A stretch of DNA of 64,000 nucleotides from Alphaproteobacteria bacterium (GTDB lineage Bacteria > Pseudomonadota > Alphaproteobacteria > Thalassobaculales > Thalassobaculaceae). Position 1 is the stretch's first letter; each line of letters begins with the position of its first letter. The notes beneath the pieces are model-generated. The model saw only the letters and a program-made list of their open reading frames with translations. It made no database searches and was not told the DNA's origin. Position numbers and translations under genes: made by a program. This document shows positions 1 through 64,000 of this stretch, one piece after another. Location of the stretch: positions 1 to 64,000 of the forward strand of contig JAJEAR010000054.1 of NCBI GenBank assembly GCA_022822665.1. Direction: 5' to 3'.

Positions 1-480
1 GTGTCGCCATGAACAGGGCTTCCTCGACGCTGTGGGTAATGAAGAAGACGACCTTCCTGGTCTTGCTCCACGCATCCAGAACGAGTTCCTGCATGTTCTC
101 GCGCGTGAACGCGTCGAGCGCGCCCAGGGGCTCGTCCATGATCAGCATGTCGGGGTCGCAGGTCAGTCAGTGCCCGGGCAAGGCCCACGCGCTGCTGCAT
201 GCCTCCGGACAACTGGTAGACCGGATAGCGCTCGAAATACGACAGCCCGACCAGGGCCAGATAGTCGCGTGCCCTGGAAAGCCGTTCATCCCTGGCAACG
301 CCCTGGAGCTTCAGCCCGAACTCGGTGTTCTCGAGCACGTTCAGCCAGGACAGGAGAGCCTGTTTCTGGAACACCATGGCCCGGGTCGGATCCGAGGCCT
401 TCGCCTCGAGGGAGTTCGACGCCCCCGCCACATCCTCACCGTCGTTCCCGACGGTGAACCCCGTTCCGTCGACCGCCTGC
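1..480 (-). pseudogene. Broken ABC transporter ATPase (nitrate/taurine type), partial
   Basis: Read on the minus strand, about 480 to 1 encodes the middle and C-terminal half of an ATPase of the NrtD/TauB/SsuB type: Q-loop ([14 protein letters not shown]), ABC signature ([15 protein letters not shown]), Walker B ([18 protein letters not shown]) and switch His ([14 protein letters not shown]). These ATPases power periplasmic-binding-protein-dependent uptake. The Walker A N-terminus is absent; the frame opens just after a stop near 505 with unrelated residues. A tandem duplication of GTCA at 162-169 shifts the frame between the signature motif and Walker B. The window edge cuts the 3' end. N-terminal loss plus frameshift indicates a pseudogene; the duplication alone could be a sequencing error. 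Confidence 0.75.
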
Positions 481-787
481 GATCCCGGGCACGCAGGTCA
501 GTGCCTTGGTGCCAGCCGCGGTCGCCTGTATCTGGGGCTGACCGCTGGCGCACGGGCGATACCGCAACCGGTCGAAGGCGCGAGCCCAGGATGTCCGGTC
601 CGTAGAGACGCTGCTGGCGCACCGCCACGCGCGGCGTGCTGACGAGTGCGCGTTTCGGGGCGACATCGCGGAACTTAAGGAGAATTTCGGCGCGCAGAGA
701 GACGATCGGGTGGCTGGCGTCCGAAAAACCGGGATCGTTCCCGATACGCTTGCTGACGTGGATCCGGCTATCGGGAGTACGTCACTC
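481..787. other. Intergenic stretch, no gene seen
   Basis: Open frames occur on both strands, as expected at this GC content, but none gives a recognisable domain or a convincing start. It lies between the decayed transporter and the histidine-rich protein and may contain the latter's promoter. Confidence 0.4.
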
Positions 788-1396
788 ATGAAAATCGCAG
801 CACGGCACATACTGGTTTTCGGTCTCCTTGTCGGCAGCACGCAGGCGTCGGCGGCGGCCGGGTGCGGGCACGCGTCGACGCTTCCCGGCGAGACGCTGCA
901 CGTCGGCGCGGATACCCTCCTGGTCGGAGGGAACCAGCAACGGGACAGCAGAACCGGTCACCACGAGCTGACGCAACGAGCGCTTGCATCCCGGTGCGAA
1001 AGAGGGCCTGCGCCTTCCGGCGCACCCGGGCAGTCCGCCAACGGGTCGAATCCCCTGGTGCCGGTGAAGCTCCTGGTTCGCGGGGAACGGCAGGACGCCC
1101 AGCGCGGACACCGCGAGCGGAACAGGCACAGATTCCACGGCGGGCACTGGCGCGGTCACCCGCACCCGCATCGCGGATGGCGCGGTCACCCGCACCCGCA
1201 TCGTGGATGGCGCGGTCACCCGCACCCGCATCCCGGATGGCGCGGGCCGTGGGCCAGCCACCCCTGGCACCGGAAGCCGCACCGGCGACGGCACCCGGGC
1301 GTGTTCTGGCACTGGCACGGGTGGCTGGGCTGGCACTGGCACTGGCCTTTTGCCCACCATCATCGCCACCCGCATCCACACGGCCGTAGCCGTTGA
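788..1396 (+). CDS. Histidine-rich secreted protein with 10-residue repeats
   Basis: A 202-residue hypothetical protein. The ATG at 788 starts a good signal peptide (MKIAARHILVFGLLVGSTQASA), which argues for this frame and start; a GGGAG lies just upstream. The middle is basic and unremarkable. From about residue 121 there are three near-identical 30-bp repeats encoding RGHPHPHRGW, followed by a His/Trp-rich tail (WHWHGWLGWHWHW, HHHRHPHPH). Clustered His suggests periplasmic or secreted metal binding, but this is inference. The opposite strand is also open across the repeats, so coding on this strand is likely rather than certain. Confidence 0.5.
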   Translation: MKIAARHILVFGLLVGSTQASAAAGCGHASTLPGETLHVGADTLLVGGNQQRDSRTGHHELTQRALASRCERGPAPSGAPGQSANGSNPLVPVKLLVRGERQDAQRGHRERNRHRFHGGHWRGHPHPHRGWRGHPHPHRGWRGHPHPHPGWRGPWASHPWHRKPHRRRHPGVFWHWHGWLGWHWHWPFAHHHRHPHPHGRSR

Positions 1397-1627
1397 CCGT
1401 GTGGACTGCGAGGGCGCGGAACGTCGTTCCGGTTCGGGGCAATGCCTGTCGGCGGTTGTCCGGGCCGGGATGACGGCGCCTGGACCTCGCAAAGGCGGGC
1501 ATGACCGTCCCACCGTCGCGGACCGGGGCCCGCCAGCATGCAAACAGCCGGTACGGCGGTCACTACGCAACGCCCCCGCATGCCGCTACCATGCGAGAGG
1601 GGAGGGCCCGCAAGGGCCCGGGGAGAA

Positions 1628-1903
1628 ATGATGATGCCTTCGGCGCTCCGCTGCCTCCGCAGACACTCCAATGCGGTCAGGACCGCGGTCTTCGCGATGC
1701 CGCTGATCGGTGTTTTCCTCGTGCTCGGCCCGGACCAGGCGGTCGCCGGACCGTGCTCGGCTGCCGATGCCGCGCAGATCGCCGCAAGCCGGTATGGCGG
1801 TCAGGCCCTGTCGGTCAGCGCGGACGGTGCGCACTTCATTGTCCGCCTGAGACTGCCGGACGGATACGTGATCGACGTCGCCGTCGGACGGGACAGTTGC
1901 TGA
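1628..1903 (+). CDS. PepSY-like small periplasmic protein
   Basis: 91 residues. The first ATG of a run of three (1628, 1631, 1634) follows GGGGAGAA closely. An N-terminal hydrophobic segment (residues about 20-38, ending AVA-G) looks like a signal peptide. The mature part (IAASRYGGQALSVSADGAHF, then an RLRLPDGYVIDVAV strand) resembles one PepSY unit. It lies 66 bp upstream of an OmpR-type regulator and its kinase, the usual place for such proteins, which are thought to modulate the sensor kinase. The role here is inferred from that context. Confidence 0.7.
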   Translation: MMMPSALRCLRRHSNAVRTAVFAMPLIGVFLVLGPDQAVAGPCSAADAAQIAASRYGGQALSVSADGAHFIVRLRLPDGYVIDVAVGRDSC

Positions 1904-1969
1904 ACATGAAACCGTTTCCGGCACCCCTGCGCCTCCCGGATCGGGTGCAACAACGGGCAGGAGGGTCAC

Positions 1970-2689
1970 ATGAAGATCCTGCTGGTTGAAGACCAGGCCC
2001 TCGAGCGCGAGAGAACCGGGAAGCTTCTCGAGGACCGTGGCTACGTTGTCGATGCGGCGGCGACCGCCGACGAGGCGCTCGACTTCGCGCGGGTCTACGA
2101 TTACGCCGCCGCGATCGTCGACCTGCACCTGACAAGTCCGCCGACCCGCATGGAGGGCCTCGACCTGATCGGACAGTTCCGCCGGCTGCGCCGCCACCAC
2201 TTTCCGGTGCTGGTGATGACGCTGCGCAACGACGTCGAGACCGAGGTGCAGGTCTTCGAGGCCGGCGGCAACGAATTCGTCACCAAGCCGTACCTGCCGA
2301 CGATCCTGCTGATCCGCCTGCACGCGATGATCCAGGCGGCGCAGCGCCGGAACCAGTCACTGGACGGCACGGTCCTCCGGCACGGTCCGATTGAACTGGA
2401 CGTAATCCGGGCGGAGGTCAGGGTCCATGGTAGCAAGGTCGATCTGCCGGCCATGGAATTCCGGCTCCTGAAATACCTGCTGATGACCGGGGGCACCGTG
2501 TCGACGAACGAAATCGTCGCGCATGTATGGCCTTCCACGCGGTCGGCCAGTGCGAACAACGTCCACAACCTGGTCTCGAAGCTGAGAAGGCTGCTCGATC
2601 CGGACCAGACCTTCAGACCGATCCGCCACGTCCCGGAAATCAGGGGCTACTGTCTGAACGACCTTCCCGGCGAGACCGGGCCGGGTTGA
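1970..2689 (+). CDS. OmpR/PhoB-family response regulator
   Basis: 239 residues, full length for the family. The receiver domain (1-120) has the acidic pocket at E7/D8, phospho-acceptor D51 (IVDLHL), T84 and K106 (VTKPY). The C-terminal winged helix (about 135-232) has the trans-activation loop and the recognition-helix region (SANNVHNLVSKLRRLL). It is a DNA-binding output protein phosphorylated by the kinase encoded 80 bp downstream. A PepSY-like gene precedes it, so the three probably form one envelope-sensing operon. The ATG at 1970 follows GGAGGGTCAC. Confidence 0.92.
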   Translation: MKILLVEDQALERERTGKLLEDRGYVVDAAATADEALDFARVYDYAAAIVDLHLTSPPTRMEGLDLIGQFRRLRRHHFPVLVMTLRNDVETEVQVFEAGGNEFVTKPYLPTILLIRLHAMIQAAQRRNQSLDGTVLRHGPIELDVIRAEVRVHGSKVDLPAMEFRLLKYLLMTGGTVSTNEIVAHVWPSTRSASANNVHNLVSKLRRLLDPDQTFRPIRHVPEIRGYCLNDLPGETGPG

Positions 2690-2769
2690 GCGGCTGACAC
2701 GGAGACTTCCTGCCCCCTGCCCGTGCGGCGGGCCGGAGCACCTCGATCCTGCCGGCTGAAGGGTTCACG

Positions 2770-4326
2770 ATGTTCGGAACACGCCTGCAGGACCGGGTTG
2801 TCGTCGTTGCGTCCGCCATCTTCCTCGTGGCGATCGTCGTCGCGATCGTGCTGGTCGACCACAGGCATCGGCGCATGGTGTCGGACCGGGCTGCCCTTGA
2901 AGCCCGCACTCTCCGGGTCCAGCTGGTCTCCCGGACACGGCTTGCGGCCATCGTGGACAGCGACGAGGTTCGCGTCGTGGTGCCGCCCGAAGCGGCGGCA
3001 GCCTTCCTCGAACCCGGGAGATCGGCCTGGATCGCGGCCGCAGGCTCCGTCCTGTGGCATTCCGGCGGACCCGGCCAGCTGTCGCGGCCCGGCACTCCCG
3101 GCCGCACCCGTGAAGGGATTGTCTCCGTCGACGGGGCGGACGGCGCTCGAGAGGTCTACCGGTCGGTCGAGACCGTTCCACACCGACTGGCCCGGCCCAT
3201 CGCGCACGGCTCGGGACGTTCGGCCGGTGATCCGGCGAAGCCCAGCTACTACACCTACCCGCTGAGCTATCACGTGGTCCTCGACTATGCGCCGTATCGT
3301 CGCGAAATCACGGATTTCAGGATCGACCTCGCCGGGGTTGCCGTGATCGCCATGGCATTGCTGTTCGTGGCCACGCGCGCGGCGGTTCACTATCAGCTGC
3401 GGCCGCTGGCACGGGTGACGGGGGACGTGGGCCGGCTCACTGGCAGGATCGGGGAGACGGTTGACCGAAGCCGGCAGGATCCGGAGGAAGTCCGCGTGCT
3501 CGCCGAGCGGATCAACCGGTTTCTCGTCGCGCTCGACGAGACCCGTATCTGGGAACAGGACATGCATCGGCAGATCCGCGCGACGCTGGACGCCATGAAG
3601 GACTCGATGCTGTCGGAAGAAGTCAGCCAGGGCGGTTTCATGCATTCCTTGAACCACATGCTGGGCGATATCCTGCTGATGGATTTCAGGGCGGTTTCCG
3701 AGGAGGACAAGGCGGAGCTGCAGCACAGCGTCGAGCGCATGCGCGACATGCTGACCAAGCGTCTCAACACCATTGTCTCCCAGCGCCGGACGGGCCCGGT
3801 TCCGGTGACCGACATCGTCCCCGCCGTCGAACGGTTCCGGATTTTCATGTCCCGTCGATACGGCGACCGGGCCTTTGTCATCGAGGGCACGGCCGCCAGG
3901 CTTCCGGTCCGTGTCCCGGCAGATGACGTTTCGGAGATGATCGGCAATCTCCTGAGGAACGCCGGAGCGTGGTCGCGCGAAACGGTGGTGCTGGAACTTT
4001 CCGGTGCAGACGGGATAGTGCGCATCACCATCGAGGATGATGGCCCCGGTTTCCCCGCCGGGGACAGGGAGGGACTGCTGACATGGGCGCGTGGCGCCGG
4101 ATCAGCCGCCGGCGGTCACGGGATCGGCCTGCCCTACGTCAACAGCCTTGCGTGTTCCTACGGCGGCGGGCTTCACCTGTCGGACAGTGCGGGGCTCGGT
4201 GGCGCGCAGGTGGTCCTTGAACTGCCGCTCGTTCCGCCGGACGAGATGTCGGATCAGGCGCCGGTCTCCGCCGCCATCCGCCCGGCACTGCCGGGCGGGC
4301 CCGGTGTTGCCGACACGATCTCCTGA
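2770..4326 (+). CDS. Membrane sensor histidine kinase with atypical H-box
   Basis: 518 residues. TM1 is at about 11-31, then a roughly 160-residue periplasmic part and TM2 at about 193-210, followed by a HAMP-like linker. The catalytic domain has an N-box (IGNLLRNAGAWS), G1 (DDGPGFP) and G2 (GGHGIGLPYV). The phospho-acceptor region reads FMHSLNHMLGDIL rather than the usual SHELRTPL; the His after Met is the probable site, as in PepSY-linked kinases where the helix is divergent. It is the partner of the upstream regulator. The stimulus cannot be read from the sequence. Confidence 0.88.
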   Translation: MFGTRLQDRVVVVASAIFLVAIVVAIVLVDHRHRRMVSDRAALEARTLRVQLVSRTRLAAIVDSDEVRVVVPPEAAAAFLEPGRSAWIAAAGSVLWHSGGPGQLSRPGTPGRTREGIVSVDGADGAREVYRSVETVPHRLARPIAHGSGRSAGDPAKPSYYTYPLSYHVVLDYAPYRREITDFRIDLAGVAVIAMALLFVATRAAVHYQLRPLARVTGDVGRLTGRIGETVDRSRQDPEEVRVLAERINRFLVALDETRIWEQDMHRQIRATLDAMKDSMLSEEVSQGGFMHSLNHMLGDILLMDFRAVSEEDKAELQHSVERMRDMLTKRLNTIVSQRRTGPVPVTDIVPAVERFRIFMSRRYGDRAFVIEGTAARLPVRVPADDVSEMIGNLLRNAGAWSRETVVLELSGADGIVRITIEDDGPGFPAGDREGLLTWARGAGSAAGGHGIGLPYVNSLACSYGGGLHLSDSAGLGGAQVVLELPLVPPDEMSDQAPVSAAIRPALPGGPGVADTIS

Positions 4327-4349
4327 AGCGCTCACCGCAGCTGCCGGTT

Positions 4350-4395
4350 CCCGCAGGCCGCGCCTCCGGGCAGGGCGCACCTGCTCGCCTGCGGG
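4350..4395. terminator. Candidate bidirectional terminator hairpin
   Basis: A perfect 8-bp inverted repeat, CCCGCAGG at 4350-4357 and CCTGCGGG at 4388-4395, lies between the convergent kinase and coxC genes. There is no U-tract and the 30-nt loop is long, so this is weak evidence. Confidence 0.25.
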
Positions 4396-4509
4396 GACAA
4401 CGGCCAGACGGTCCGGATCACGGGGACGGGGCTGTCGCGGGAGCGAACTCCCGGGACCGGGAACCACCCGGCGCGATCACGCTCCTGCGAATTGCGTAGC
4501 GGCTGCCGT

Positions 4510-5298
4510 TCAGCGGCCGCCCCACCAGTAGATGCAGATGAAGAGGAACAGCCAGACCACGTCGACGAAGTGCCAGTACCAGGCTGCCGCCTCGAAGCCG
4601 AAGTGGTGATCGGGCTTGAAGTGCCCGGCCCTGGCCCTGAACCAGCACACGATCAGGAAACAGGTCCCGACGATGACATGGAAGCCGTGAAACCCGGTGG
4701 CCATGTAGAAGGTCGAGGAGTAGATGCCGTCGGTGAAGCCGAACGCGGCATGGGCGTATTCGTAGGCCTGCAGCGCCGTGAAGGCCATGCCGAGCAGGAT
4801 GGTAAGCCCAAGGCCGTTGACGAGGTCGCGCCGGTTGCCCTGCAGCAGTGCCGCGTGTGCCCAGGTGACGGTGCAGCCCGAGAGCAGCAGGATCAGGGTG
4901 TTGGCGAGCGGGATGTCGAAGGCGTCGAACGGCTCGACGTCCGCCGGTGGCCAGATCCCGGTATCGGGGTAGAGCGAGGCATCGAAGAACGCCCAGAAGA
5001 ACGCCACGAAGAACATCACTTCGGACGAGATGAACAGGATCATCCCGTAGCGCATGCCGAGCTGCACGATCGGCGTGTGATGGCCCTGGAACTCTGCTTC
5101 GCGGATCACGTCCCGCCACCACCACCACATGGTTGCGAAGATCCCGAGCAGGCCGAGGCACATCAGGGCACCGCCGAACGCCATCTCGTGCATGTACATG
5201 ATGCCGCCGACAGCGGTGACGAAAGCCGACGCGGCTCCCGCGGCCGGCCACGGGCTCGGTTCCACCAGATGATAGGAATGACTGTGTCCGCCGCTCAT
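4510..5298 (-). CDS. coxC: Cytochrome c oxidase subunit III
   Basis: 262 residues, seven predicted membrane helices, typical family length. Recognisable subunit III segments include HSYHLVEPSPWP at the N-terminus, the WWWRDVIREAEFQGHHT motif, the SEVMFFVAFFWAFF helix and the C-terminal WYWHFVDVVWLFLF. It stabilises the aa3 oxidase and its proton uptake at the inner membrane. It is the last gene of the operon; its ATG overlaps the ctaG stop (ATGA), which suggests translational coupling. Confidence 0.97.
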   Translation of the reverse strand: MSGGHSHSYHLVEPSPWPAAGAASAFVTAVGGIMYMHEMAFGGALMCLGLLGIFATMWWWWRDVIREAEFQGHHTPIVQLGMRYGMILFISSEVMFFVAFFWAFFDASLYPDTGIWPPADVEPFDAFDIPLANTLILLLSGCTVTWAHAALLQGNRRDLVNGLGLTILLGMAFTALQAYEYAHAAFGFTDGIYSSTFYMATGFHGFHVIVGTCFLIVCWFRARAGHFKPDHHFGFEAAAWYWHFVDVVWLFLFICIYWWGGR

Positions 5299-5903
5299 TG
5301 GGTCCTCTCTCGCTGATCGCTCCTGCCCGCCACCTCGTGCGCGGCCGACTGGTCCTCGGCGCGGAAGAATGTATAGGACAGGGTGATGGTGGCAAGGTCT
5401 GCCAGATCCGGATCATCGGCGATCTCCGGATCGATGTAGAAACTCACCGGCATGTCGACACGCTGGCCGGGCAGCAGCACCTGTTCGGTGAAACAGAAAC
5501 ACTCGACCTTGGTGAAATAGAGCCCGGCCCGGTCGGGGGTGACATTGAAGGTGGCGGTACCGGTCACCGCCTCGCGGCCGAGGTTCTCGGCCACGTAGTA
5601 GGCGATGGCGTTCTCGCCGGTCGTCAGCTGCATCGACCGCTCCGCCGGGCGAAAGCTCCAGTCGAGCTCCGGGTTCACCGTGGCGTCGAACCGCACCCGC
5701 AACGCCTGCCCCCCGCCGGGACCGGCGAAGGCGTCGGCGCGCTGCGTGGTTCCGCCGTAGCCCGTGACCTGGCAGAACAGCCGGTACAGGGGTACCGAGG
5801 CGTAGGCGAGACCGGTCATCCCGGCGACCAGCAGTACCAGGACCAGCAGCGTCCTGCCATTGCGCCGGGCCGGTCCGGCATGGACCGCTGCCTGTTCCGC
5901 CAT
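5295..5903 (-). CDS. ctaG: Cytochrome c oxidase assembly protein CtaG/Cox11 (CuB insertion)
   Basis: 202 residues. There is one N-terminal membrane helix (about 18-38), then a periplasmic immunoglobulin-like domain with the copper-binding CFCF motif (VECFCFTEQVLLPG) and the downstream MPVSFYIDPEI strand. It delivers copper to the CuB centre of subunit I. It sits between coxF and coxC, one base from the coxF stop and overlapping the coxC start. Confidence 0.96.
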   Translation of the reverse strand: MAEQAAVHAGPARRNGRTLLVLVLLVAGMTGLAYASVPLYRLFCQVTGYGGTTQRADAFAGPGGGQALRVRFDATVNPELDWSFRPAERSMQLTTGENAIAYYVAENLGREAVTGTATFNVTPDRAGLYFTKVECFCFTEQVLLPGQRVDMPVSFYIDPEIADDPDLADLATITLSYTFFRAEDQSAAHEVAGRSDQRERTQ

Positions 5904-5904
5904 C

Positions 5905-6042
5905 TCACATCATCCGCACGATGGTGATCAGGTAGAACAGGGCGCAGCAGGCGAGGATCGCGACCAGGATGGCGATATTGCGGCTGCGTTTCCGGCGCCT
6001 GAAGCTGCCCCCCGACACCGGCTGGGGATCGTTGCTGGCCAT
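5905..6042 (-). CDS. coxF: Small single-span protein CoxF-like
   Basis: 45 residues, starting MASNDPQPV. A basic stretch (RRRKRSRN) precedes one membrane helix (IAILVAILACCALFYLITIV). It starts 5 bp after ctaB and ends 1 bp before ctaG. Very small membrane proteins of this form occupy the same slot in many alphaproteobacterial cox operons and are named CoxF. An assembly role is assumed from position; the sequence itself only shows a membrane anchor. Confidence 0.8.
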   Translation of the reverse strand: MASNDPQPVSGGSFRRRKRSRNIAILVAILACCALFYLITIVRMM

Positions 6043-6047
6043 GGCGG

Positions 6048-7007
6048 TCACGGCACGGGAAGCGCCAGCACCGGCGCATCGATCGCCTTGTCCACCACGA
6101 GGAAGGCGAACAGCAGGAACAGGTAGGCGATCGAGAAGCCGAACAGCTGCCGGCACCTGCGCTCGGTCGTATCGAGAGCAACGCGGACTGCCTGGAACAC
6201 GAACAGGACGCCCAGCACGGTTGCCATCACCGCGTACAGCAGTCCGACGGTTCCCACCAGCGATGGCGCGACGCCCAGCGGCGCCAGGATCACGCTGTAG
6301 ATCACGATCTGACGTCCTGTCGCGGCGGTTCCCGAGACCAGCGGCAGCATCGGCACCCCGGCTGCCCGGTAGTCGGCGCAGCGGTACAGGCACAGCGCCC
6401 AGAAATGCGGGGGCGTCCACATGAAGATGATGGCGAACAGGACCAGCGCGTCGATCGCGACCGTCCCGGTGGCTGCCGCCCAGCCGACCACCGGCGGCAG
6501 GGCGCCGGCCGCGCCGCCGATCACGATGTTCAGCGGAGTGCGCCGCTTCAGCCAGACGGTGTAGACGAGAACGTAGAACACGATGGTGAAGGCCAGCAGT
6601 GCGGCCGCCAGCCAGTTGACGGCGAGGCCCATGACCATGACGCTGCCGCCGCCGAGCACGACACCGAAGGCGAGAGCCTCTTCCGGCGCGACCCGTCCTG
6701 CCGGGATCGGCCTGTCCCGGGTGCGGGTCATGACCGCGTCGATGTCGCGGTCGTACCACATGTTGATGGCGCCCGACGCTCCCGCGGCGACCGCGATGCA
6801 CAGGACCGCGATGGCCGCGATCACCGGGTGAGGGGTCGCGGGCGCGAGATACAGGCCGACGAGGCCGGTGAACACCACCAGCGACATCACCCGCGGCTTG
6901 AGCAGGGCGACGAAATCACCGGGCGAGGTGATGTCCTGCGCCAGATCCCGCTCGGCCACTCCGGTTCCGATTAGCGTGTCGGACACGGGCACAACCCCTT
7001 CCTGCAC
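6048..7007 (-). CDS. ctaB: Protoheme IX farnesyltransferase (heme O synthase)
   Basis: 319 residues and about nine membrane helices of the UbiA superfamily. The first Asp-rich motif is [19 protein letters not shown]; the [11 protein letters not shown] segment is characteristic of heme O synthases. It transfers a farnesyl group to heme B, making heme O, the precursor of heme A for the aa3 oxidase. It starts 25 bp after coxA. A slightly later start (VSDTL, GTG) is possible. Confidence 0.96.
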
Positions 7008-7032
7008 GGGGCGGCCGTGGCCGCCCGACGAC

Positions 7033-8652
<1,620 letters not shown>

Positions 8653-9504
8653 CTACTCGTATGACGTTCCGGCCGCGATCCGAATCGGAGACGGCGCGGC
8701 CGCGAACCGGACCTTCGCGTCCTCGAGCCACGTCTCGTAGGCTTCCGGAGCCATGGCCTGGACCGCGATCGGCATGGCCGAGTGGTTGACACCACATATC
8801 TGGTTGCACTGGCCGTAGATCATGCCTTCCCTGGTCATCGACATCCAGCCCTCGTTGACCCGTCCGGCTATGGCGTAGGTCTGGACCACGGCGGATGGCA
8901 GGAAGAATGAGTGCATGACGTCGTTGCTGGTCACCAGGAGCTGGATCTTCTTTCCGGTGGGCACGACCAGGGGGTTGTCCACGTCCAGCAGGTAGGTCTG
9001 GGTCGCGGGGTCGATGTCCTCCTCCTCCAGCATGTAGCTGTCGAAGATCACGCCCTCGTCCGGATACTCGTAGGTCCAGTACCACTGGTTCGCCGTGATC
9101 TTGATGGTCATGTCCGGGTTTTCGGTCTTCTCGGCATAGTAGAGGACCCGGAACGACGGGATGGCGATCACCACCAGGATCAGGACGGGCACGGCGGTCC
9201 ACAGGATCTCGATCACGGTGTTGTGGGTGGTCGTGGTCGGGTTCGGGTTGCGGGAGGCGCGGAACCTGATGCAGACGTAGACCATCAGCGCCAGCACGAA
9301 GATCGCGATGGCGAAGATCAGCCACAGCAGGAAATCGTGAAACACGTCGACATCCTCGGCGACGACCGTGCTCGGCGCCTGGGTTCCCAGCTGCCACGGC
9401 TGCGGTTGTCCCGCCTCGGCCAGCCCGACAACCGCAAGACACATCGCCAGGGCAAGTCCGAACAGCCGCCCGGCCGTCCCGCCCCCATCTCGAAGTAGCG
9501 TCAT
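8653..9504 (-). CDS. coxB: Cytochrome c oxidase subunit II
   Basis: 283 residues from the ATG at 9504, chosen because the signal peptide begins there; the longer open frame upstream is non-conserved. After the signal sequence come two membrane helices and a periplasmic cupredoxin domain. CuA ligands are present: His in VMHSFFLP and the CNQICGVNHSAMP loop (Cys, backbone of Gln, Cys, His, Met). Gln replaces the more common Glu, which is tolerated because its carbonyl is the ligand. It receives electrons from cytochrome c. It is the first gene of the operon and diverges from tldD. Confidence 0.96.
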   Translation of the reverse strand: MTLLRDGGGTAGRLFGLALAMCLAVVGLAEAGQPQPWQLGTQAPSTVVAEDVDVFHDFLLWLIFAIAIFVLALMVYVCIRFRASRNPNPTTTTHNTVIEILWTAVPVLILVVIAIPSFRVLYYAEKTENPDMTIKITANQWYWTYEYPDEGVIFDSYMLEEEDIDPATQTYLLDVDNPLVVPTGKKIQLLVTSNDVMHSFFLPSAVVQTYAIAGRVNEGWMSMTREGMIYGQCNQICGVNHSAMPIAVQAMAPEAYETWLEDAKVRFAAAPSPIRIAAGTSYE

Positions 9505-9728
9505 CTCGCCTGCTTTGCCTCCTGTCATCCGTCCCGCGGTCGCCGTCGCAGGTACGGACCTCGGGGACTCCATCAACCCTGATGTCGGGCCGGACACTAC
9601 TCCGCCGACGCGCCGGTCACAAGGCAGGAGTCGGTCCCGGCGGCAGCGATTAACTCCACTGCTGACAGCCACCTTGCCCGAGCCCTATGCTGGCGTCCCG
9701 TTCCTTATCCCGCCGGCAGGTGTGCGCC
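9505..9728. promoter_or_regulatory. Divergent promoter region coxB / tldD
   Basis: A 224-bp spacer between two divergently transcribed genes, so it must contain both promoters. No operator or sigma motif stands out to the eye. Confidence 0.5.
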
Positions 9729-11168
9729 ATGACCGATCTCTCCGTGACCGACGAACTGTTCTACGATCGCGCCGGGCTCGACAGGGTCCGGGTCGGACAG
9801 CTGGTTGATGATGCGCTCTCCGGATCAGACGACGGCGAACTCTTCCTCGAGTACCGCCAGAGCGAGGCGCTCGCGTTCGATGACGGGCGGCTCAGGCATG
9901 CCTCGTTCGACACCAATGCCGGTTTCGGCCTGCGTGCGGTCGCCGGCGAGACCCGCGGCTTCGCGCACGCGACCGTGCTTTCCCAGGATGCCCTGCGCCG
10001 GGCGGCCGCGACGGTACGCGCGGTCCATGCGGGGCACGGCGGCACCGCGAGCGCCGATCCCGAGGGAACCAACCAGGCGTTCTACACCGGCGAGAACCCG
10101 ATCCGTGGGGTCGGCTTCGCGCGCAAGGTCGCGGTGCTGCAGGAGATCGATGCCTACGCGCGGGCCCGCGACCCCAGGGTGTGCCAGGTGACCGCTTCGC
10201 TGGCGGGGTCCTGGCAGGCGGTGCAGATCCTGCGCGCCGGCGGTCACCGGGTTGCCGACATCCGCCCGCTGGTGCGTCTCAACGTCTCCGTGGTGGTGGC
10301 GGATGGCGAGCGGATGGAAAGCGGGTCGTCGGGTGCCGGCGGGCGCATCCCCTATGACCGGTACCTCGAGGCCGAATGCTGGCAGGCCCAGGTCGACGAG
10401 GCGCTCAGGGTCGCCCTGGTCAACCTGGAGGCCCGGCCGGCGCCCGCCGGGGAGATGGAGGTGGTGCTCGGGCCGGGCTGGCCGGGGGTGATGCTGCACG
10501 AGGCGGTCGGACACGGGCTCGAGGGCGACTTCAACCGCAAGCGGACATCGACGTTTTCCGGCATGGTCGGCGAACGGGTCGCCAGCAGGGGGGTCACGGT
10601 GGTCGATGACGGCACCCTGCCCGACCGGCGCGGTTCGCTCACCGTCGACGACGAAGGAACACCGGCGCGGCGCAACGTGCTGATCGAAGACGGAATCCTC
10701 TGCGGGTACATGCAGGACAGGCAGAATGCCCGCCTCATGGGTGTGCCGGCCACCGGCAACGGGCGGCGCCAGAGCTATGCCCACCACCCGATGCCGCGGA
10801 TGACCAACACCTTCATGATGGCCGGCGAGCACGACCCGGACGAGATCGTCCGCTCTGTGAAGAGGGGGCTCTACGCGGTGAACTTCGGTGGCGGGCAGGT
10901 CGACATCGTGTCCGGCAAGTTCGTGTTCTCCGCCAGCGAGGCCTACCTGATCGAGGACGGCAAGGTCACGGCGCCGGTCAAGGGCGCGACGCTGATCGGC
11001 AACGGCCCCGACGCCATGGGGCGGATATCGATGATCGGCACCGACATGAAGCTCGATGACGGGATCGGAACCTGCGGCAAGGACGGGCAGGGCGTGCCGG
11101 TCGGTGTCGGCCAGCCGACCGTGAAGATGCGCGGGATCACCGTCGGCGGCACCGAGGTGCCGGGGTAG
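9729..11168 (+). CDS. tldD: Metalloprotease TldD
   Basis: 479 residues from the ATG at 9729 (MTDLSVTDELFY). The zinc motif HExxxH is at residues 257-262 (MLHEAVGHGLEGDFNRK) and the C-terminal beta-rich PmbA/TldD domain is complete (GGGQVDIVSGKFVF, GNGPDAMG). TldD works with TldE/PmbA as a heterodimeric peptidase that processes modified peptides and CcdA-type antitoxins; no tldE is in the window. tldD next to coxB is a common alphaproteobacterial arrangement. Confidence 0.95.
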   Translation: MTDLSVTDELFYDRAGLDRVRVGQLVDDALSGSDDGELFLEYRQSEALAFDDGRLRHASFDTNAGFGLRAVAGETRGFAHATVLSQDALRRAAATVRAVHAGHGGTASADPEGTNQAFYTGENPIRGVGFARKVAVLQEIDAYARARDPRVCQVTASLAGSWQAVQILRAGGHRVADIRPLVRLNVSVVVADGERMESGSSGAGGRIPYDRYLEAECWQAQVDEALRVALVNLEARPAPAGEMEVVLGPGWPGVMLHEAVGHGLEGDFNRKRTSTFSGMVGERVASRGVTVVDDGTLPDRRGSLTVDDEGTPARRNVLIEDGILCGYMQDRQNARLMGVPATGNGRRQSYAHHPMPRMTNTFMMAGEHDPDEIVRSVKRGLYAVNFGGGQVDIVSGKFVFSASEAYLIEDGKVTAPVKGATLIGNGPDAMGRISMIGTDMKLDDGIGTCGKDGQGVPVGVGQPTVKMRGITVGGTEVPG

Positions 11169-11857
11169 GGAATTCACAGAGGAAGGTTCGCCGGCATCCG
11201 GTCCCGTTTCACGCCCCGCCGGGTATCCGCCGGCAGGGTCCGCTCCGTGCGCCCGCGCCGGTCCCCGATAGGGATGATACCTGCCGCGTTCGGGCTGGCA
11301 ATGCCGCGGGCGGCACCGGTCCGGCCTGTCCAGGCGGCTTTCCCCGTACCTCCCCGAGCTATCGCCACGGCGCCGCCAGGCGTCCGGCAGCGTGTTGCAC
11401 GCGAGCCGGCGAGCCCCGGAATGGCGGTGAGGCGGCCCGCACGGTCCCTGAAGGCCGGCAACTGCCGGTCAACCGGGGCTGACGGGGCAGGGTCAGCCTT
11501 CGTGAACGCCGCAAGTGCCCGGGATCATGGCGCGCTCGGAACCGAAGCTGCCGGACACGCAGGCTGGCGACACACTGCTCCGCAAGTGTTTCCGGAAGAA
11601 ATCGGAAGTTGGGCGAGAGTGCTTGACCGGCGAGCGTGCCGTTACCCCTTCTTGCCGGAGTGCAGGGCCAGAATTCCGTCGTCTTGACCTCGCCCGCTCG
11701 GTCGGTATTCCCGACTTCTGTCCGTGCAGGAGTGTATCAAGCCTCGATCATTAGATGAGTACACAGGCATCGAGGACATGGAGCATGTCGGCGTGAACCG
11801 GCCGGCAGCGTGCAATTCGACTCGAACCTGGCCACGATCCGGGGCAAGGCAAGGAGC
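11169..11857. other. Non-coding or unrecognised stretch
   Basis: About 690 bp with overlapping frames on both strands rich in Arg, Pro, Ala and Gly, the signature of random GC-rich sequence. No frame shows a domain, signal peptide or membrane helix. Confidence 0.4.
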
Positions 11858-12271
11858 ATGGGGAGAAGACCGTTGAATCGACACAACGCACGTTCGGTCG
11901 ATCGCAAGGGCCGGGATTTGGCGATCGAGCTTTGGCATTGCTTCGACCAGAGGCGATTCCGGGATGCCCTGCCGTTGCTGTCCAAGGACTTCGAGGCCCA
12001 TTGGCCGAACACCCGGGAGCGCATCCGTGGCCCCGAGAACTTCATCGCCCTCAACGAGAGCTATCCCGGGGCCTGGCGATGCACGGTCCGGCGAATCGAC
12101 GAGTGTGCCGACGCCGTGGTGACAGTGACGGAGATCAGCGACGGCGACACCTCTCTTGTCGCGGTGTCCTTCCTTGAGGTGCGGCACGGTCGCATAGCCA
12201 GGGCGGAGGAGTACTTCGCGGAGGACGGCCCTCCGCCGTTTGATCGCTCGGCATTCGCCGAGCGGTATTGA
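11858..12271 (+). CDS. NTF2/SnoaL-like domain protein
   Basis: 137 residues from the ATG at 11858. It has the alpha+beta cone-fold pattern: helix LAIELWHCFDQRRFRDALPL, then LLSKDFEAHWPNTRERIRGPENFIALNESYPG, strands TVRRIDECADAVVTVTEI and LVAVSFLEVRHGRIARAEEYFAEDG. Such proteins are small polyketide-cyclase-like or ligand-binding proteins of varied function, so no substrate is proposed. It converges with the CutA1/NIF3-like gene 10 bp downstream. AAGGAG ends only one base before the ATG, so an alternative upstream start remains open. Confidence 0.75.
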   Translation: MGRRPLNRHNARSVDRKGRDLAIELWHCFDQRRFRDALPLLSKDFEAHWPNTRERIRGPENFIALNESYPGAWRCTVRRIDECADAVVTVTEISDGDTSLVAVSFLEVRHGRIARAEEYFAEDGPPPFDRSAFAERY

Positions 12272-12281
12272 TCAAGTTCAT

Positions 12282-12731
12282 CTACCGATGCTCCCTGGGT
12301 ACCCAATACTCGGCATCGCCGTTCCAGAATCTGTTGGGATTGTCTTCATCCATCCCCCGGACATGCAGCGTTCTTAGACACGGCTCGACAAAGACCACGG
12401 GCTCTTCATAGGGGTGTGAGGAATAGATTGCCTTCAGAACCCGTGTGGCTTCCGTTTCGTCGCCGCTCAGAAAGAACGACAGTTCCACGCAAGGCACTTC
12501 GACCACTCGTTCGGTTGCTGGATTGCGACCGCTTCCCAGGGATCTGAACTGTTGCACTCCTGGTGCGGTCTTGAACGCGACGCAATCATAGTCGCCGTAT
12601 TTCAGGGCGTCTTCGACCAGAATCGCGTCGGCGATACGTTGCGCGCAACTTTCGGGCACTTGCACGATGATCCGAAAACCTTTTTCGGCGACGAACCTGT
12701 CGCTGTCGAGCTCGGGCAGTGTCATTGGCAT
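12282..12731 (-). CDS. CutA1/NIF3 C-terminal-like (COG3323-type) protein
   Basis: 149 residues. The core fits the CutA1-like ferredoxin fold found as the inserted domain of NIF3/YqfO and in stand-alone proteins sometimes misnamed RtxA: IIVQVPESCAQRIADAIL, YGDYDCVAFKT, then FRSLGSGRNPATE and the hallmark SSHPYEEPV. A 35-residue tail follows the usual end. Function is unknown; a trimeric metal- or nucleotide-linked role is only suggested by the fold. It lies 76 bp downstream of an ArsR-type regulator on the same strand. The start could instead be the ATG two codons later at 12725. Confidence 0.7.
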   Translation of the reverse strand: MPMTLPELDSDRFVAEKGFRIIVQVPESCAQRIADAILVEDALKYGDYDCVAFKTAPGVQQFRSLGSGRNPATERVVEVPCVELSFFLSGDETEATRVLKAIYSSHPYEEPVVFVEPCLRTLHVRGMDEDNPNRFWNGDAEYWVPREHR

Positions 12732-12807
12732 CTCGGACTGTTTCACGCCAATTGTGGCACGGATCGTGGATGCAGCGGGAACTTTCGGTTCGCCATCGAC
12801 CGAACTC

Positions 12808-13512
12808 TCATCCCGGTTTGCAGCAGTCAAGAACATCCCTTCGCAGGCCAAACCAGCGGCCAAACGCATCAAGGCCATCGGCCGTGACGGTCAGGGCGCG
12901 GCTGCCTCTGCGACGTTCAAGCCAGTTTGCGTCCATCGACTTCTGCATGATCGCCGTGGCCAGCGGTCCCGCGATGTGATGCCGCCGTTCCGTCCAGTCG
13001 AGGCACAGTCTAGCCAGCGGCTTTCCCGCGCCGACAGGCGGCATCACCACCCCGATGTCATTGAGGAAGGATTGACAACGGAAGCCGGGAGAAACGGACT
13101 CGTCCCGAATCTGCAACACACCGAGCGCAACCAGGCGGTCAGTCATCAGCACGCCGAGTTTTCCCGCGATGTGATTGTAGCAACTGCGCGCCGCTCGCGT
13201 GTCGGTGCAGAGTCGATCGTTTCGGAACAGATGGTCGGTGGGTGATAGAATTGCCAGCCCTTCCAGTGCACTGGCAACCCTGGAATTCGCAATCCGGTGA
13301 TACACATGCCGACCGCTGCGCAACGAGGAGGTCAAGCCGGCCATCTCCAGCTGCTTCAGATGCGCACTTGCGGTTTGCGGGCTGACACGGGCTGCGCCGG
13401 CCAACTCCTTGTTCGTGAACGCGCGCCCGTCCATCAGCTCGCACAGGATGCGTGATCGGCTGGGATCAGCAAGCGCCGCGCCAATAATGTCCAGTCTCGG
13501 CTCGATTGTCAT
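12808..13512 (-). CDS. ArsR-type winged-helix transcriptional regulator
   Basis: 234 residues, starting MTIEPRLDIIGAALADPSRS. The N-terminal winged helix (10-85) contains FTNKELAGAARVSPQTASAH and a beta-wing (SLRSGRHVYHRI). The C-terminal part (about 105-225) is a conserved extension with CYNHIAGKLGV, LDWTERRHHIAGPLA and SRALTVTADG, known from a group of roughly 230-residue ArsR-like regulators. No metal site is obvious, although Cys107-type residues occur. It probably controls the CutA1-like gene downstream and itself. Confidence 0.85.
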   Translation of the reverse strand: MTIEPRLDIIGAALADPSRSRILCELMDGRAFTNKELAGAARVSPQTASAHLKQLEMAGLTSSLRSGRHVYHRIANSRVASALEGLAILSPTDHLFRNDRLCTDTRAARSCYNHIAGKLGVLMTDRLVALGVLQIRDESVSPGFRCQSFLNDIGVVMPPVGAGKPLARLCLDWTERRHHIAGPLATAIMQKSMDANWLERRRGSRALTVTADGLDAFGRWFGLRRDVLDCCKPG

Positions 13513-13653
13513 ACCAACGAAGCTACAGGCAAGATTGGCAAGCGACCAGAACGAACGCTTCGACGACGCACGAAGCAACAAGCCAAAACTGCTGAACTGC
13601 GTTGACCGGACGCTATTGCTGCATTCACGGTGCCATGCTGCGGAGGAGGAGTG

Positions 13654-13866
13654 ATGGTCGCCGGAGTTACCTTCAGATACCACTTCAAGGTGGACGGCAG
13701 GATCGTGTATCGCGGTTTCACGATCGATCTGGCGCGCCGCGAACAAGAACACCGCCGCCGTTGGCCGATGGGCCGTATCGAACAGGTGGGTGGGCCGACC
13801 TCGCACGAAGAAGCGTGGAAGTGGGAGAGGCAGCAGGCCAAGCAGCGTTTCCGTGCCACTTCCTGA
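13654..13866 (+). CDS. Small GIY-YIG-like protein
   Basis: 70 residues from the ATG at 13654, preceded by a strong GGAGGAG. It reads FRYHFKVDGRIVYRGFTID, LARREQEHRRRWP and ends WERQQAKQRF. This matches small stand-alone proteins with a degenerate GIY-YIG layout (K-V...VYRG-T-DL-RRE-EH). Catalytic Arg and Glu-like positions are plausible, but nuclease activity is not shown. The SIR2-like remnant follows directly after its stop in the same frame, which hints at a former two-gene unit. Confidence 0.6.
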   Translation: MVAGVTFRYHFKVDGRIVYRGFTIDLARREQEHRRRWPMGRIEQVGGPTSHEEAWKWERQQAKQRFRATS

Positions 13867-14220
13867 TGGCTTCGCAGGATCCCTCCCGGGGGGCCCGCGG
13901 ATACGCCGCAGGTCGTCTCCCGCAATCATGTCGTCGTCACCGGGGCCGGGTTCAGCCGCGCTCCGGTTCCCGGTGCGTCGCTGCTCGTCGACGATTTCGA
14001 CAACGATGCCTTCCAGGAAAAGGTCCATGGCTTGCCCGACGCCAGCCGATTGCTGGAGTGGGAGCGAAGCCTCCACCCGAGCGGTCACAACAACCTCGAG
14101 CGCTTGATGACGTACCTCGATTCCCTGATGCCTTACGACTGAGCCGAGAACGCCGGAAACGCGGCGGACGAGCACAGCTGGCTCCTGTTGGAACTCAAGG
14201 GAGCGTTCCTCGATCGTACC
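13867..14220 (+). pseudogene. Remnant of a SIR2-like domain protein
   Basis: In the frame of the preceding gene, after its stop, residues read NHVVVTGAGFSRA, then LLVDDFDNDAFQEKV, GLPDASRLLEWE and LERLMTYLDSLMPYD. This is the N-terminal NAD-binding GAGxS segment of SIR2-like proteins. There is no start codon in frame, a TGA interrupts at 14140-14142, and homology-like sequence resumes (NAADEHSWLLLELKGAFLDR) before ending. The full-length family is several hundred residues, so only a fragment survives. SIR2-like proteins of this kind are often anti-phage NADases; that is family knowledge, not shown here. Confidence 0.65.
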
Positions 14221-14463
14221 TGCTCGGCCCCTGTTGCCGGAGACGCCGCCGTTCCGGGCCGGCGCCGCGCTCGGGCCATGGACAGGCGCTGCCTTCCGGT
14301 CCATGGTTCCCGCCGCATCATTCCCGCCCGGGATCCGGAGGGTCCTCTGCGGCGCAGCGGCAGCCGCGCAGCCCCGGGAGCATCCATGTTTCGCCGCGGC
14401 GCCCGCTCGCGCCGCGGTTCCCGCACCAGCGCGGGGCGACAGGCAGCTCCGGAAAGCGAGCCC

Positions 14464-15400
14464 ATGCCGCCCGCCCAGCCCCATGACGCCTTCAGCCGAT
14501 CGCTGCTTGAAGCCATCGAGTGGACCAGTGCGTTTCTGCGCGACGTCCTGGACCAGGGCATCGTGGCGCTGCTGCCCGACGAACACTTCGCGGTCTTCGA
14601 GAGCGGCTTCGTCGACAGCGAACTCCGGAACACCCGCGCCGACGGCGTGTTCTCGATACGCCTCACGGACGGGAGAATGCTGTACGCGATAATCGAGAAC
14701 CAAGAGCGCTCCAGATGTCGGGACTCCGCTCCGGATCGCCGAATACGTGCTCCGCGTCTGGCGGGCCCACGAACGCCTGGAGGGCCGTGACCCCGCCCCG
14801 CTCATCGTCCCGATTGTGCTGTACCACGGCCCGGAGCGATGGGCGATTCCGCGGTCGTTGTCGGAGCTTGCCGGCAGGCCCGTAGATCCGCTCCGCTACA
14901 CGCTCCTCGACCTCGTCCGGATACCGTACGACGAACTTCCGCCCGACGAGCGTGTGCGTAGCGGCCTCACGATCCTGAAATACGCCCTGGTCGAGGACCC
15001 CTCCCGCGAGCATCTTCGGGAATCGGCGCGGACCATATCCATGCTCGACCCGGAGTTGAAGCGGCGGCTTGCGAGCTCTATGGCCGCCGTCCACCAGTTG
15101 ACCCGGGAGGATCTCGAGAGCCTCCTGCGGGAGGCTGATCCGGACCTGTGGGAGACAGTCATGCCGACAGTGGCAGAAGAATGGATGAAGGAAGGCGAGG
15201 CCAGAGGCCTGATGCGAGGCAGGGCCGAAGGCAAGGCGGCAACGCTGCTCAGGCTGCTTGAACGCCGCTTCGGCGCCGTGCCCGAAGATGCCAGGGCCCG
15301 AGTCCTCGCCGCGCCGGTCGGGGATCTCGATGCCTGGCTCGACGCCTTCGTGTCCGCGTCCGACCTCGACGACGTCTTCAGGAACGACGCCGTTCACTGA
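14464..15400 (+). pseudogene. Frameshifted Rpn-family recombination-promoting nuclease/putative transposase
   Basis: The N-terminal part (14464 to about 14703) reads SRSLLEAIEWTSAFLRDVL through the PD-(D/E)XK core (DGVFSIRLTDGRMLYAIIENQ). One extra G near 14704 shifts the frame; omitting it gives ENQSAPDVGTPLRIAEYVLR joined to VWRAHERLEGRDPAPLIVPI and the rest to 15400, about 311 residues in all. The ExQS-type motif and the C-terminal EGEARGLMRGRAEGKA linker are typical of this family, which is linked to RecA-independent DNA exchange. A sequencing error would restore an intact gene. Confidence 0.8.
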
Positions 15401-15665
15401 ACGGCGCCGGACAACCCGGATCCGACGCGGCGCCTTGCGCCGCCCGGCGCTGTACCCTGCACCGAGGCTTCCTGCCGACTCCCGCCCTCATCAAGGCAGC
15501 CCACGCCTGCAACGCCGCCATCACCCCCGGTACCGGTAAAGGCTTCGCTTCCTGCCGGGTTCCGGACCGGCGTGAACGGGCCCCACGGTCAAGCGAGCGA
15601 TTTCCGAACGCGTGACGAAACGGAGCGGACCATCCGGATCGCCAAGCGCTCCCCGGGAGACCCCG

Positions 15666-17030
15666 TCAGTACCGCATCTCCTCCCAGACCGGGTCCATCG
15701 ACCCGTTCCAGCGGGAGCGATAGGCCTCAAGCAGGGTCTCGGCCAGGGTGATGCCGCTCTGGGCCACCTGCCTGAGTGGTTCGAGATAGCCGGTTTCGTC
15801 GTTGCCGGCAGCATCGAGCCGTGCGCGGCGCCGAAGCCCGTCGTGGGCAAGCGATACCGTGGCCCGGGCGATGTCCTGCAGGGTACCGTCCCTGAACGGC
15901 GTGGCGAGCCCGAGCCGCGGGACATCGCGGCGCAGCGTCGTGTGTTCCTCCGCGGTCCAGTCGCGCACCAGCTCCCAGGCCGCCGACTGCGAGGCATCGT
16001 CGTACAGCAGGCCGACCCAGTAGGCGGACAGCGCGCAGATGGTGCGGTGCGGGCCACTGTCGGCCCCGCGCATCTCCAGGTACTTCTTCAGCCTGACCTC
16101 GGGGAAGTTGGTGGTCATGTGGTCGGCCCAGTCGCCCATGTGCGGGCGCTGTCCCTCGAACCCGGGCAGCCTGCCCGCCATGAAGTCGCGGAACGAGGCG
16201 CCGGCGACATCATGGTAGATGCCGTCGCGGTAGACGAAGTACATGGGCACATCGAGGATGTAGTCGACGTGCCGCTCGAAGCCGAAACCCGGTTCGAAGA
16301 CGAACGGCAGGATGCCGCACCGGTCGGGGTCGGTGTCGGTCCAGACATGGGAACGGGTGCTGAGCAGTCCGGTCGGGGCGCCCTCGCGGAACGGCGAGTT
16401 CGCAAACAGGGCAGTCGCCACCGGCTGCAGGGCGAGACTGACCCGGAACTTCTCCACCATGTCTGCCTCGTCCGAGAAGTCGAGGTTGGTCTGCACGGTG
16501 CAGGTTCGCAGCATCATGTCGAGGCCGAGCGAGCCCTTCTCCTGCATCCAGCGGCGCATGATGGCGTAGCGGCCCTTCGGCATCCACGGGACCTCGTCGC
16601 GGCGCCACACCGGGTCGAAGCCCAGTCCGAGCATGCCGATGCCAATCTCGCCGCACACCTGGCGGACCTGGATCAGGTGCTCGTTCACCTCGTCGCAGGT
16701 CTGATGGATGGTCTCGAGCGGTGCTCCCGACAGCTCGAACTGCCCGCCGGGTTCCAGCGTGATCGCGCAACCGGCCTGGGTGAGCGCGATGATGGCATCG
16801 CGCTCGCGCACCGGCTCCCAGCCGAAGCGGGTCAGGCCGGCAAGAATGGCACCGATGCCGTCCGGCCCGTCGTATGGCACCCGGCGGGTATCGGCCAGGC
16901 GGAAGGCGAACTTCTCGTGCTCGGTGCCGATGCGCCAGTCCTCCGGCTGCGTACAGCCCGATTCCAGGTCCTCGACCAGCTGCGTCCTGCTTTCGATCGG
17001 TGCACCCGCTTCATCAGGGGGTCGTGACAT
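15666..17030 (-). CDS. gshA: Glutamate-cysteine ligase
   Basis: 454 residues, the type found in alphaproteobacteria and plants. Motifs include WRIGTEHEKFAFR, EPGGQFELSGAP, the HQTCDEV helix, LGLGFDPVWRRDEVPWMPKGRY and DYILDVPMYFVYRD. It joins glutamate and cysteine with ATP, the first step of glutathione synthesis in the cytoplasm. It starts 21 bp after rsmE, so both are probably co-transcribed. Confidence 0.96.
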   Translation of the reverse strand: MSRPPDEAGAPIESRTQLVEDLESGCTQPEDWRIGTEHEKFAFRLADTRRVPYDGPDGIGAILAGLTRFGWEPVRERDAIIALTQAGCAITLEPGGQFELSGAPLETIHQTCDEVNEHLIQVRQVCGEIGIGMLGLGFDPVWRRDEVPWMPKGRYAIMRRWMQEKGSLGLDMMLRTCTVQTNLDFSDEADMVEKFRVSLALQPVATALFANSPFREGAPTGLLSTRSHVWTDTDPDRCGILPFVFEPGFGFERHVDYILDVPMYFVYRDGIYHDVAGASFRDFMAGRLPGFEGQRPHMGDWADHMTTNFPEVRLKKYLEMRGADSGPHRTICALSAYWVGLLYDDASQSAAWELVRDWTAEEHTTLRRDVPRLGLATPFRDGTLQDIARATVSLAHDGLRRRARLDAAGNDETGYLEPLRQVAQSGITLAETLLEAYRSRWNGSMDPVWEEMRY

Positions 17031-17051
17031 GCATTCGGCCTCTGCTGGTGA

Positions 17052-17837
17052 TCACGAGTTTGAGGTCGCGTCCGGTCCGGCACCGGGCTTCGTGTGTTCG
17101 AAAGCCCCGGGAGCATCGGTCCAGGAACCGGCGAGAGCCTGCCAGCACGCAAGTGCCGCCAGCGCGGCGGTGTCGGCGCGCAGGATGCGGGGCCCCAGAC
17201 TGACGCGGCAAACATCCGCACGATTGCCCACTGCGTCAAGTTCGTCCCGGGCGAACCCGCCCTCCGGTCCGACCAGCAGCCCGGCCGGCCGGCCGGCCGC
17301 GGCGGCAAAGGCGTGACGCGCCGGCACTCCGGCCCCGGTCTCGTCGCAGCAGAACAGCACGCGCCCGTCCGGCCACTGTTCGAGCACGTCGGCAAGGGTG
17401 GTCGGTTCCCGGACTTCCGGGATGGTGAGCCGGCCGGACTGTTCCGCTGCCTCAACGGTGTTGCTGCGCAGGCGCCGCAGGTTGACGCGGCGCACGGCGG
17501 TGTGGCGGGTAATGACCGGCCACAGCATGTCGGCGCCGAGCTCGGTGACCTTCTGGGCGACGAAATCGATCGGCGAACGCTTCAGCGGTGCGAAGACGAG
17601 CCAGACATCCGATCCGGCCGCCTGCTCCCGGGTAAGGCAGACGGGTGTCACCTCGACCCCGGTGCGCCCCATCGCGGTAATCGTGGCCCGCCATTCCCCG
17701 TCGCGGCCGTTGAACAGCGCGAGCTCGGCGCCGGTGGCAAGCCGCAGGACCGTACGCAGGTAATGCCCCTGGTCCGCCGGAAGCGGGAGCACGGTACCGG
17801 GTGCGAGATCGGCGTGGACGAACAGCCTGGGTGTCAT
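17052..17837 (-). CDS. rsmE: 16S rRNA m3U1498 methyltransferase RsmE
   Basis: 261 residues from the ATG at 17837, preceded by GAGGAGG. The N-terminal PUA-like part (GHYLRTVLRL, LFNGRDGEW) precedes a SPOUT fold with APLKRSPIDFVAQKVTELGADMLWPV, EAAEQSGRLTIPEV, the LLVGPEGGFARDEL knot and SLGPRILRADTAALAALACWQ. It methylates N3 of U1498 in 16S rRNA. It is upstream of gshA on the same strand. Confidence 0.95.
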   Translation of the reverse strand: MTPRLFVHADLAPGTVLPLPADQGHYLRTVLRLATGAELALFNGRDGEWRATITAMGRTGVEVTPVCLTREQAAGSDVWLVFAPLKRSPIDFVAQKVTELGADMLWPVITRHTAVRRVNLRRLRSNTVEAAEQSGRLTIPEVREPTTLADVLEQWPDGRVLFCCDETGAGVPARHAFAAAAGRPAGLLVGPEGGFARDELDAVGNRADVCRVSLGPRILRADTAALAALACWQALAGSWTDAPGAFEHTKPGAGPDATSNS

Positions 17838-18628
17838 GGCCTCCTCGCCACGCTGACACATCATGGTCACGGCGCTTGCCGCCTGTCCCGGGCCGGTTTA
17901 TGCACGAACCGAGACAACCGCAAGCGACGGGACATATATCGAATGGGTGACAGCGGTGCCATGTCCCCGCGGTCCCCGTTCTTTCCCGAGCGGTAGCGTC
18001 CTGTTCGGGAACGGCCGCATGACCGGTTCGCACACGCATTCCCGGGTCAACCACCGGCTGCTGCCGGGAAGGATGACGGCCGGGCGGTGGCAGGAGCGCA
18101 TGTTCGACGCGCGGTGCCGGCTCCGCGATGCCGCGCTGCTGGAACGGGTCGCACGCAACCGCGGGACCGCTGCCTGCCGCGACCGGTGCAAACGCCTGCC
18201 CGGGCGCCGCCGGAACATCCATGGCGCGGCCGCGGTCCGGCCCGGAACGCCAGGGAGGCGCGGCGAAGCAGTGAAGGAACTCCTCGGGCCCGCCGGCTTT
18301 CCCCGCTCCCGTGTGCGCCGGCACAGATGCAGGCTCTCGATTGCGTCCGGCGTGCGGCTCGCCGGAGACGCGCTCCCCTGTCCGGACGACGGCTGGATGG
18401 CGGTGGAACACCAGGGCGGTTCTCCGTATTCCGACAGCGATCCGGGGCCGGCGGTGGCGGAACGCAGCGGCGGCAGGTGGTCCGCCACCCTCGCAACCCC
18501 TGCGATCGCGGACAACGCCCGCACCGACCCGGCTACGGCGGTGAAATGGCCGGCCCGGGGAACCAGTCGGCTGCGCGGAGAAGGGGTACCCGGCCAGTGA
18601 ACCGCGAACGCGCCCGTGGGACTGCGGC
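17838..18628. other. 790-bp gap, no convincing gene
   Basis: Long frames exist on both strands (17863-18600 forward, 17898-18641 reverse), but both are Arg/Gly/Pro-rich with no motif, signal or helix. Promoters of divergent rsmE and ubiA must lie in it. I cannot exclude a small RNA. Confidence 0.4.
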
Positions 18629-19555
18629 GTGATGCCGTCAACCGACCGGCAGGAGTCTTCCAGCGACATTCCCCGGGATTCCTGGGTCGACCGCATCCTG
18701 CCGGCCCCCGCGCGGCCCTATGCCCGGCTGATGCGGCTCGACCGCCCGATCGGGACCTGGCTGCTGCTCCTGCCGTGCTGGTGGGGGCTCGCGCTCGCCT
18801 GGCAAGTCACGCCGGAGGCGGATGGTCTCGCCTGGCTGTGGGCCCTGTTCACGCTTGGCGCAGTCGTCATGCGCGGTGCGGGGTGCACCGTCAACGACCT
18901 TTGGGACCGCGACTTCGACCGCCGGGTTGCCCGGACCGCGGACCGCCCGATCGCGTCCGGCGCGATCAGCGTGCGCCAGGCGCTCGCGTTTCTCTGCGTG
19001 CAGCTGTTGTTCGGCCTGGTGATCCTGCTGCAGCTGAACGAGACCGCCCGTATCCTCGGGGTGGCGGTGCTGGTGCTGGTTGCGACCTACCCGCTGGCGA
19101 AGCGGGTGACCTCCTGGCCGCAGTTCGTCCTCGGCCTCGCCTTCAACTGGGGCGCGTTGATGGGATGGGCGGCGGTGACCGGGGAACTCGCCGTGACCTG
19201 CGTGGTGCTGTACGTCGCCGGCATTGCCTGGACGCTCGGCTACGACACCATCTACGCCCATCAGGACAAGGAGGACGACGCAATGATCGGGGTGAAGTCG
19301 TCGGCGCTGGCGCTCGGCGATCGCACCCGGCCGTTCCTGTTCGCATTCTATGTCATGACCATCGCGGGCCTGGTCGCAACCGGACTGCTTGCGGGCCTGT
19401 CGTGGGTGTATTTCCTCATCCTTCTCGCCGGGGCCGCCCATCTTGCGTGGCAGGTGTATACGGTCGACATCGACGACCCGCGCCACTGTCTGGCCCGGTT
19501 CCGCTCAAACCGTGACTTCGGCCTCCTCATCACTGTCGCGATCTTCGCCGGCTGA
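18629..19555 (+). CDS. ubiA: 4-hydroxybenzoate polyprenyltransferase
   Basis: 308 residues with about eight membrane helices. Both prenyl-diphosphate Asp motifs are visible: NDLWDRDFDRRVARTADRP and YAHQDKEDDAMIGVKSSAL. It attaches the polyprenyl tail to 4-hydroxybenzoate in ubiquinone synthesis at the inner membrane, serving the respiratory chain that ends in the oxidase encoded at 4.5-9.5 kb. Its 3' end overlaps the convergent lyase gene by 51 bp. Confidence 0.95.
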   Translation: MMPSTDRQESSSDIPRDSWVDRILPAPARPYARLMRLDRPIGTWLLLLPCWWGLALAWQVTPEADGLAWLWALFTLGAVVMRGAGCTVNDLWDRDFDRRVARTADRPIASGAISVRQALAFLCVQLLFGLVILLQLNETARILGVAVLVLVATYPLAKRVTSWPQFVLGLAFNWGALMGWAAVTGELAVTCVVLYVAGIAWTLGYDTIYAHQDKEDDAMIGVKSSALALGDRTRPFLFAFYVMTIAGLVATGLLAGLSWVYFLILLAGAAHLAWQVYTVDIDDPRHCLARFRSNRDFGLLITVAIFAG

Positions 19556-20899
19556 TGCGGCGTGCCGGCGGGCACGCCGGGCCTGGGCCCGGGCCAGGTC
19601 GGCGCACATGCCGGTGTAGCGGGCCGGGTCGAGCAGTCCGGCGATGTCGTCCGCCGAGAGGTGGCGGGTGACCCTGGGATCGGCGGCCAGCAGCTCGGGA
19701 AAACGGCCCTCGCCGAGACCGGCGGCCTGGGCCGCGTCGTAGACGATGTCGTGGGCGTGCTGTCGGCCGACATCCTCGCCGAGCGCCAGCATCACCGGTT
19801 CTGCCATGATCAGGCCGCTCCCGAGGTCGAGGTTCGCACGCATGCGCTCGGGTTTCAGGACCAGGCCCTCGAGCAGGATGACCATGCGCGCGAGGATGTC
19901 GCCCGACATCACGCACACCCCGGTCTGGGCGTGACGCATCATCAGAGAGGTCTGCCGGTTGGCCTCGTGTTCGGTCATGACGGTTTCCAGTGCGAGCGGC
20001 GTCATGGTCCGGACCTGGGCCGCGAGCGCCATGACGTCCTGGGACAGGTGCGGGTTGCGTTTCTGCGGCATGGTGCTGCTGCCGACGGTGCCGGGCGGGA
20101 TCGGCTCCTCGACCTCGCCGAATTCCTGTTTCATGCCGGTGTAGATCTCGTTGGCGACCTTGCCGCAGCCCGACGCCAGCAGCGAGAGCAGGAGTGCGTG
20201 CTCGGCCAGGTGGTCCATGATGCTGCGCGCCGGCACCGCCATGGGAACAAGCGCGAGGTGGGCGGCGAGGCGCTCCTGCACCGCGAGCCCGTGTTCCCCG
20301 AACGAAGCCACGGTTCCGGCTGCTCCGCCGAGCAGGGCGCGGAAAACCCGCGGTTCGCATTGTTCGAGCCGCTCGTCGTGGCGCAGGAACTCGTCGATCC
20401 ACACCGCAACCTTGAGCCCCCAGGTGGCTGGTACGGCGTGCTGGCCGTGGGTCCGTCCCGCGACGATCATGTCGCATGACCGATCGGCGAGGTCGGCGAG
20501 GGCCGCGAGCACGGATCGCAGCTGGCTGCGGATGATGCGGTGCGCCTTGCGCAGTTGCAGCAGGTCGCCGGTCTGGGTGATGTTCTGGGTAGTCGCACCC
20601 CAGTGGACGTAGCGCCCGGCATCCTCGCCGCAGAGCCGCGCGAGTTCCCATACCAGCGGAACCAGGGTGTGGGAGGTGCGCCGGAACCCCTCCTCGAGTC
20701 GGTCGTGGTCGAAGAGCGCGAGGTCGCAGCGCGACACGATCACGTCGGCGGCCCGGGCGGGGATCATGCCGAGTTCGGCCTCGGCGAGGGCGAGTGCCGC
20801 CTCGACATCGAGCCAGGCCTGCCAGCGGGCCTCGGTCGCAAACAGTGCGGCGATCCCGGGATCCGGAACCCGGTGTGCGGTTGGGTTGTCATGGGTCAT
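19505..20899 (-). CDS. Fumarase/aspartase-superfamily lyase (PurB/PcaB-like)
   Basis: 464 residues. The superfamily signature GSSTMPQKRNPHLS is intact, with RTHGQHAVPATWGLK (catalytic His region) and VHWGATTQNITQTG. Overall pattern is that of adenylosuccinate lyases and 3-carboxymuconate cycloisomerases, not argininosuccinate or fumarate lyases. The genome's housekeeping purB is usually elsewhere and there are no aromatic-degradation genes here, so substrate is uncertain. It converges with and overlaps ubiA. Confidence 0.8.
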   Translation of the reverse strand: MTHDNPTAHRVPDPGIAALFATEARWQAWLDVEAALALAEAELGMIPARAADVIVSRCDLALFDHDRLEEGFRRTSHTLVPLVWELARLCGEDAGRYVHWGATTQNITQTGDLLQLRKAHRIIRSQLRSVLAALADLADRSCDMIVAGRTHGQHAVPATWGLKVAVWIDEFLRHDERLEQCEPRVFRALLGGAAGTVASFGEHGLAVQERLAAHLALVPMAVPARSIMDHLAEHALLLSLLASGCGKVANEIYTGMKQEFGEVEEPIPPGTVGSSTMPQKRNPHLSQDVMALAAQVRTMTPLALETVMTEHEANRQTSLMMRHAQTGVCVMSGDILARMVILLEGLVLKPERMRANLDLGSGLIMAEPVMLALGEDVGRQHAHDIVYDAAQAAGLGEGRFPELLAADPRVTRHLSADDIAGLLDPARYTGMCADLARAQARRARRHAASAGEDRDSDEEAEVTV

Positions 20900-21282
20900 G
20901 GCGGCGGCTCCGTGTGCTGTTCTGCCGGCGGGAACCTCCGATGGTACCAGTTGCGCCCGCCGGGTCGCAGCGGGCGGGTTCCGGGCGGTCGGCAGCAGGT
21001 TTCCAGCTGCTGATCACCCGTACAGCCTGTCCGGCCCGCCCGGAGCGGTGGGCACCAGTCAAGTCACCCGCGTGACTTTTGCGCCTGTATGGTGATCCCG
21101 CCAGCCGGACTGCCGAATTTCTGGGAGGGTTCCGGCCACGAGATCTGGATTTCGTGCTCGCCAGTCCCATCTGTTAACTGTCCGGGAGAGGCAGGCGGGA
21201 GCATGGCTCCGCTGACGGGGTGCGCCTGGTTGTCCCGCGACCGTGGAGGAGATGTCACCATGCGGAGATACCGGACAACGGC
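20900..21282. promoter_or_regulatory. Divergent region upstream of lyase and polyketide synthase
   Basis: A 383-bp spacer without a gene. It contains the inverted repeat described separately at 21061-21078. It must drive the lyase leftward and probably the polyketide synthase operon rightward. Confidence 0.4.
21061..21078. repeat. Inverted repeat AAGTCAC-CCGC-GTGACTT
   Basis: A perfect 7-bp inverted repeat with a 4-nt loop, followed on the plus strand by more T (GTGACTTTT). It lies about 160 bp before the lyase start and 205 bp before the synthase start. It could be an operator or a short intrinsic-terminator-like hairpin; the sequence alone does not decide. Confidence 0.4.
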
Positions 21283-24200
21283 ATGACTTCAGCAAACGCG
21301 GAAAACGGCGTCGCCATTGTCGGGTACAGCCATCGGCTGCCCGGCGGCATCCGGTCGGATTCCGATTTCTGGGCCCTGCTCAGCAGCCGGGAAATCGTCC
21401 AGGAACCAATCACGGACCGATACGGGAGAGGGGCCCTGCCCATCGGCAGGTATTCGGGTCCGGGACGGCTCGCAAGTCCCTACGAGGGACTGATTCGCGA
21501 CGACGACGAACTGCTGTTCGACCGCGCGTTCTTCGGCCTGTCCCACAATGAACTGATGCAGACCGAACCTCAGGTCAGGATGCTGCTCAACTGCGCCTGG
21601 GAGGCCATCGAACACGTCGGCTGGGACCTTCATTCTCTGCGCAACAGCTCCACAGGGGTCTTCGTCGGGTCCCAGGTTCCGTCCGTGGCCAACTGGCGAC
21701 CGCAGCACGGTGTCACCGAAAACTCCGTGGCCGGCCTCAGCCTGGCCATGCTGGCCAACCGGATTTCCTACCACTTCAACCTCATGGGATCCTCCGCGAC
21801 GTACTGCACCGCCTGCTCGGCCGGCCTGACGGCCCTGCACTCGGCGATGAACGCCCTTGCGTGCGGTGACTGTGACCAGGCGCTCGTCGGCGCCGTCACC
21901 TACCTGGGCAGCGTCAGGTTGAGCAGCGGCTTCAACCTCATGGGAGTCATCAGCCCGGACGGCGCCTGTCATTCCTTCGACGCCCAGGCCAACGGCTACA
22001 TGCGCTCGGAGGGAGCCTTCGTCTTCGCCATCAAGCCGCTGAGGGCGGCCGAGCGGGACGGGGACCCGATCCACGCAGTGATCGAGGCAACGTCGGTCAA
22101 TGCCGCCGGCTCGGCCGACGGCACCGCGGCCCTTGCACCGGGCCGGTACATCAGCGCGCCGACGCGCCATTCCCAGGTCCTGCTGATGCGCGAGGCGGCC
22201 GCCCGCGCCGGCCGGACACCAGGCGAGTTCGACTACGTCGAGGCGCACGCCACCGGGACCGCGGTCGGAGACCCCATCGAGGGCAACGCCATCGCCGAGG
22301 CGTTCGGTGGTGTCGGGCGTGACGTCCCGCTCCGGGTTTCCAGCGTGAAGAGCAATATCGGACACATGGAGGCTGCCGCCTTCCACTGCGCCCTGCTCAA
22401 GGTAGTCCTGATGATGGAGCGGCGTACCTTTGCGCCGGTATCGAGGAGCTTCCAGGTCCCCAATCCGGAGATCGACTTCGACAGGGCCCCCATGCGGGTG
22501 CAGACCGAGTGCGAGCCTTTCCCCGAGAACCCGGTCGTCATCGGCATCAACTCGTTCGGCTTCGGCGGAGCGAACGGACACTGCGTGGTGCGCGAGTACC
22601 GGCCGCCGCGGCCCAGGGTCTGGTCTGTGCCGCTGGCGCCTGACGCCGGCTACATGATCCCGCTGTCGGCACGCACGCCCGGCGCGCTCGCCGAAAGCGC
22701 CCGGCGCCTGGCAGGGACGCTGGACGGGCAGCAGCCGGACCTCTACACCCTCGCCGGAAACCTCAGTCGCCGACGCACCCATTTCGCGGCGCGCACGTCC
22801 TTCGTCGCGCGCGACCACGAAGAACTTGGCCGCGCCCTGAAGGAGTTTGCCGAGGAGGGTGCCCCCGTCGGCACCGCGGAGGAGGGCGAGCGGCGGGTGC
22901 TGATGGTGTTCGCCGGCCAGGGCACGCAGTGGGCCGGTTGCGGGCGAGACCTCTACGAGGCCCACCCGGTGTTCCGGCGCACCATCGACGCCATCGACGG
23001 GCACTGGCGCGCCTGTTCCGGGACCTCGCTGCGCACGGCCTGTTTCGAGGCCCCGCAGGAGGCACTGGACGAATGCGAACTGGCCCAGCCGGTAATCTTC
23101 GCTATCCAGTGCGCCCTGGTGGAGCTGTTCAGGACCTGGGGGGTCTACCCGGACTGCGTGTTGGGTCACAGCTCGGGCGAAGTGGCCGCGGCCTACGCCT
23201 CGGGCGCGCTCTCGCTCGCCGATGCGACGCGCCTGGTCTACCACCGCGCCACCCTGCAGCAGCGGGTTGCGGGGTCTGGACGCATGCTGGCCATCGGCCT
23301 CGACCTGCCGGGCGTGGAGGAACTGCTGGACTCGCTCGGGCTTCCTTTCCGCCTCGACGGCGAACAGGCGGTCCAGGTCGAGATCGCCTGCGAGAACGCT
23401 CCGGCGAATACCGTCATCTGCGGTCGCGAGGACACCCTGCGCCCGGTGATGGAGGAGCTGGACCGGCGCAACCTCCAGAACAGTCTCCTGCCCGGCAACA
23501 TCGCGTTCCACTCCCGCGCCATGGACGCGATCAGGAACGCCGCGCTCGAGGCGTTCTCCTTCCTCGACGACATTTCCTTCGAGCTCGACGTGCCGTTCGT
23601 CTCCTCGGTAACCGGCACGGAAACGGCGCGGCTGGACAGTGCCTACTGGTGGACGAACATCCGCCAGCGGGTCCGTTTCGCAGATGCGATGGAAGCCGTC
23701 AGGCGCAACCACCGACCCGACATGGTTCTTGAGCTGGCTCCGCACTCGGCCCTGCAGCCCGTCGTTGCGCAGTGCATCCAGGACATGTCGCCGGCACCCG
23801 TGCTCCTGCCAACGCTGTTGCGCGACCACGATGCGAGTACGAGCTTTCTCGAAGCGCTGGGTGCGCTCTTCAGGGCCGGCGTGACGCTGGACTTCGCCGC
23901 CCAGTATCCGCGGCCAGAGTCCATCGCCCGGCTGTTGCCGGGCCACCCGAGGGACGAGCAGAAGACCGTCGACAACAGGATGGACGACGAGTTCTTCCTG
24001 CAGCAGGGCGATTACGCGCACGGCCCGCTGGTCGGTCACCGGATCGCCAGCGACCACCTGCTGTTCGAGGCGCGGCTCAGCGAAAGGGCGTTTCCGTGGC
24101 TGGCCGAGCACCGCGTTCACCACGCGGCGATCATGCCGGCCGCCGGCTACATCGAACTGGTGCTGCAGGCTCTCGGCGGCGTTCCGGTCCACTTCGAGAT

Positions 24201-26070
24201 GCTGGAATTCCTGCAGCCCTGTCCCGTGCCGAACACGCCGGTCAGGCTGCAGACGGCCCTGTATCCGGTCCCCAACGCCACCGGTGAATACACCTTCCGG
24301 ATCTCGACGCTGCCATACGATGTCGACCCCGACTGCGAACTGCATTGCCGCGGACGGGTCCGGCTGATCGACACCGTGCCCGAACTCGATGCGCCCCAGA
24401 CCCTGTCGGACCTGGACACGTCCGGGTACGAAGCCCTGCTCTATGCGGCCGATGATGAAATCTACGAGCGTTTCGAGGTGGTTCTCGGGGAGACCTTCCA
24501 GTACGGCCCCCACTTCAGGAACATCCGCAAGCTCAGGCGCCATCCGGATACCGGCCGCCTGCTGCTGGATGTCGGGGTCGACGAGGAGCTGTGGGCAGAC
24601 GCGCGCCGCGAAGGCTACGTTGCCTTCCCGCCCCTGCTTGACGGCGGACTCCAGTCTTTTCTCTACGACCTCATGCTCGGCGCCGACCGCTTTGCCATTC
24701 CGCTTCGCGCCGAAGACGTGACCTTCATGGGCGCGCCGACGGTCCCGCGGCTCGTCTGCCAGCTGACCTATCCGGGGGGCAAGCGCTACGAAGTCGACGA
24801 CAAGGGCCAGTATGATGTGCCGAACGGCGAGTGGGTGTCCGGCAGGCTGAACTTCTACGACGCCGAGACCGGGGCGCTGGTCCTTCACGTGGGCAAGTAC
24901 ATTTCCTTCATTTCCTATCCCCGGCGTCTCGACCTGCCGCACAGCAAGCACAGCGTTGTCTGGCAGCCCAAGTTCATCGCCGACGGTCCCGCAATCGCGG
25001 ACCGTTTGCCCGACGGAGACGTCGAGCCGTCAGCCCTGCTTGCCGCCCTGGAACGGACGGATGGCGCAGGCGCACCGTTCCGCGTCTGCCACGCGCTGGA
25101 GTTCGCGGGCTCACGGACTCCGGACCAGACCGCGCTTCACGGCTGCCTCTCGCATCTCTCGCGGGAGGAGGTGCAGGGCGAGTTCTGGCTCGTCGCCGAT
25201 GACGAGGAGTGCGCGCGCGCGCACTACGACACCTTCCAGGGCCGCGACGCCGCGCTGCGCTTCGAGTGTCTCGATCCCGCCTCGGACCGGATGCCCGCGC
25301 TCGAAACCGGCCTGCTGCGCCGGCGCGCGGCGGAAGTCCTGTTCGTCCACCACGACCATGACGGGTTTGTGCCGGACGACTGGCAGTTCTGGCGGGAAAC
25401 CGCGGTCGCGGGCGGCCTGGCGCTGGTCTCGCACGAGACGCACACGGTCATCGAGCCGGGTGCCGGCTGGACCACGCTGCGGGCCGGGAGGCGGACAACG
25501 CTGGTGCAGGCCCCGGCGCATGACCGTGCCGACCTGGTCGCGAAGCCGCTGCCGGGTCCGCGCTGGGTGACGGGCGAGGACGGCAGCCTGGCGGAGGCCT
25601 GGGCATCCCTGCTCGACGATCCGCAGGTGCATCGGATTCCCGGCGAAGTCCTGGCCTCGGGCGAACCGTTCATGCCCGAAGCGCACCCGGATGCGGAGAT
25701 CATCCAGGCGATCGACTTCTTCATCGCCCCGGATCCGGAGGATCCGACCGGCGAGAGGGCAGTGTCGCAGTTCGTCGCCCTCGTCCGCGCGCTGGTTCCC
25801 TACAGGATCGAACTGGCCAGCTGCCCGTGCCGAGTGACCGTGGTAACCCGCAGGGCGGCCTTCGACACGCAGGACGCGCGCGGCAGTGCGCTGTGGGGGG
25901 CGGTGCGCAGCATGGCCGTCGAGATCGTCGAGGAGGCCGGGCTGGAGTTCCGTCTCGTGGATCTCGGCGCCGACGGCGACCTTGAGGCCCTGGCATGGCT
26001 CGCCGCCCACGACCTGCGCGAACGCGAACTGGCCGTGCGTGATGGCCGGCTGTGGCGCCGCGCGTCGTGA
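21283..26070 (+). CDS. Type I polyketide synthase KS-AT-DH-(degenerate MT)-structural KR
   Basis: 1595 residues from the ATG at 21283. The KS (about 9-430) has Cys178, His322 and His361. The AT (about 540-850) has GHSSGE with Ser630 and a malonyl-type AFHS with His743. The DH (about 900-1210) has His943 and Asp1120, but HxxxGxxxxP reads HRVHHAAIMP, with His in place of Gly. Residues about 1260-1400 follow a methyltransferase layout without a SAM-binding glycine motif, so the domain looks inactive. About 1440-1590 is the structural half of a KR (ALWGAVRSMAVEIVEEAGLE). The ER, catalytic KR and ACP are on the next gene, overlapping by 4 bp. Together they form one highly reducing module that probably acts iteratively. 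Confidence 0.92.
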   Translation: MTSANAENGVAIVGYSHRLPGGIRSDSDFWALLSSREIVQEPITDRYGRGALPIGRYSGPGRLASPYEGLIRDDDELLFDRAFFGLSHNELMQTEPQVRMLLNCAWEAIEHVGWDLHSLRNSSTGVFVGSQVPSVANWRPQHGVTENSVAGLSLAMLANRISYHFNLMGSSATYCTACSAGLTALHSAMNALACGDCDQALVGAVTYLGSVRLSSGFNLMGVISPDGACHSFDAQANGYMRSEGAFVFAIKPLRAAERDGDPIHAVIEATSVNAAGSADGTAALAPGRYISAPTRHSQVLLMREAAARAGRTPGEFDYVEAHATGTAVGDPIEGNAIAEAFGGVGRDVPLRVSSVKSNIGHMEAAAFHCALLKVVLMMERRTFAPVSRSFQVPNPEIDFDRAPMRVQTECEPFPENPVVIGINSFGFGGANGHCVVREYRPPRPRVWSVPLAPDAGYMIPLSARTPGALAESARRLAGTLDGQQPDLYTLAGNLSRRRTHFAARTSFVARDHEELGRALKEFAEEGAPVGTAEEGERRVLMVFAGQGTQWAGCGRDLYEAHPVFRRTIDAIDGHWRACSGTSLRTACFEAPQEALDECELAQPVIFAIQCALVELFRTWGVYPDCVLGHSSGEVAAAYASGALSLADATRLVYHRATLQQRVAGSGRMLAIGLDLPGVEELLDSLGLPFRLDGEQAVQVEIACENAPANTVICGREDTLRPVMEELDRRNLQNSLLPGNIAFHSRAMDAIRNAALEAFSFLDDISFELDVPFVSSVTGTETARLDSAYWWTNIRQRVRFADAMEAVRRNHRPDMVLELAPHSALQPVVAQCIQDMSPAPVLLPTLLRDHDASTSFLEALGALFRAGVTLDFAAQYPRPESIARLLPGHPRDEQKTVDNRMDDEFFLQQGDYAHGPLVGHRIASDHLLFEARLSERAFPWLAEHRVHHAAIMPAAGYIELVLQALGGVPVHFEMLEFLQPCPVPNTPVRLQTALYPVPNATGEYTFRISTLPYDVDPDCELHCRGRVRLIDTVPELDAPQTLSDLDTSGYEALLYAADDEIYERFEVVLGETFQYGPHFRNIRKLRRHPDTGRLLLDVGVDEELWADARREGYVAFPPLLDGGLQSFLYDLMLGADRFAIPLRAEDVTFMGAPTVPRLVCQLTYPGGKRYEVDDKGQYDVPNGEWVSGRLNFYDAETGALVLHVGKYISFISYPRRLDLPHSKHSVVWQPKFIADGPAIADRLPDGDVEPSALLAALERTDGAGAPFRVCHALEFAGSRTPDQTALHGCLSHLSREEVQGEFWLVADDEECARAHYDTFQGRDAALRFECLDPASDRMPALETGLLRRRAAEVLFVHHDHDGFVPDDWQFWRETAVAGGLALVSHETHTVIEPGAGWTTLRAGRRTTLVQAPAHDRADLVAKPLPGPRWVTGEDGSLAEAWASLLDDPQVHRIPGEVLASGEPFMPEAHPDAEIIQAIDFFIAPDPEDPTGERAVSQFVALVRALVPYRIELASCPCRVTVVTRRAAFDTQDARGSALWGAVRSMAVEIVEEAGLEFRLVDLGADGDLEALAWLAAHDLRERELAVRDGRLWRRAS

Positions 26071-28349
26071 GTGACCGCAACGAGTATCCGCAGGTTCCGG
26101 CCGGCGAGAACCCGCCCTACCGCCTGTTTCTCGACAACGCGGGTCAGCTCGCCGGCTTGCGGATGAAGACCTATGATCCGCCGCCCCTGGGACCGCATCA
26201 CGTCGAGATCGACGTCGCCGCCGCGGCGCTCAACTTCCGCGACGTCATGGTCACGCTGGGCCTGCTGCCGGCCCTGGCCTACGAGCGCTCGGCGCTCGGT
26301 CCCGAGGTCGGCATGGAAGCGAGCGGCGTGGTCCGGCGAGTCGGTGTGGCGGTGGAGGGAGTGGAGCCCGGCGATGCGGTCGTCTTCGTCGACGGAGGAT
26401 GCATCGCCAACCGCGTCGTGGTCGGCCAGCACCGCGTATTCCCCAAGCCCGCGGGCCTGAGCATGCAGGAGGCCGCGTCGTCGCTGTCGGTCTACGTCAC
26501 CGCGTACTACGCGATGGTTCACCTGGCCGGGCTGCGCAGGGGGCAGCGCGTTCTCATCCATTCGGCCATGGGAGGCATCGGGCAGGCCGCGATCGCGCTG
26601 GCCCACCGCGCGGGAGCGGAGATCTATGCCACGGCGGGCAGCCAGGCCAAGCGCGACCGGCTGCTGGAACTGGGCGTGCGGGCGGTGTTCGATTCCCACA
26701 GCGAGGAGTGGTACGAGGGCCTGATGAAGGCGACCGGCGGGCAGGGCGTCGACGTCGTGCTGAACTCGCTCGCCGGCGGCCATGTGCCGCTCTGTCTCCA
26801 GGCGCTCAGGTCGGGCGGCTGGCACTGCGAGATCGGCAAGGTCGACATCTACGCCGACAGTGCTCTCGGTCTCCGCGTCTTCCGCAAGAACCTGCGGTTC
26901 GCCGCCATTGACCTCGATCGCCTGATGGTCGACGACCCGTTCCTCTCGCGCGAGCTCTCCGAGACCTGCCTCGCACTGCTTGATCGCGGCGAGGTGCCGC
27001 CCCTGGAAGTCACCGTCTTCCCCTACGGCGACTACGCGAAGGCGCTCCGGCTCATGACCTCCGGACAGCACCAGGGAAAGCTGGTGCTGCAGGCGCCGTC
27101 GGCATCCTCCGCCGCGGAGTTTCCGATCAACGACCGCCGTCCGCTGCTGGACCCCCGGGGAACCTACCTGGTGACCGGCGGCCTGGGCGGTTTCGGCCTG
27201 CGGCTGCTTCCCTATCTCGTGACGGCCGGTGCCCGTCACCTCACCCTCATGGACCGCGATCCCGAACGCCGGCGCGACGAGTCCTGGCTTCGCCAGTCGA
27301 CGACCCTCGGCGACCTGGAGGAAGGTGTCGAGATCGACCTGGTCCAGGGCGACGTGGCCAACGAGGCGGACGTGCGGCGCTGCGTCGACGCCGTGAAGAA
27401 GCCGCTGAAGGGGGTGTTCCATCTTGCCGGCGTGCTGGAGGACTGTCTGCTGGCGGACCTGACGGCGGAGTCCATCGCCCGCGTCTTCGCGCCCAAGGCC
27501 CGGGGAGCGCTCAACCTGCATAACGCCACCGCCGGTCTGGCGCTCGACCACTTCGTCATGATGTCGTCCACCTCCTCGATCCTCGGCAATGCGGGCCAGA
27601 TAAACTACAGTGCGGCTAACGCGTTTCTCGACGGGCTCGCCGCCTGTCGACGAGGGCAGGGGCTGCCGGCCTTTTCCTACAATGTGACGGCCGTCGCCGA
27701 TGCGGGAATGGCTGCGCGCAATCTCGGTGTCCTGCGCCTGATGAAGGCTGCGGGAATGCCGCCCGTAAGCAGCTATTGCGCCATCTCCAACCTGGACTAC
27801 GCGCTGCGCACCATGAACGGCAGCGATCACCTGGTCACCGCGCTCTTCAAGCGCGTGCTCTGGACGATCGATTCCGCCGACTACATGCGGACCGGCCGCC
27901 TGATGAGCAACCAGGATGCGTTCGAGGTCTCCGCCGAAGAACAGCTGACGGTCGACGGCGTCATGGGGCGGATTGCCGCCAAGGTGGCCGAACTCTGCGG
28001 GCACGACGAGGGTGGCCTCGAAGAGCCGCTTTCCAGTTTCGGCCTGAATTCCATCTCGGTTGCCGAACTGGGCGCGTTCATCCAGAGCGAGTTCAACTTC
28101 CAGGCAAGCGCGCTGGAACTGATGACCACGGCCTCGTGCCAGTCGCTCGCGCACGCCATCGTCTTCGGCAGCACTTCGGGCGAGGAGATCGATCCCGACG
28201 ACGAGGATGCGTCGACCGACGCCGCAACACCTGCAGCGGAGCGTCGCGTGCGGCGCAGGCCCTCTGAGTTCGCCAGTCCGCCCGAGGACCACTTTCCGCC
28301 GGCACCCTGCTCGGGGCAGAATGCCCGGACGGCCTTCCCCGTCGGGTAG
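26067..28349 (+). CDS. Type I polyketide synthase ER-KR-ACP
   Basis: 760 residues; the GTG at 26067 overlaps the preceding stop (GTGA), indicating translational coupling. The ER (about 35-345) has ALNFRDVMVTLG and the NADPH site HSAMGGIGQAAIALAH. The KR (about 370-560) has the LVTGGLGGFGLRL nucleotide site and catalytic Ser501/Tyr514 in SSTSSILGNAGQINYSAAN. The ACP (about 630-705) has the phosphopantetheine site FGLNSISVAEL, Ser662. With the upstream protein it completes a fully reducing cycle. No thioesterase follows the ACP, so release must be by another protein; the next gene supplies a thioester reductase. Confidence 0.93.
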   Translation: MSDRNEYPQVPAGENPPYRLFLDNAGQLAGLRMKTYDPPPLGPHHVEIDVAAAALNFRDVMVTLGLLPALAYERSALGPEVGMEASGVVRRVGVAVEGVEPGDAVVFVDGGCIANRVVVGQHRVFPKPAGLSMQEAASSLSVYVTAYYAMVHLAGLRRGQRVLIHSAMGGIGQAAIALAHRAGAEIYATAGSQAKRDRLLELGVRAVFDSHSEEWYEGLMKATGGQGVDVVLNSLAGGHVPLCLQALRSGGWHCEIGKVDIYADSALGLRVFRKNLRFAAIDLDRLMVDDPFLSRELSETCLALLDRGEVPPLEVTVFPYGDYAKALRLMTSGQHQGKLVLQAPSASSAAEFPINDRRPLLDPRGTYLVTGGLGGFGLRLLPYLVTAGARHLTLMDRDPERRRDESWLRQSTTLGDLEEGVEIDLVQGDVANEADVRRCVDAVKKPLKGVFHLAGVLEDCLLADLTAESIARVFAPKARGALNLHNATAGLALDHFVMMSSTSSILGNAGQINYSAANAFLDGLAACRRGQGLPAFSYNVTAVADAGMAARNLGVLRLMKAAGMPPVSSYCAISNLDYALRTMNGSDHLVTALFKRVLWTIDSADYMRTGRLMSNQDAFEVSAEEQLTVDGVMGRIAAKVAELCGHDEGGLEEPLSSFGLNSISVAELGAFIQSEFNFQASALELMTTASCQSLAHAIVFGSTSGEEIDPDDEDASTDAATPAAERRVRRRPSEFASPPEDHFPPAPCSGQNARTAFPVG

Positions 28350-28411
28350 TATGTCTCCGTGACAGGAAAACGCCCTTCGCATCGGCGCGGCGCATCCCGG
28401 AAAGAGGCCGA

Positions 28412-30907
28412 ATGAACGTACCGAGAGATTCCGGCAGGACCGTGCCGCCGTTGGCTGGCAGGCTGCCCGCGCAATGCTGGCGCGACGTGGAGGAATTGCG
28501 CCGCCTGGTTCACGCGGTCCTCTCGCGGGAAACGCCAGCCGGCGCGGTAGCGCCGGGCGACTTTCGGGAGGTCCTGCTGACCGGGGTAACCGGCTTCGTG
28601 GGACGCTTCCTCCTGCGCGACCTCCTGCGCCAGGACAACCGGCTGATCGTGCATTGCCTGGTCCGTGCCGGGAGTGTCGAGCAGGGGTTCGCGCGGTTGC
28701 GGGACGCCCTGGAGCTGGCGGAAATCCTGGAGGATATTCCCGAAGAGCGGGTGCGGATGGTGCCCGGCGAAATTACCGGGGAACGCTTCGGCCTGGGCGA
28801 TGCGGAGTTTGACAGGCTTTGCGAGCGGATCGACGCGGTCTATCACCTTGCCGCCGACACGGGCCTCGTGCGGTCATATGCCGACATTCGCAGGACCAAT
28901 GTGCTCGGCCTGCGCCCGGTGCTCGAGCTCTGCCTGCGCACCCGCATCAAGCACCTGTTCTACGCCTCCACGATGGGCCTGTTCCCCCAGTACTTCTGCG
29001 ACTTTTCCAGGGAGCACGGCGACAGCCGCATCGACGACCAGGTGCCGCCTGACCTCGCGGAGATGAAGAAGGCCTTCCCGCTCGGCTCGCTCGGGTATCC
29101 CTGGAGCAAGCTCGTGGCCGAACAGGGCGTGCTGTTCGCGCAGGCAGCCGGAGTGCCGGTCGCAATCTTCCGTCTGCCGGGCATGGGCTTTTCCAGCACC
29201 GGGTATACCCAGGCGAACGACTTCCCGGCCCGCCTGTTTGCTGCGGCGGGACAGGCGGAAATGACGCCGACAGGCATGTCCCTGCGGCGAAATGTCGAGC
29301 CGGCCGACACCATCAGCGAAATCTGCGCGGCGATTTCACTGAATCCGGACCGGCGTTTCACGGTCTACCACTGCTGCAACACGAGCCCGCCCGGTGACGA
29401 TGTCGACATGGAGGAGTTCGGTTTCTACTGGAAAACGGTGCCCTATCAGACCTTCAGGCGGACCAGCCAGGCCTTCGGCGACAGCTCCCCGTTGCGTGGT
29501 CAGTGGGTCCTGCTCGACCACTTTGCGCCGTACTGGTTTGACGAGGACAAGACGGGTCACACGCCGCCGATCAGTGACCGCGCCATCAGGGAAGACTGTC
29601 CGCGCCCGATCAAGTGGCCGGCACCGCTGATCCGCCACGCGCGCTCCCATGAATGGATCAGGCGCAACCGGGAGCTCTGGCCCTATCCGGTTCCGCAGGG
29701 CCGCCTCGACTTCGACCGGCTTGTCGGGCAGGCCGAAACCTGCGCCGGGCACATGGGCGTTCCCTTCGACCGGACGTATCCCGAGTGGATGCGAGACGGT
29801 CTCGAACAATTGGTCGAGGCTCTCGGGCTGCCGGAGTCCGGGCTGAGGGTATCCCGGGTCAGCCACGTCGTGTACGGGTTGACCCGTATCCTTCGGAGCA
29901 ACGCGGCGCTCGCCCGCGAACGGCAGCAGAACCCGGAGATAGAGCAGGTGAGGGTCGAGCGGCCGGTGTTCATCGTCGGGATCAATCGCACCGGCACGAC
30001 TTTCCTGCACCGTCTCCTCTCGCGCGATCCGCAGTTCTGGGCGTTGCGGCGTTACGAGTTGACGGAACCCGTGCTCTCGAGCGGCGAGTACGGCGCGGTG
30101 GCGGGCACGGTGCGGGATCCCCGCCGGGCCCGGGCGGAAGAACTGATGAGCGCAACCAATATTGCCGATACTTTCGCCGGGCTTCATCGCATCGACCTGG
30201 ACGAGCCGGAAGAGGACTTCATGCTCCTCAGGCTGGCCTTCGCGTCCTGGGTCACCCTCGTTGAGCACCACGTGCCGGCGTACGGCCGCTGGCTCGCCCA
30301 GGCCGGTTCGCGCAACGCCTACGGGTTTCACCGCCTGGTCATGCAGCACTTCACGTGGCAGCGCCGGCAGAGCGACCCGCTGGGACGGCGGCGCTGGCTG
30401 CTCAAGATGCCATTTCACCTCATGGAGCTCGAGGTGTTGCTGGAGACCTATCCGGATGCCGTCTTTATCCAGACGCACCGGGAGCCGGTTCAGTTCATGG
30501 CGTCCTGGAACAGCATGGTGGAGCGCGTCCGTTCATACACCACCGAGCCGCGACCGACCCACGAGACCGGGGCCGAGCAGCTGGCGCTGATGAGCGGCAT
30601 GCTGAACGGCGCGATGCGGTTCCGCGCCGCCCGGCCGGCGCTGGCCGATCGCTGGGTCGACGTGCGCTACGACGATCTGGTCGCCGATCCGATGGCTGTC
30701 GCCAACGACATCTACGCGCGGTTCGGCTGGCCGCTCGAACCGGCTGCCGTCGACGCCATGAGGGACTGGCTGGTACTGCAGAATGAACAGCGCCGCCACG
30801 AACCGCGGCACGTGTACAGGCTGGAGGACTACGGTCTCGTGCCCGAAGCGGTGAACCGGGCATTCGCACCGTACCGGGACTTTGTCGCCGGGCGCGGATG
30901 CCTGTGA
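28412..30907 (+). CDS. Thioester reductase-sulfotransferase fusion protein
   Basis: 831 residues. The N-terminal part (about 50-340) is an extended short-chain dehydrogenase of the thioester-reductase type: VLLTGVTGFVGRFLLRDLL, YHLAADTGLV and Y229xxxK233 (YPWSK). A linker (about 340-500) contains an FAPYWFDEDKTGHTPPI segment and ELWPYPVPQG. The C-terminal part (about 515-770) is a PAPS-dependent sulfotransferase with the phosphosulfate loop FIVGINRTGTTFLHRLL (from residue 520) and the second site FIQTHREPVQFMASWNSM. It follows the ACP-ending synthase by 62 bp, so it probably reduces the ACP-bound chain to aldehyde or alcohol and sulfates the product. That order of events is inference. Confidence 0.88.
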   Translation: MNVPRDSGRTVPPLAGRLPAQCWRDVEELRRLVHAVLSRETPAGAVAPGDFREVLLTGVTGFVGRFLLRDLLRQDNRLIVHCLVRAGSVEQGFARLRDALELAEILEDIPEERVRMVPGEITGERFGLGDAEFDRLCERIDAVYHLAADTGLVRSYADIRRTNVLGLRPVLELCLRTRIKHLFYASTMGLFPQYFCDFSREHGDSRIDDQVPPDLAEMKKAFPLGSLGYPWSKLVAEQGVLFAQAAGVPVAIFRLPGMGFSSTGYTQANDFPARLFAAAGQAEMTPTGMSLRRNVEPADTISEICAAISLNPDRRFTVYHCCNTSPPGDDVDMEEFGFYWKTVPYQTFRRTSQAFGDSSPLRGQWVLLDHFAPYWFDEDKTGHTPPISDRAIREDCPRPIKWPAPLIRHARSHEWIRRNRELWPYPVPQGRLDFDRLVGQAETCAGHMGVPFDRTYPEWMRDGLEQLVEALGLPESGLRVSRVSHVVYGLTRILRSNAALARERQQNPEIEQVRVERPVFIVGINRTGTTFLHRLLSRDPQFWALRRYELTEPVLSSGEYGAVAGTVRDPRRARAEELMSATNIADTFAGLHRIDLDEPEEDFMLLRLAFASWVTLVEHHVPAYGRWLAQAGSRNAYGFHRLVMQHFTWQRRQSDPLGRRRWLLKMPFHLMELEVLLETYPDAVFIQTHREPVQFMASWNSMVERVRSYTTEPRPTHETGAEQLALMSGMLNGAMRFRAARPALADRWVDVRYDDLVADPMAVANDIYARFGWPLEPAAVDAMRDWLVLQNEQRRHEPRHVYRLEDYGLVPEAVNRAFAPYRDFVAGRGCL

Positions 30908-31049
30908 GAGCGCAACCCGTGCGGTGACGATGAAACGACCGCCAATGCGGAGTTCCGTGAGCTTTCCGACGTGACCCCGAGACAGGGCGGGCAAGTGGAC
31001 GGGACGGACAACGGCACCCGGGCCGTTTTCCCTTTCCACTGCAGCCCCG

Positions 31050-31814
31050 TTACGGCGGCATGCGGATCGCGCCGTCGAGCCGGATTACCGAGCCGTTCAT
31101 GAAGGAGTTCCGCGTGACATGAACGACGAGGGCCGCGTATTCGTCCGCACTTCCCAGGCGCCCTGGATAGACCGACGTATCGACCAGGAACTGCTTTGCC
31201 GGTCCTGACAGGCCGTCCATCATCGGCGTGTCCATCAGACCGGGGGCGATGCAGTTGACGCGTATTCCCTTGGCGGCGAGCTCGCGCGCGAGCGGCAGCG
31301 TCATCGCCGCGACACCGCCCTTCGAGGCGGCGTAGTCGAGCTGCCCGATCTGTCCCTCGAAAGCGGCGACCGAAGCGGTGGTAATGATGCAGCCGCGTTC
31401 GTTGTCATCATCCATCGGTTCCAGGGCGGCCATGTCGGCGGCGGCCAGCCGGCAGGAGTTGATAGTGCCGATCAGGTTGACCCGGACGGCACGGGTCAGT
31501 CGCTCAAGCGGGCTCGCCCTGCCATCCCGTCCCGTCAGCCTTGTGCCTGGAGCGATGCCGGCGCAGGCAACCAGGATGCGCGCCGGACCCAACCGCTCGC
31601 GCACTGCAGCGACAGCGGCCTCGCGGCTCGCGGAGTCGGCCACGTCGCACACCACGGCGACACCATCGACCCGTGCCGCAACCCTTCCTGCCAGCTCCTC
31701 GTTCGTGTCCAGGATTCCGACCCTGGCACCGGCCTGCGCAAGGGCTCGCGCCGTTGCCTCTCCCAGTCCCGACGCGCCTCCGGTGACGATCGCCGTTTGC
31801 CCGTTGACATCCAT
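31050..31814 (-). CDS. Short-chain dehydrogenase, type II 3-hydroxyacyl-CoA dehydrogenase-like
   Basis: 254 residues from the ATG at 31814. It has the NAD site TGGASGLGEATARAL, NAG-equivalent VACAG, catalytic Ser in TTASVAAFEG and YAASK, and the C-terminal RLGSADEYAALVVHV. The pattern, including the TASVAAFEGQIGQ loop, resembles HSD17B10-type 3-hydroxyacyl-CoA dehydrogenases. It converges with the reductase-sulfotransferase gene and may act in lipid metabolism or be unrelated to the polyketide pathway. Confidence 0.85.
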   Translation of the reverse strand: MDVNGQTAIVTGGASGLGEATARALAQAGARVGILDTNEELAGRVAARVDGVAVVCDVADSASREAAVAAVRERLGPARILVACAGIAPGTRLTGRDGRASPLERLTRAVRVNLIGTINSCRLAAADMAALEPMDDDNERGCIITTASVAAFEGQIGQLDYAASKGGVAAMTLPLARELAAKGIRVNCIAPGLMDTPMMDGLSGPAKQFLVDTSVYPGRLGSADEYAALVVHVTRNSFMNGSVIRLDGAIRMPP

Positions 31815-32129
31815 GCCTGGCTCGCTCGCTGATCCGGCATCTGCATAGCAAGACGCTGCCCGGCCATGCAAAGGCGAGGGTCTGAGACCGCAAGGTGGTA
31901 TCCTGGCCCGGGTCCGGGATGCGTTGCGCCCATGCATGTCCGAACGGCGACCCCTGCTTCCCTGCTCCGACTATCCGGGTTGGTGCGGGAAGCGATGTTC
32001 CGCTGCCTGGCGAAGCTGTGGCGTGGAGGGCGAAAGGAGCGCCGCAACGCCTCCGTGCCGAACATGGCCGGAGTGCGCGGAGTCGCACGACATGAGGGTC
32101 AGGTCCGCCACCCCGGCGGACTCGCGCCC
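31815..32129. other. Spacer without a gene
   Basis: About 315 bp upstream of the dehydrogenase. Frames on both strands are shadows; no domain is seen. It ends where similarity to the region before the molybdenum hydroxylase begins. Confidence 0.4.
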
Positions 32130-32325
32130 GTCCGTCGTGGCCCGCCAATACGGCGGTATCCTGTCGCCGCTGCCGGCAACCGGAATGGAGGAGGTGGCGA
32201 GGACGGTGTACCGCCCCGACCGGGCAGCCGGTGCAGTATCCGCAAACGCCCCGTAGTGCCGGGAGGACATGCGGTTGCTCACTGGCCGGGGAGAGTTGCT
32301 CGACGGCCTCGCCTTTCCCGGCGGC
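32130..32325 (+). pseudogene. Partial copy of the molybdenum hydroxylase promoter and 5' end
   Basis: About 196 bp is roughly 80-85% identical, by eye, to 34883-35076, covering the upstream region and the first 40 codons of the gene at 34953. The equivalent start ATG at 32200 is AGG, and a TAG at 32254-32256 interrupts (AP*CRED versus APLRRED). LLTGRGELLDGLAFPG is still readable. The copy ends in the FitB-like remnant. With the intact gene it forms direct repeats flanking the radical SAM gene. Confidence 0.8.
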
Positions 32326-32468
32326 ATGATCGCGAGGCCGAAGCGCAAATCCGCCTCGCCGACTGCCACGAGGTACAGGCTCGATGTTGCACGCTTTCCG
32401 ATAAACGACACGATCACGACATTCGGCGCGGGGCGCATCAGTTCGCACAGCACGGTCGTATCGACCAC
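32320..32468 (-). pseudogene. Truncated FitB-type PIN toxin remnant
   Basis: On the minus strand from 32468: VVDTTVLCELMRPAPN, then SLYLVAVGEADLRFGLAIMPPGK. This is the N-terminal third of a VapC/FitB PIN ribonuclease, including its first active-site Asp and the Glu of the AEADLR-like motif. Beyond it the frame runs into antisense sequence of the molybdenum hydroxylase copy, so about 80 residues with the remaining acidic residues are lost. Confidence 0.7.
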
Positions 32469-32484
32469 CAGCGTCGCCGACGCC

Positions 32485-32700
32485 TCGGTCGAAGCGCGGC
32501 GGCAGTTCGAGTTCCACGCCGCCGTAAGGTGCGAAGCACTCGAGGATGAAGGCTGCCAGATCCTCCGGCTCGCCTTCCCGTCAGACCGCCTCGCGCTGAA
32601 TCTGTCGTGCCTGCTGCGTCGAATGGCCGTGGTTCGCCGCCCGCGTGCGGAGCCGGGTGCTCACGTCGTCGTCCGGATTGTGGATGGTGATGCTGGCCAT
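32485..32700 (-). pseudogene. FitA-type antitoxin remnant with internal stop
   Basis: The ATG at 32700 begins MASITIHNPDDDVSTRLRTR, an evident FitA ribbon-helix-helix start. After QIQREAV a TGA (32581-32583) replaces the usual Gly codon, and the second half stays readable: REGEPEDLAAFILECFAPYG, then VELELPPRF. One residue of the usual EEEA stretch is also missing. It lies directly before the truncated PIN toxin, in normal fitAB order. Confidence 0.75.
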
Positions 32701-32837
32701 GTCCGAGTTCCGGGCCGCGACATCGAACGTCGGTTGCTCGGGGATTGCGTTGCAATCAGGCAGAGGCTGCACTGGACCGAGAAGCCGGCAATGCAGTAAC
32801 ATTGCAACCGGCTAGGCAACAGAGGCCGGTCACGACC

Positions 32838-34610
32838 ATGCCGAACGCCCTGCTCGTTTACCCGGAGCAGCCTCCCACCTTCTGGGGGGCCGAATACGCG
32901 CTCGAAATCTCGAGGATCAAGGCGACCTTTCCGCCCCTGGGGCTGCTGACTGTCGCCGCCATGTTTCCTGCGCACTACACGCTCCGCGTGGTGGACATGA
33001 ACGTGATGGCCTTGCAGGACGCCGATCTCGCGTGGGCGGACCTGGTTTTCACGTCCACGATGATCACACACCACCTGTCGCTCCAAGCCGTGGTCGAGCG
33101 CTGCAACGACGCAGGCGTTCCGGTGGTGGCAGGCGGGCCGCACCCCACCACGTTTCACGAGGACATCGCCGGCGTGAGTCACTTCGTGCTGGGCGAGGTC
33201 GAGGAGATCTTTGCGGAGTTCCTTCGGGATCTCGAAGAGGGTGCCGCAAGACCCCTCTACCGGGAGACAGGCAAGCCGGCCGTGACCCGAACGCCGATCC
33301 CGCGCTTCGACCTCATCGACATGAAGAACTACGCCACGATGAGCGTGCAGTTTTCCCGCGGTTGCCCGTTCGACTGCGAGTTCTGCGACATCATCAAGCT
33401 CTATGGCCGCGTGCCACGCACGAAGTCGCCGGAGCAGGTCGTGGCGGAACTGGACTCTCTCTACCGGCTGGGCTGGCGCGGCCCCGTCTTCCTGGTCGAC
33501 GACAACTTCATCGGCAACAAGCGAGATGCCATGAACGTGCTGCCCGCGATCGCCGCCTGGCAGAAGGCCAGGAGGTATCCGTTCACGCTGATCACGGAAG
33601 CCAGCGCGAATCTCGCACTGTTGGAAGAGTTGATGGACGCCATGACCGAGGCCGGTTTCGATACCGTGTTCGTCGGCATCGAGACACCGAACCCGGAGGC
33701 CCTGCTCAAGACCAAGAAGCAGCAGAACACCAGCAAGACCGAAGAGAACTTCCTCTTCAGCGCCGTTCGCAAGATCCAGCAACACGGAATGCAGGTGCAG
33801 GGCGGGTTCATCCTGGGCCTGGATGGCGATGGCGAGGGCGTGTTCGACGCCCAGATCGAATTCATCCAGCAGACCGGCATTCCCGTGGCTCCCATCTACT
33901 TGCTGACTGCCCTGAAGGGCACGGACATGTACGCGCGCATGAAGGCGGAAAACCGGCTTCTCGAGACGCAGATCGGCACAAACGGCATGTATCTCAATTT
34001 CAGGACGGAGATGGATTACGATACGTTGATCGAGGGATACAAGCGGGTGATCGTCTCGCTCTACGACCCGACTCTGGAGCGCTATTTCGAGCGCTGCCTG
34101 ACCCTGTTCCAGCACTGGAAGCCTGCTCCGCACCTTCGAAAATCGGGGAACAAGGACAAGACCTTCGCAGCCCTCATGGGCGTGCGCCGCTGTCTCTCCG
34201 CCCGCCAGATGCCCGCCTTTTCGACGTTCATCGGCAAGGTGTCCAGGGACTATCCCCGCATGCTCCCCGACGCGATCTACCTGGCGGCCCTGGGCTACCA
34301 CTTCGAGCGAATCGGCCGTCAGCAGATCGCCATCCACGACTTTCTGAGCCTCCTGCGGGGAGAGCTGGAGACGTTCCGGGCGGCGGTCCCGGATCCCGCT
34401 TCAGCGGTGGAGGCATTCAGGAGCCGCCGGCAGGCGTCGTTCGAGCGCGCCCGGAAACACTACGAGTCCATACCCGACGAGTTTCGATACCAGGGAGACG
34501 GCCTGCACGATGCGCTGGCGTCCTTCCAGTGCGCGGTGGACAGGCGCGCAAGCGCGGTCGCACACTCCCGGGAACAATTCCCGGTCGCGCTGGGTGCCGG
34601 GGATCACTGA
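32838..34610 (+). CDS. B12-binding radical SAM enzyme (DUF4070 family)
   Basis: 590 residues from the ATG at 32838. The N-terminal cobalamin-binding-like domain (about 1-140) lacks the DxHxxG motif in clear form. The radical SAM core has the CxxxCxxC cluster at Cys176/180/183 (FSRGCPFDCEFCDII), with FLVDDNFIGNKRDA, FVGIETPNPEALLKTKK and GFILGLDGDGEGVFDAQ, characteristic of the subgroup with a C-terminal DUF4070, which includes the hopanoid methylase HpnP. Methylation of an unactivated carbon, possibly in a lipid, is a reasonable guess but the substrate is unknown. The gene lies between the two direct repeats. Confidence 0.88.
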   Translation: MPNALLVYPEQPPTFWGAEYALEISRIKATFPPLGLLTVAAMFPAHYTLRVVDMNVMALQDADLAWADLVFTSTMITHHLSLQAVVERCNDAGVPVVAGGPHPTTFHEDIAGVSHFVLGEVEEIFAEFLRDLEEGAARPLYRETGKPAVTRTPIPRFDLIDMKNYATMSVQFSRGCPFDCEFCDIIKLYGRVPRTKSPEQVVAELDSLYRLGWRGPVFLVDDNFIGNKRDAMNVLPAIAAWQKARRYPFTLITEASANLALLEELMDAMTEAGFDTVFVGIETPNPEALLKTKKQQNTSKTEENFLFSAVRKIQQHGMQVQGGFILGLDGDGEGVFDAQIEFIQQTGIPVAPIYLLTALKGTDMYARMKAENRLLETQIGTNGMYLNFRTEMDYDTLIEGYKRVIVSLYDPTLERYFERCLTLFQHWKPAPHLRKSGNKDKTFAALMGVRRCLSARQMPAFSTFIGKVSRDYPRMLPDAIYLAALGYHFERIGRQQIAIHDFLSLLRGELETFRAAVPDPASAVEAFRSRRQASFERARKHYESIPDEFRYQGDGLHDALASFQCAVDRRASAVAHSREQFPVALGAGDH

Positions 34611-34952
34611 GGCTGCTCTCGCCGCGGGTTGTTCGCGGGAGCCTCGAACCTGTGTGGCCGCCGTCACGGCGTTCTTTCGAAGCCGCCGAACGGCGTTTTC
34701 GGGCATATCGCGCGTGAGTGCCCTGCGTCGGCGGCAGACCCGGCATGATCCGTGCGCTCTTGTGGTGACGCCTGTGGGAACTGGAGCTGTGTGCTCGGGA
34801 TGTCGGCGAGGGCATCCAGTACGCGGGCGGCATGGTGGCGTATCGCCATCGCGTTCGACCCCGTCCCGGCAGAATCGCTCCTGTCCGTCGTGGCCCGCCG
34901 GTGTGGCGGTATCCTATAGTCGCTGTCGGCGACCGGGATGGAGGACGTGGCG
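34611..34952. promoter_or_regulatory. Upstream region of the molybdenum hydroxylase, partly repeated
   Basis: No gene in 342 bp. From 34883 it matches 32130 onward, so the promoter-proximal part was duplicated with the coding start. GGAGGA at 34941-34946 is a good ribosome binding site for the ATG at 34953. Confidence 0.5.
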
Positions 34953-37274
34953 ATGACGGTGTACCGAACAGACGGGGCACCCGGTGCGGCACTCGGGGAC
35001 GCTCCGTTGCGGCGGGAGGATGCGCGGCTGCTTACCGGCCGGGGCGAGTTCCTCGATGACCTCGCCTTTCCCGGCTGCGCGCACGCGGTGTTTGTCCGTT
35101 CGCCCCATCCCCATGCCCGCATCGAGCGGGTGCGGCTCGAGGAGGCCCGGGCGTCGGACCGGGTACTGGCGGTGCTGGATGCGGCCGCAGCGGCGGATGA
35201 CGGGCTGGAACCGCTGCAACCGGTCTTCACCGCGAACCCGAAGTCGGGCGAGCCGTTCGACTTCCTGGCCCAGCCCCTGCTCGCGGACGGGGTGGTGCGT
35301 CACGTCGGCGAGGCGATCGTGCTGGTGGTGGCGGAAACCCTGCAGGCGGCGGTCGACGCGGCCGCGAAGGTGGTGGTGGACTACCTGCCGCTGCCGGCGG
35401 TCCTGACACCGGCCGAGGCACGCGCGCCGGGCGCGCCCGAACTCTCGGCCGCGGTCCCGGGAAACCTTTACCACGCGTGGCGCACTGGTGATGCCGCAAC
35501 CGTGGACGCCGCCTTCGGGGCGGCCGCCCACACGGTGACCTGCCGGTTGCACAACCATCGCATCATCACCAACCCGATGGAACCGCGCGGCGCGGTGGCC
35601 AGCTGGGACGGCGAGCGCTACCACCTCACCGTCTCGAGCCAGAATATCCACGGCATCCGCGACGTGACCGCCGCCGCCCTCGCCGTTCCGGTGTCGCAGG
35701 TCCGCTTCGTCGCGCGCGATGTCGGCGGCGGATTCGGGTCGAAGAACTTCGCCTATCCCGAATACCCGCTCGTGGCCTGGGCGGCGCGGCGGACCGGGCG
35801 GCCGGTCAAGTGGATCGCGACCCGCAGCGAGACCTTCCTCGCCGACCACCAGGGACGCGACCAGCACGCCGTTGCCAGCCTGGCGCTTGATGCCGGGGGA
35901 CGGTTCCTGGCACTCGCGATCGAGAGTGACGCCAATATCGGTGCCTACATGGTCGGCGGCATGGGGTCGATCGCCTGCCTGCTGTTCGCCCACCTTGCCG
36001 GTACCGTGTACGACATCCCGGCGATCTCGCTGTCGATCTCGGTGGTCGCGACCAACACCACCCCTGTCGGGGTCACCCGGGCTCCGGGATTTGCCGAGGC
36101 CAACTACGTCATGGAGCGGCTGATCGATACCGCGGCCCGCGAGTGCGGGTTCGATCGGGTGACGCTGCGGCGGCGCAACCTGTTCGCACCGGACGCGATG
36201 CCGATTGTCAACGCGCTGGGCGAAACCGTCGACAGCGGCGATTTTCCCCGCGCCCTCGACGCGGTGGTCCGCCGCGCGGCGGTCGACGGGTTCGGCGAAC
36301 GCCGGGCCGGAAGCGAGGCCCGGGGCATGCTGCGCGGGCTCGGATTCTCGTTCCACATCAAGGGCACAGGCGGTTCGCCACACGAGAATGTCGACATCCG
36401 CTTCGAGAACGGCGGCATCCACCTGGTGACGGGGACCCAGTCGATCGGCCAGGGCCACGAGACCACCATGGCGCAGATCCTCGCCGAGCGCCTCGGTATC
36501 GACGATGCCCTGGTCACGCTCGGACAGGGTGACACCGACCTCATCGCGTTCGGTGGCGGGCACGGCAGCTCGCGGTCGACCTACATGGCCGGGACCGCGA
36601 TCTGCCGGGCGGTGGAGAAGATCATCGAGGCGGGCTGTGAAGAGGCGGCCGCGGTTCTCGAGGCGGCGGTCGACGACATCCGCTATGCCGACGGGCAGTT
36701 TGCGATCGTCGGCACCGACCGCGCCATTGGCCTGGTTGAACTCGCGGAACTGGCGCGACGCGACGGCCGGCCGCTTGATCGCGGCCACGCCTGGACCCGT
36801 GAACACCTGACCTTTCCCAACGGCGCCCACGTGGTGGAGATCGAGATCGACCCCGAGACCGGCCGTATCCGGCTGGTCCGCTATACCGCGGTCGACGACT
36901 ACGGGGTGCTGGTCAACCCGACCGTCGCCGCCGGCCAGGTGCACGGGTCGATCGCCCAGGGGCTGGGACAGGCGCTGCTCGAGCAGGCGCTGTACGATCC
37001 CGACAGCGGACAGCAGGTGACCGGCTCGCTGATGGACTACCCGCTGCCGCGAGCAGACGACCTGGTCGGATTCGACCTCGACTTCAGTCACACGCGGTGC
37101 ACCACCAACCCGCTCGGGGTGAAGGGATGCGGCGAGGCGGCGGTGTGCGCCGGCCTGCCCGCGATCCACAATGCGCTGCTCGACGCCCTGGCTGGCACCG
37201 GGGTCACGGAGTTCGAGGGAGCGGCAACGCCCTGGCGGGTCTGGAGGGCGCTTCGCGAAGCGGCAGTTCCCTGA
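34953..37274 (+). CDS. Xanthine dehydrogenase/CO dehydrogenase-family molybdopterin subunit, orphan
   Basis: 773 residues from the ATG at 34953, six bases after GGAGGA. The order is LLTGRGEFLDDLAFPGCAHA, the FVRSPHPHARI domain, RDVGGGFGSKNFAYPE in the Mo-binding part, QSIGQGHETTMAQI and the C-terminal GVKGCGEAA with the conserved active-site Glu. The loop usually reading YRGAGRPE is GVTRAPGFAEAN, so this is neither a classical xanthine dehydrogenase nor a CODH with the AYxCSFR loop. FAD and 2Fe-2S subunits are not encoded nearby, so partners must be elsewhere. Substrate is unknown. Confidence 0.88.
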   Translation: MTVYRTDGAPGAALGDAPLRREDARLLTGRGEFLDDLAFPGCAHAVFVRSPHPHARIERVRLEEARASDRVLAVLDAAAAADDGLEPLQPVFTANPKSGEPFDFLAQPLLADGVVRHVGEAIVLVVAETLQAAVDAAAKVVVDYLPLPAVLTPAEARAPGAPELSAAVPGNLYHAWRTGDAATVDAAFGAAAHTVTCRLHNHRIITNPMEPRGAVASWDGERYHLTVSSQNIHGIRDVTAAALAVPVSQVRFVARDVGGGFGSKNFAYPEYPLVAWAARRTGRPVKWIATRSETFLADHQGRDQHAVASLALDAGGRFLALAIESDANIGAYMVGGMGSIACLLFAHLAGTVYDIPAISLSISVVATNTTPVGVTRAPGFAEANYVMERLIDTAARECGFDRVTLRRRNLFAPDAMPIVNALGETVDSGDFPRALDAVVRRAAVDGFGERRAGSEARGMLRGLGFSFHIKGTGGSPHENVDIRFENGGIHLVTGTQSIGQGHETTMAQILAERLGIDDALVTLGQGDTDLIAFGGGHGSSRSTYMAGTAICRAVEKIIEAGCEEAAAVLEAAVDDIRYADGQFAIVGTDRAIGLVELAELARRDGRPLDRGHAWTREHLTFPNGAHVVEIEIDPETGRIRLVRYTAVDDYGVLVNPTVAAGQVHGSIAQGLGQALLEQALYDPDSGQQVTGSLMDYPLPRADDLVGFDLDFSHTRCTTNPLGVKGCGEAAVCAGLPAIHNALLDALAGTGVTEFEGAATPWRVWRALREAAVP

Positions 37275-37282
37275 AACCGGGA

Positions 37283-38269
37283 CTACGCGGTGGCGAACCG
37301 CGTTTCCTGCGTGTGCCGGATGCGGTCCACGGTTTCCTCCGACAGCGGTCCGCGCTCGACGGCTTCCAGCGCCAGTTCAAGGTGTTCGGGCTCGGCGAGA
37401 CCGAGCACGATGCAGGAGATATGCCGGGCTGCGAGCGCGTAGCGAACCGCGACCTGGGCCCGGGTGCCGTGGGTTGAGCCGAGCTCGTCCGCCAGCAGTC
37501 TCGCCTGCCGCCCTTCCAGGTCGAGATCGGTATCGGCGATCACCGGGACTTCCCGGCCGTGGCGCTCGTCGCTGGCCAGCACGCCGGCCGCCATGACCCG
37601 GATGTTCATCGTGCCCATGTCATGTTTCGCGCAGCACTCGAGCAGGCCGCAGAACCGGTGGCCCGACCAGTCGGCGCCGGCGGGCAGAGCGGCGCTCGGA
37701 TTGAGCATGTTGTAGTAGACCTGGGCCGTGTCGAACAGCCCGGTGTCGATGATCTCGAGCAGCGGATCGACATCGCCGAGTGCGGTCAGTCCGATGGCGC
37801 CGGTACGCCCGTCGTCGCGAATCCGGTGCAGCGTCTCGGCGACACCGTCGTTGCGAAGCACCTCGGCAGGACTGATGTGACGTCCGTCCGGTTCCGCGCG
37901 CACCGGGTTGTGCAGCTGGTACAGCTCGACCCGGTCGAGCCCGAGGCGGGACAGGCTGTTGTCGATGGCACGGTCGACCTGGGAACCGATGCTCTCGTTC
38001 GATGCCATGTCGATCGCCACCTTGGTCGAGATCATCGGCCGGCGCGCGGCGTCAAGCTGGCCCAGCAGGGCGCCGAGGTTGCGCTCGGACTCGCCGTTGC
38101 CATAGTTCTCGGCGGTGTCGATCCAGTTGATGCCGGCGTCAAGGCCGAGCTCGAGCGTGCGCAGCATGGTCTCCTGGTCCTTGTGAAGGAACAGCCCGCC
38201 GACCCAGCCGGCGCCGAGCACGAGCTCCGACACCTCGAAACCGGTTCGTCCCATCGTGCGTGTCTTCAC
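37283..38269 (-). CDS. Aldo/keto reductase
   Basis: 328 residues from a GTG at 38269, chosen because GGGGAGG lies just upstream. The catalytic tetrad is visible: Asp and Tyr in WIDTAENYG, Lys in STKVAID and His in YQLHNP. A TIM-barrel NADPH-dependent carbonyl reductase of the large AKR5/AKR11-like group; substrate unknown. It converges with the molybdenum hydroxylase, 8 bp apart, and diverges from the cfa operon. Confidence 0.9.
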   Translation of the reverse strand: MKTRTMGRTGFEVSELVLGAGWVGGLFLHKDQETMLRTLELGLDAGINWIDTAENYGNGESERNLGALLGQLDAARRPMISTKVAIDMASNESIGSQVDRAIDNSLSRLGLDRVELYQLHNPVRAEPDGRHISPAEVLRNDGVAETLHRIRDDGRTGAIGLTALGDVDPLLEIIDTGLFDTAQVYYNMLNPSAALPAGADWSGHRFCGLLECCAKHDMGTMNIRVMAAGVLASDERHGREVPVIADTDLDLEGRQARLLADELGSTHGTRAQVAVRYALAARHISCIVLGLAEPEHLELALEAVERGPLSEETVDRIRHTQETRFATA

Positions 38270-38424
38270 CTGACGCCTCCCCGTGCGCATGTTGTCCGGC
38301 CTGACCCTATAGCAGACACCGGGCCCGGGCCGGAACCGGCCCATTGCAGACCTTGACAAGGCCCCGCGAGATAGGCAAAGGCATGGGGGCGGTGGTACGG
38401 ACCAGGCACGGGGAATCAGGCCCG

Positions 38425-39657
38425 ATGCTGTCGTTAGACTTGATCGGCCGGCACATCAGAGCCGGAACTCTTCACATTACCGACGCGGCCGGTCGCAGGC
38501 ACAGCTTCGTCGGAGATGGAGGGCCGGAGGTTGCAATCCGCCTGACCGATCACGGTTTTCTGCGCCGCCTGGCCCTGCAGCCGGAACTCGCGATCGGCGA
38601 AGCCTACATGGACGGGCACCTGGTGCTCGAACAGGGTACGGTCTACGAGTTTCTCGAGATCCTGTTCGACGCCCGGGAAAAGATGGATTGTGGCGGGTTC
38701 CGCACCCTGCTGACCAGGATCGGCGACCGGATCAAGCTGTTGGCGGCGGCCAATCCGGTCAGACGCTCGCGGCGCAATGTCGAGCACCACTACGACCTGA
38801 AGGACGAGCTGTTCGAGCTGTTCCTCGACCGCGGCCGGCAGTATTCGTGCGCCTACTTCGCCGAGCCGGACGCGGACCTCGAGACCGCCCAGCACCGCAA
38901 GAAGCTGCACATCGCCGCCAAGCTTCTGCCCGAGACCGGTACCAGGCTGCTCGACATCGGTTCGGGCTGGGGCGGGCTGGGGATGTTCCTTGCGCGCTTC
39001 GGGTCCTTCTCGGTCGACGGGGTCACGCTCTCACACGAACAGCACGACTACAGCAACCGCATGGCCCGGGATGCGGGACTCGGCAACCGGGTCCAGTTCC
39101 ACCTGAAGGACTACCGCCAGGTCGAGGAGACCTACGACCGTATCGTTTCGGTCGGCATGCTCGAACATGTCGGTCCCGCCAACTACGCAACCTTCTATTC
39201 CCAGGTTTCCCGAATGCTGCGCGAGAACGGTGTCGCGCTCATTCACTCGATCGGAGCGTTCCGGAAGATCGGGCCGATCAACGGCTGGATGTCGCGCTAT
39301 ATCTTCCCGGGAGGCTACATACCCGCGCTCTCGGAACAGATGGTCCACATCGAGCGCGCCGGGCTGCTTGTGACCGACATCGAGATCCTGCGGCTTCACT
39401 ACGCCGAGACCCTGCGGCTCTGGAACCAGGCCTTCCAGCGAAACCGGGAGAAGGCCCGGGCACTTTACGACGAGCGGTTCTGCCGCATGTGGGAGTTGTA
39501 CCTGAACGGGTGCGAGGTGTGTTTCCGCCGTCGCGTGCTGATGGTGTTCCAGGTCCAGCTCGCCAAGTCGCTGGACGCGGTGCCCATGACCCGCGACTAC
39601 ATCAACGAATTCGAACGGCGTTACCTGAACACTCCCGACGGTCTGGCGGCTTCGTGA
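38425..39657 (+). CDS. cfa: Cyclopropane-fatty-acyl-phospholipid synthase
   Basis: 410 residues from the ATG at 38425; earlier in-frame starts at 38344 and 38383 exist. The N-terminal lipid-binding part is followed by a SAM methyltransferase core: EHHYDLKDELFELFLDRGRQ, LDIGSGWGGLGMFLA, HVGPANYATFYSQV and the FPGGYIPALS loop. It adds a methylene bridge across cis double bonds of membrane lipids. The stop overlaps the next start (GTGA), starting a tight four- or five-gene unit. Confidence 0.93.
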   Translation: MLSLDLIGRHIRAGTLHITDAAGRRHSFVGDGGPEVAIRLTDHGFLRRLALQPELAIGEAYMDGHLVLEQGTVYEFLEILFDAREKMDCGGFRTLLTRIGDRIKLLAAANPVRRSRRNVEHHYDLKDELFELFLDRGRQYSCAYFAEPDADLETAQHRKKLHIAAKLLPETGTRLLDIGSGWGGLGMFLARFGSFSVDGVTLSHEQHDYSNRMARDAGLGNRVQFHLKDYRQVEETYDRIVSVGMLEHVGPANYATFYSQVSRMLRENGVALIHSIGAFRKIGPINGWMSRYIFPGGYIPALSEQMVHIERAGLLVTDIEILRLHYAETLRLWNQAFQRNREKARALYDERFCRMWELYLNGCEVCFRRRVLMVFQVQLAKSLDAVPMTRDYINEFERRYLNTPDGLAAS

Positions 39658-40034
39658 ACGACGTGGCGCATGCCCTTACCGGGCTTGGCTCCCGGGTCGG
39701 GTCCAGGCCGGGGCTGGTTCATGCCGGGCGCCGCGCATCGTTGACGTTCCTGCTCGAGATCGGCGAGCGGCCGTTCCTGGTCGAGCTTGACCGGGGCCGG
39801 GTCGCGGCGGTGGAGGAGGGGCCGTTTGTCATGCGGTCGTGGAGCTTTGCGCTCAGGGCTTCCGTTGCCGCGTGGCAGAAGTTCGCCTGCCGCTATCCCG
39901 AGCCGGGATTCCACGATATCTTTGCCATGAACCGGTTCGGCCACTGCCGGATCGAGGGTAACATCGACGTGTTGCTGGCTCATCTCGGATACATCAAGGC
40001 GGTGCTGTCCTGCCTGCGCGACGATGCGTCATGA
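39654..40034 (+). CDS. SCP2-like small protein
   Basis: 126 residues; the GTG at 39654 overlaps the cfa stop and its own stop overlaps the next ATG. It contains LTFLLEIGERPFLVELDRG and ends with FAMNRFGHCRIEGNIDVLLAHLGYIK, the pattern of SCP2 sterol-carrier-like domains in which the last helix closes a hydrophobic pocket. A lipid or acyl-carrying role in the unit is suggested by fold and context only. Confidence 0.65.
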   Translation: MNDVAHALTGLGSRVGSRPGLVHAGRRASLTFLLEIGERPFLVELDRGRVAAVEEGPFVMRSWSFALRASVAAWQKFACRYPEPGFHDIFAMNRFGHCRIEGNIDVLLAHLGYIKAVLSCLRDDAS

Positions 40035-40891
40035 TCCAGCCCGAACCGATCGTCGGGCGCTACCTGACCGTGTCGGTGGACGGCCGGGACTACCGGCTCT
40101 ATTTCGAGGAGGCGGGCCGGGGATGCCCGCTGGTCTGCCTGCACACCGCCGGTGCACATTCGGGCCAGTTCCGGCACCTCATGTGTGACGAGGCTGTTAC
40201 CGACCGGTTCCGGGTGATCGCCTTCGACATGCCCTGGCACGGCAAGTCCGTCCCGCCCGCCGGCTGGCAGGACGAGGAATACCGGCTGACTGGCCGGTTC
40301 TACGTCGACATCATCATGACCTTCATCGAAGCGCTCGAGCTCGAACGCCCGGTGGTGATGGGGTGCTCGATGGGCGGCCGCGTGGTGATCCGGCTGGCCC
40401 GGGTTTGCGGCGACAGACTCGGCGGGGTGATCGGGCTCGAGGGAACCGACACGCCGGAACCCTGGTACGACAGCAGCTGGACCGAACATCCGCAGTTCGA
40501 TACCGGCGCGTTCTGCAGCGCCCTGGTCTCCGGACTGTGCGCGCCGCACAGCCCGGATGAATTCCGCTGGGAGACCCTGTGGCACTACCACCAGGGAGCC
40601 GGCGGGGTGTTCCGGGGCGACATGCACTTCTTCCGCACCGCCGACTCGGAGTTCGCCGGTGACAGCGGCGCAATCGACACCGCGGCCTGCCCGGTCTGGC
40701 TCATGACCGGTGAGTACGACTACTCGTGCACGCCCGAGGCCACCCTGAGGACCGCCGTCCGGATCCCGGGGGCCGAGACCGTGATCATGGAACGGCTGGG
40801 ACATTTTCCGATGAGCGAGAACCCGGAGCAGTTCCGCGGCTACCTGCTGCCGGTACTGGAGCGGCTGCTGGAAGGACGCGGCACGCAATGA
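40031..40891 (+). CDS. Alpha/beta hydrolase
   Basis: 286 residues. The oxyanion strand is [14 protein letters not shown], the nucleophile elbow GCSMGGR carries the Ser, an acidic residue follows in MTGEYDYSC and the catalytic His in [13 protein letters not shown]. It starts and ends with 4-bp ATGA overlaps to its neighbours, so it is translated with cfa and the SCP2-like protein. It could act on an ester or thioester of the same lipid pathway; the substrate is not known. Confidence 0.9.
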
Positions 40892-41346
40892 GCGAAGACG
40901 GACAGGTCGAGAAACCGTTCTGGCAGACCAGGTCGCTGGCGCAGATGACCCGCGAGCAGTGGGAGTCGCTGTGCGACGGCTGCGGCCGGTGCTGCCTGAT
41001 CAAGCTGGTCGACGACCTGACCGACGAGCTCTATTTCACGCGCATCGCCTGTCGGCTGCTCGATTGTGACTCGTGCCGGTGCCGCGACTACGAAAACCGC
41101 CAGACCATGGTGCCCGACTGCGTGGTGCTCTCGCCCGAGGTGCTCGACCTGCTGCCGTGGATGCCCTCGACATGTGCGTACCGCCTGCTCCACGAGGGCA
41201 AGACGCTCGCGTGGTGGCACCCCCTGGTATCGGGACGGCCGGAGACCGTGCACGAGGCCGGGATCTCGGTCCGCGGCAAGGTGGTGCGGGAGCAGGATGT
41301 CCCGACCGACGAGCTGCCGGACCATATCGATGATTTTGCGCGCTGA
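40888..41346 (+). CDS. YcgN-family (UPF0260) cysteine-cluster protein
   Basis: 152 residues with conserved Cys in [28 protein letters not shown] and STCAYRLL, the DCVVLSPE helix and a C-terminal [15 protein letters not shown]-like end. This matches YcgN/UPF0260, possibly an Fe-S or zinc protein of unknown function widespread in proteobacteria. It overlaps the upstream hydrolase by 4 bp. Confidence 0.9.
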
Positions 41347-41364
41347 AGGAGCGGGAGCGGTGCA

Positions 41365-41559
41365 ATGAGCCGGAACATGTGGATCCTGGCGGCCGTGATC
41401 GGCGTGCTGGCGATGGCGATGATCTACCAGTCGGAACTCGGCGGCGGTGTGGACCGTCCGTGGGCCGCCTGCAAGGAGAACGTGGTCCGACAGATGCTGT
41501 TCGGCGACTGCACACCCCGCACCCCGGGGATCTCCCTGCCTCCGGCCACGACGGAATGA
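41365..41559 (+). CDS. Small membrane-anchored hypothetical protein
   Basis: 64 residues. GGAGCGG precedes the ATG at 41365. There is one N-terminal hydrophobic segment (WILAAVIGVLAMAMIY) and a short polar tail with two Cys (AACKEN, GDCTP). No family recognised. It lies 18 bp after the YcgN-like gene and may belong to the same transcript. Confidence 0.55.
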   Translation: MSRNMWILAAVIGVLAMAMIYQSELGGGVDRPWAACKENVVRQMLFGDCTPRTPGISLPPATTE

Positions 41560-41568
41560 CGCCCGCCT

Positions 41569-43026
41569 TCAGGCGCCGCCGTGGCGCAGGACCCGGCCCG
41601 GCCGGCTGCCGGTGACGGCTCCGTCCTGCCAGACCGCCCGGCCGTTGACCAGCACCGTTTCGATCCCCGACGCCGGAGTCGCCGGGTGTTCGAAGGTGGC
41701 GCGGTCCAGCACGGTATCCGGGTCGAACACGGTGATGTCGGCAAAGGCGCCCGGCCGGACCGTGCCGCGGTCGACCAGGCCGAAGGTTGCCGCCGGGTAG
41801 CCGGTCATGCGCCGGATCGCCTCCTCGAGAGGAAACAGCCCGACCTCGCGGCAGTAATGTCCGAGCACGCGCGGAAAGGTACCCCACAACCGCGGGTGGG
41901 GGTGCTCGTCGTGCGGCAGTCCGTCCGATCCGATCATCGCCCCCGGATGGCTCAGGATCCGCTGCACGTCCTCCTCGTCCATCGCGAAATAGATGGCGCC
42001 GGCCGGCTGGAGGCGCTCGGCCGCGGCCAGAAGGTCGCATCCGAACTCGCGGGCGACATCGGCGAGGTCGCGTCCCGCAAGGTCTGGCCGTGCTCGCGAC
42101 CAGGTGACCAGCACCCGCTCGGCGACCTCGATCGAATCCGCCTTCAGCACGGTAGAGGAGGCGACATAGGGGTAGACGTCGAAGGAGACACCGGTGCAGT
42201 CGTGGTGCGCCGCGTGGGCGTCGATGCAGGCGAGGGTTTCGCGCGAGCGGCCGAAGTTGTGCCGCCCGTGGACCTTGTGGTGCGAGATGACCACAGGGGA
42301 TGCAGCCGCGGTGCCGATCTCGAAGGTCTCCTCGAGCGAGCGCAGCACGTGGTCGCCCTCATCACGCATGTGGGTCACGTAGCGCGCACCATGCGCCCTC
42401 AGCGCGGCGGCGATCTCGATCACCTCATTGGTGGGGGCATGAAACGCGGGACTGTAGAACAGGCCGGTCGACAGTCCGATCGCTCCCGCTTCCAGTCCTT
42501 CCTCGAGCAGCCCGCGCATCGCCGTGACCTCGCGGCCGGAGGCGGCGCGTTCGAGCGAGTCCATGGTTCCGACCCTGAGCGTCGAGTGGCCGACCAGGAA
42601 GGCGCCGTTGACGGCGGCGGGTCCGGCCTCCAGTTCGCCGAGGTAGTCATCGACCGTGCGGTACCGAAACGCGCCGGGCGCGCCGATCAGGTCGAGCGGC
42701 GGTGGAGGCGCCGAGGCGATGAGCGGCGCCAGGCTGATACCGCAGTTACCCGCGACGACGGTGGTTACGCCCTGGCTGACCTTCATGGCCATGGTCGGGT
42801 TGGACAGCAGGGCCCGGTCATCGTGGGTATGGACATCGATGAAACCAGGCGCGACAACGCGGCCGGTGGCATCCACGACCCGGTCGGCATCGGCATGGTC
42901 GATCCGGCCAACCGCCACGATACGGTCATCGCGGACGGCGACATCTGCTACCTGGCCGGGCGCGCCGGTTCCGTCGATCACGGTGCCGCCGCGGATCAGC
43001 AGGTCTACAGGCTGGTTCGAACTCAT
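41569..43026 (-). CDS. D-aminoacylase / N-acyl-D-amino-acid deacylase
   Basis: 485 residues from the ATG at 43026. An amidohydrolase barrel: FIDVHTHDDRALL (first metal ligands), GVTTVVAGNCGISLAP, GAIGLSTGLFYSPAF, VISHHKVHGRHNFGRS with His ligands, and SDGLPHDEHPHPRLWG. This is the dinuclear-zinc-like D-aminoacylase group acting on N-acyl-D-amino acids such as D-Glu or D-Asp. Exact specificity cannot be read. Confidence 0.9.
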   Translation of the reverse strand: MSSNQPVDLLIRGGTVIDGTGAPGQVADVAVRDDRIVAVGRIDHADADRVVDATGRVVAPGFIDVHTHDDRALLSNPTMAMKVSQGVTTVVAGNCGISLAPLIASAPPPPLDLIGAPGAFRYRTVDDYLGELEAGPAAVNGAFLVGHSTLRVGTMDSLERAASGREVTAMRGLLEEGLEAGAIGLSTGLFYSPAFHAPTNEVIEIAAALRAHGARYVTHMRDEGDHVLRSLEETFEIGTAAASPVVISHHKVHGRHNFGRSRETLACIDAHAAHHDCTGVSFDVYPYVASSTVLKADSIEVAERVLVTWSRARPDLAGRDLADVAREFGCDLLAAAERLQPAGAIYFAMDEEDVQRILSHPGAMIGSDGLPHDEHPHPRLWGTFPRVLGHYCREVGLFPLEEAIRRMTGYPAATFGLVDRGTVRPGAFADITVFDPDTVLDRATFEHPATPASGIETVLVNGRAVWQDGAVTGSRPGRVLRHGGA

Positions 43027-44114
43027 CGCGATGCTCCCACGCGTTGTGCTGGTACTGCCGCTGCGCAATTACACACGTAACTCACTGCTGATGCACGTCC
43101 TGTTGACATTCGCCATTGTGTGAGCCCGGGGACAGGACCGTTCTTCGCAGCCTGCCCGCTCCGCCGCCCGGCTCCGCGAGACGCGCTTCGAGGTGTGCCG
43201 CGACACGGGACCCGGCCTTGCGCCGCGGGTCTTGCCGGGCGGCACGCGAGCTTCGTCCTGGAGAGCACGGTGCCCGGCCGCTGCCGCTGCGCCACGCCCG
43301 GCAGGCGCGACGCCATGACCGTGACCGTGGTCTCCAGCCTGATCACCACCTTCCCCTACACGGCGACCAGGATGGCGGCTCCCGCGTTCAGGGGCATCCG
43401 ACCACCGTCGTTGCCGGAAAGTTGCCCGCACGGCAGGCCCGGTACCGGAAGTTCGCCACCCTGAAATCCAGTGACGGCATCGATCGCCAGGACATTCTGC
43501 CCACCTTCGGCCTTCTCACCGCGGAGCGCCGCCGTGGTCGGGCATGTCATGGATCGGTTCACCCCGATGAGCGACCGGTGCGACCTTGCCAACCGGGCCG
43601 TATCGGTGTCCGTCATCCGTGCGCTCACGGCCCCAACGTCCTGGTCCTCGTGACATGCAACGGTGTTGCTGCGGCGGGACCGGACGTGGATGGGCCGAGC
43701 CCGTTCGAAGCCTGAAGAGGGTGCTCCGCTCAGGCTCCTGTACGCCTGCACAGAACCAGGACCATCGAGTCCGGTCCGGAACCCGACGACGCTTTGTTTT
43801 TTCACAGCCTGCAAACAAGAGCGCCGCCCGCACTGTCGTGCAGCAATTCGGGCACGGGTGCGGAGGTGCGGTCGGGCGCTGCCGCTCGAGCGCTGACCGG
43901 GCCAGGTGCGGCACGCGCAACGGCTTTCCTCCCCCGGGAACTGCCCGGGCACGAGGTTCCACAACGCCACGTCACACCGACCGGATCGGACAGCATCTCA
44001 TGCCGTTTGCGTCTGAGTACGAGCCGTCGGGATCGGGTCGGTCGGCCGCATGTGCGAACATGTGCGCAGTCACTCGCGGATGTTGAAAGCCCCTTGCGCG
44101 CCCGATCCCTACAC
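43027..44114. other. Gene-poor stretch at the edge of the accessory island
   Basis: About 1.1 kb with only short, Arg/Pro-rich frames on both strands. I found no transposase, tRNA or repeat. The first bases include the promoter of the deacylase. Around 43.7-44.1 kb base composition begins to drop. Confidence 0.35.
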
Positions 44115-44136
44115 TTGACAGATAAGGAAAAAATCA

Positions 44137-44151
44137 TTACCTAATAGGTAA
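44137..44151. promoter_or_regulatory. Palindromic operator candidate of the toxin-antitoxin operon
   Basis: TTACCTA-A-TAGGTAA is a perfect inverted repeat with 7-bp arms, 13 bp upstream of the toxin ATG. A TTGACA at 44115-44120 lies at the distance of a -35 element, so the repeat would overlap the -10 region. HigA-type antitoxins commonly bind such sites to autorepress. Binding is inferred. Confidence 0.6.
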
Positions 44152-44163
44152 CACTCATGATCC

Positions 44164-44505
44164 ATGGCCATGGACATCGCCTTCAGGACCCGCACGCTCA
44201 AAAAGACGTTCAACGCCGCGAACGCCCTGCAGAGATCATATGGGGCGAGGATGGCGAGGACCATTATGTCGCGGATGGCGGTGCTCAGGGCGGCACGCAA
44301 CCTTGGACTGGTACCGACCACACCGCCGGACAGGCGGCATCAGCTTGTTGGGGATCGGGATGAACAGTTCGCCGTCGACCTCGTCCACCCCCACCGGCTC
44401 GTCTTCGAGGCCAATCACGAGCGGGTACCCCGCAAGGACGATGGAGGGATCGACACGGAGCGGGTGACGGCGATCACGATCCTCGACGTGGTCGACTATC
44501 ACTGA
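44164..44505 (+). CDS. RelE/HigB-type toxin
   Basis: 113 residues (the second ATG at 44170 is also possible). The pattern IAFRTRTLKKTFNAANALQR, ARMARTIMSRMAVLRAA, then HQLVGDRDEQFAVDLVHPHR and ITILDVVDYH matches the HigB group of RelE/ParE toxins, ribosome-dependent mRNA endonucleases. It precedes its antitoxin by 14 bp, the usual higBA order. All regions expected for the family appear present, so it looks intact. Confidence 0.85.
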   Translation: MAMDIAFRTRTLKKTFNAANALQRSYGARMARTIMSRMAVLRAARNLGLVPTTPPDRRHQLVGDRDEQFAVDLVHPHRLVFEANHERVPRKDDGGIDTERVTAITILDVVDYH

Positions 44506-44519
44506 CGGAGGAAGGAGAG

Positions 44520-45602
44520 ATGACGACAGCAACCAACCAGTACAGCCCGGACCATGCGGTCCCGCCCGGATGGATCCTCCAGGAACGTCTCGAGGTCGTG
44601 GGAATGTCGCACGCCGAATTCGCGCGTCGATGCGGCCGCTCTCCCAAGCTGATCAGCGAAATCATCTCGGGCAAGGCGCCGCTCGAGCCGGCAACTGCGC
44701 TCCAGTTCGAGAAAGTGCTCGGCGTGGATGCCAGCATCTGGCTCGGGATCGAGACCGATTACCGACTTCACCGAGCCCGGGAGGCCGAGGCCGAAACTGC
44801 CGCCGCTTCGGCGGAATGGGTCAAGGCCTTCCCCGTCCAGGACCTGGTGAAGCGAGGCTGCTTTGAGCGCCCGAAGTCCAACACCGATGCCGTATCGAAA
44901 TTGCTGGCGTTCTTTGGAGTGGGTTCAGTCGATGCCTGGACCGCTCGCCACGGCCGCGCCAATGTCGCGTACCGCCACTCCCGCAGCTTCAAGAGTGATG
45001 AGGTTTCATTGGCCACCTGGCTCCGGCTCGGTCAAATCGAAGCCGAACAGCAGGATTGTGCGGAATACAGCGAGAGCCGGTTCAAACAGGCTGTGCGCAA
45101 CGTCCGAAGCCTGACTCGCGAACCGCTCGACGAGGCCTTGCAGCAGACTGCAAGGCTGTGCAACGAGGCAGGTGTTGCGCTGGCATTGGTTCAGCCCTTG
45201 CCGAAGACGGCGCTCAGCGGTGCGGCCTGGTGGCTGTCGCCCAGGAAGGCCGTCATCCAACTGACCGCCCGACACAAGTCAGACGACCATCTGTGGTTTA
45301 GCTTCTTCCATGAGGCGGCACACATTCTGCTTCACAGCAAGAAAGGCGTTTTCGTCGACGAAGCCAACGGAAACGACGCTGAGCAAGAGACAGAGGCCAA
45401 CGAGTGGGCATCCAACATTCTCGTCTCCAGGCCGGCTTGGGAGCAGTTCGTTGCAACCTCACCGCGCAGTGCGCATGCCGTGGCGGCATTTTCCGACGAA
45501 CAGGGCATCGCCGCTGGCATTGTCGTCGGTATGCTCCAGCACAAAGGGCACCTTCCCTGGACGCATTTGAATGGCCTCAAGCGGAAAGTTCGATTGGCTT
45601 GA
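44520..45602 (+). CDS. HigA-type antitoxin fused to an ImmA/IrrE metallopeptidase domain
   Basis: 360 residues; GGAGGAAGGAG precedes the ATG. The N-terminal XRE helix-turn-helix (about 15-80) has GMSHAEFARRCGRSPKLISE and ISGKAPLEPATALQFEKVL. The C-terminal half (about 190-345) is an ImmA/IrrE-type peptidase with HExxH at H264-H268 (FFHEAAHILLHS). It neutralises the upstream toxin and binds the operator; the peptidase may cleave it or a regulator in response to a signal, as in IrrE and ImmA. This last point is by analogy. Confidence 0.9.
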   Translation: MTTATNQYSPDHAVPPGWILQERLEVVGMSHAEFARRCGRSPKLISEIISGKAPLEPATALQFEKVLGVDASIWLGIETDYRLHRAREAEAETAAASAEWVKAFPVQDLVKRGCFERPKSNTDAVSKLLAFFGVGSVDAWTARHGRANVAYRHSRSFKSDEVSLATWLRLGQIEAEQQDCAEYSESRFKQAVRNVRSLTREPLDEALQQTARLCNEAGVALALVQPLPKTALSGAAWWLSPRKAVIQLTARHKSDDHLWFSFFHEAAHILLHSKKGVFVDEANGNDAEQETEANEWASNILVSRPAWEQFVATSPRSAHAVAAFSDEQGIAAGIVVGMLQHKGHLPWTHLNGLKRKVRLA

Positions 45603-46169
45603 AAGTCATAGTTCTCGCGATTGACAATACAGCATTCTCAATCAATCGGCCTTGCCAATACGCCGCGCAATATTTGAGAGCGCAGGCCTCAATAACCGCA
45701 CGACCTTAGACAGGTGAAACCGCACCCTGTGTTGGACAATAGAGAAATTTTGCAGTTCAGCGCGACCGATATAGCCCGCAATTTGATTTGTAGGCATCTG
45801 ACTCAACTTGACGTCGAGGTTACAAGAGGCACCCGCTCGAAATCCCTGACACCGAAGTTACAAGTCGTGAGGTTGACAACGGAGGAACCAGTTCGTGCCC
45901 ATCGCTTGGCCCCATCGTGTGCATCCCCGTTTTGCTCGGATCAGCCGGCAGACCGATTCCGATCACCCGCGCCTTGTCACTCACTTCCACTGCCATACAC
46001 GCCGTCCTACCTTCACCCATGGAAGGGGACACGGCGTTCGGGTCTTTCGGCATTGTCGATCTCGTTTCGTCGGCCAAGGGGCCCGAACCAACCCCTTGCC
46101 ACTATATTTTGATGCTCGACTATTCTCTCGGTTCAACATAGCCACAAGCGAAAATCAGACACTGCTCAT
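45603..46169. other. Low-GC spacer in the island
   Basis: About 570 bp with lower GC than the flanks. One reverse frame (45820-46077) could encode 85 residues containing SDKARVIGIGLPADPSK, which I do not recognise. There is no start context or homology to support it strongly. Confidence 0.35.
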
Positions 46170-46500
46170 GTAATCTTCCCGTGCTTCCTGAAACCGCGCC
46201 GGATGACAAAGACGGCGCTGACTGGGGTGATCCAGCAGGCCTACATCAAGGGTGTGTCGACCCGTTCGGTTGATAACCTGGTGCAGACCATAGGGACGTC
46301 GGGCATTTCCAGGAACTAGGTCTCGCGGCTGTGCGGCGAGATCGATGAGAAGATCCACAGATTCCTAGACCTCCCGTTCGAAGGCGACTAGCCGTGCCTG
46401 TAGCTGAATGCCACCTACCTGAAGGTGCGCGGCGAGGCCAGGCGCATCGTCTCGGTCGCGGTCACCATCAGGGTGGTCGTCAACGACCAGGGCTGTTGCT
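46170..46500 (+). pseudogene. IS256-family transposase remnant
   Basis: Reading one frame: [64 protein letters not shown] and ARRIVSVAVTI. This is the centre of an IS256-type (mutator-like) transposase including its first catalytic Asp region (usually WIDATYLKV, here LNATYLKV). TAG stops at 46317, 46389 and 46401 replace Gln or Trp codons. Both ends are missing and no terminal inverted repeats are visible. Confidence 0.85.
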
Positions 46501-46571
46501 CTCGCAAAGCCCGGCGACAGCCTCGCTCAGCTTGGTCAATGCTGTTCTCGAAAGCAAGAAGTGTGAAGCGA

Positions 46572-47183
46572 TCACCTTGTCATTGCCGATAGGGGTACTC
46601 TGTCAATCTTCCCGATCGAATCCCCATTTGCGAAGTACTCAACCCGAATTTCTCGCTCATGTTGGTCCAGTTCAATGAATGCACCAAGCTCATATCCACA
46701 AACATGTTCTGGATGCGCGGTGCCGTCATGCGACCACACACCATCGTAACTCGACTTTGTCATCGTGCGCAGACGTGAACGATCGCTCTCTTTTTCTTTT
46801 TCTGGCCTGTTTGATTTTTTCATTTCAATAGCAATTAAATTGTCGCTCTCAACATTGTCGCCCCGACTGTGGAGTATCAAGTCGCAGTTTATCGAAATTA
46901 CCTTATAATCCTTGTTGATGATTGTCTTGACCTTGCCCCCCTGTTTCCGATTGTATTCTACGGCTGCAAAATATCCCGCGAGGCCACACTCGTGTGCCAC
47001 ACTTTCTAGTATGAGGGCAAGCCACCCACAAAGGTTTCGTTCACTGACACCAGACAGAATGTTCGCCGTTTCTGCATCGACAAAGCGGGAAACGGCAGTC
47101 TTGACAATACGGTCAATCATCACTTCAATCCCAAATGCGGACGTCACTATCAAGTCGGTGATGACACTGTCATGTTTTGTCAT
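46572..47183 (-). CDS. Putative PD-(D/E)XK-like nuclease-family protein
   Basis: 203 residues from the ATG at 47183 (an earlier start at 47234 is possible). It has a conserved core INCDLILHSRGDNVESDN, then IAIEMKKSNRP, which fits the D...ExK catalytic pattern; downstream are DRSRLRTMTKSSYDGVWSHD and HVCGYELGAFIELD. Similar orphan proteins accompany mobile and defence islands. The gene is AT-rich compared with its surroundings and is codon-unlike, so it was probably acquired. Substrate and partner are unknown. Confidence 0.6.
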   Translation of the reverse strand: MTKHDSVITDLIVTSAFGIEVMIDRIVKTAVSRFVDAETANILSGVSERNLCGWLALILESVAHECGLAGYFAAVEYNRKQGGKVKTIINKDYKVISINCDLILHSRGDNVESDNLIAIEMKKSNRPEKEKESDRSRLRTMTKSSYDGVWSHDGTAHPEHVCGYELGAFIELDQHEREIRVEYFANGDSIGKIDRVPLSAMTR

Positions 47184-47329
47184 GCCGGTCCAGACGCCAA
47201 CTGTTTGTTGACGCCCTGTGCGAAAGCGGACCAAGAAGACCTGACGCCAGTGGACACCAGGGCATTGTCGCGCCTGGTCACCGCGATCAGGAAGGGGACG
47301 ACGCGACCAGGACGGCGGAACGCACCGAA

Positions 47330-47592
47330 TCCGGGCGAGAGATCGAAACGGCGGTGGGTGAGGCTCTTGCTCAAGTCCGCGGCGAGGCTGGGTTGCTATG
47401 CCGGAGCGTCGCCTTGGGCAAGCGGTTCCGGCTGAGCCGGCAGAAACTCGGCGGTCGCTTCGGCCTCGATGCCCGCGCCCTTCAAGAGCGGGAGCTGGGA
47501 CACTAGGTTCCCGACAGGGCGGCCCGGGTTCTGCTGACGGTCATGGACCGAAACCTCGAGGCCGTGGTCGAGGTACTCGGCGAAGATGGTGA
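47330..47592 (+). pseudogene. Interrupted XRE/HTH antitoxin remnant
   Basis: In one frame: EIETAVGEALAQVRGEAGL, GKRFRLSRQKLGGRFGLDAR, ALQERELGH then TAG (47504-47506), then VPDRAARVLLTVMDRNLEAV. It matches the helix-turn-helix antitoxins that follow RelE-like toxins (usual form LSQAEFARRFG...LQEWEQGRRVPDGPARVLLTVI). The stop replaces an Arg-type codon in the GRRVP motif. No toxin partner remains upstream. The start is approximate. Confidence 0.6.
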
Positions 47593-48114
47593 CGGCGGAC
47601 GGCGGGATCACTCTCTCGCGTCTTCAGTGTCGCGTGCGTCTTCGGGCGCCAGGCGCTCCTTCCTGTGATCCGGGCCGCGGCGGTCTGGTCCGGATGGAAT
47701 CCTGCGCCGGATGCGCATGCCGCGCAATTTGCCCCTGCGCGTGATCGGTCAATATGCCGACCATTGTGAGGCTCCCGGCGGGCGACAGCGTCCTTGATTC
47801 TAAACACGTGCCGCAATTGCGCCGGGCGACCTGTCATCGCCGGGAACCTGGCAGTGCGGGGAGTGTTCCGGATGGCGGCACCGGCAATGAGGGGGAGATG
47901 AGCGGCGTCGTGGCATCATGCTGGCGCACGCTGCGGCAACCCGGGCCGTCTCCAGACGGCGATCGCGGATGGTGCGTGCGCCGGTTGCGGAACGGGCCGG
48001 GTGCGATCGGGATCACATACGTGCAGGATGCGGGCAGGGGGTGCCGGACCCGCACCTCCAGCGGCTATGCTGCGGCCACGCACGCACCCGTGCCAACCGA
48101 GGGGGAACAGGTCG
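47593..48114. other. Spacer at the right edge of the island
   Basis: About 520 bp without a supported gene. GC content returns to the genome level. The promoter of the flavoprotein must lie here. Confidence 0.4.
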
Positions 48115-49617
48115 ATGGCAGACTATGACGTGATCGTTGCCGGTGCCGGAAACGCGGCGCTTTCCGCCGCCAACTCGGCGCGGGAAGCCGGGGCGGACCG
48201 GGTGCTGGTCCTCGAGAAGGCGGACCGGCGCGAAAGGGGAGGCAACACGTTCTTCTCCGGCGGGCTGTTCAGGATCGCGTTCGACGATCCGCGCCAGCTC
48301 GAAGCCCTGGTCCCCGGCGCCGAGGACGAGATCCCGGGGTTCTTCGAGGATGTCCCGCCCTACACCGCCGACGACTTCCTGTCGGACCTCAACCGGGTGA
48401 CCCGGGGCAAGGCGGACGCCGGGCTCGCCTCGATCCTGATCGGCAACTCCTTCGACACCATCCGCTGGGTGCACGACCACGGTGGTGTGGCGATGGAGCC
48501 GGCCACGGCGCTGTCGGGCATCAGGGTCGGCAACCGGGTGAAGTGGCAGAAGGGTGCGATCGTCCGCGCACTTCACGAAGGCATCGGCCTGTCCGCCGGC
48601 TGGTTCAGCACCACCCAGGCCAACGGCATCGAGATCCGCTACGCGAGCGGGGTGACCGACCTGCTGCGCGACCGCCGGGGCGCCGTTGCCGGGGTCGCGG
48701 TCCGCGGACCGGACGGGCCCGAAGAGATTTCGGCCGACGCCGTGGTGCTGGCCTGCGGCGGCTTCGAGGCCAACGCGCAGTGGCGGGCGCAGTACCTGGC
48801 GGCTCCCTGGGACCACGCCAAGGTCCGCGGCACCGCCCACAACCAGGGTGACGGCCTGCGCATGGCGCTCGCCATCGGGGCCCTGCCGTGGGGCCAGTGG
48901 TCCGGGCGTCACAGCACGCCGATCTCCAACGAGTGGCCGGACTTCGCCGACCGGGGACGGACCGACAAGTCCAACCGGTTGTCCTACCCCTACGGGGTGA
49001 TGCTGAACCGTGCCGGAGACCGGTTCTGTGACGAGGGCGAGGACGTGGGCATGTACACCTACGCCAAGTACGGCGCCGAAATCCTGCGACAGCCGGGCAG
49101 CCTTGCCTGGCAGATCTTCGACCAGAAGACCGTCCACCTGCTCGAGCCGCGCTACTCCACCAGCGAGCCGATTTCCGGCGACACGCTGGAGGAACTGGTG
49201 GCACAGCTTGTCATCGACGACCGGGACCGGGCGCTCCGCACCCTGGATGCTTACAACGAGGCGGCGTGCGATGCCGACGGGTTCGACCCGACGCGCAAGG
49301 ACGGGCTGTCGACCAGCGGGCTTGATCCCGACAAGACCAACTGGGCGCTTCGCCTCGACGAGCCGCCCTTCGTGGCCTACTCGGCAACCGGAGGCATTAC
49401 CTTCACTTTCGGCGGGCTCAGGATTGACGGCGATGCCCGGGTGATCGGAACCGACTGGCGGCCGATCGACGGGCTCTACTGCTGCGGCGAGATGGTCGGC
49501 GGACTGTTCCACTACAACTATCCGGGCGGAACCGGGCTCGTCTCGGGCGCCGTGTTCGGCCGGATCGCGGGGGCGAGTGCCGCCCGGCGTTCCGCCTCGC
49601 TGCGCTCCGGTGCTTGA
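48115..49617 (+). CDS. FAD-dependent dehydrogenase, tricarballylate dehydrogenase-like
   Basis: 500 residues from the ATG at 48115. The FAD site is VIVAGAGNAALSAANSAREA with VLVLEKAD, and the family-specific RGGNTFFSGGLFRIAF. Further motifs are VLACGGFEANAQWRAQYL, FCDEGEDVGMYTYAKYG and the C-terminal GEMVGGLFHYNYPGGTGL. This is the fumarate reductase/succinate dehydrogenase flavoprotein fold of the TcuA (tricarballylate dehydrogenase) group. No tcuB or transporter is adjacent, so the substrate remains open. Confidence 0.85.
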   Translation: MADYDVIVAGAGNAALSAANSAREAGADRVLVLEKADRRERGGNTFFSGGLFRIAFDDPRQLEALVPGAEDEIPGFFEDVPPYTADDFLSDLNRVTRGKADAGLASILIGNSFDTIRWVHDHGGVAMEPATALSGIRVGNRVKWQKGAIVRALHEGIGLSAGWFSTTQANGIEIRYASGVTDLLRDRRGAVAGVAVRGPDGPEEISADAVVLACGGFEANAQWRAQYLAAPWDHAKVRGTAHNQGDGLRMALAIGALPWGQWSGRHSTPISNEWPDFADRGRTDKSNRLSYPYGVMLNRAGDRFCDEGEDVGMYTYAKYGAEILRQPGSLAWQIFDQKTVHLLEPRYSTSEPISGDTLEELVAQLVIDDRDRALRTLDAYNEAACDADGFDPTRKDGLSTSGLDPDKTNWALRLDEPPFVAYSATGGITFTFGGLRIDGDARVIGTDWRPIDGLYCCGEMVGGLFHYNYPGGTGLVSGAVFGRIAGASAARRSASLRSGA

Positions 49618-49677
49618 CAGCGCGACCGGCGCTCCACACATAACCGGCACCCGGCGGACAGCAGGCACGCAGCGCGC

Positions 49678-50451
49678 ATGGCACTCAGAGACCCGGTTCG
49701 CCGGCTGGTGGAACATCCCCGTTTCCAGAATGCCATCCTCGCCCTGATCGTGCTGAATTCGGTTGCGCTCGGGCTGGAGACCTCGGAACGGGTCTCGGCA
49801 GTGGCCGGGGAAGCGCTCGGGATCTTCGAACGGACGGCGGTCGCGATCTTTGCCGCCGAGATCCTGCTCAGGCTCTGGGCGCACGGGCTGCGGTTCTTCC
49901 GCGATCCGTGGAGCATCTTCGACTTCGTGATCGTGGCAGTGACCCTGGTCCCGGCCAGCGACTCGCTCGTCGTGCTCCGCGCGCTCAGGATCTTCCGGGC
50001 ATTCCGGCTGGTCTCGGCGATCCCGAGGATGCGCCGCGTCGTCGGTACGCTGCTGCACGCGATCCCCGGCGTTGGCTCGATCGCGGTCCTGCTGATGCTG
50101 GTCTTCTACGTGTTCTCCGTCGTGTCGACCAAGATGTTCGCCGCCTCCTTCCCCGAGTGGTTCGGGACCATCGGCGCGTCGATGTACACGCTGTTCCAGA
50201 TCATGACCCTGGAGAGCTGGTCGATGGGGATCGTCCGCCCGGTGATGGAAGTCCATCCCTGGGCCTGGGCCGTTTTCGTGCCGTTCATCGTTCTCTCGAG
50301 CTTCACGGTGCTCAACCTGGTCATCGCGGTAATCATCGACTCGATCCAGTCGCTGAACCGGGAGGAACAGCCGCCGCCGGCAGACGAATACCGCAGGCTC
50401 AGGGAGGAAGTGGCCGAGATCAGGCGGCTGCTCGAGGACCAACGCAGGTAG
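49678..50451 (+). CDS. NaChBac-type voltage-gated sodium channel
   Basis: 257 residues, six transmembrane segments. S4 carries regularly spaced Arg (LRALRIFRAFRLVSAIPRMRR). The pore loop has the selectivity filter TLESWSM at residues 177-183, identical to the motif of bacterial sodium channels, followed by S6 (VLNLVIAVIIDSI) and a C-terminal helix (EYRRLREEVAEIRRLLED) predicted to form the tetrameric coiled coil. It would form a homotetramer in the inner membrane. Sodium influx suggests a marine or saline habitat, which is inference. It converges with the FIST gene 5 bp downstream. Confidence 0.95.
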   Translation: MALRDPVRRLVEHPRFQNAILALIVLNSVALGLETSERVSAVAGEALGIFERTAVAIFAAEILLRLWAHGLRFFRDPWSIFDFVIVAVTLVPASDSLVVLRALRIFRAFRLVSAIPRMRRVVGTLLHAIPGVGSIAVLLMLVFYVFSVVSTKMFAASFPEWFGTIGASMYTLFQIMTLESWSMGIVRPVMEVHPWAWAVFVPFIVLSSFTVLNLVIAVIIDSIQSLNREEQPPPADEYRRLREEVAEIRRLLEDQRR

Positions 50452-50456
50452 CGGGC

Positions 50457-51572
50457 CTACAGGAACAGTGTGAGCACGCCGGTATAGCCATAGATCTGGT
50501 TGCGGCTCAGTTCACCGTTGGCAAAGAACCCGATCATCGGGAAGGTGCCGAGCTCGCGGGTGATGATGTCGGTCTCGCGCTCGGGGGCGGCGAACTGGTT
50601 GGGCCCGCGCCCGGCGCAGGATACGTAGATGCCGCCGCGAACGGCGCCGTCGCCGATTCGCCGCTTGAGGTCGCCGGTCATCCGGTACATGTCGGCAACC
50701 GCGCTTGCCTGGTCGCGGCGGCAGAACAGGACCGCGTCACCCTTTGCCACCCGTTCGGCAATTCCGACAGAACGGTTTCGCGGATCGATCGAGACCAGGT
50801 GGCGCACGGTGTAGTCGCCATCGTCCGCTCCCGGCACCGGCAGGGCGGCGAAGATGCGCCCGGCACAGGCGCGGAGGTCCTCGCGCAACTCCGGACCGAT
50901 TTCCTCCAGGAACACGTCGAGTGCCGGTCGCCCGTCGAGTTCGAGCAGGACCGTGTCCTCGCACCGCGTGATCTCGTGCGCCGGTGCAAGCGGGGTGCAG
51001 CCCTGGCTGAGCGCGGTTTCCACCCGCACGCCGACAGGGGAGAACGCAATGCCCGAGACCGCGGCTTCGGCCTGACCCGGGTGCAGCGGACCGTCGGCGG
51101 CGATGCCGCCGATCAGGAAACTGCCGGTATCGTCGGCCAGGCCCTGCACCGCTGCGGCGGCCATCCGGTGCCGGGGATTCACGTGGGTGAGCGCAAGTGG
51201 CATGGTTGCCCGCTCGATCCACTCTGCGTGTCCGCTGCGCAACGCCGATCCGGTCTCGGCACCGCCGGAAAACAGCCGGAAGTCATCCGGTCCGACGTCA
51301 AGCACCATGGCGGCGGCGGCAGGGGTGTCGAAGTGCTCCCCGGTACCGGCGATCACGCCGTGGCCGCTGGCCGCGACCCAGTCCGCGATCCCGGTCAGCT
51401 CGACCAGGCCCGAGACCACGGCTCCGGTCTGCGCGGCCAGTGGGCCGGACAGGTAGAGGATGCCGGGCCCCCGGGCCGCGCCCTTGAGCTGCTGCGTGAG
51501 CTGGCGGACCGCCTCGCCGGGGTCGGTGGTGAGCGCATGTCCGCAACGGAAGGTCTCGCCATGGCTGCCCAT
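50457..51572 (-). CDS. FIST-domain sensory protein
   Basis: 371 residues. The FIST N part (about 30-215) has ILYLSGPLAAQT, GIADWVAASGHGVIAG and GSFLIGGIAADGPLHPGQA; the FIST C part (about 215-350) ends with ISCAGRG-like YVSCAGRGPNQF and MIGFFANGELS. FIST domains are small-ligand sensors, but there is no output domain here. It is the last gene of the leftward unit, 6 bp after the EamA transporter. Confidence 0.85.
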   Translation of the reverse strand: MGSHGETFRCGHALTTDPGEAVRQLTQQLKGAARGPGILYLSGPLAAQTGAVVSGLVELTGIADWVAASGHGVIAGTGEHFDTPAAAAMVLDVGPDDFRLFSGGAETGSALRSGHAEWIERATMPLALTHVNPRHRMAAAAVQGLADDTGSFLIGGIAADGPLHPGQAEAAVSGIAFSPVGVRVETALSQGCTPLAPAHEITRCEDTVLLELDGRPALDVFLEEIGPELREDLRACAGRIFAALPVPGADDGDYTVRHLVSIDPRNRSVGIAERVAKGDAVLFCRRDQASAVADMYRMTGDLKRRIGDGAVRGGIYVSCAGRGPNQFAAPERETDIITRELGTFPMIGFFANGELSRNQIYGYTGVLTLFL

Positions 51573-51578
51573 TGCCTG

Positions 51579-52487
51579 TCACCGTCCGATCAGGAGAACC
51601 ACGATGCCGGCCACGACGGCCAGGATCCCGAGAAACTCCGCGAGGTTGAGCCGTTCCTTGAAGAAAATGTAGGACGCGGCGAAGGTGAAGACCAGTTCGA
51701 TCTGCCCGAGCGCCCTGACATAGGCGACGTTCTGGATCGTCATGGCGGTAAACCAGCAGGCGGAGCCGAGCACTCCGGTCACGCCGACCAGCCCGGCGAT
51801 CTTCCAGCTGCGCAGCGATGCGCCGAGTTGTCCGGGCTCGCGTATCGCCAGGTAGACGGTCATCAGGGCCGTCTGCACCAGGGTCACGCAGGCAAGGGTG
51901 AAGGCCGCCTGCATCAGGAATCCCTCGCCGCCGAGCGAGAGCGCCGCCGCCCGGTAGGAAACGGCGGAGATGCCGAACACGGCACCCGACGCGATGCCGA
52001 TGAGCGCACTTTTCTCGGTGATCGAGGTAAACAGGCTTGCAAACCCGCTTTCCTGGCGCGCCATCGAGATCGCCATGACCCCGGCCAGGCTGATCAGGAT
52101 GCCGATGACCGCGCCCGTCGTCAGCGTGTCGCCGAGGATAACCAGGCCGAACAGGGCGGCCTGGACGGTCTCGGTCTTCGAATAGGTGGTGCCGACCGCG
52201 AAGTTCCGGAACGAGAACAGGGAAACCAGCAGGGCGGTGGCGACGATCTGGGCCACGCCGCCGATCAGGCCGTAGATGGCGAAGGCGAGGCCCGGCACCG
52301 GTACCGGCAGTCCGGCGATCCCGTGCAGGGCGAGCGCGTAGGTGACGGCAAGGGGTGTGGCGTAGAAAAAGCGCACGTAGGTGGCGCCGCCGGTACTCAG
52401 GCGCGACTTCAGGTGCTTTTGCAGCGCCGAGCGCAGGTTCTGCGAGAACGCGGCCGCGATCGTGATCGGGATCCAGAGGTCGATCAT
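51579..52487 (-). CDS. EamA/DMT-superfamily transporter
   Basis: 302 residues with about ten hydrophobic helices and two EamA repeats. Recognisable segments include VALSLFSFRNFAVGTTYSKTE-like LVSLFSFRNFAVGTTYSKTE, VILGDTLTTGAVIGILISLAGV and YIFFKERLNLAEFLGILAVV. A putative metabolite or drug exporter or importer; substrate unknown. It lies 36 bp downstream of fumarase and 6 bp upstream of the FIST gene. Confidence 0.88.
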   Translation of the reverse strand: MIDLWIPITIAAAFSQNLRSALQKHLKSRLSTGGATYVRFFYATPLAVTYALALHGIAGLPVPVPGLAFAIYGLIGGVAQIVATALLVSLFSFRNFAVGTTYSKTETVQAALFGLVILGDTLTTGAVIGILISLAGVMAISMARQESGFASLFTSITEKSALIGIASGAVFGISAVSYRAAALSLGGEGFLMQAAFTLACVTLVQTALMTVYLAIREPGQLGASLRSWKIAGLVGVTGVLGSACWFTAMTIQNVAYVRALGQIELVFTFAASYIFFKERLNLAEFLGILAVVAGIVVLLIGR

Positions 52488-52523
52488 GCCGGAGACGGTG
52501 CCCGGTGCGGAATGAACCGGTAA

Positions 52524-54134
<1,611 letters not shown>

Positions 54135-54138
54135 GTGC

Positions 54139-54579
54139 CTACCGCTTGCGCCGGAAGTGATCGAGGGAAATGACTTCGCCGGGGCTCTCCCCGCCCGCGT
54201 CGTCGTCGTCCGGCGGCGACGCATCGGAAGCCTTGAAGGTCAGGCCGAACTTCACCGACGGATCGGCGAAGGCGGTCACGGCAGCGAACGGGATCACGAG
54301 GCGTTCGCGCCGCTCGCTGAAGCTGAGCATCACCTCGAAGCGGTCGTCGTGCACCTCGAGGTTCCAGAACTGGTACTGCAGGACGATGGTCATCTCGTCC
54401 GGGTAGCGTTCGAGCAGGACGGTCGGGATGTCCGTCCCCGGGTGCCCGGTCCTGAAGGTGATGTAGAAGTGATGATCGCCCGGCAGTCCCCGGGCCGCTG
54501 CCTGGCGCATGATCCGGCGGACCACGCCGAGCAGCGCCTCCTCGATCATCAGATCGTATCTGAACCCCTGGTCCGACAT
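54139..54579 (-). CDS. sspB: SspB-like ClpXP adaptor (alpha type)
   Basis: 146 residues from the ATG at 54579, preceded by GGAGAGGAGC. The substrate-binding domain (1-115) has [34 protein letters not shown] and [25 protein letters not shown]; a Ser/Asp-rich linker ([14 protein letters not shown]) ends in [11 protein letters not shown], the ClpX-tethering tail. It brings ssrA-tagged and other proteins to ClpXP. It leads the sspB-fumarase-EamA-FIST unit. Confidence 0.92.
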
Positions 54580-55073
54580 GACCCGACCCTTGCTCCTCTC
54601 CGGTCCCCGGACCCGGAAGGGGTCACGTGAAGCGGGGCGCTTCTGTTGCCAGGTGCGCCCCAGACCCCGCCGGCGGGTGCGAACCCGCCGGACTTCATTC
54701 GAGACTGCCCGACCGCTTACGCAGCGAGGCGCGCCTCCGCATAGTTGTCGTTCGCAACTATCATGTGGCCCGGTAACGGCGGTACCATGCCGGGCGAAGG
54801 CCGCGCCTTTACCACGCACGTCGATCCTGGTTCGCCCCCGCAGTTTCGCCGCATGCGGCTGGAATGGTGGAGGCGCCGGGTACTGCCCCCGGGTCCGTTA
54901 CGCTTATTCCACGCGTCGTTTATCGCCATAGTCGGTAACCCGACACCGACCAATATAGCCCCTCCGACCGTCCGGTCCAAGACCGTGGTGCGGTCCGCGC
55001 CGGCAGCTCCGCGCGCCTGCGTTGTTTTCACGCGCCCGCGCTCCGGGTACCAATGGGGTGGGGAGGCGGGCCG
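54580..55073. promoter_or_regulatory. Divergent region between sspB and thyA
   Basis: 494 bp without a gene, holding the promoters of the leftward sspB unit and rightward thyA. A strong inverted repeat at 54741-54761 is listed separately. GGGGAGG at about 55057 is the thyA ribosome binding site. Confidence 0.5.
54741..54761. repeat. Inverted repeat ATAGTTG-N7-CAACTAT
   Basis: A perfect 7-bp inverted repeat spaced by TCGTTCG, about 160 bp upstream of the sspB ATG and 310 bp upstream of thyA. Its symmetry and spacing fit a dimeric repressor site. Which regulator binds, if any, is not known. Confidence 0.4.
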
Positions 55074-55868
55074 ATGCAGCAGTACCTTGACCTGATGGAC
55101 CGGGTCCTGCGGACCGGGACCCGGCGCGACGACCGCACCGGTACCGGCACGCTGGCCGTATTCGGCTGCCAGATGCAGTTCGACCTGGCGGCAGGTTTCC
55201 CGCTGCTCACGACCAAGCGGGTGCATCTGAAGTCGATCGTCCACGAGCTTCTGTGGTTCCTGGCCGGCGACACCAACGTCCGTGCGCTGCAGGAGCACGG
55301 TGTCACGATCTGGGACGAATGGGCCGACGCCAACGGTGACCTCGGGCCGATCTACGGGCACCAGTGGCGGTCATGGCCGACCCGCGACGGGGGGACGGTG
55401 GACCAGGTCGCACGGCTGCTTCACGACATCGGCGCGACGCCGTATTCGCGCCGGCTCGTGGTCACGGCCTGGAACCCGGGCGACCTGGAGCGGATGGCGC
55501 TGCCACCGTGCCACTGCCTGTTCCAGTTCCACGTCGCGGACGGAACCCTGTCGTGCCAGCTCTACCAGCGCAGCGCCGACGTGTTCCTCGGCCTGCCGTT
55601 CAACATCGCCTCCTACGCGCTGCTGACCATGATGGTCGCGCAGGTCTGCGGGCTCTCGCCCGGCGTCTTCGTGCACACGCTGGGCGACGCCCATCTCTAC
55701 CTCACCCACCTCGAGCAGGCCCGTCTCCAGCTCTCGCGTGCGCCGCGCGCGCTGCCGCGCATGCGCCTCAACCCCGAACGGATGGACCTGTTCGGCTTCG
55801 AACCCGGCGACTTCGAGCTTTCCGGCTACGATCCCCACCCGCGGATCGCCGCTCCGGTCGCGGTCTGA
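55074..55868 (+). CDS. thyA: Thymidylate synthase
   Basis: 264 residues, the same length as E. coli ThyA. The catalytic Cys is at position 146 ([10 protein letters not shown]); other conserved parts are [54 protein letters not shown] and the C-terminal APVAV. It converts dUMP and methylene-THF to dTMP and DHF. The dihydrofolate reductase that regenerates THF is encoded at 58.3 kb. GGGGAGG precedes the ATG at 55074. Confidence 0.97.
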
Positions 55869-56474
55869 CTACCGGCGCAGCCGGCGGGCAAGCGGACTGT
55901 CGCCCCAGGCGACCAGGTCCCCGTCGGCGACGGCCTCGCGTCCGTACACCATCCAGGCGTCGTCGATGGTCCCGAGTTCCGTGTCGACCGTGAAGCGGCC
56001 GGGATGTTCCGCGGCCAGCGACAGGGCGGTCAGGCCGCTGTCGTAGCGTTCCTCCAGCAGACCCTTGGCCACGGTCCGGATCGAGTGCTCGGGCACAACC
56101 GTGGCCCAGCGACCGGTATCGACATAGTGGGCCGTGGCCGGCTGCAGCGCGATGCTGCCGGCCGGATCGCCTCCGGTACGGGTGAGTACGGCCAGTGGAT
56201 GCGATGGCGAGATGAACACGTCGACGATACTGATGGCGTGACGGAACCGTGCCTCGCCGGCGATGGCGGCGGCGTCGGGATGAACCGCGACCTGCACCAT
56301 GTAGTCGGCCTCGCGGCGGGCGAGCGCCATCAGTCCGTCGCGGAATCCGGCGACGAGCCGCAGCGGCGCGTCGGCCAGTCCGTGGAACTCCATGTAGCGC
56401 CGCGTGACAAGCGTGTGGTTGGTCCCCTCCGGGCCCATGGTGACAAACACCGGCAGGTTCTCCCGGTGCCGCAT
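55869..56474 (-). CDS. Prephenate-dehydratase/BacA-like small-molecule-binding protein
   Basis: 201 residues. It begins VFVTMGPEGTNHTLVTRRYM, then RDGLMALARREADYMVQVAV and VDVFISPSHPLAVLTRTGGD, resembling the type 2 periplasmic-binding-like fold of prephenate dehydratases (GPxGT...) without its regulatory ACT domain. No signal peptide is present, so it is cytoplasmic. Catalytic Thr-Arg-Phe motif is not seen, so enzyme activity is doubtful. Convergent with thyA, directly abutting it. Confidence 0.45.
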   Translation of the reverse strand: MRHRENLPVFVTMGPEGTNHTLVTRRYMEFHGLADAPLRLVAGFRDGLMALARREADYMVQVAVHPDAAAIAGEARFRHAISIVDVFISPSHPLAVLTRTGGDPAGSIALQPATAHYVDTGRWATVVPEHSIRTVAKGLLEERYDSGLTALSLAAEHPGRFTVDTELGTIDDAWMVYGREAVADGDLVAWGDSPLARRLRR

Positions 56475-56532
56475 TGCCGGTCCCCCGTGGGTTGAACTCC
56501 CGCACCCACCATAGCGCGGCGTCGGGTCGCGG

Positions 56533-57171
56533 TCAGCCGACGGTCGGGGGCGACACGATGCCGGTCGGCGCCGGCAGCATCGGGCAGTGGCCCGGCTGGC
56601 TGGCGACCCGCTCGAGCCAGGCGGTGACGCCGGGATAGCCGGCGAGCTCGAACCCTCCCTCGCCGGCCACGTGGGTGTAGGCGTAGAGCGCGATATCCGC
56701 CACGCTCATCGTCCCACCGCCGAACCAGGGCGCGGTGGCCAGGTGCGCTTCCATCACCGCGAGTGCCGCGTGGCCCCCGGCCCGCCGGGCCGGCAGCTCG
56801 GCCCGCCGTTCGTCGTCGAGCCCGAGGTGGCAGATCCAGTGCCGCACGACCGCGATGTTCGGCTCATGGGAATACTGCTCGAAGAACATCCACTGCAGGG
56901 TGCGGGCCCGTGCGAGCGGGCGGGCGGGCAGGAACCGGGTGCCCTCCGCCAGGTACCACAGGATGGCGTTCGACTCGGCGAGGGGGCCGTCGGCGCCGAG
57001 TTCGAGCACCGGGATGCGTCCGTTGGGGTTCATGGCAAGGAAGCCGGGCGTGCGCGAGCCGCCGTTCAGGATGTCGACCTCGATGCGCTCGTAGGTCAGG
57101 CCGAGGAGTGCAAGCAGCAACCTGACCTTGTAGCCGTTGCCGGAATCCTGCGAATCATGGAGCCTGAGCAT
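56533..57171 (-). CDS. Glutathione S-transferase
   Basis: 212 residues from the ATG at 57171; GGAGAAA precedes it. The N-terminal thioredoxin fold (1-80) has LHDSQDSGNGYKVRLLLAL, the cis-Pro GRIPVLEL and ESNAILWYLA; the C-terminal helical domain (90-205) has MSVADIALYAYTHVA. It conjugates glutathione to electrophiles. Glutathione comes from the gshA route. It is transcribed divergently from a FtrA-type regulator 100 bp away. Confidence 0.92.
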   Translation of the reverse strand: MLRLHDSQDSGNGYKVRLLLALLGLTYERIEVDILNGGSRTPGFLAMNPNGRIPVLELGADGPLAESNAILWYLAEGTRFLPARPLARARTLQWMFFEQYSHEPNIAVVRHWICHLGLDDERRAELPARRAGGHAALAVMEAHLATAPWFGGGTMSVADIALYAYTHVAGEGGFELAGYPGVTAWLERVASQPGHCPMLPAPTGIVSPPTVG

Positions 57172-57271
57172 CGGGGTTTCTCCTGCGGGTGTGTCCGGTG
57201 CGCGAGCATGGCGGCCGGGCGTCACCGTTCCAGTGGCGGCAACGCCAGATATCGGCAAGAATGCGCCAGTG

Positions 57272-58291
57272 ATGTCCGCATCCCGCTTCCATTCCACGGT
57301 CGTGGCCCTCGCCTACGACCGGCTGTGCACCTTCGAGTTCGGCTGCGTGCACGAGGTGTTCGGCCTGCCGCGGCCGGAACTCGAGCGGCCCTGGTACCGG
57401 TTCAGGGTCTGTGCCGTCGAACCGGGCCCGCTGAGCGCGGCGGGCGAACTCGCGGTCCGCGCACCCTTCGATCCGGGGCTGATCGACGAGGCCGACACCG
57501 TCATCGTCCCCGGCTGGCGCGGACCGGAGGAACCGGTGCCCGCGGCGGTGTGCGCCGCGCTGGCCCGGGTGGCGGAACGCGGCGGCCGGCTGGTCTCGAT
57601 CTGCTCGGGCGTGTTCGTCCTGGCGGCGGCGGGGGTGCTGGACGGGCGGCGTGTCACGACCCACTGGCGCTACGCCGACACGCTGGCCGGGATGTATCCT
57701 CGGGTCCGGGTCGATCGCAACGTGCTGTTCGTGGACGACGGGCCGGTGCTGACCTCCGCCGGCAGCGCCGCCGGACTCGATCTGTGCCTGCACGTCGTGC
57801 GCCGCGACCACGGCGCGGCGGTCGCCAACGCCGTGGCGCGCCGGCTGGTGTTCGCACCGTGGCGCGACGGGGACCAGCGCCAGTTCGTCGAGACACCGCT
57901 CGGACCCGGTTCCGGCAGGCTGGCGGAACTGCTGGTATGGCTGACCCGGCACCTGCACGAGCCGATGAGCGTGGCTGACATGGCGCGGCGCATGGGCATG
58001 AGCAGCCGCACCTTCCAGCGCCGCTTTCGCGCGAGTGTCGGGGCAACCCCGGCGGACTGGCTGGCCCGCCAGCGGGTGGCCCACGCCTGCCAGCTCGCGG
58101 AAACAACCGACCTCGGCGTCGAGCAGATCGCCACTGCCTCGGGCTTCGGTGCGGCCGAGACCCTGCGCCATCACTTCCGTCGCCTGGTGGGCACGACGCC
58201 GTCGCGCTACCGGCGCAGGTTCAACCGGGCCGGTGCCGCGGCCGGTCGGCCGGGACGGCAGGACGGGTGCCGCGGCGGGCAACGGCATTGA
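57272..58291 (+). CDS. GlxA/FtrA-type AraC-family regulator
   Basis: 339 residues. The N-terminal DJ-1/PfpI-like domain (about 8-175) has the elbow CSGVFVLAAAGVL; its Cys-His dyad is as in regulators of this group. The C-terminal AraC domain (about 220-320) has HLHEPMSVADMARRMGMSSR and FGAAETLRHHFRRLVGTTPSR. It may regulate the divergent GST or the following folA. Start ATG at 57272 gives the usual family length. Confidence 0.88.
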   Translation: MSASRFHSTVVALAYDRLCTFEFGCVHEVFGLPRPELERPWYRFRVCAVEPGPLSAAGELAVRAPFDPGLIDEADTVIVPGWRGPEEPVPAAVCAALARVAERGGRLVSICSGVFVLAAAGVLDGRRVTTHWRYADTLAGMYPRVRVDRNVLFVDDGPVLTSAGSAAGLDLCLHVVRRDHGAAVANAVARRLVFAPWRDGDQRQFVETPLGPGSGRLAELLVWLTRHLHEPMSVADMARRMGMSSRTFQRRFRASVGATPADWLARQRVAHACQLAETTDLGVEQIATASGFGAAETLRHHFRRLVGTTPSRYRRRFNRAGAAAGRPGRQDGCRGGQRH

Positions 58292-58836
58292 GGACTGCAG
58301 GCGAAGCCGAACTGGTCATCGTGGTGGCCCGCGCCGAGAACCGGGTGATTGGCCGGGACGGAGACCTGCCGTGGCATATTCCGGGTGATCTCAGGCGGGT
58401 CAGGGCGCTCACCATGGGCAAGCCGCTGATCATGGGCCGGCTGACCTACCGGTCGGTCGAGGCGGCGACCGGGCCGGGCAGGACGCCGCTGCCCGGACGG
58501 CGGCTGGTGGTGGTGGGCCGGCGCGGGCCGGTGGCCAGGTGTGTCGACCTTGTCGCAGACTTCGAGGCCGCACTCGTAACGGCGCGCCGCCGCGCCGCGG
58601 AGTGCGGCGCACGCGAGGTCATCGCCTTTGGCGGCGAGCGGATATATGCCGCCGCGCTTGCCGTCGCGGTGCGGATCCACGAGACCGTGGTCCACTGCGC
58701 ACCCGTGGGCGACGCGTTCTTCCCGGAACTGCCGCCTGGGCAATGGCGGATCGAGCGGGGCCCGTGCCGCCAGGCGCCAGCGACCCCGGACGGGCCCGAG
58801 TACAGCTACGTCACCCGGATCAGGATCAGTTCATGA
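58288..58836 (+). CDS. folA: Dihydrofolate reductase
   Basis: About 182 residues from a TTG at 58288 that overlaps the preceding stop; a GTG at 58267 is an alternative. DHFR motifs: IVVARAENRVIGRDGDLPWHI, with the substrate-binding Asp in IPGDLRRV, MGKPLIMGRLTYRSVEA, RRLVVVGR and GGERIYAAAL, ending HCAPVGDAFFPELPPGQWRI. It reduces dihydrofolate made by ThyA. Its 3' end overlaps mrp by 11 bp, convergently. Confidence 0.92.
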   Translation: MRTAGEAELVIVVARAENRVIGRDGDLPWHIPGDLRRVRALTMGKPLIMGRLTYRSVEAATGPGRTPLPGRRLVVVGRRGPVARCVDLVADFEAALVTARRRAAECGAREVIAFGGERIYAAALAVAVRIHETVVHCAPVGDAFFPELPPGQWRIERGPCRQAPATPDGPEYSYVTRIRISS

Positions 58837-59920
58837 TGATCCGCGGGGGCTCGCGGCGCGCGCTGCCGACCCTGTCCCATACCGCCCCGGCGATGGCGGC
58901 GTAGGCGCGCGCGTGCGGCCCGTCCGGGTCCGCGATCACGATCGGGGTTCCGCCGTCGGACGTGGTGCGGATGTCGATGTGCAGCGGCACCTCGCCCAGG
59001 AAGTCGACGCCGAGCCGGTCCGCCTCGGCGCGGGCGCCGCCATGGCCGAAGATCGGGGTCTCGCCGCCGCAGTGCGGACAGACGAACATGCTCATGTTCT
59101 CGACCAGGCCGAGAACCGGCACGTCGACCTTGCGGAACATGTTGAGCCCCTTGCGCGCATCGACGAGCGCGATGTCCTGCGGGGTGGACACGATCACCGC
59201 ACCGGCAAGGGGGACGCGCTGCGACAGGGTGAGCTGGGCATCGCCGGTGCCGGGCGGCATGTCGACGATCATGATGTCGAGGCGTCCCCAGTCGACGTCG
59301 CGCATCATCTGTTCGAGCGCGCTCATCACCATCGGCCCGCGCCAGATGGTCGGCGTGTCCTCCGGCACCAGGAAGCCGATCGACATGCAGGTCAGTCCGA
59401 ACTTCCGGATCGGCTGCAGGATCTTGCCGTCCCGGGTGGTGGGCTTGCCGGAGATCGCCAGCATGCGGGGCAGTGACGGACCGTAGATATCGGCGTCGAG
59501 CAGGCCGACCGCGAGACCGCTCTCGGCCAGGGCCACGGCGATGTTGACGGCGGTGGTCGACTTGCCGACGCCGCCCTTGCCCGAGGCGACGGCCACGATG
59601 GCGCCGACATCGGGGCCCGCCCCGCGCCCCTGTTGCCGGCCGGCAGCCGGCCTGGCGCCGGATGCCGCCGCACGGTGCGCCGTCAGCACCGCGGTGACCG
59701 ACACCACACCCGCAAGCCGGTCCACGGCCTGCTCGGCCGCACGGCGCACCGGTTCGAGATGCGGGCCCCGCTTCGGGTCCACCTCGATGGCGAACCCGAC
59801 ATTGCCGTCGCGGATCGCGAGCCCGCTCACCATCCCGAGACTGACGATATCGCCGCCCTGCTCCGGGTCGGTCACCCCGCGCAACGCGTCGAGAACCTGC
59901 TGTTCGGTGACTTCGGCCAT
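58826..59920 (-). CDS. mrp: Mrp/ApbC/NBP35-family Fe-S carrier ATPase
   Basis: 364 residues. An N-terminal DUF59/MIP18 domain (about 1-80: DALRGVTDPEQGGDIVSLGMV), a low-complexity linker, then the deviant Walker A (SGKGGVGKST), VDMPPGTGDAQLTLSQ and the cluster-binding CPHC in FVCPHCGG. It carries [4Fe-4S] clusters to target apoproteins such as fumarase. It is transcribed divergently from hflK. Confidence 0.95.
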   Translation of the reverse strand: MAEVTEQQVLDALRGVTDPEQGGDIVSLGMVSGLAIRDGNVGFAIEVDPKRGPHLEPVRRAAEQAVDRLAGVVSVTAVLTAHRAAASGARPAAGRQQGRGAGPDVGAIVAVASGKGGVGKSTTAVNIAVALAESGLAVGLLDADIYGPSLPRMLAISGKPTTRDGKILQPIRKFGLTCMSIGFLVPEDTPTIWRGPMVMSALEQMMRDVDWGRLDIMIVDMPPGTGDAQLTLSQRVPLAGAVIVSTPQDIALVDARKGLNMFRKVDVPVLGLVENMSMFVCPHCGGETPIFGHGGARAEADRLGVDFLGEVPLHIDIRTTSDGGTPIVIADPDGPHARAYAAIAGAVWDRVGSARREPPRIIMN

Positions 59921-60043
59921 GGATCCTGTCCCCGCGCAAACATCCTGAACCTATATCGGACCGACGCGATTACTTTTGCAAGCGACGGGGCGCCTCTGCT
60001 AGAAACAGCCCGTTGCTCCCGGGTCCCTGCAGGAGTGCGAACC

Positions 60044-61204
60044 ATGTCATGGAACAACCAAGGCGGCGGCCCCTGGGGTGGCGGCGGCGGATCCGGCGGC
60101 GGCGGCTCGCCCTGGTCGCGCCCTCCCCGCGGTTTCGGCGGCGGTGGCGGCGGTGGCCCGCAACCGCCGGATATCGACGACATCATCCGGCGCGGCCAGG
60201 CGCGGATGCGCAGCCTGATCCCGGGCGGGTTCAGGGGGCGGCGACTGGTGGTCATCGCGCTGCTGGCCCTGATCGCGATCTGGCTTGCCAACGGTTTCTA
60301 CCGGGTCCAGCCCAACCAAGAAGGCGTGCCGCTGGTGCTCGGCCGCTTCACCGGAACCACCACCCAGCCGGGTCTGCACTGGAACTGGCCGTCGCCGATC
60401 GGCAACATCTACCGGCCGGACGTGACGGCGGAAAACCGGATCGAGATCGGCCTGCGGACATCCGGCGAGGCCACCCGGCGCGCCACGTCGGTTCGCGACG
60501 TGCCCGAAGAGAGCCAGATGATCACCGGCGACGAGAACATCGTCGACATCGACTTTGTCGTGTTCTGGAAGATCTCGGATGCGCCGAACTACCTGTTCAA
60601 CATCCGCAATCCCGACGAGACCATCAAGATGGCCGCCGAGTCGGTCATGCGCGACATCGTTGGCCAGACCCCGATCCAGGAAGCGCTGACCAGCCACCGC
60701 GAGGACATCGAGAGCCGCACGCATGAAGCCCTGCAGACACTGATGACCGAGTACCGGGCCGGCATCGAGGTCCGCCAGGTGCAGCTGCTCGAGGTGCTGC
60801 CGCCGAAGAACGTTATCGACGCCTTCGACGAGGTGTCACGCGCACGCCAGGACATGGACCGGCTGAAGAACGAGGCGGAAGCCTACCGCAACGACATCGT
60901 TCCCAGGGCGCGAGGCGAGGCCCAGCAGCTGCTGCAGAGCGCCGAGGGCTACCGCCAGTCGGTCGTCACCAGGGCCGAAGGTGACGCCAACCGGTTCGAT
61001 GCCGTCTACCAGGCCTACGCGGTGTCGAAGGACGTCACAATCAAGCGCATCTATCTCGAGACGCTGGAAGAGGTGCTGCAGGGGGTCAACAAGGTGATTA
61101 TCGACAGCGCTGCCGGCGGGACGGGTCCGGGCGTTGTGCCCTACCTGCCGCTGCCCGAGATACAGAGACGCACCGCAGAGCAGGACGGGAGCACAACACG
61201 ATGA
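60044..61204 (+). CDS. hflK: HflK, FtsH protease modulator
   Basis: 386 residues from the ATG at 60044 with AGGAG upstream. A Gly-rich cytoplasmic N-terminus (GGGGGSGGGGSPWSRPP), one membrane helix (about 66-86: LVVIALLALIAIWLANGF), an SPFH/prohibitin domain (YRVQPNQEGVPLVLGRF through VFWKISD) and long coiled-coil helices. With HflC it forms the membrane ring around FtsH. The stop overlaps the hflC start (ATGA). Confidence 0.96.
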   Translation: MSWNNQGGGPWGGGGGSGGGGSPWSRPPRGFGGGGGGGPQPPDIDDIIRRGQARMRSLIPGGFRGRRLVVIALLALIAIWLANGFYRVQPNQEGVPLVLGRFTGTTTQPGLHWNWPSPIGNIYRPDVTAENRIEIGLRTSGEATRRATSVRDVPEESQMITGDENIVDIDFVVFWKISDAPNYLFNIRNPDETIKMAAESVMRDIVGQTPIQEALTSHREDIESRTHEALQTLMTEYRAGIEVRQVQLLEVLPPKNVIDAFDEVSRARQDMDRLKNEAEAYRNDIVPRARGEAQQLLQSAEGYRQSVVTRAEGDANRFDAVYQAYAVSKDVTIKRIYLETLEEVLQGVNKVIIDSAAGGTGPGVVPYLPLPEIQRRTAEQDGSTTR

Positions 61205-62088
61205 CCCGGTTTCTCGCCATTGTCGGCGGCCTGATCGTGGTGTTCGGCGTGCTGATCACCAGTTCGATGTTCATCGTCGAACAGACCCAGCAGGCGATTG
61301 TCCTGTTCTTCGGCAAGCCGCAGAAGACGATCCAGGAGCCGGGCCTGAACTTCAAGATCCCGTTCGCCGAGGAGGTGGTCTACTACGAAAAGCGCGTGCT
61401 TGACCTCGATCCGCCAAAGGAACGGGTGATCCTGGCTGACCAGAAGCGCCTCGATGTCGACTCCTATGCCCGGTACCGCATTACCAATCCACTGCTGTTC
61501 TTCCAGACCACCCGGCAGATCACGGGCGTGCCGGGCAAGCTCAGCCCGATCATCAATTCCTCCCTGCGCCGGGTGCTCGGCAACGAGAACCTGCTCGACA
61601 TCCTTTCGAAGAAGCGCGCGACGATCATGGTCGACATCCAGAAAGCGGTGAACGACGCGGTGATGCGGTTCGGAATGGAGATCGTGGAGGTCCGCGTACG
61701 CCGGGCCGACTACCCGGAACAGACCCGGACCAACATCGAGAACCGCATGAAGTCCGAGCGCGAGCGCGAGGCCAAGGAGTTCCGGGCCCGGGGCTTCGAA
61801 CTCGCCGAGGGAATCCGGGCCGACGCCAACAAGCAGAAGGTCGTGATCCTCGCCCAGGCGCGCAAGGAGGCCGAGACCCTGCGCGGCGAGGGCGACAGCC
61901 TGGCGATCAAGATCTATGCCGACGCTTTCGGCAAGGATCCCGAGTTCTTCTCCTTCTATCGCTCGATGCAGGCGTACCGGGAATCCATGGCGTCGACCGA
62001 CACGACGATGGTCCTCTCGCCCAACAGTGATTTCTTCCGGTATTTCAACGATATAACCGGGGGCGTGCCACCAACACCCGGTCAGTAG
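61201..62088 (+). CDS. hflC: HflC, FtsH protease modulator
   Basis: 295 residues. An N-terminal anchor (FLAIVGGLIVVFGVLIT) and SPFH domain (QQAIVLFFGKPQKTI, NFKIPFAEEV, DSYARYRIT) then helices with SEREREAKEFRARGFELAEG and VLSPNSDFFRYFNDI at the end. It is the HflK partner, starting 4 bp inside its stop. Confidence 0.96.
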   Translation: MTRFLAIVGGLIVVFGVLITSSMFIVEQTQQAIVLFFGKPQKTIQEPGLNFKIPFAEEVVYYEKRVLDLDPPKERVILADQKRLDVDSYARYRITNPLLFFQTTRQITGVPGKLSPIINSSLRRVLGNENLLDILSKKRATIMVDIQKAVNDAVMRFGMEIVEVRVRRADYPEQTRTNIENRMKSEREREAKEFRARGFELAEGIRADANKQKVVILAQARKEAETLRGEGDSLAIKIYADAFGKDPEFFSFYRSMQAYRESMASTDTTMVLSPNSDFFRYFNDITGGVPPTPGQ

Positions 62089-62102
62089 GCGCTGGTCCGC
62101 CC

Positions 62103-62288
62103 ATGCGGGACCTGCTGACCGCCCTCGCACTGGTGCTCGTCATCGAGGGTGCCCTGTATGCGCTGTTTCCGGTCGCGATGCGCGATATGCTGACCCGCAT
62201 GATGGAGATACCGGACCGCACGCTGCGCGTGTGCGGCGTGGTCGCCGTGGCGGTCGGCGTCGTTGCCGTCTGGGCGATCAGGGGATAG
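62103..62288 (+). CDS. DUF2065 small membrane protein
   Basis: 61 residues with two hydrophobic segments (LALVLVIEGALYALF and CGVVAVAVGVVAVWAI) and the conserved RMMEIPD loop. Function is unknown. It sits 14 bp after hflC and before a degP-type gene, as in many proteobacteria, so it may belong to the same envelope quality-control unit. Confidence 0.88.
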   Translation: MRDLLTALALVLVIEGALYALFPVAMRDMLTRMMEIPDRTLRVCGVVAVAVGVVAVWAIRG

Positions 62289-62428
62289 GCGCGGGGCGTG
62301 CCGGCGTGGCCCGGGCTGCCACTTTTCTGCCGAAAGCACGGTCTATCCTCGTCCCGGTCGGGCGGCACGAGCCATGCGCAGCGCCCGGCGGGGTTCCCCG
62401 AGACAACGGTAACGAGGAGAGATGGAGC

Positions 62429-63922
62429 ATGAACACGCACACGCAGGCGGTGGCCGACCGGCGGATCCGGTCGGTGTCGCGCTTCCTGGTGCATGCGGTC
62501 GCGGCCCTCGTCCTGGTCGTGGCTGCCGTCCCGGTGCGCGCCCACGACGTGTCGATGCCGCAGAGCTTTGCCGACCTGGTCGAGAAACTGGCGCCGTCGG
62601 TGGTGGACATCCACACGATCACGAGCCAGGGCGAACGCAACGGCGGGCAAGGCCCGTTCCAGGGCGATGTCCCACCCAAGGACCAGCCGTTCAGCGAGTG
62701 GTTCAAGAACTTCCAGGACCGCTTCATTCCCAACGATCCCGACAGCAGGCCGACCCACGCGCTGGGCTCGGGATTCATCATTGACGACGACGGCCACGTG
62801 GTGACCAACCACCACGTGATCGAAAATGCCGGCAAGATCAAGGTCAGGCTGCACGACGGCACGGTGTTCGATGCGACCGTGAAGGGCTCGGACGAGAAGA
62901 CCGACGTCGCGGTGCTCAAGATCGAGCCCGGCGACAGCGAGTTGCAGGCGGTGGAGTTCGGAGATTCCGACACCGTGCGGGTCGGGGACTGGGTGCTCGC
63001 GATCGGCAATCCCTTCAACCTGTCCGGCACCGTGACCGCGGGTATCGTTTCCGCCCGGGGCCGCGACATCCACCAGGGATCCTACGACGACTTCATCCAG
63101 ACCGACGCCTCGATCAACACCGGCAATTCGGGCGGGCCACTGTTCAACCTGGACGGCAAGGTGGTCGGGATCAACACCGCCATCTTCACCCGCAGCGGCG
63201 GCTCGGTCGGCATCGGTTTCGCGGTGCCCAGCCGCCTGGCCATGACGGTCATCGACGACCTGCGCGAGGACGGTGTCGTGAAACGGGGCTGGCTCGGGGT
63301 TCACATCCAGACGGTCACGCCGATCATCGCCGAATCCGTGGGCCTGAAGGAGGCGGCGGGAGCCCTGGTCGCCAACGTGCGCAAGGACAGTCCCGCCGAG
63401 GGCGGCGGACTGAAGGTCGGGGACGTGATCCTGGAATTCGACGGCAAGCCGGTCGAGACCATGCGTTCCTTCCCGCTGATGGTGGCGCGCACGCCGGCGG
63501 GCACCGTGGTGGATGTCGTCGTCTGGCGTGACGGCGAGAAGCAGACCCTGCAGGTGCGCATCGGTGAATTCACCGACGTCGTGCAGACCGCGCAGTCCGA
63601 CGGCCCGGTCACGGTCCGGCTCGACGAGATCGGGCTGACCGTGGTGGACCTGGATGCCAGGGTGCAGAGGAAGTGGCAGATCGATGCCGATGCCAGCGGC
63701 GTGCTGGTGCTCGAGGTTCACCCCGACGGTCCGGCTGCCGACCAGGGAGTCAGGCCGGGTGACGTGATCGAACTCGCCGGAGGGGAGAAGGTCACGGGCG
63801 CACGGGAACTCGAGGGTGTCGTGGCCGATGCTGCCGGGGATCCGGAGAAGAGTGCGGTCCTGCTGGCGATCAGGCGCAACGACAGCCTGATCTTCATCGC
63901 GATCGGGTTGAATCGCGAGTAG
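62429..63922 (+). CDS. DegP/DegQ-family periplasmic serine endoprotease
   Basis: 497 residues from the ATG at 62429 preceded by GAGGAGA. A signal peptide (cleavage near VRA-HDV) leads to the protease domain: His in VVTNHHVIENA, Asp in KTDVAVLKIE and Ser in TGNSGGPLF, with FAVPSRLAM. Two PDZ domains follow (about 285-380, 390-480: GALVANVRKDSPAEGGG, LEVHPDGPAADQG). The family degrades or refolds damaged envelope proteins; the hflKC-DUF2065-degQ order is usual. The trailing 78 bp hold no gene. Confidence 0.96.
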   Translation: MNTHTQAVADRRIRSVSRFLVHAVAALVLVVAAVPVRAHDVSMPQSFADLVEKLAPSVVDIHTITSQGERNGGQGPFQGDVPPKDQPFSEWFKNFQDRFIPNDPDSRPTHALGSGFIIDDDGHVVTNHHVIENAGKIKVRLHDGTVFDATVKGSDEKTDVAVLKIEPGDSELQAVEFGDSDTVRVGDWVLAIGNPFNLSGTVTAGIVSARGRDIHQGSYDDFIQTDASINTGNSGGPLFNLDGKVVGINTAIFTRSGGSVGIGFAVPSRLAMTVIDDLREDGVVKRGWLGVHIQTVTPIIAESVGLKEAAGALVANVRKDSPAEGGGLKVGDVILEFDGKPVETMRSFPLMVARTPAGTVVDVVVWRDGEKQTLQVRIGEFTDVVQTAQSDGPVTVRLDEIGLTVVDLDARVQRKWQIDADASGVLVLEVHPDGPAADQGVRPGDVIELAGGEKVTGARELEGVVADAAGDPEKSAVLLAIRRNDSLIFIAIGLNRE

Positions 63923-64000
63923 CACGGGCCCGGTTGTGGAGGAGATGGCGTGATCGGGGGGTGTCACACGGGACCAGGTGCCGCACGGTGGAGTGCCGTG

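Follow-up and report, generated by a model that had tools for sequence, protein, structure and literature searches.

What does a bacterium make with a reducing polyketide synthase (PKS) followed by a thioester reductase that is fused to a sulfotransferase, and is this a known arrangement? The question is raised by positions 21283-30907 of the stretch analysed here, which we call the window: 64,000 nucleotides of an alphaproteobacterial genome assembly (contig JAJEAR010000054.1). A sequence-only reading had described three consecutive genes without a thioesterase, had proposed an alkyl-sulfate-type lipid as the product, and knew of no named pathway with this arrangement. On the last point it was wrong: the region is a copy of an already described gene cluster of sponge-associated bacteria, swf, for 'sponge widespread fatty acid synthase' (Della Sala 2013, PMC3908369). 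The features of the locus are:

21283..26070, plus strand: 5' part of swfA, with KS at about 21307-22608, AT at 22906-23883, DH at 24025-24735 and a structural pseudo-KR reaching to about 26055 (Pfam, motifs); EPQVR at 21565, TACSA at 21808, HATGT at 22246, QCALVEL at 23107, GHSSGE at 23164, IAFH at 23500, and the DH His and Asp motifs at 24109 and 24634
26052..26070, plus strand: frame break in swfA, one base fewer than in relatives, with TGA at 26068-26070 (alignment with L002 and L004, ORF comparison with L002-L005)
26052..28349, plus strand: 3' part of swfA, with ER at about 26136-27092, KR at 27159-27860 and ACP at 27969-28160, its Ser in GLNSI at 28041-28055 (Pfam, motifs, identity to relatives)
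28412..30907, plus strand: swfB, reductase at about 28544-29580 (T187, Y229, K233) fused to a PAPS sulfotransferase at about 29687-30900 (Pfam/NCBIfam, PDB profile search, model of the sulfotransferase domain); PAPS 5' loop GINRTGTTFLHR, 3' loop THREPVQFMASW
31050..31937, minus strand: short-chain dehydrogenase (SDR) between swfB and swfC (Pfam)
32796..34610, plus strand: swfC, B12-binding radical SAM protein with CPFDCEFC (CX3CX2C) (Pfam, motif, identity); start uncertain (TTG 32745, GTG 32796 or ATG 32838)

The domains and their order are as first read. Pfam places KS, AT and DH in the first open reading frame, ER, KR and ACP in the second, and NAD_binding_4 (thioester reductase) plus Sulfotransfer_3 in the third, and it finds no thioesterase in any of the three, in line with the earlier claim. 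Catalytic motifs are intact in the KS (TACSA, HATGT, NIGH), AT (GHSSGE), DH (H and D), ER, KR (YSAAN) and ACP (GLNSI). Two details had to be corrected. Of the supposed 'MT-like' region and structural KR, only the latter stands, as the usual pseudo-KR: Pfam gives no methyltransferase match between the DH and the break, and we reject such a domain in SwfA. The three genes, moreover, are two, since a missing base near 26,057 splits one swfA into the first two frames. The four relatives that were compared initially (L002-L005) have both window frames in a single gene of at least about 2350 codons, and the 3' part is 68-91% identical to the last third of SwfA proteins that are encoded in one frame.

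The published clusters (Plakortis simplex fosmids PS11G3 and PSA11D7; poribacterial POR_0547-0550) encode a SwfA with the order KS-AT-DH-ER-KR-ACP, a SwfB that joins reductase and sulfotransferase and, in all but one cluster, a B12 radical SAM protein, SwfC; the SwfA signatures are a change of the second Q of DPQQR to I or V, HATGT, GHSSGE, IAFH and QCALVEL (PMC3908369). A motif search finds five of five in the window, EPQVR and HATGT in the KS and the other three in the AT. The synthase has the same monomodular order (read over both frames, as the single frame of the relatives allows), the adjoining fusion has 831 aa compared with 832-839 aa in the published proteins, and the radical SAM gene is present as well. 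It is these motifs, the gene set and the lengths that indicate kinship to the published swf proteins. The window differs in its alphaproteobacterial host, in the cut of swfA (at about residue 1590, as against about 1108 between POR_0547 and POR_0548), and in the place of swfC, which lies 1.9 kb past swfB beyond the minus-strand SDR, whereas the published gene directly adjoins swfB.

Two PKS families have been described as widespread in the microbiomes of sponges, and swf is one of them; swf-like clusters were later found in Nitrospirota, Latescibacterota and Acidobacteriota (PMC9426513) and in Tectomicrobia (PMC10227082). The product was unknown in 2013, and later papers still call the function unknown. 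The 2013 authors had proposed release as a primary sulfate; expression of the whole P. simplex cluster with a phosphopantetheinyl transferase in E. coli gave no new compound by LC-MS (PMC3908369). What the present analysis adds is a link of swfB to sulfate activation genes and, less firmly, to an RND pump, together with the co-occurrence of SwfA and SwfB and a sulfotransferase fold nearer to the mycobacterial enzymes STF1 and STF9 than to olefin-forming sulfotransferases. The relative of the same genus (G001; the window genome is G000) is, we assume, the MAG 'Alphaproteobacteria bacterium bin52' from the sponge Aplysina aerophoba; the further homologue-bearing genomes look like sponge MAGs, judged by name only.

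Can the cluster be active in this genome when its synthase is cut in two? The missing base, near 26,054-26,060, is the only uncompensated indel in swfA relative to G001, and it may be an assembly error or a recent real frameshift; the sequence fits either. If real, it could mean that swfA is broken and no product is made, and two observations lean that way: the operon can be lost, as a deletion scar in a Nitrospirota genome indicates, and a second APS-kinase copy in the window genome is broken too. Against this, dN/dS relative to G001 is 0.17 before the break and 0.18 after it (0.27 for SwfB), and the equally low values on either side imply that both halves are functional now or were until recently. 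The remainder of the cluster is intact, and an assembly error of one base, or separate translation of the halves (the poribacterial gene likewise consists of two frames; PMC3908369), would explain the break equally well. We consider decay in the window genome improbable.

The cluster also does not end at 30907, where the sequence-only reading had set its boundary, missing swfC at 32.8-34.6 kb on the far side of the SDR. SwfC is 57-67% identical to the product of the gene that lies between swfA and swfB in Nitrospirota; no functional NCBIfam model scores above its cut-off against it. The gene is absent altogether from G001 and from another carrier, G488. Its segment, window 32322-34907, is missing at the same place in G001 and was thus gained in the window genome or lost in G001. 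The SDR is in the same place in G001 and is not beside swfB in other swf loci. A promoter scan was empty, and terminator predictions were at chance level. Farther on, at 38344-39657, a methyltransferase resembling cyclopropane-fatty-acid synthase lies downstream of an aldo/keto reductase and a molybdopterin dehydrogenase; this stretch is syntenic in G001 and gives no sign of a link to swf.

How the chain is released and modified depends on SwfB. Its reductase scores 179 bits against the NCBIfam thioester reductase model TIGR01746, below the 213-bit cut-off, and has the motifs TGVTGFVG, YASTMG and GYPWSK; by PDB profile search its nearest relatives in sequence are MxaA-R, which we take to be a four-electron enzyme, and a Streptomyces PKS reductase. 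For the sulfotransferase half the same kind of search puts M. tuberculosis STF1 closest among solved structures. Both PAPS loops are intact, and the conservation of their residues extends from SwfB to stand-alone homologues. A model of full-length SwfB, with an overall pLDDT of 56.7, is of poor quality over the reductase and, compared with viral structures by Foldseek, recovered generic sulfotransferases only. The sulfotransferase domain, refolded alone with 15 sequences, gave a model with pLDDT 92.5 and pTM 0.91, which aligns with STF9 (2z6v) at Z 41.1 and rmsd 2.8 over 376 residues and with STF1 (2zq5) at Z 39.5 and rmsd 2.8 over 360 residues. With its loops intact and its confident predicted fold, the domain appears to be a PAPS sulfotransferase, and the possible lack of PAPS-contacting residues that the earlier reading had allowed for is not seen in the model.

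Known systems share parts of this design. STF1 and STF9, the closest solved structures (26-31% identity over 360-376 residues), have no reductase fusion. Olefin synthase and curacin CurM likewise link a PAPS sulfotransferase to a PKS, but there it precedes a thioesterase and drives decarboxylation, whereas in the window it follows a reductase and no thioesterase is found by Pfam in the three frames. The fold agrees with this contrast, which the earlier reading had drawn: the model reaches Z scores of only 12.9 with the curacin sulfotransferase (4gbm) and 12.1 with that of the olefin synthase (4gox). On the missing thioesterase and the fold we reject an olefin-forming enzyme. Coccidian fatty acid synthases carry a contiguous reductase and sulfotransferase, as SwfB does (PMC3908369). 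The type I synthase of Cryptosporidium also ends reducing modules with a thioester reductase, CpFAS1-R, which reduces very-long-chain (C20-C26) acyl-CoA; unlike the window system it is one giant multimodular eukaryotic protein loaded by an acyl ligase (PMC2995488). Finally, WcbR and RkpA, the capsule-associated PKSs, are likewise monomodular and reducing. Their KS motifs are DPQQR and HGTGT, as against EPQVR and HATGT here, and no capsule genes are seen near the window swf; we rule this assignment out on the motifs.

R domains release ACP thioesters reductively and PAPS sulfotransferases sulfate hydroxyls, and from this a pathway can be proposed. SwfA would act as a single-module, presumably iterative and fully reducing type I PKS/FAS that uses malonyl units to build a saturated chain, of a length that we can only infer, on the ACP of the same protein. 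The reductase of SwfB would use NAD(P)H to free the chain from its ACP thioester as an aldehyde and then, probably, as the primary alcohol of a four-electron reduction, to which the sulfotransferase would transfer sulfate from PAPS, presumably at the terminal position. SwfC, where present, may methylate the chain. The alkyl-sulfate-type product is probably exported, in several lineages perhaps by an RND pump linked to the cluster or co-occurring with it. We give this whole reading, a swf cluster that makes a reductively released, O-sulfated and exported alkyl-sulfate-type lipid, a probability of about 0.6. Counted against it are the failure to detect any product so far, the E. coli expression included, the frame break in the window swfA, the position of cysNC and the pump on other contigs in the window's genus, and four Nitrospirota genomes without a close pump. 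A literature search on sponge alkyl sulfates, limited in reach, found nothing relevant.

The same enzymes could work in a different order, the sulfotransferase acting while the chain is still on the ACP, on a hydroxyl, internal or beta, that remains where a DH/ER cycle was skipped, and the reductase then releasing an aldehyde or alcohol that is already sulfated. Reductive steps can be skipped by iterative PKSs, as the 2013 authors remark, and the curacin sulfotransferase does act on a beta-hydroxyacyl-ACP (PMC3908369). Every reductive domain of SwfA, however, has intact motifs, the fold is far from the curacin and olefin-synthase enzymes and close to STF1 and STF9, and a decarboxylative route would lack its thioesterase (Pfam), so that we find this order unlikely. 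Nor do we favour the view that the reductase stops at the aldehyde, which then feeds another lipid (an ether lipid, a wax or a polysaccharide anchor), with the sulfotransferase acting on that larger acceptor. Two-electron R domains are common, and an SDR adjoins swfB in the window. One published cluster contains an oxidoreductase gene, and the first annotation of swf was as a wcb/rkp capsule-associated PKS (PMC3908369). Yet the genes common to the loci include no capsule, glycosyltransferase or acyltransferase gene, reductase and sulfotransferase are fused and co-inherited with SwfA, and the closest solved R domain, MxaA-R, is the presumed four-electron enzyme; this fate of the aldehyde seems to us rather unlikely.

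The gene cysNC, which encodes a GTPase and APS kinase, lies near swfB in five genomes (G490, G663, G555, G488 and G746; Pfam-confirmed in four). In the three Nitrospirota (G490, G663 and G555) the APS-kinase match is 1.8-1.9 kb from swfB; the distance is 4.0 kb for G488 and 4.8 kb for G746. None of the five has a strong APS-kinase match besides this cysNC. The Nitrospirota cases may go back to one common arrangement, which leaves about three independent observations. cysD is also at the locus in G488 and G746. In a further Nitrospirota genome, G489, swfB is interrupted by the end of its contig, and the same small neighbour gene closes the contig that carries cysNC, which would fit an unchanged gene order. 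The genus of the window has cysNC and the RND pump apart from swf, on other contigs; in the window genome contig C29 carries cysD-cysNC close to a further sulfotransferase gene. The second APS-kinase copy, disrupted by a frameshift or a stop, is on C29 as well (L050:6847-7276), near the intact cysD-cysNC.

In two genomes the cluster has an RND pump and its adaptor as direct neighbours, next to swfA in G488 and next to swfB in G746; in a third, the Nitrospirota genome G571, such a pump is near the swf deletion scar. G000 and G001 also have a pump of this kind (48% identity), and at that level it is in none of 96 other relatives; the two genomes are one genus, so this co-occurrence is one evolutionary observation. 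The other four Nitrospirota swf genomes have RND pumps of only 32-34% identity, the close pump being absent. With swfB linked to a PAPS gene and, in some genomes, to a pump, an exported sulfated lipid is no longer a guess based on domain names but a prediction that can be tested. The linkage also suggests what the heterologous host might have lacked when expression failed, namely enough PAPS and the pump.

How is the cluster distributed? Fusion homologues occur in MAGs labelled Alphaproteobacteria and Nitrospirota, with the same gene set and identities of 54-90% for SwfA and 44-87% for SwfB. The full-length fusion was found in two of 98 near relatives (G000 and G001), in the window genome only among 398 sampled Pseudomonadota, in three of 198 sampled Nitrospirota, which hold one truncated copy besides, and in two of 149 genomes around G488; these counts are samples, two of them centred on known carriers. 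SwfA accompanies SwfB in eight of eight genomes, at full length in seven and truncated by the end of a contig in one; a ninth, G571, has only the scar, and most sampled genomes have neither protein. The earlier reading had held that fusions occurring without a PKS would speak against it, and among the genomes sampled we found no such full-length fusion. G746, with SwfB near fabD-fabG-acpP-fabF, had seemed a candidate and was rejected: SwfA is found at a distance of about 10 kb, separated from it by cysD, cysNC and the pump. Other Pseudomonadota sulfotransferase matches inspected (G413, G154, G077) are encoded within long open frames as stand-alone enzymes, not as fusions, and the viral contigs searched contain no relative.

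Across genome pairs the identities of SwfA and SwfB correlate (r = 0.83). Alphaproteobacterial and Nitrospirota SwfA are about 65% identical over about 2350 residues, and this similarity across phyla, together with the patchy distribution, points to a probable spread by horizontal transfer, as judged from identities and occurrence. More tentatively, swf could be a mobile cross-phylum sulfolipid module of PKS/FAS, reductase-sulfotransferase, PAPS supply and RND exporter, diversified by recombination inside swfB. It would allow sponge symbionts of unrelated lineages to produce alkyl sulfates and export them, perhaps as a shared signal, surfactant or surface coat; we hold this to be conceivable, with the odds somewhat against it.

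Three further observations concern the relatives. On contig C42 of the window genome (L083:3662-14026) a 3454-aa PKS with the order KS-AT-DH-MT-ER-KR-ACP-KS-AT is located beside an NCS2-type permease; it has long-frame relatives (3230-3454 aa) in seven of nine other genomes searched, G001 and G645 being the exceptions and the swf-less G571 among the seven. In G571 itself (L047:9665-10629, on a contig of 2,346,994 bases) SwfA residues 1-49 run straight into SwfB residues 553-830, a deletion scar around which the flanking genes and the RND pump are still there. Between the Nitrospirota genomes G490 (L005:10559-12124) and G663 (L046) the swf loci are about 87-90% identical in DNA and SwfA is 95% identical, whereas SwfB residues of about 195-715 share only about 41-67% protein identity, a mosaic replacement inside swfB.
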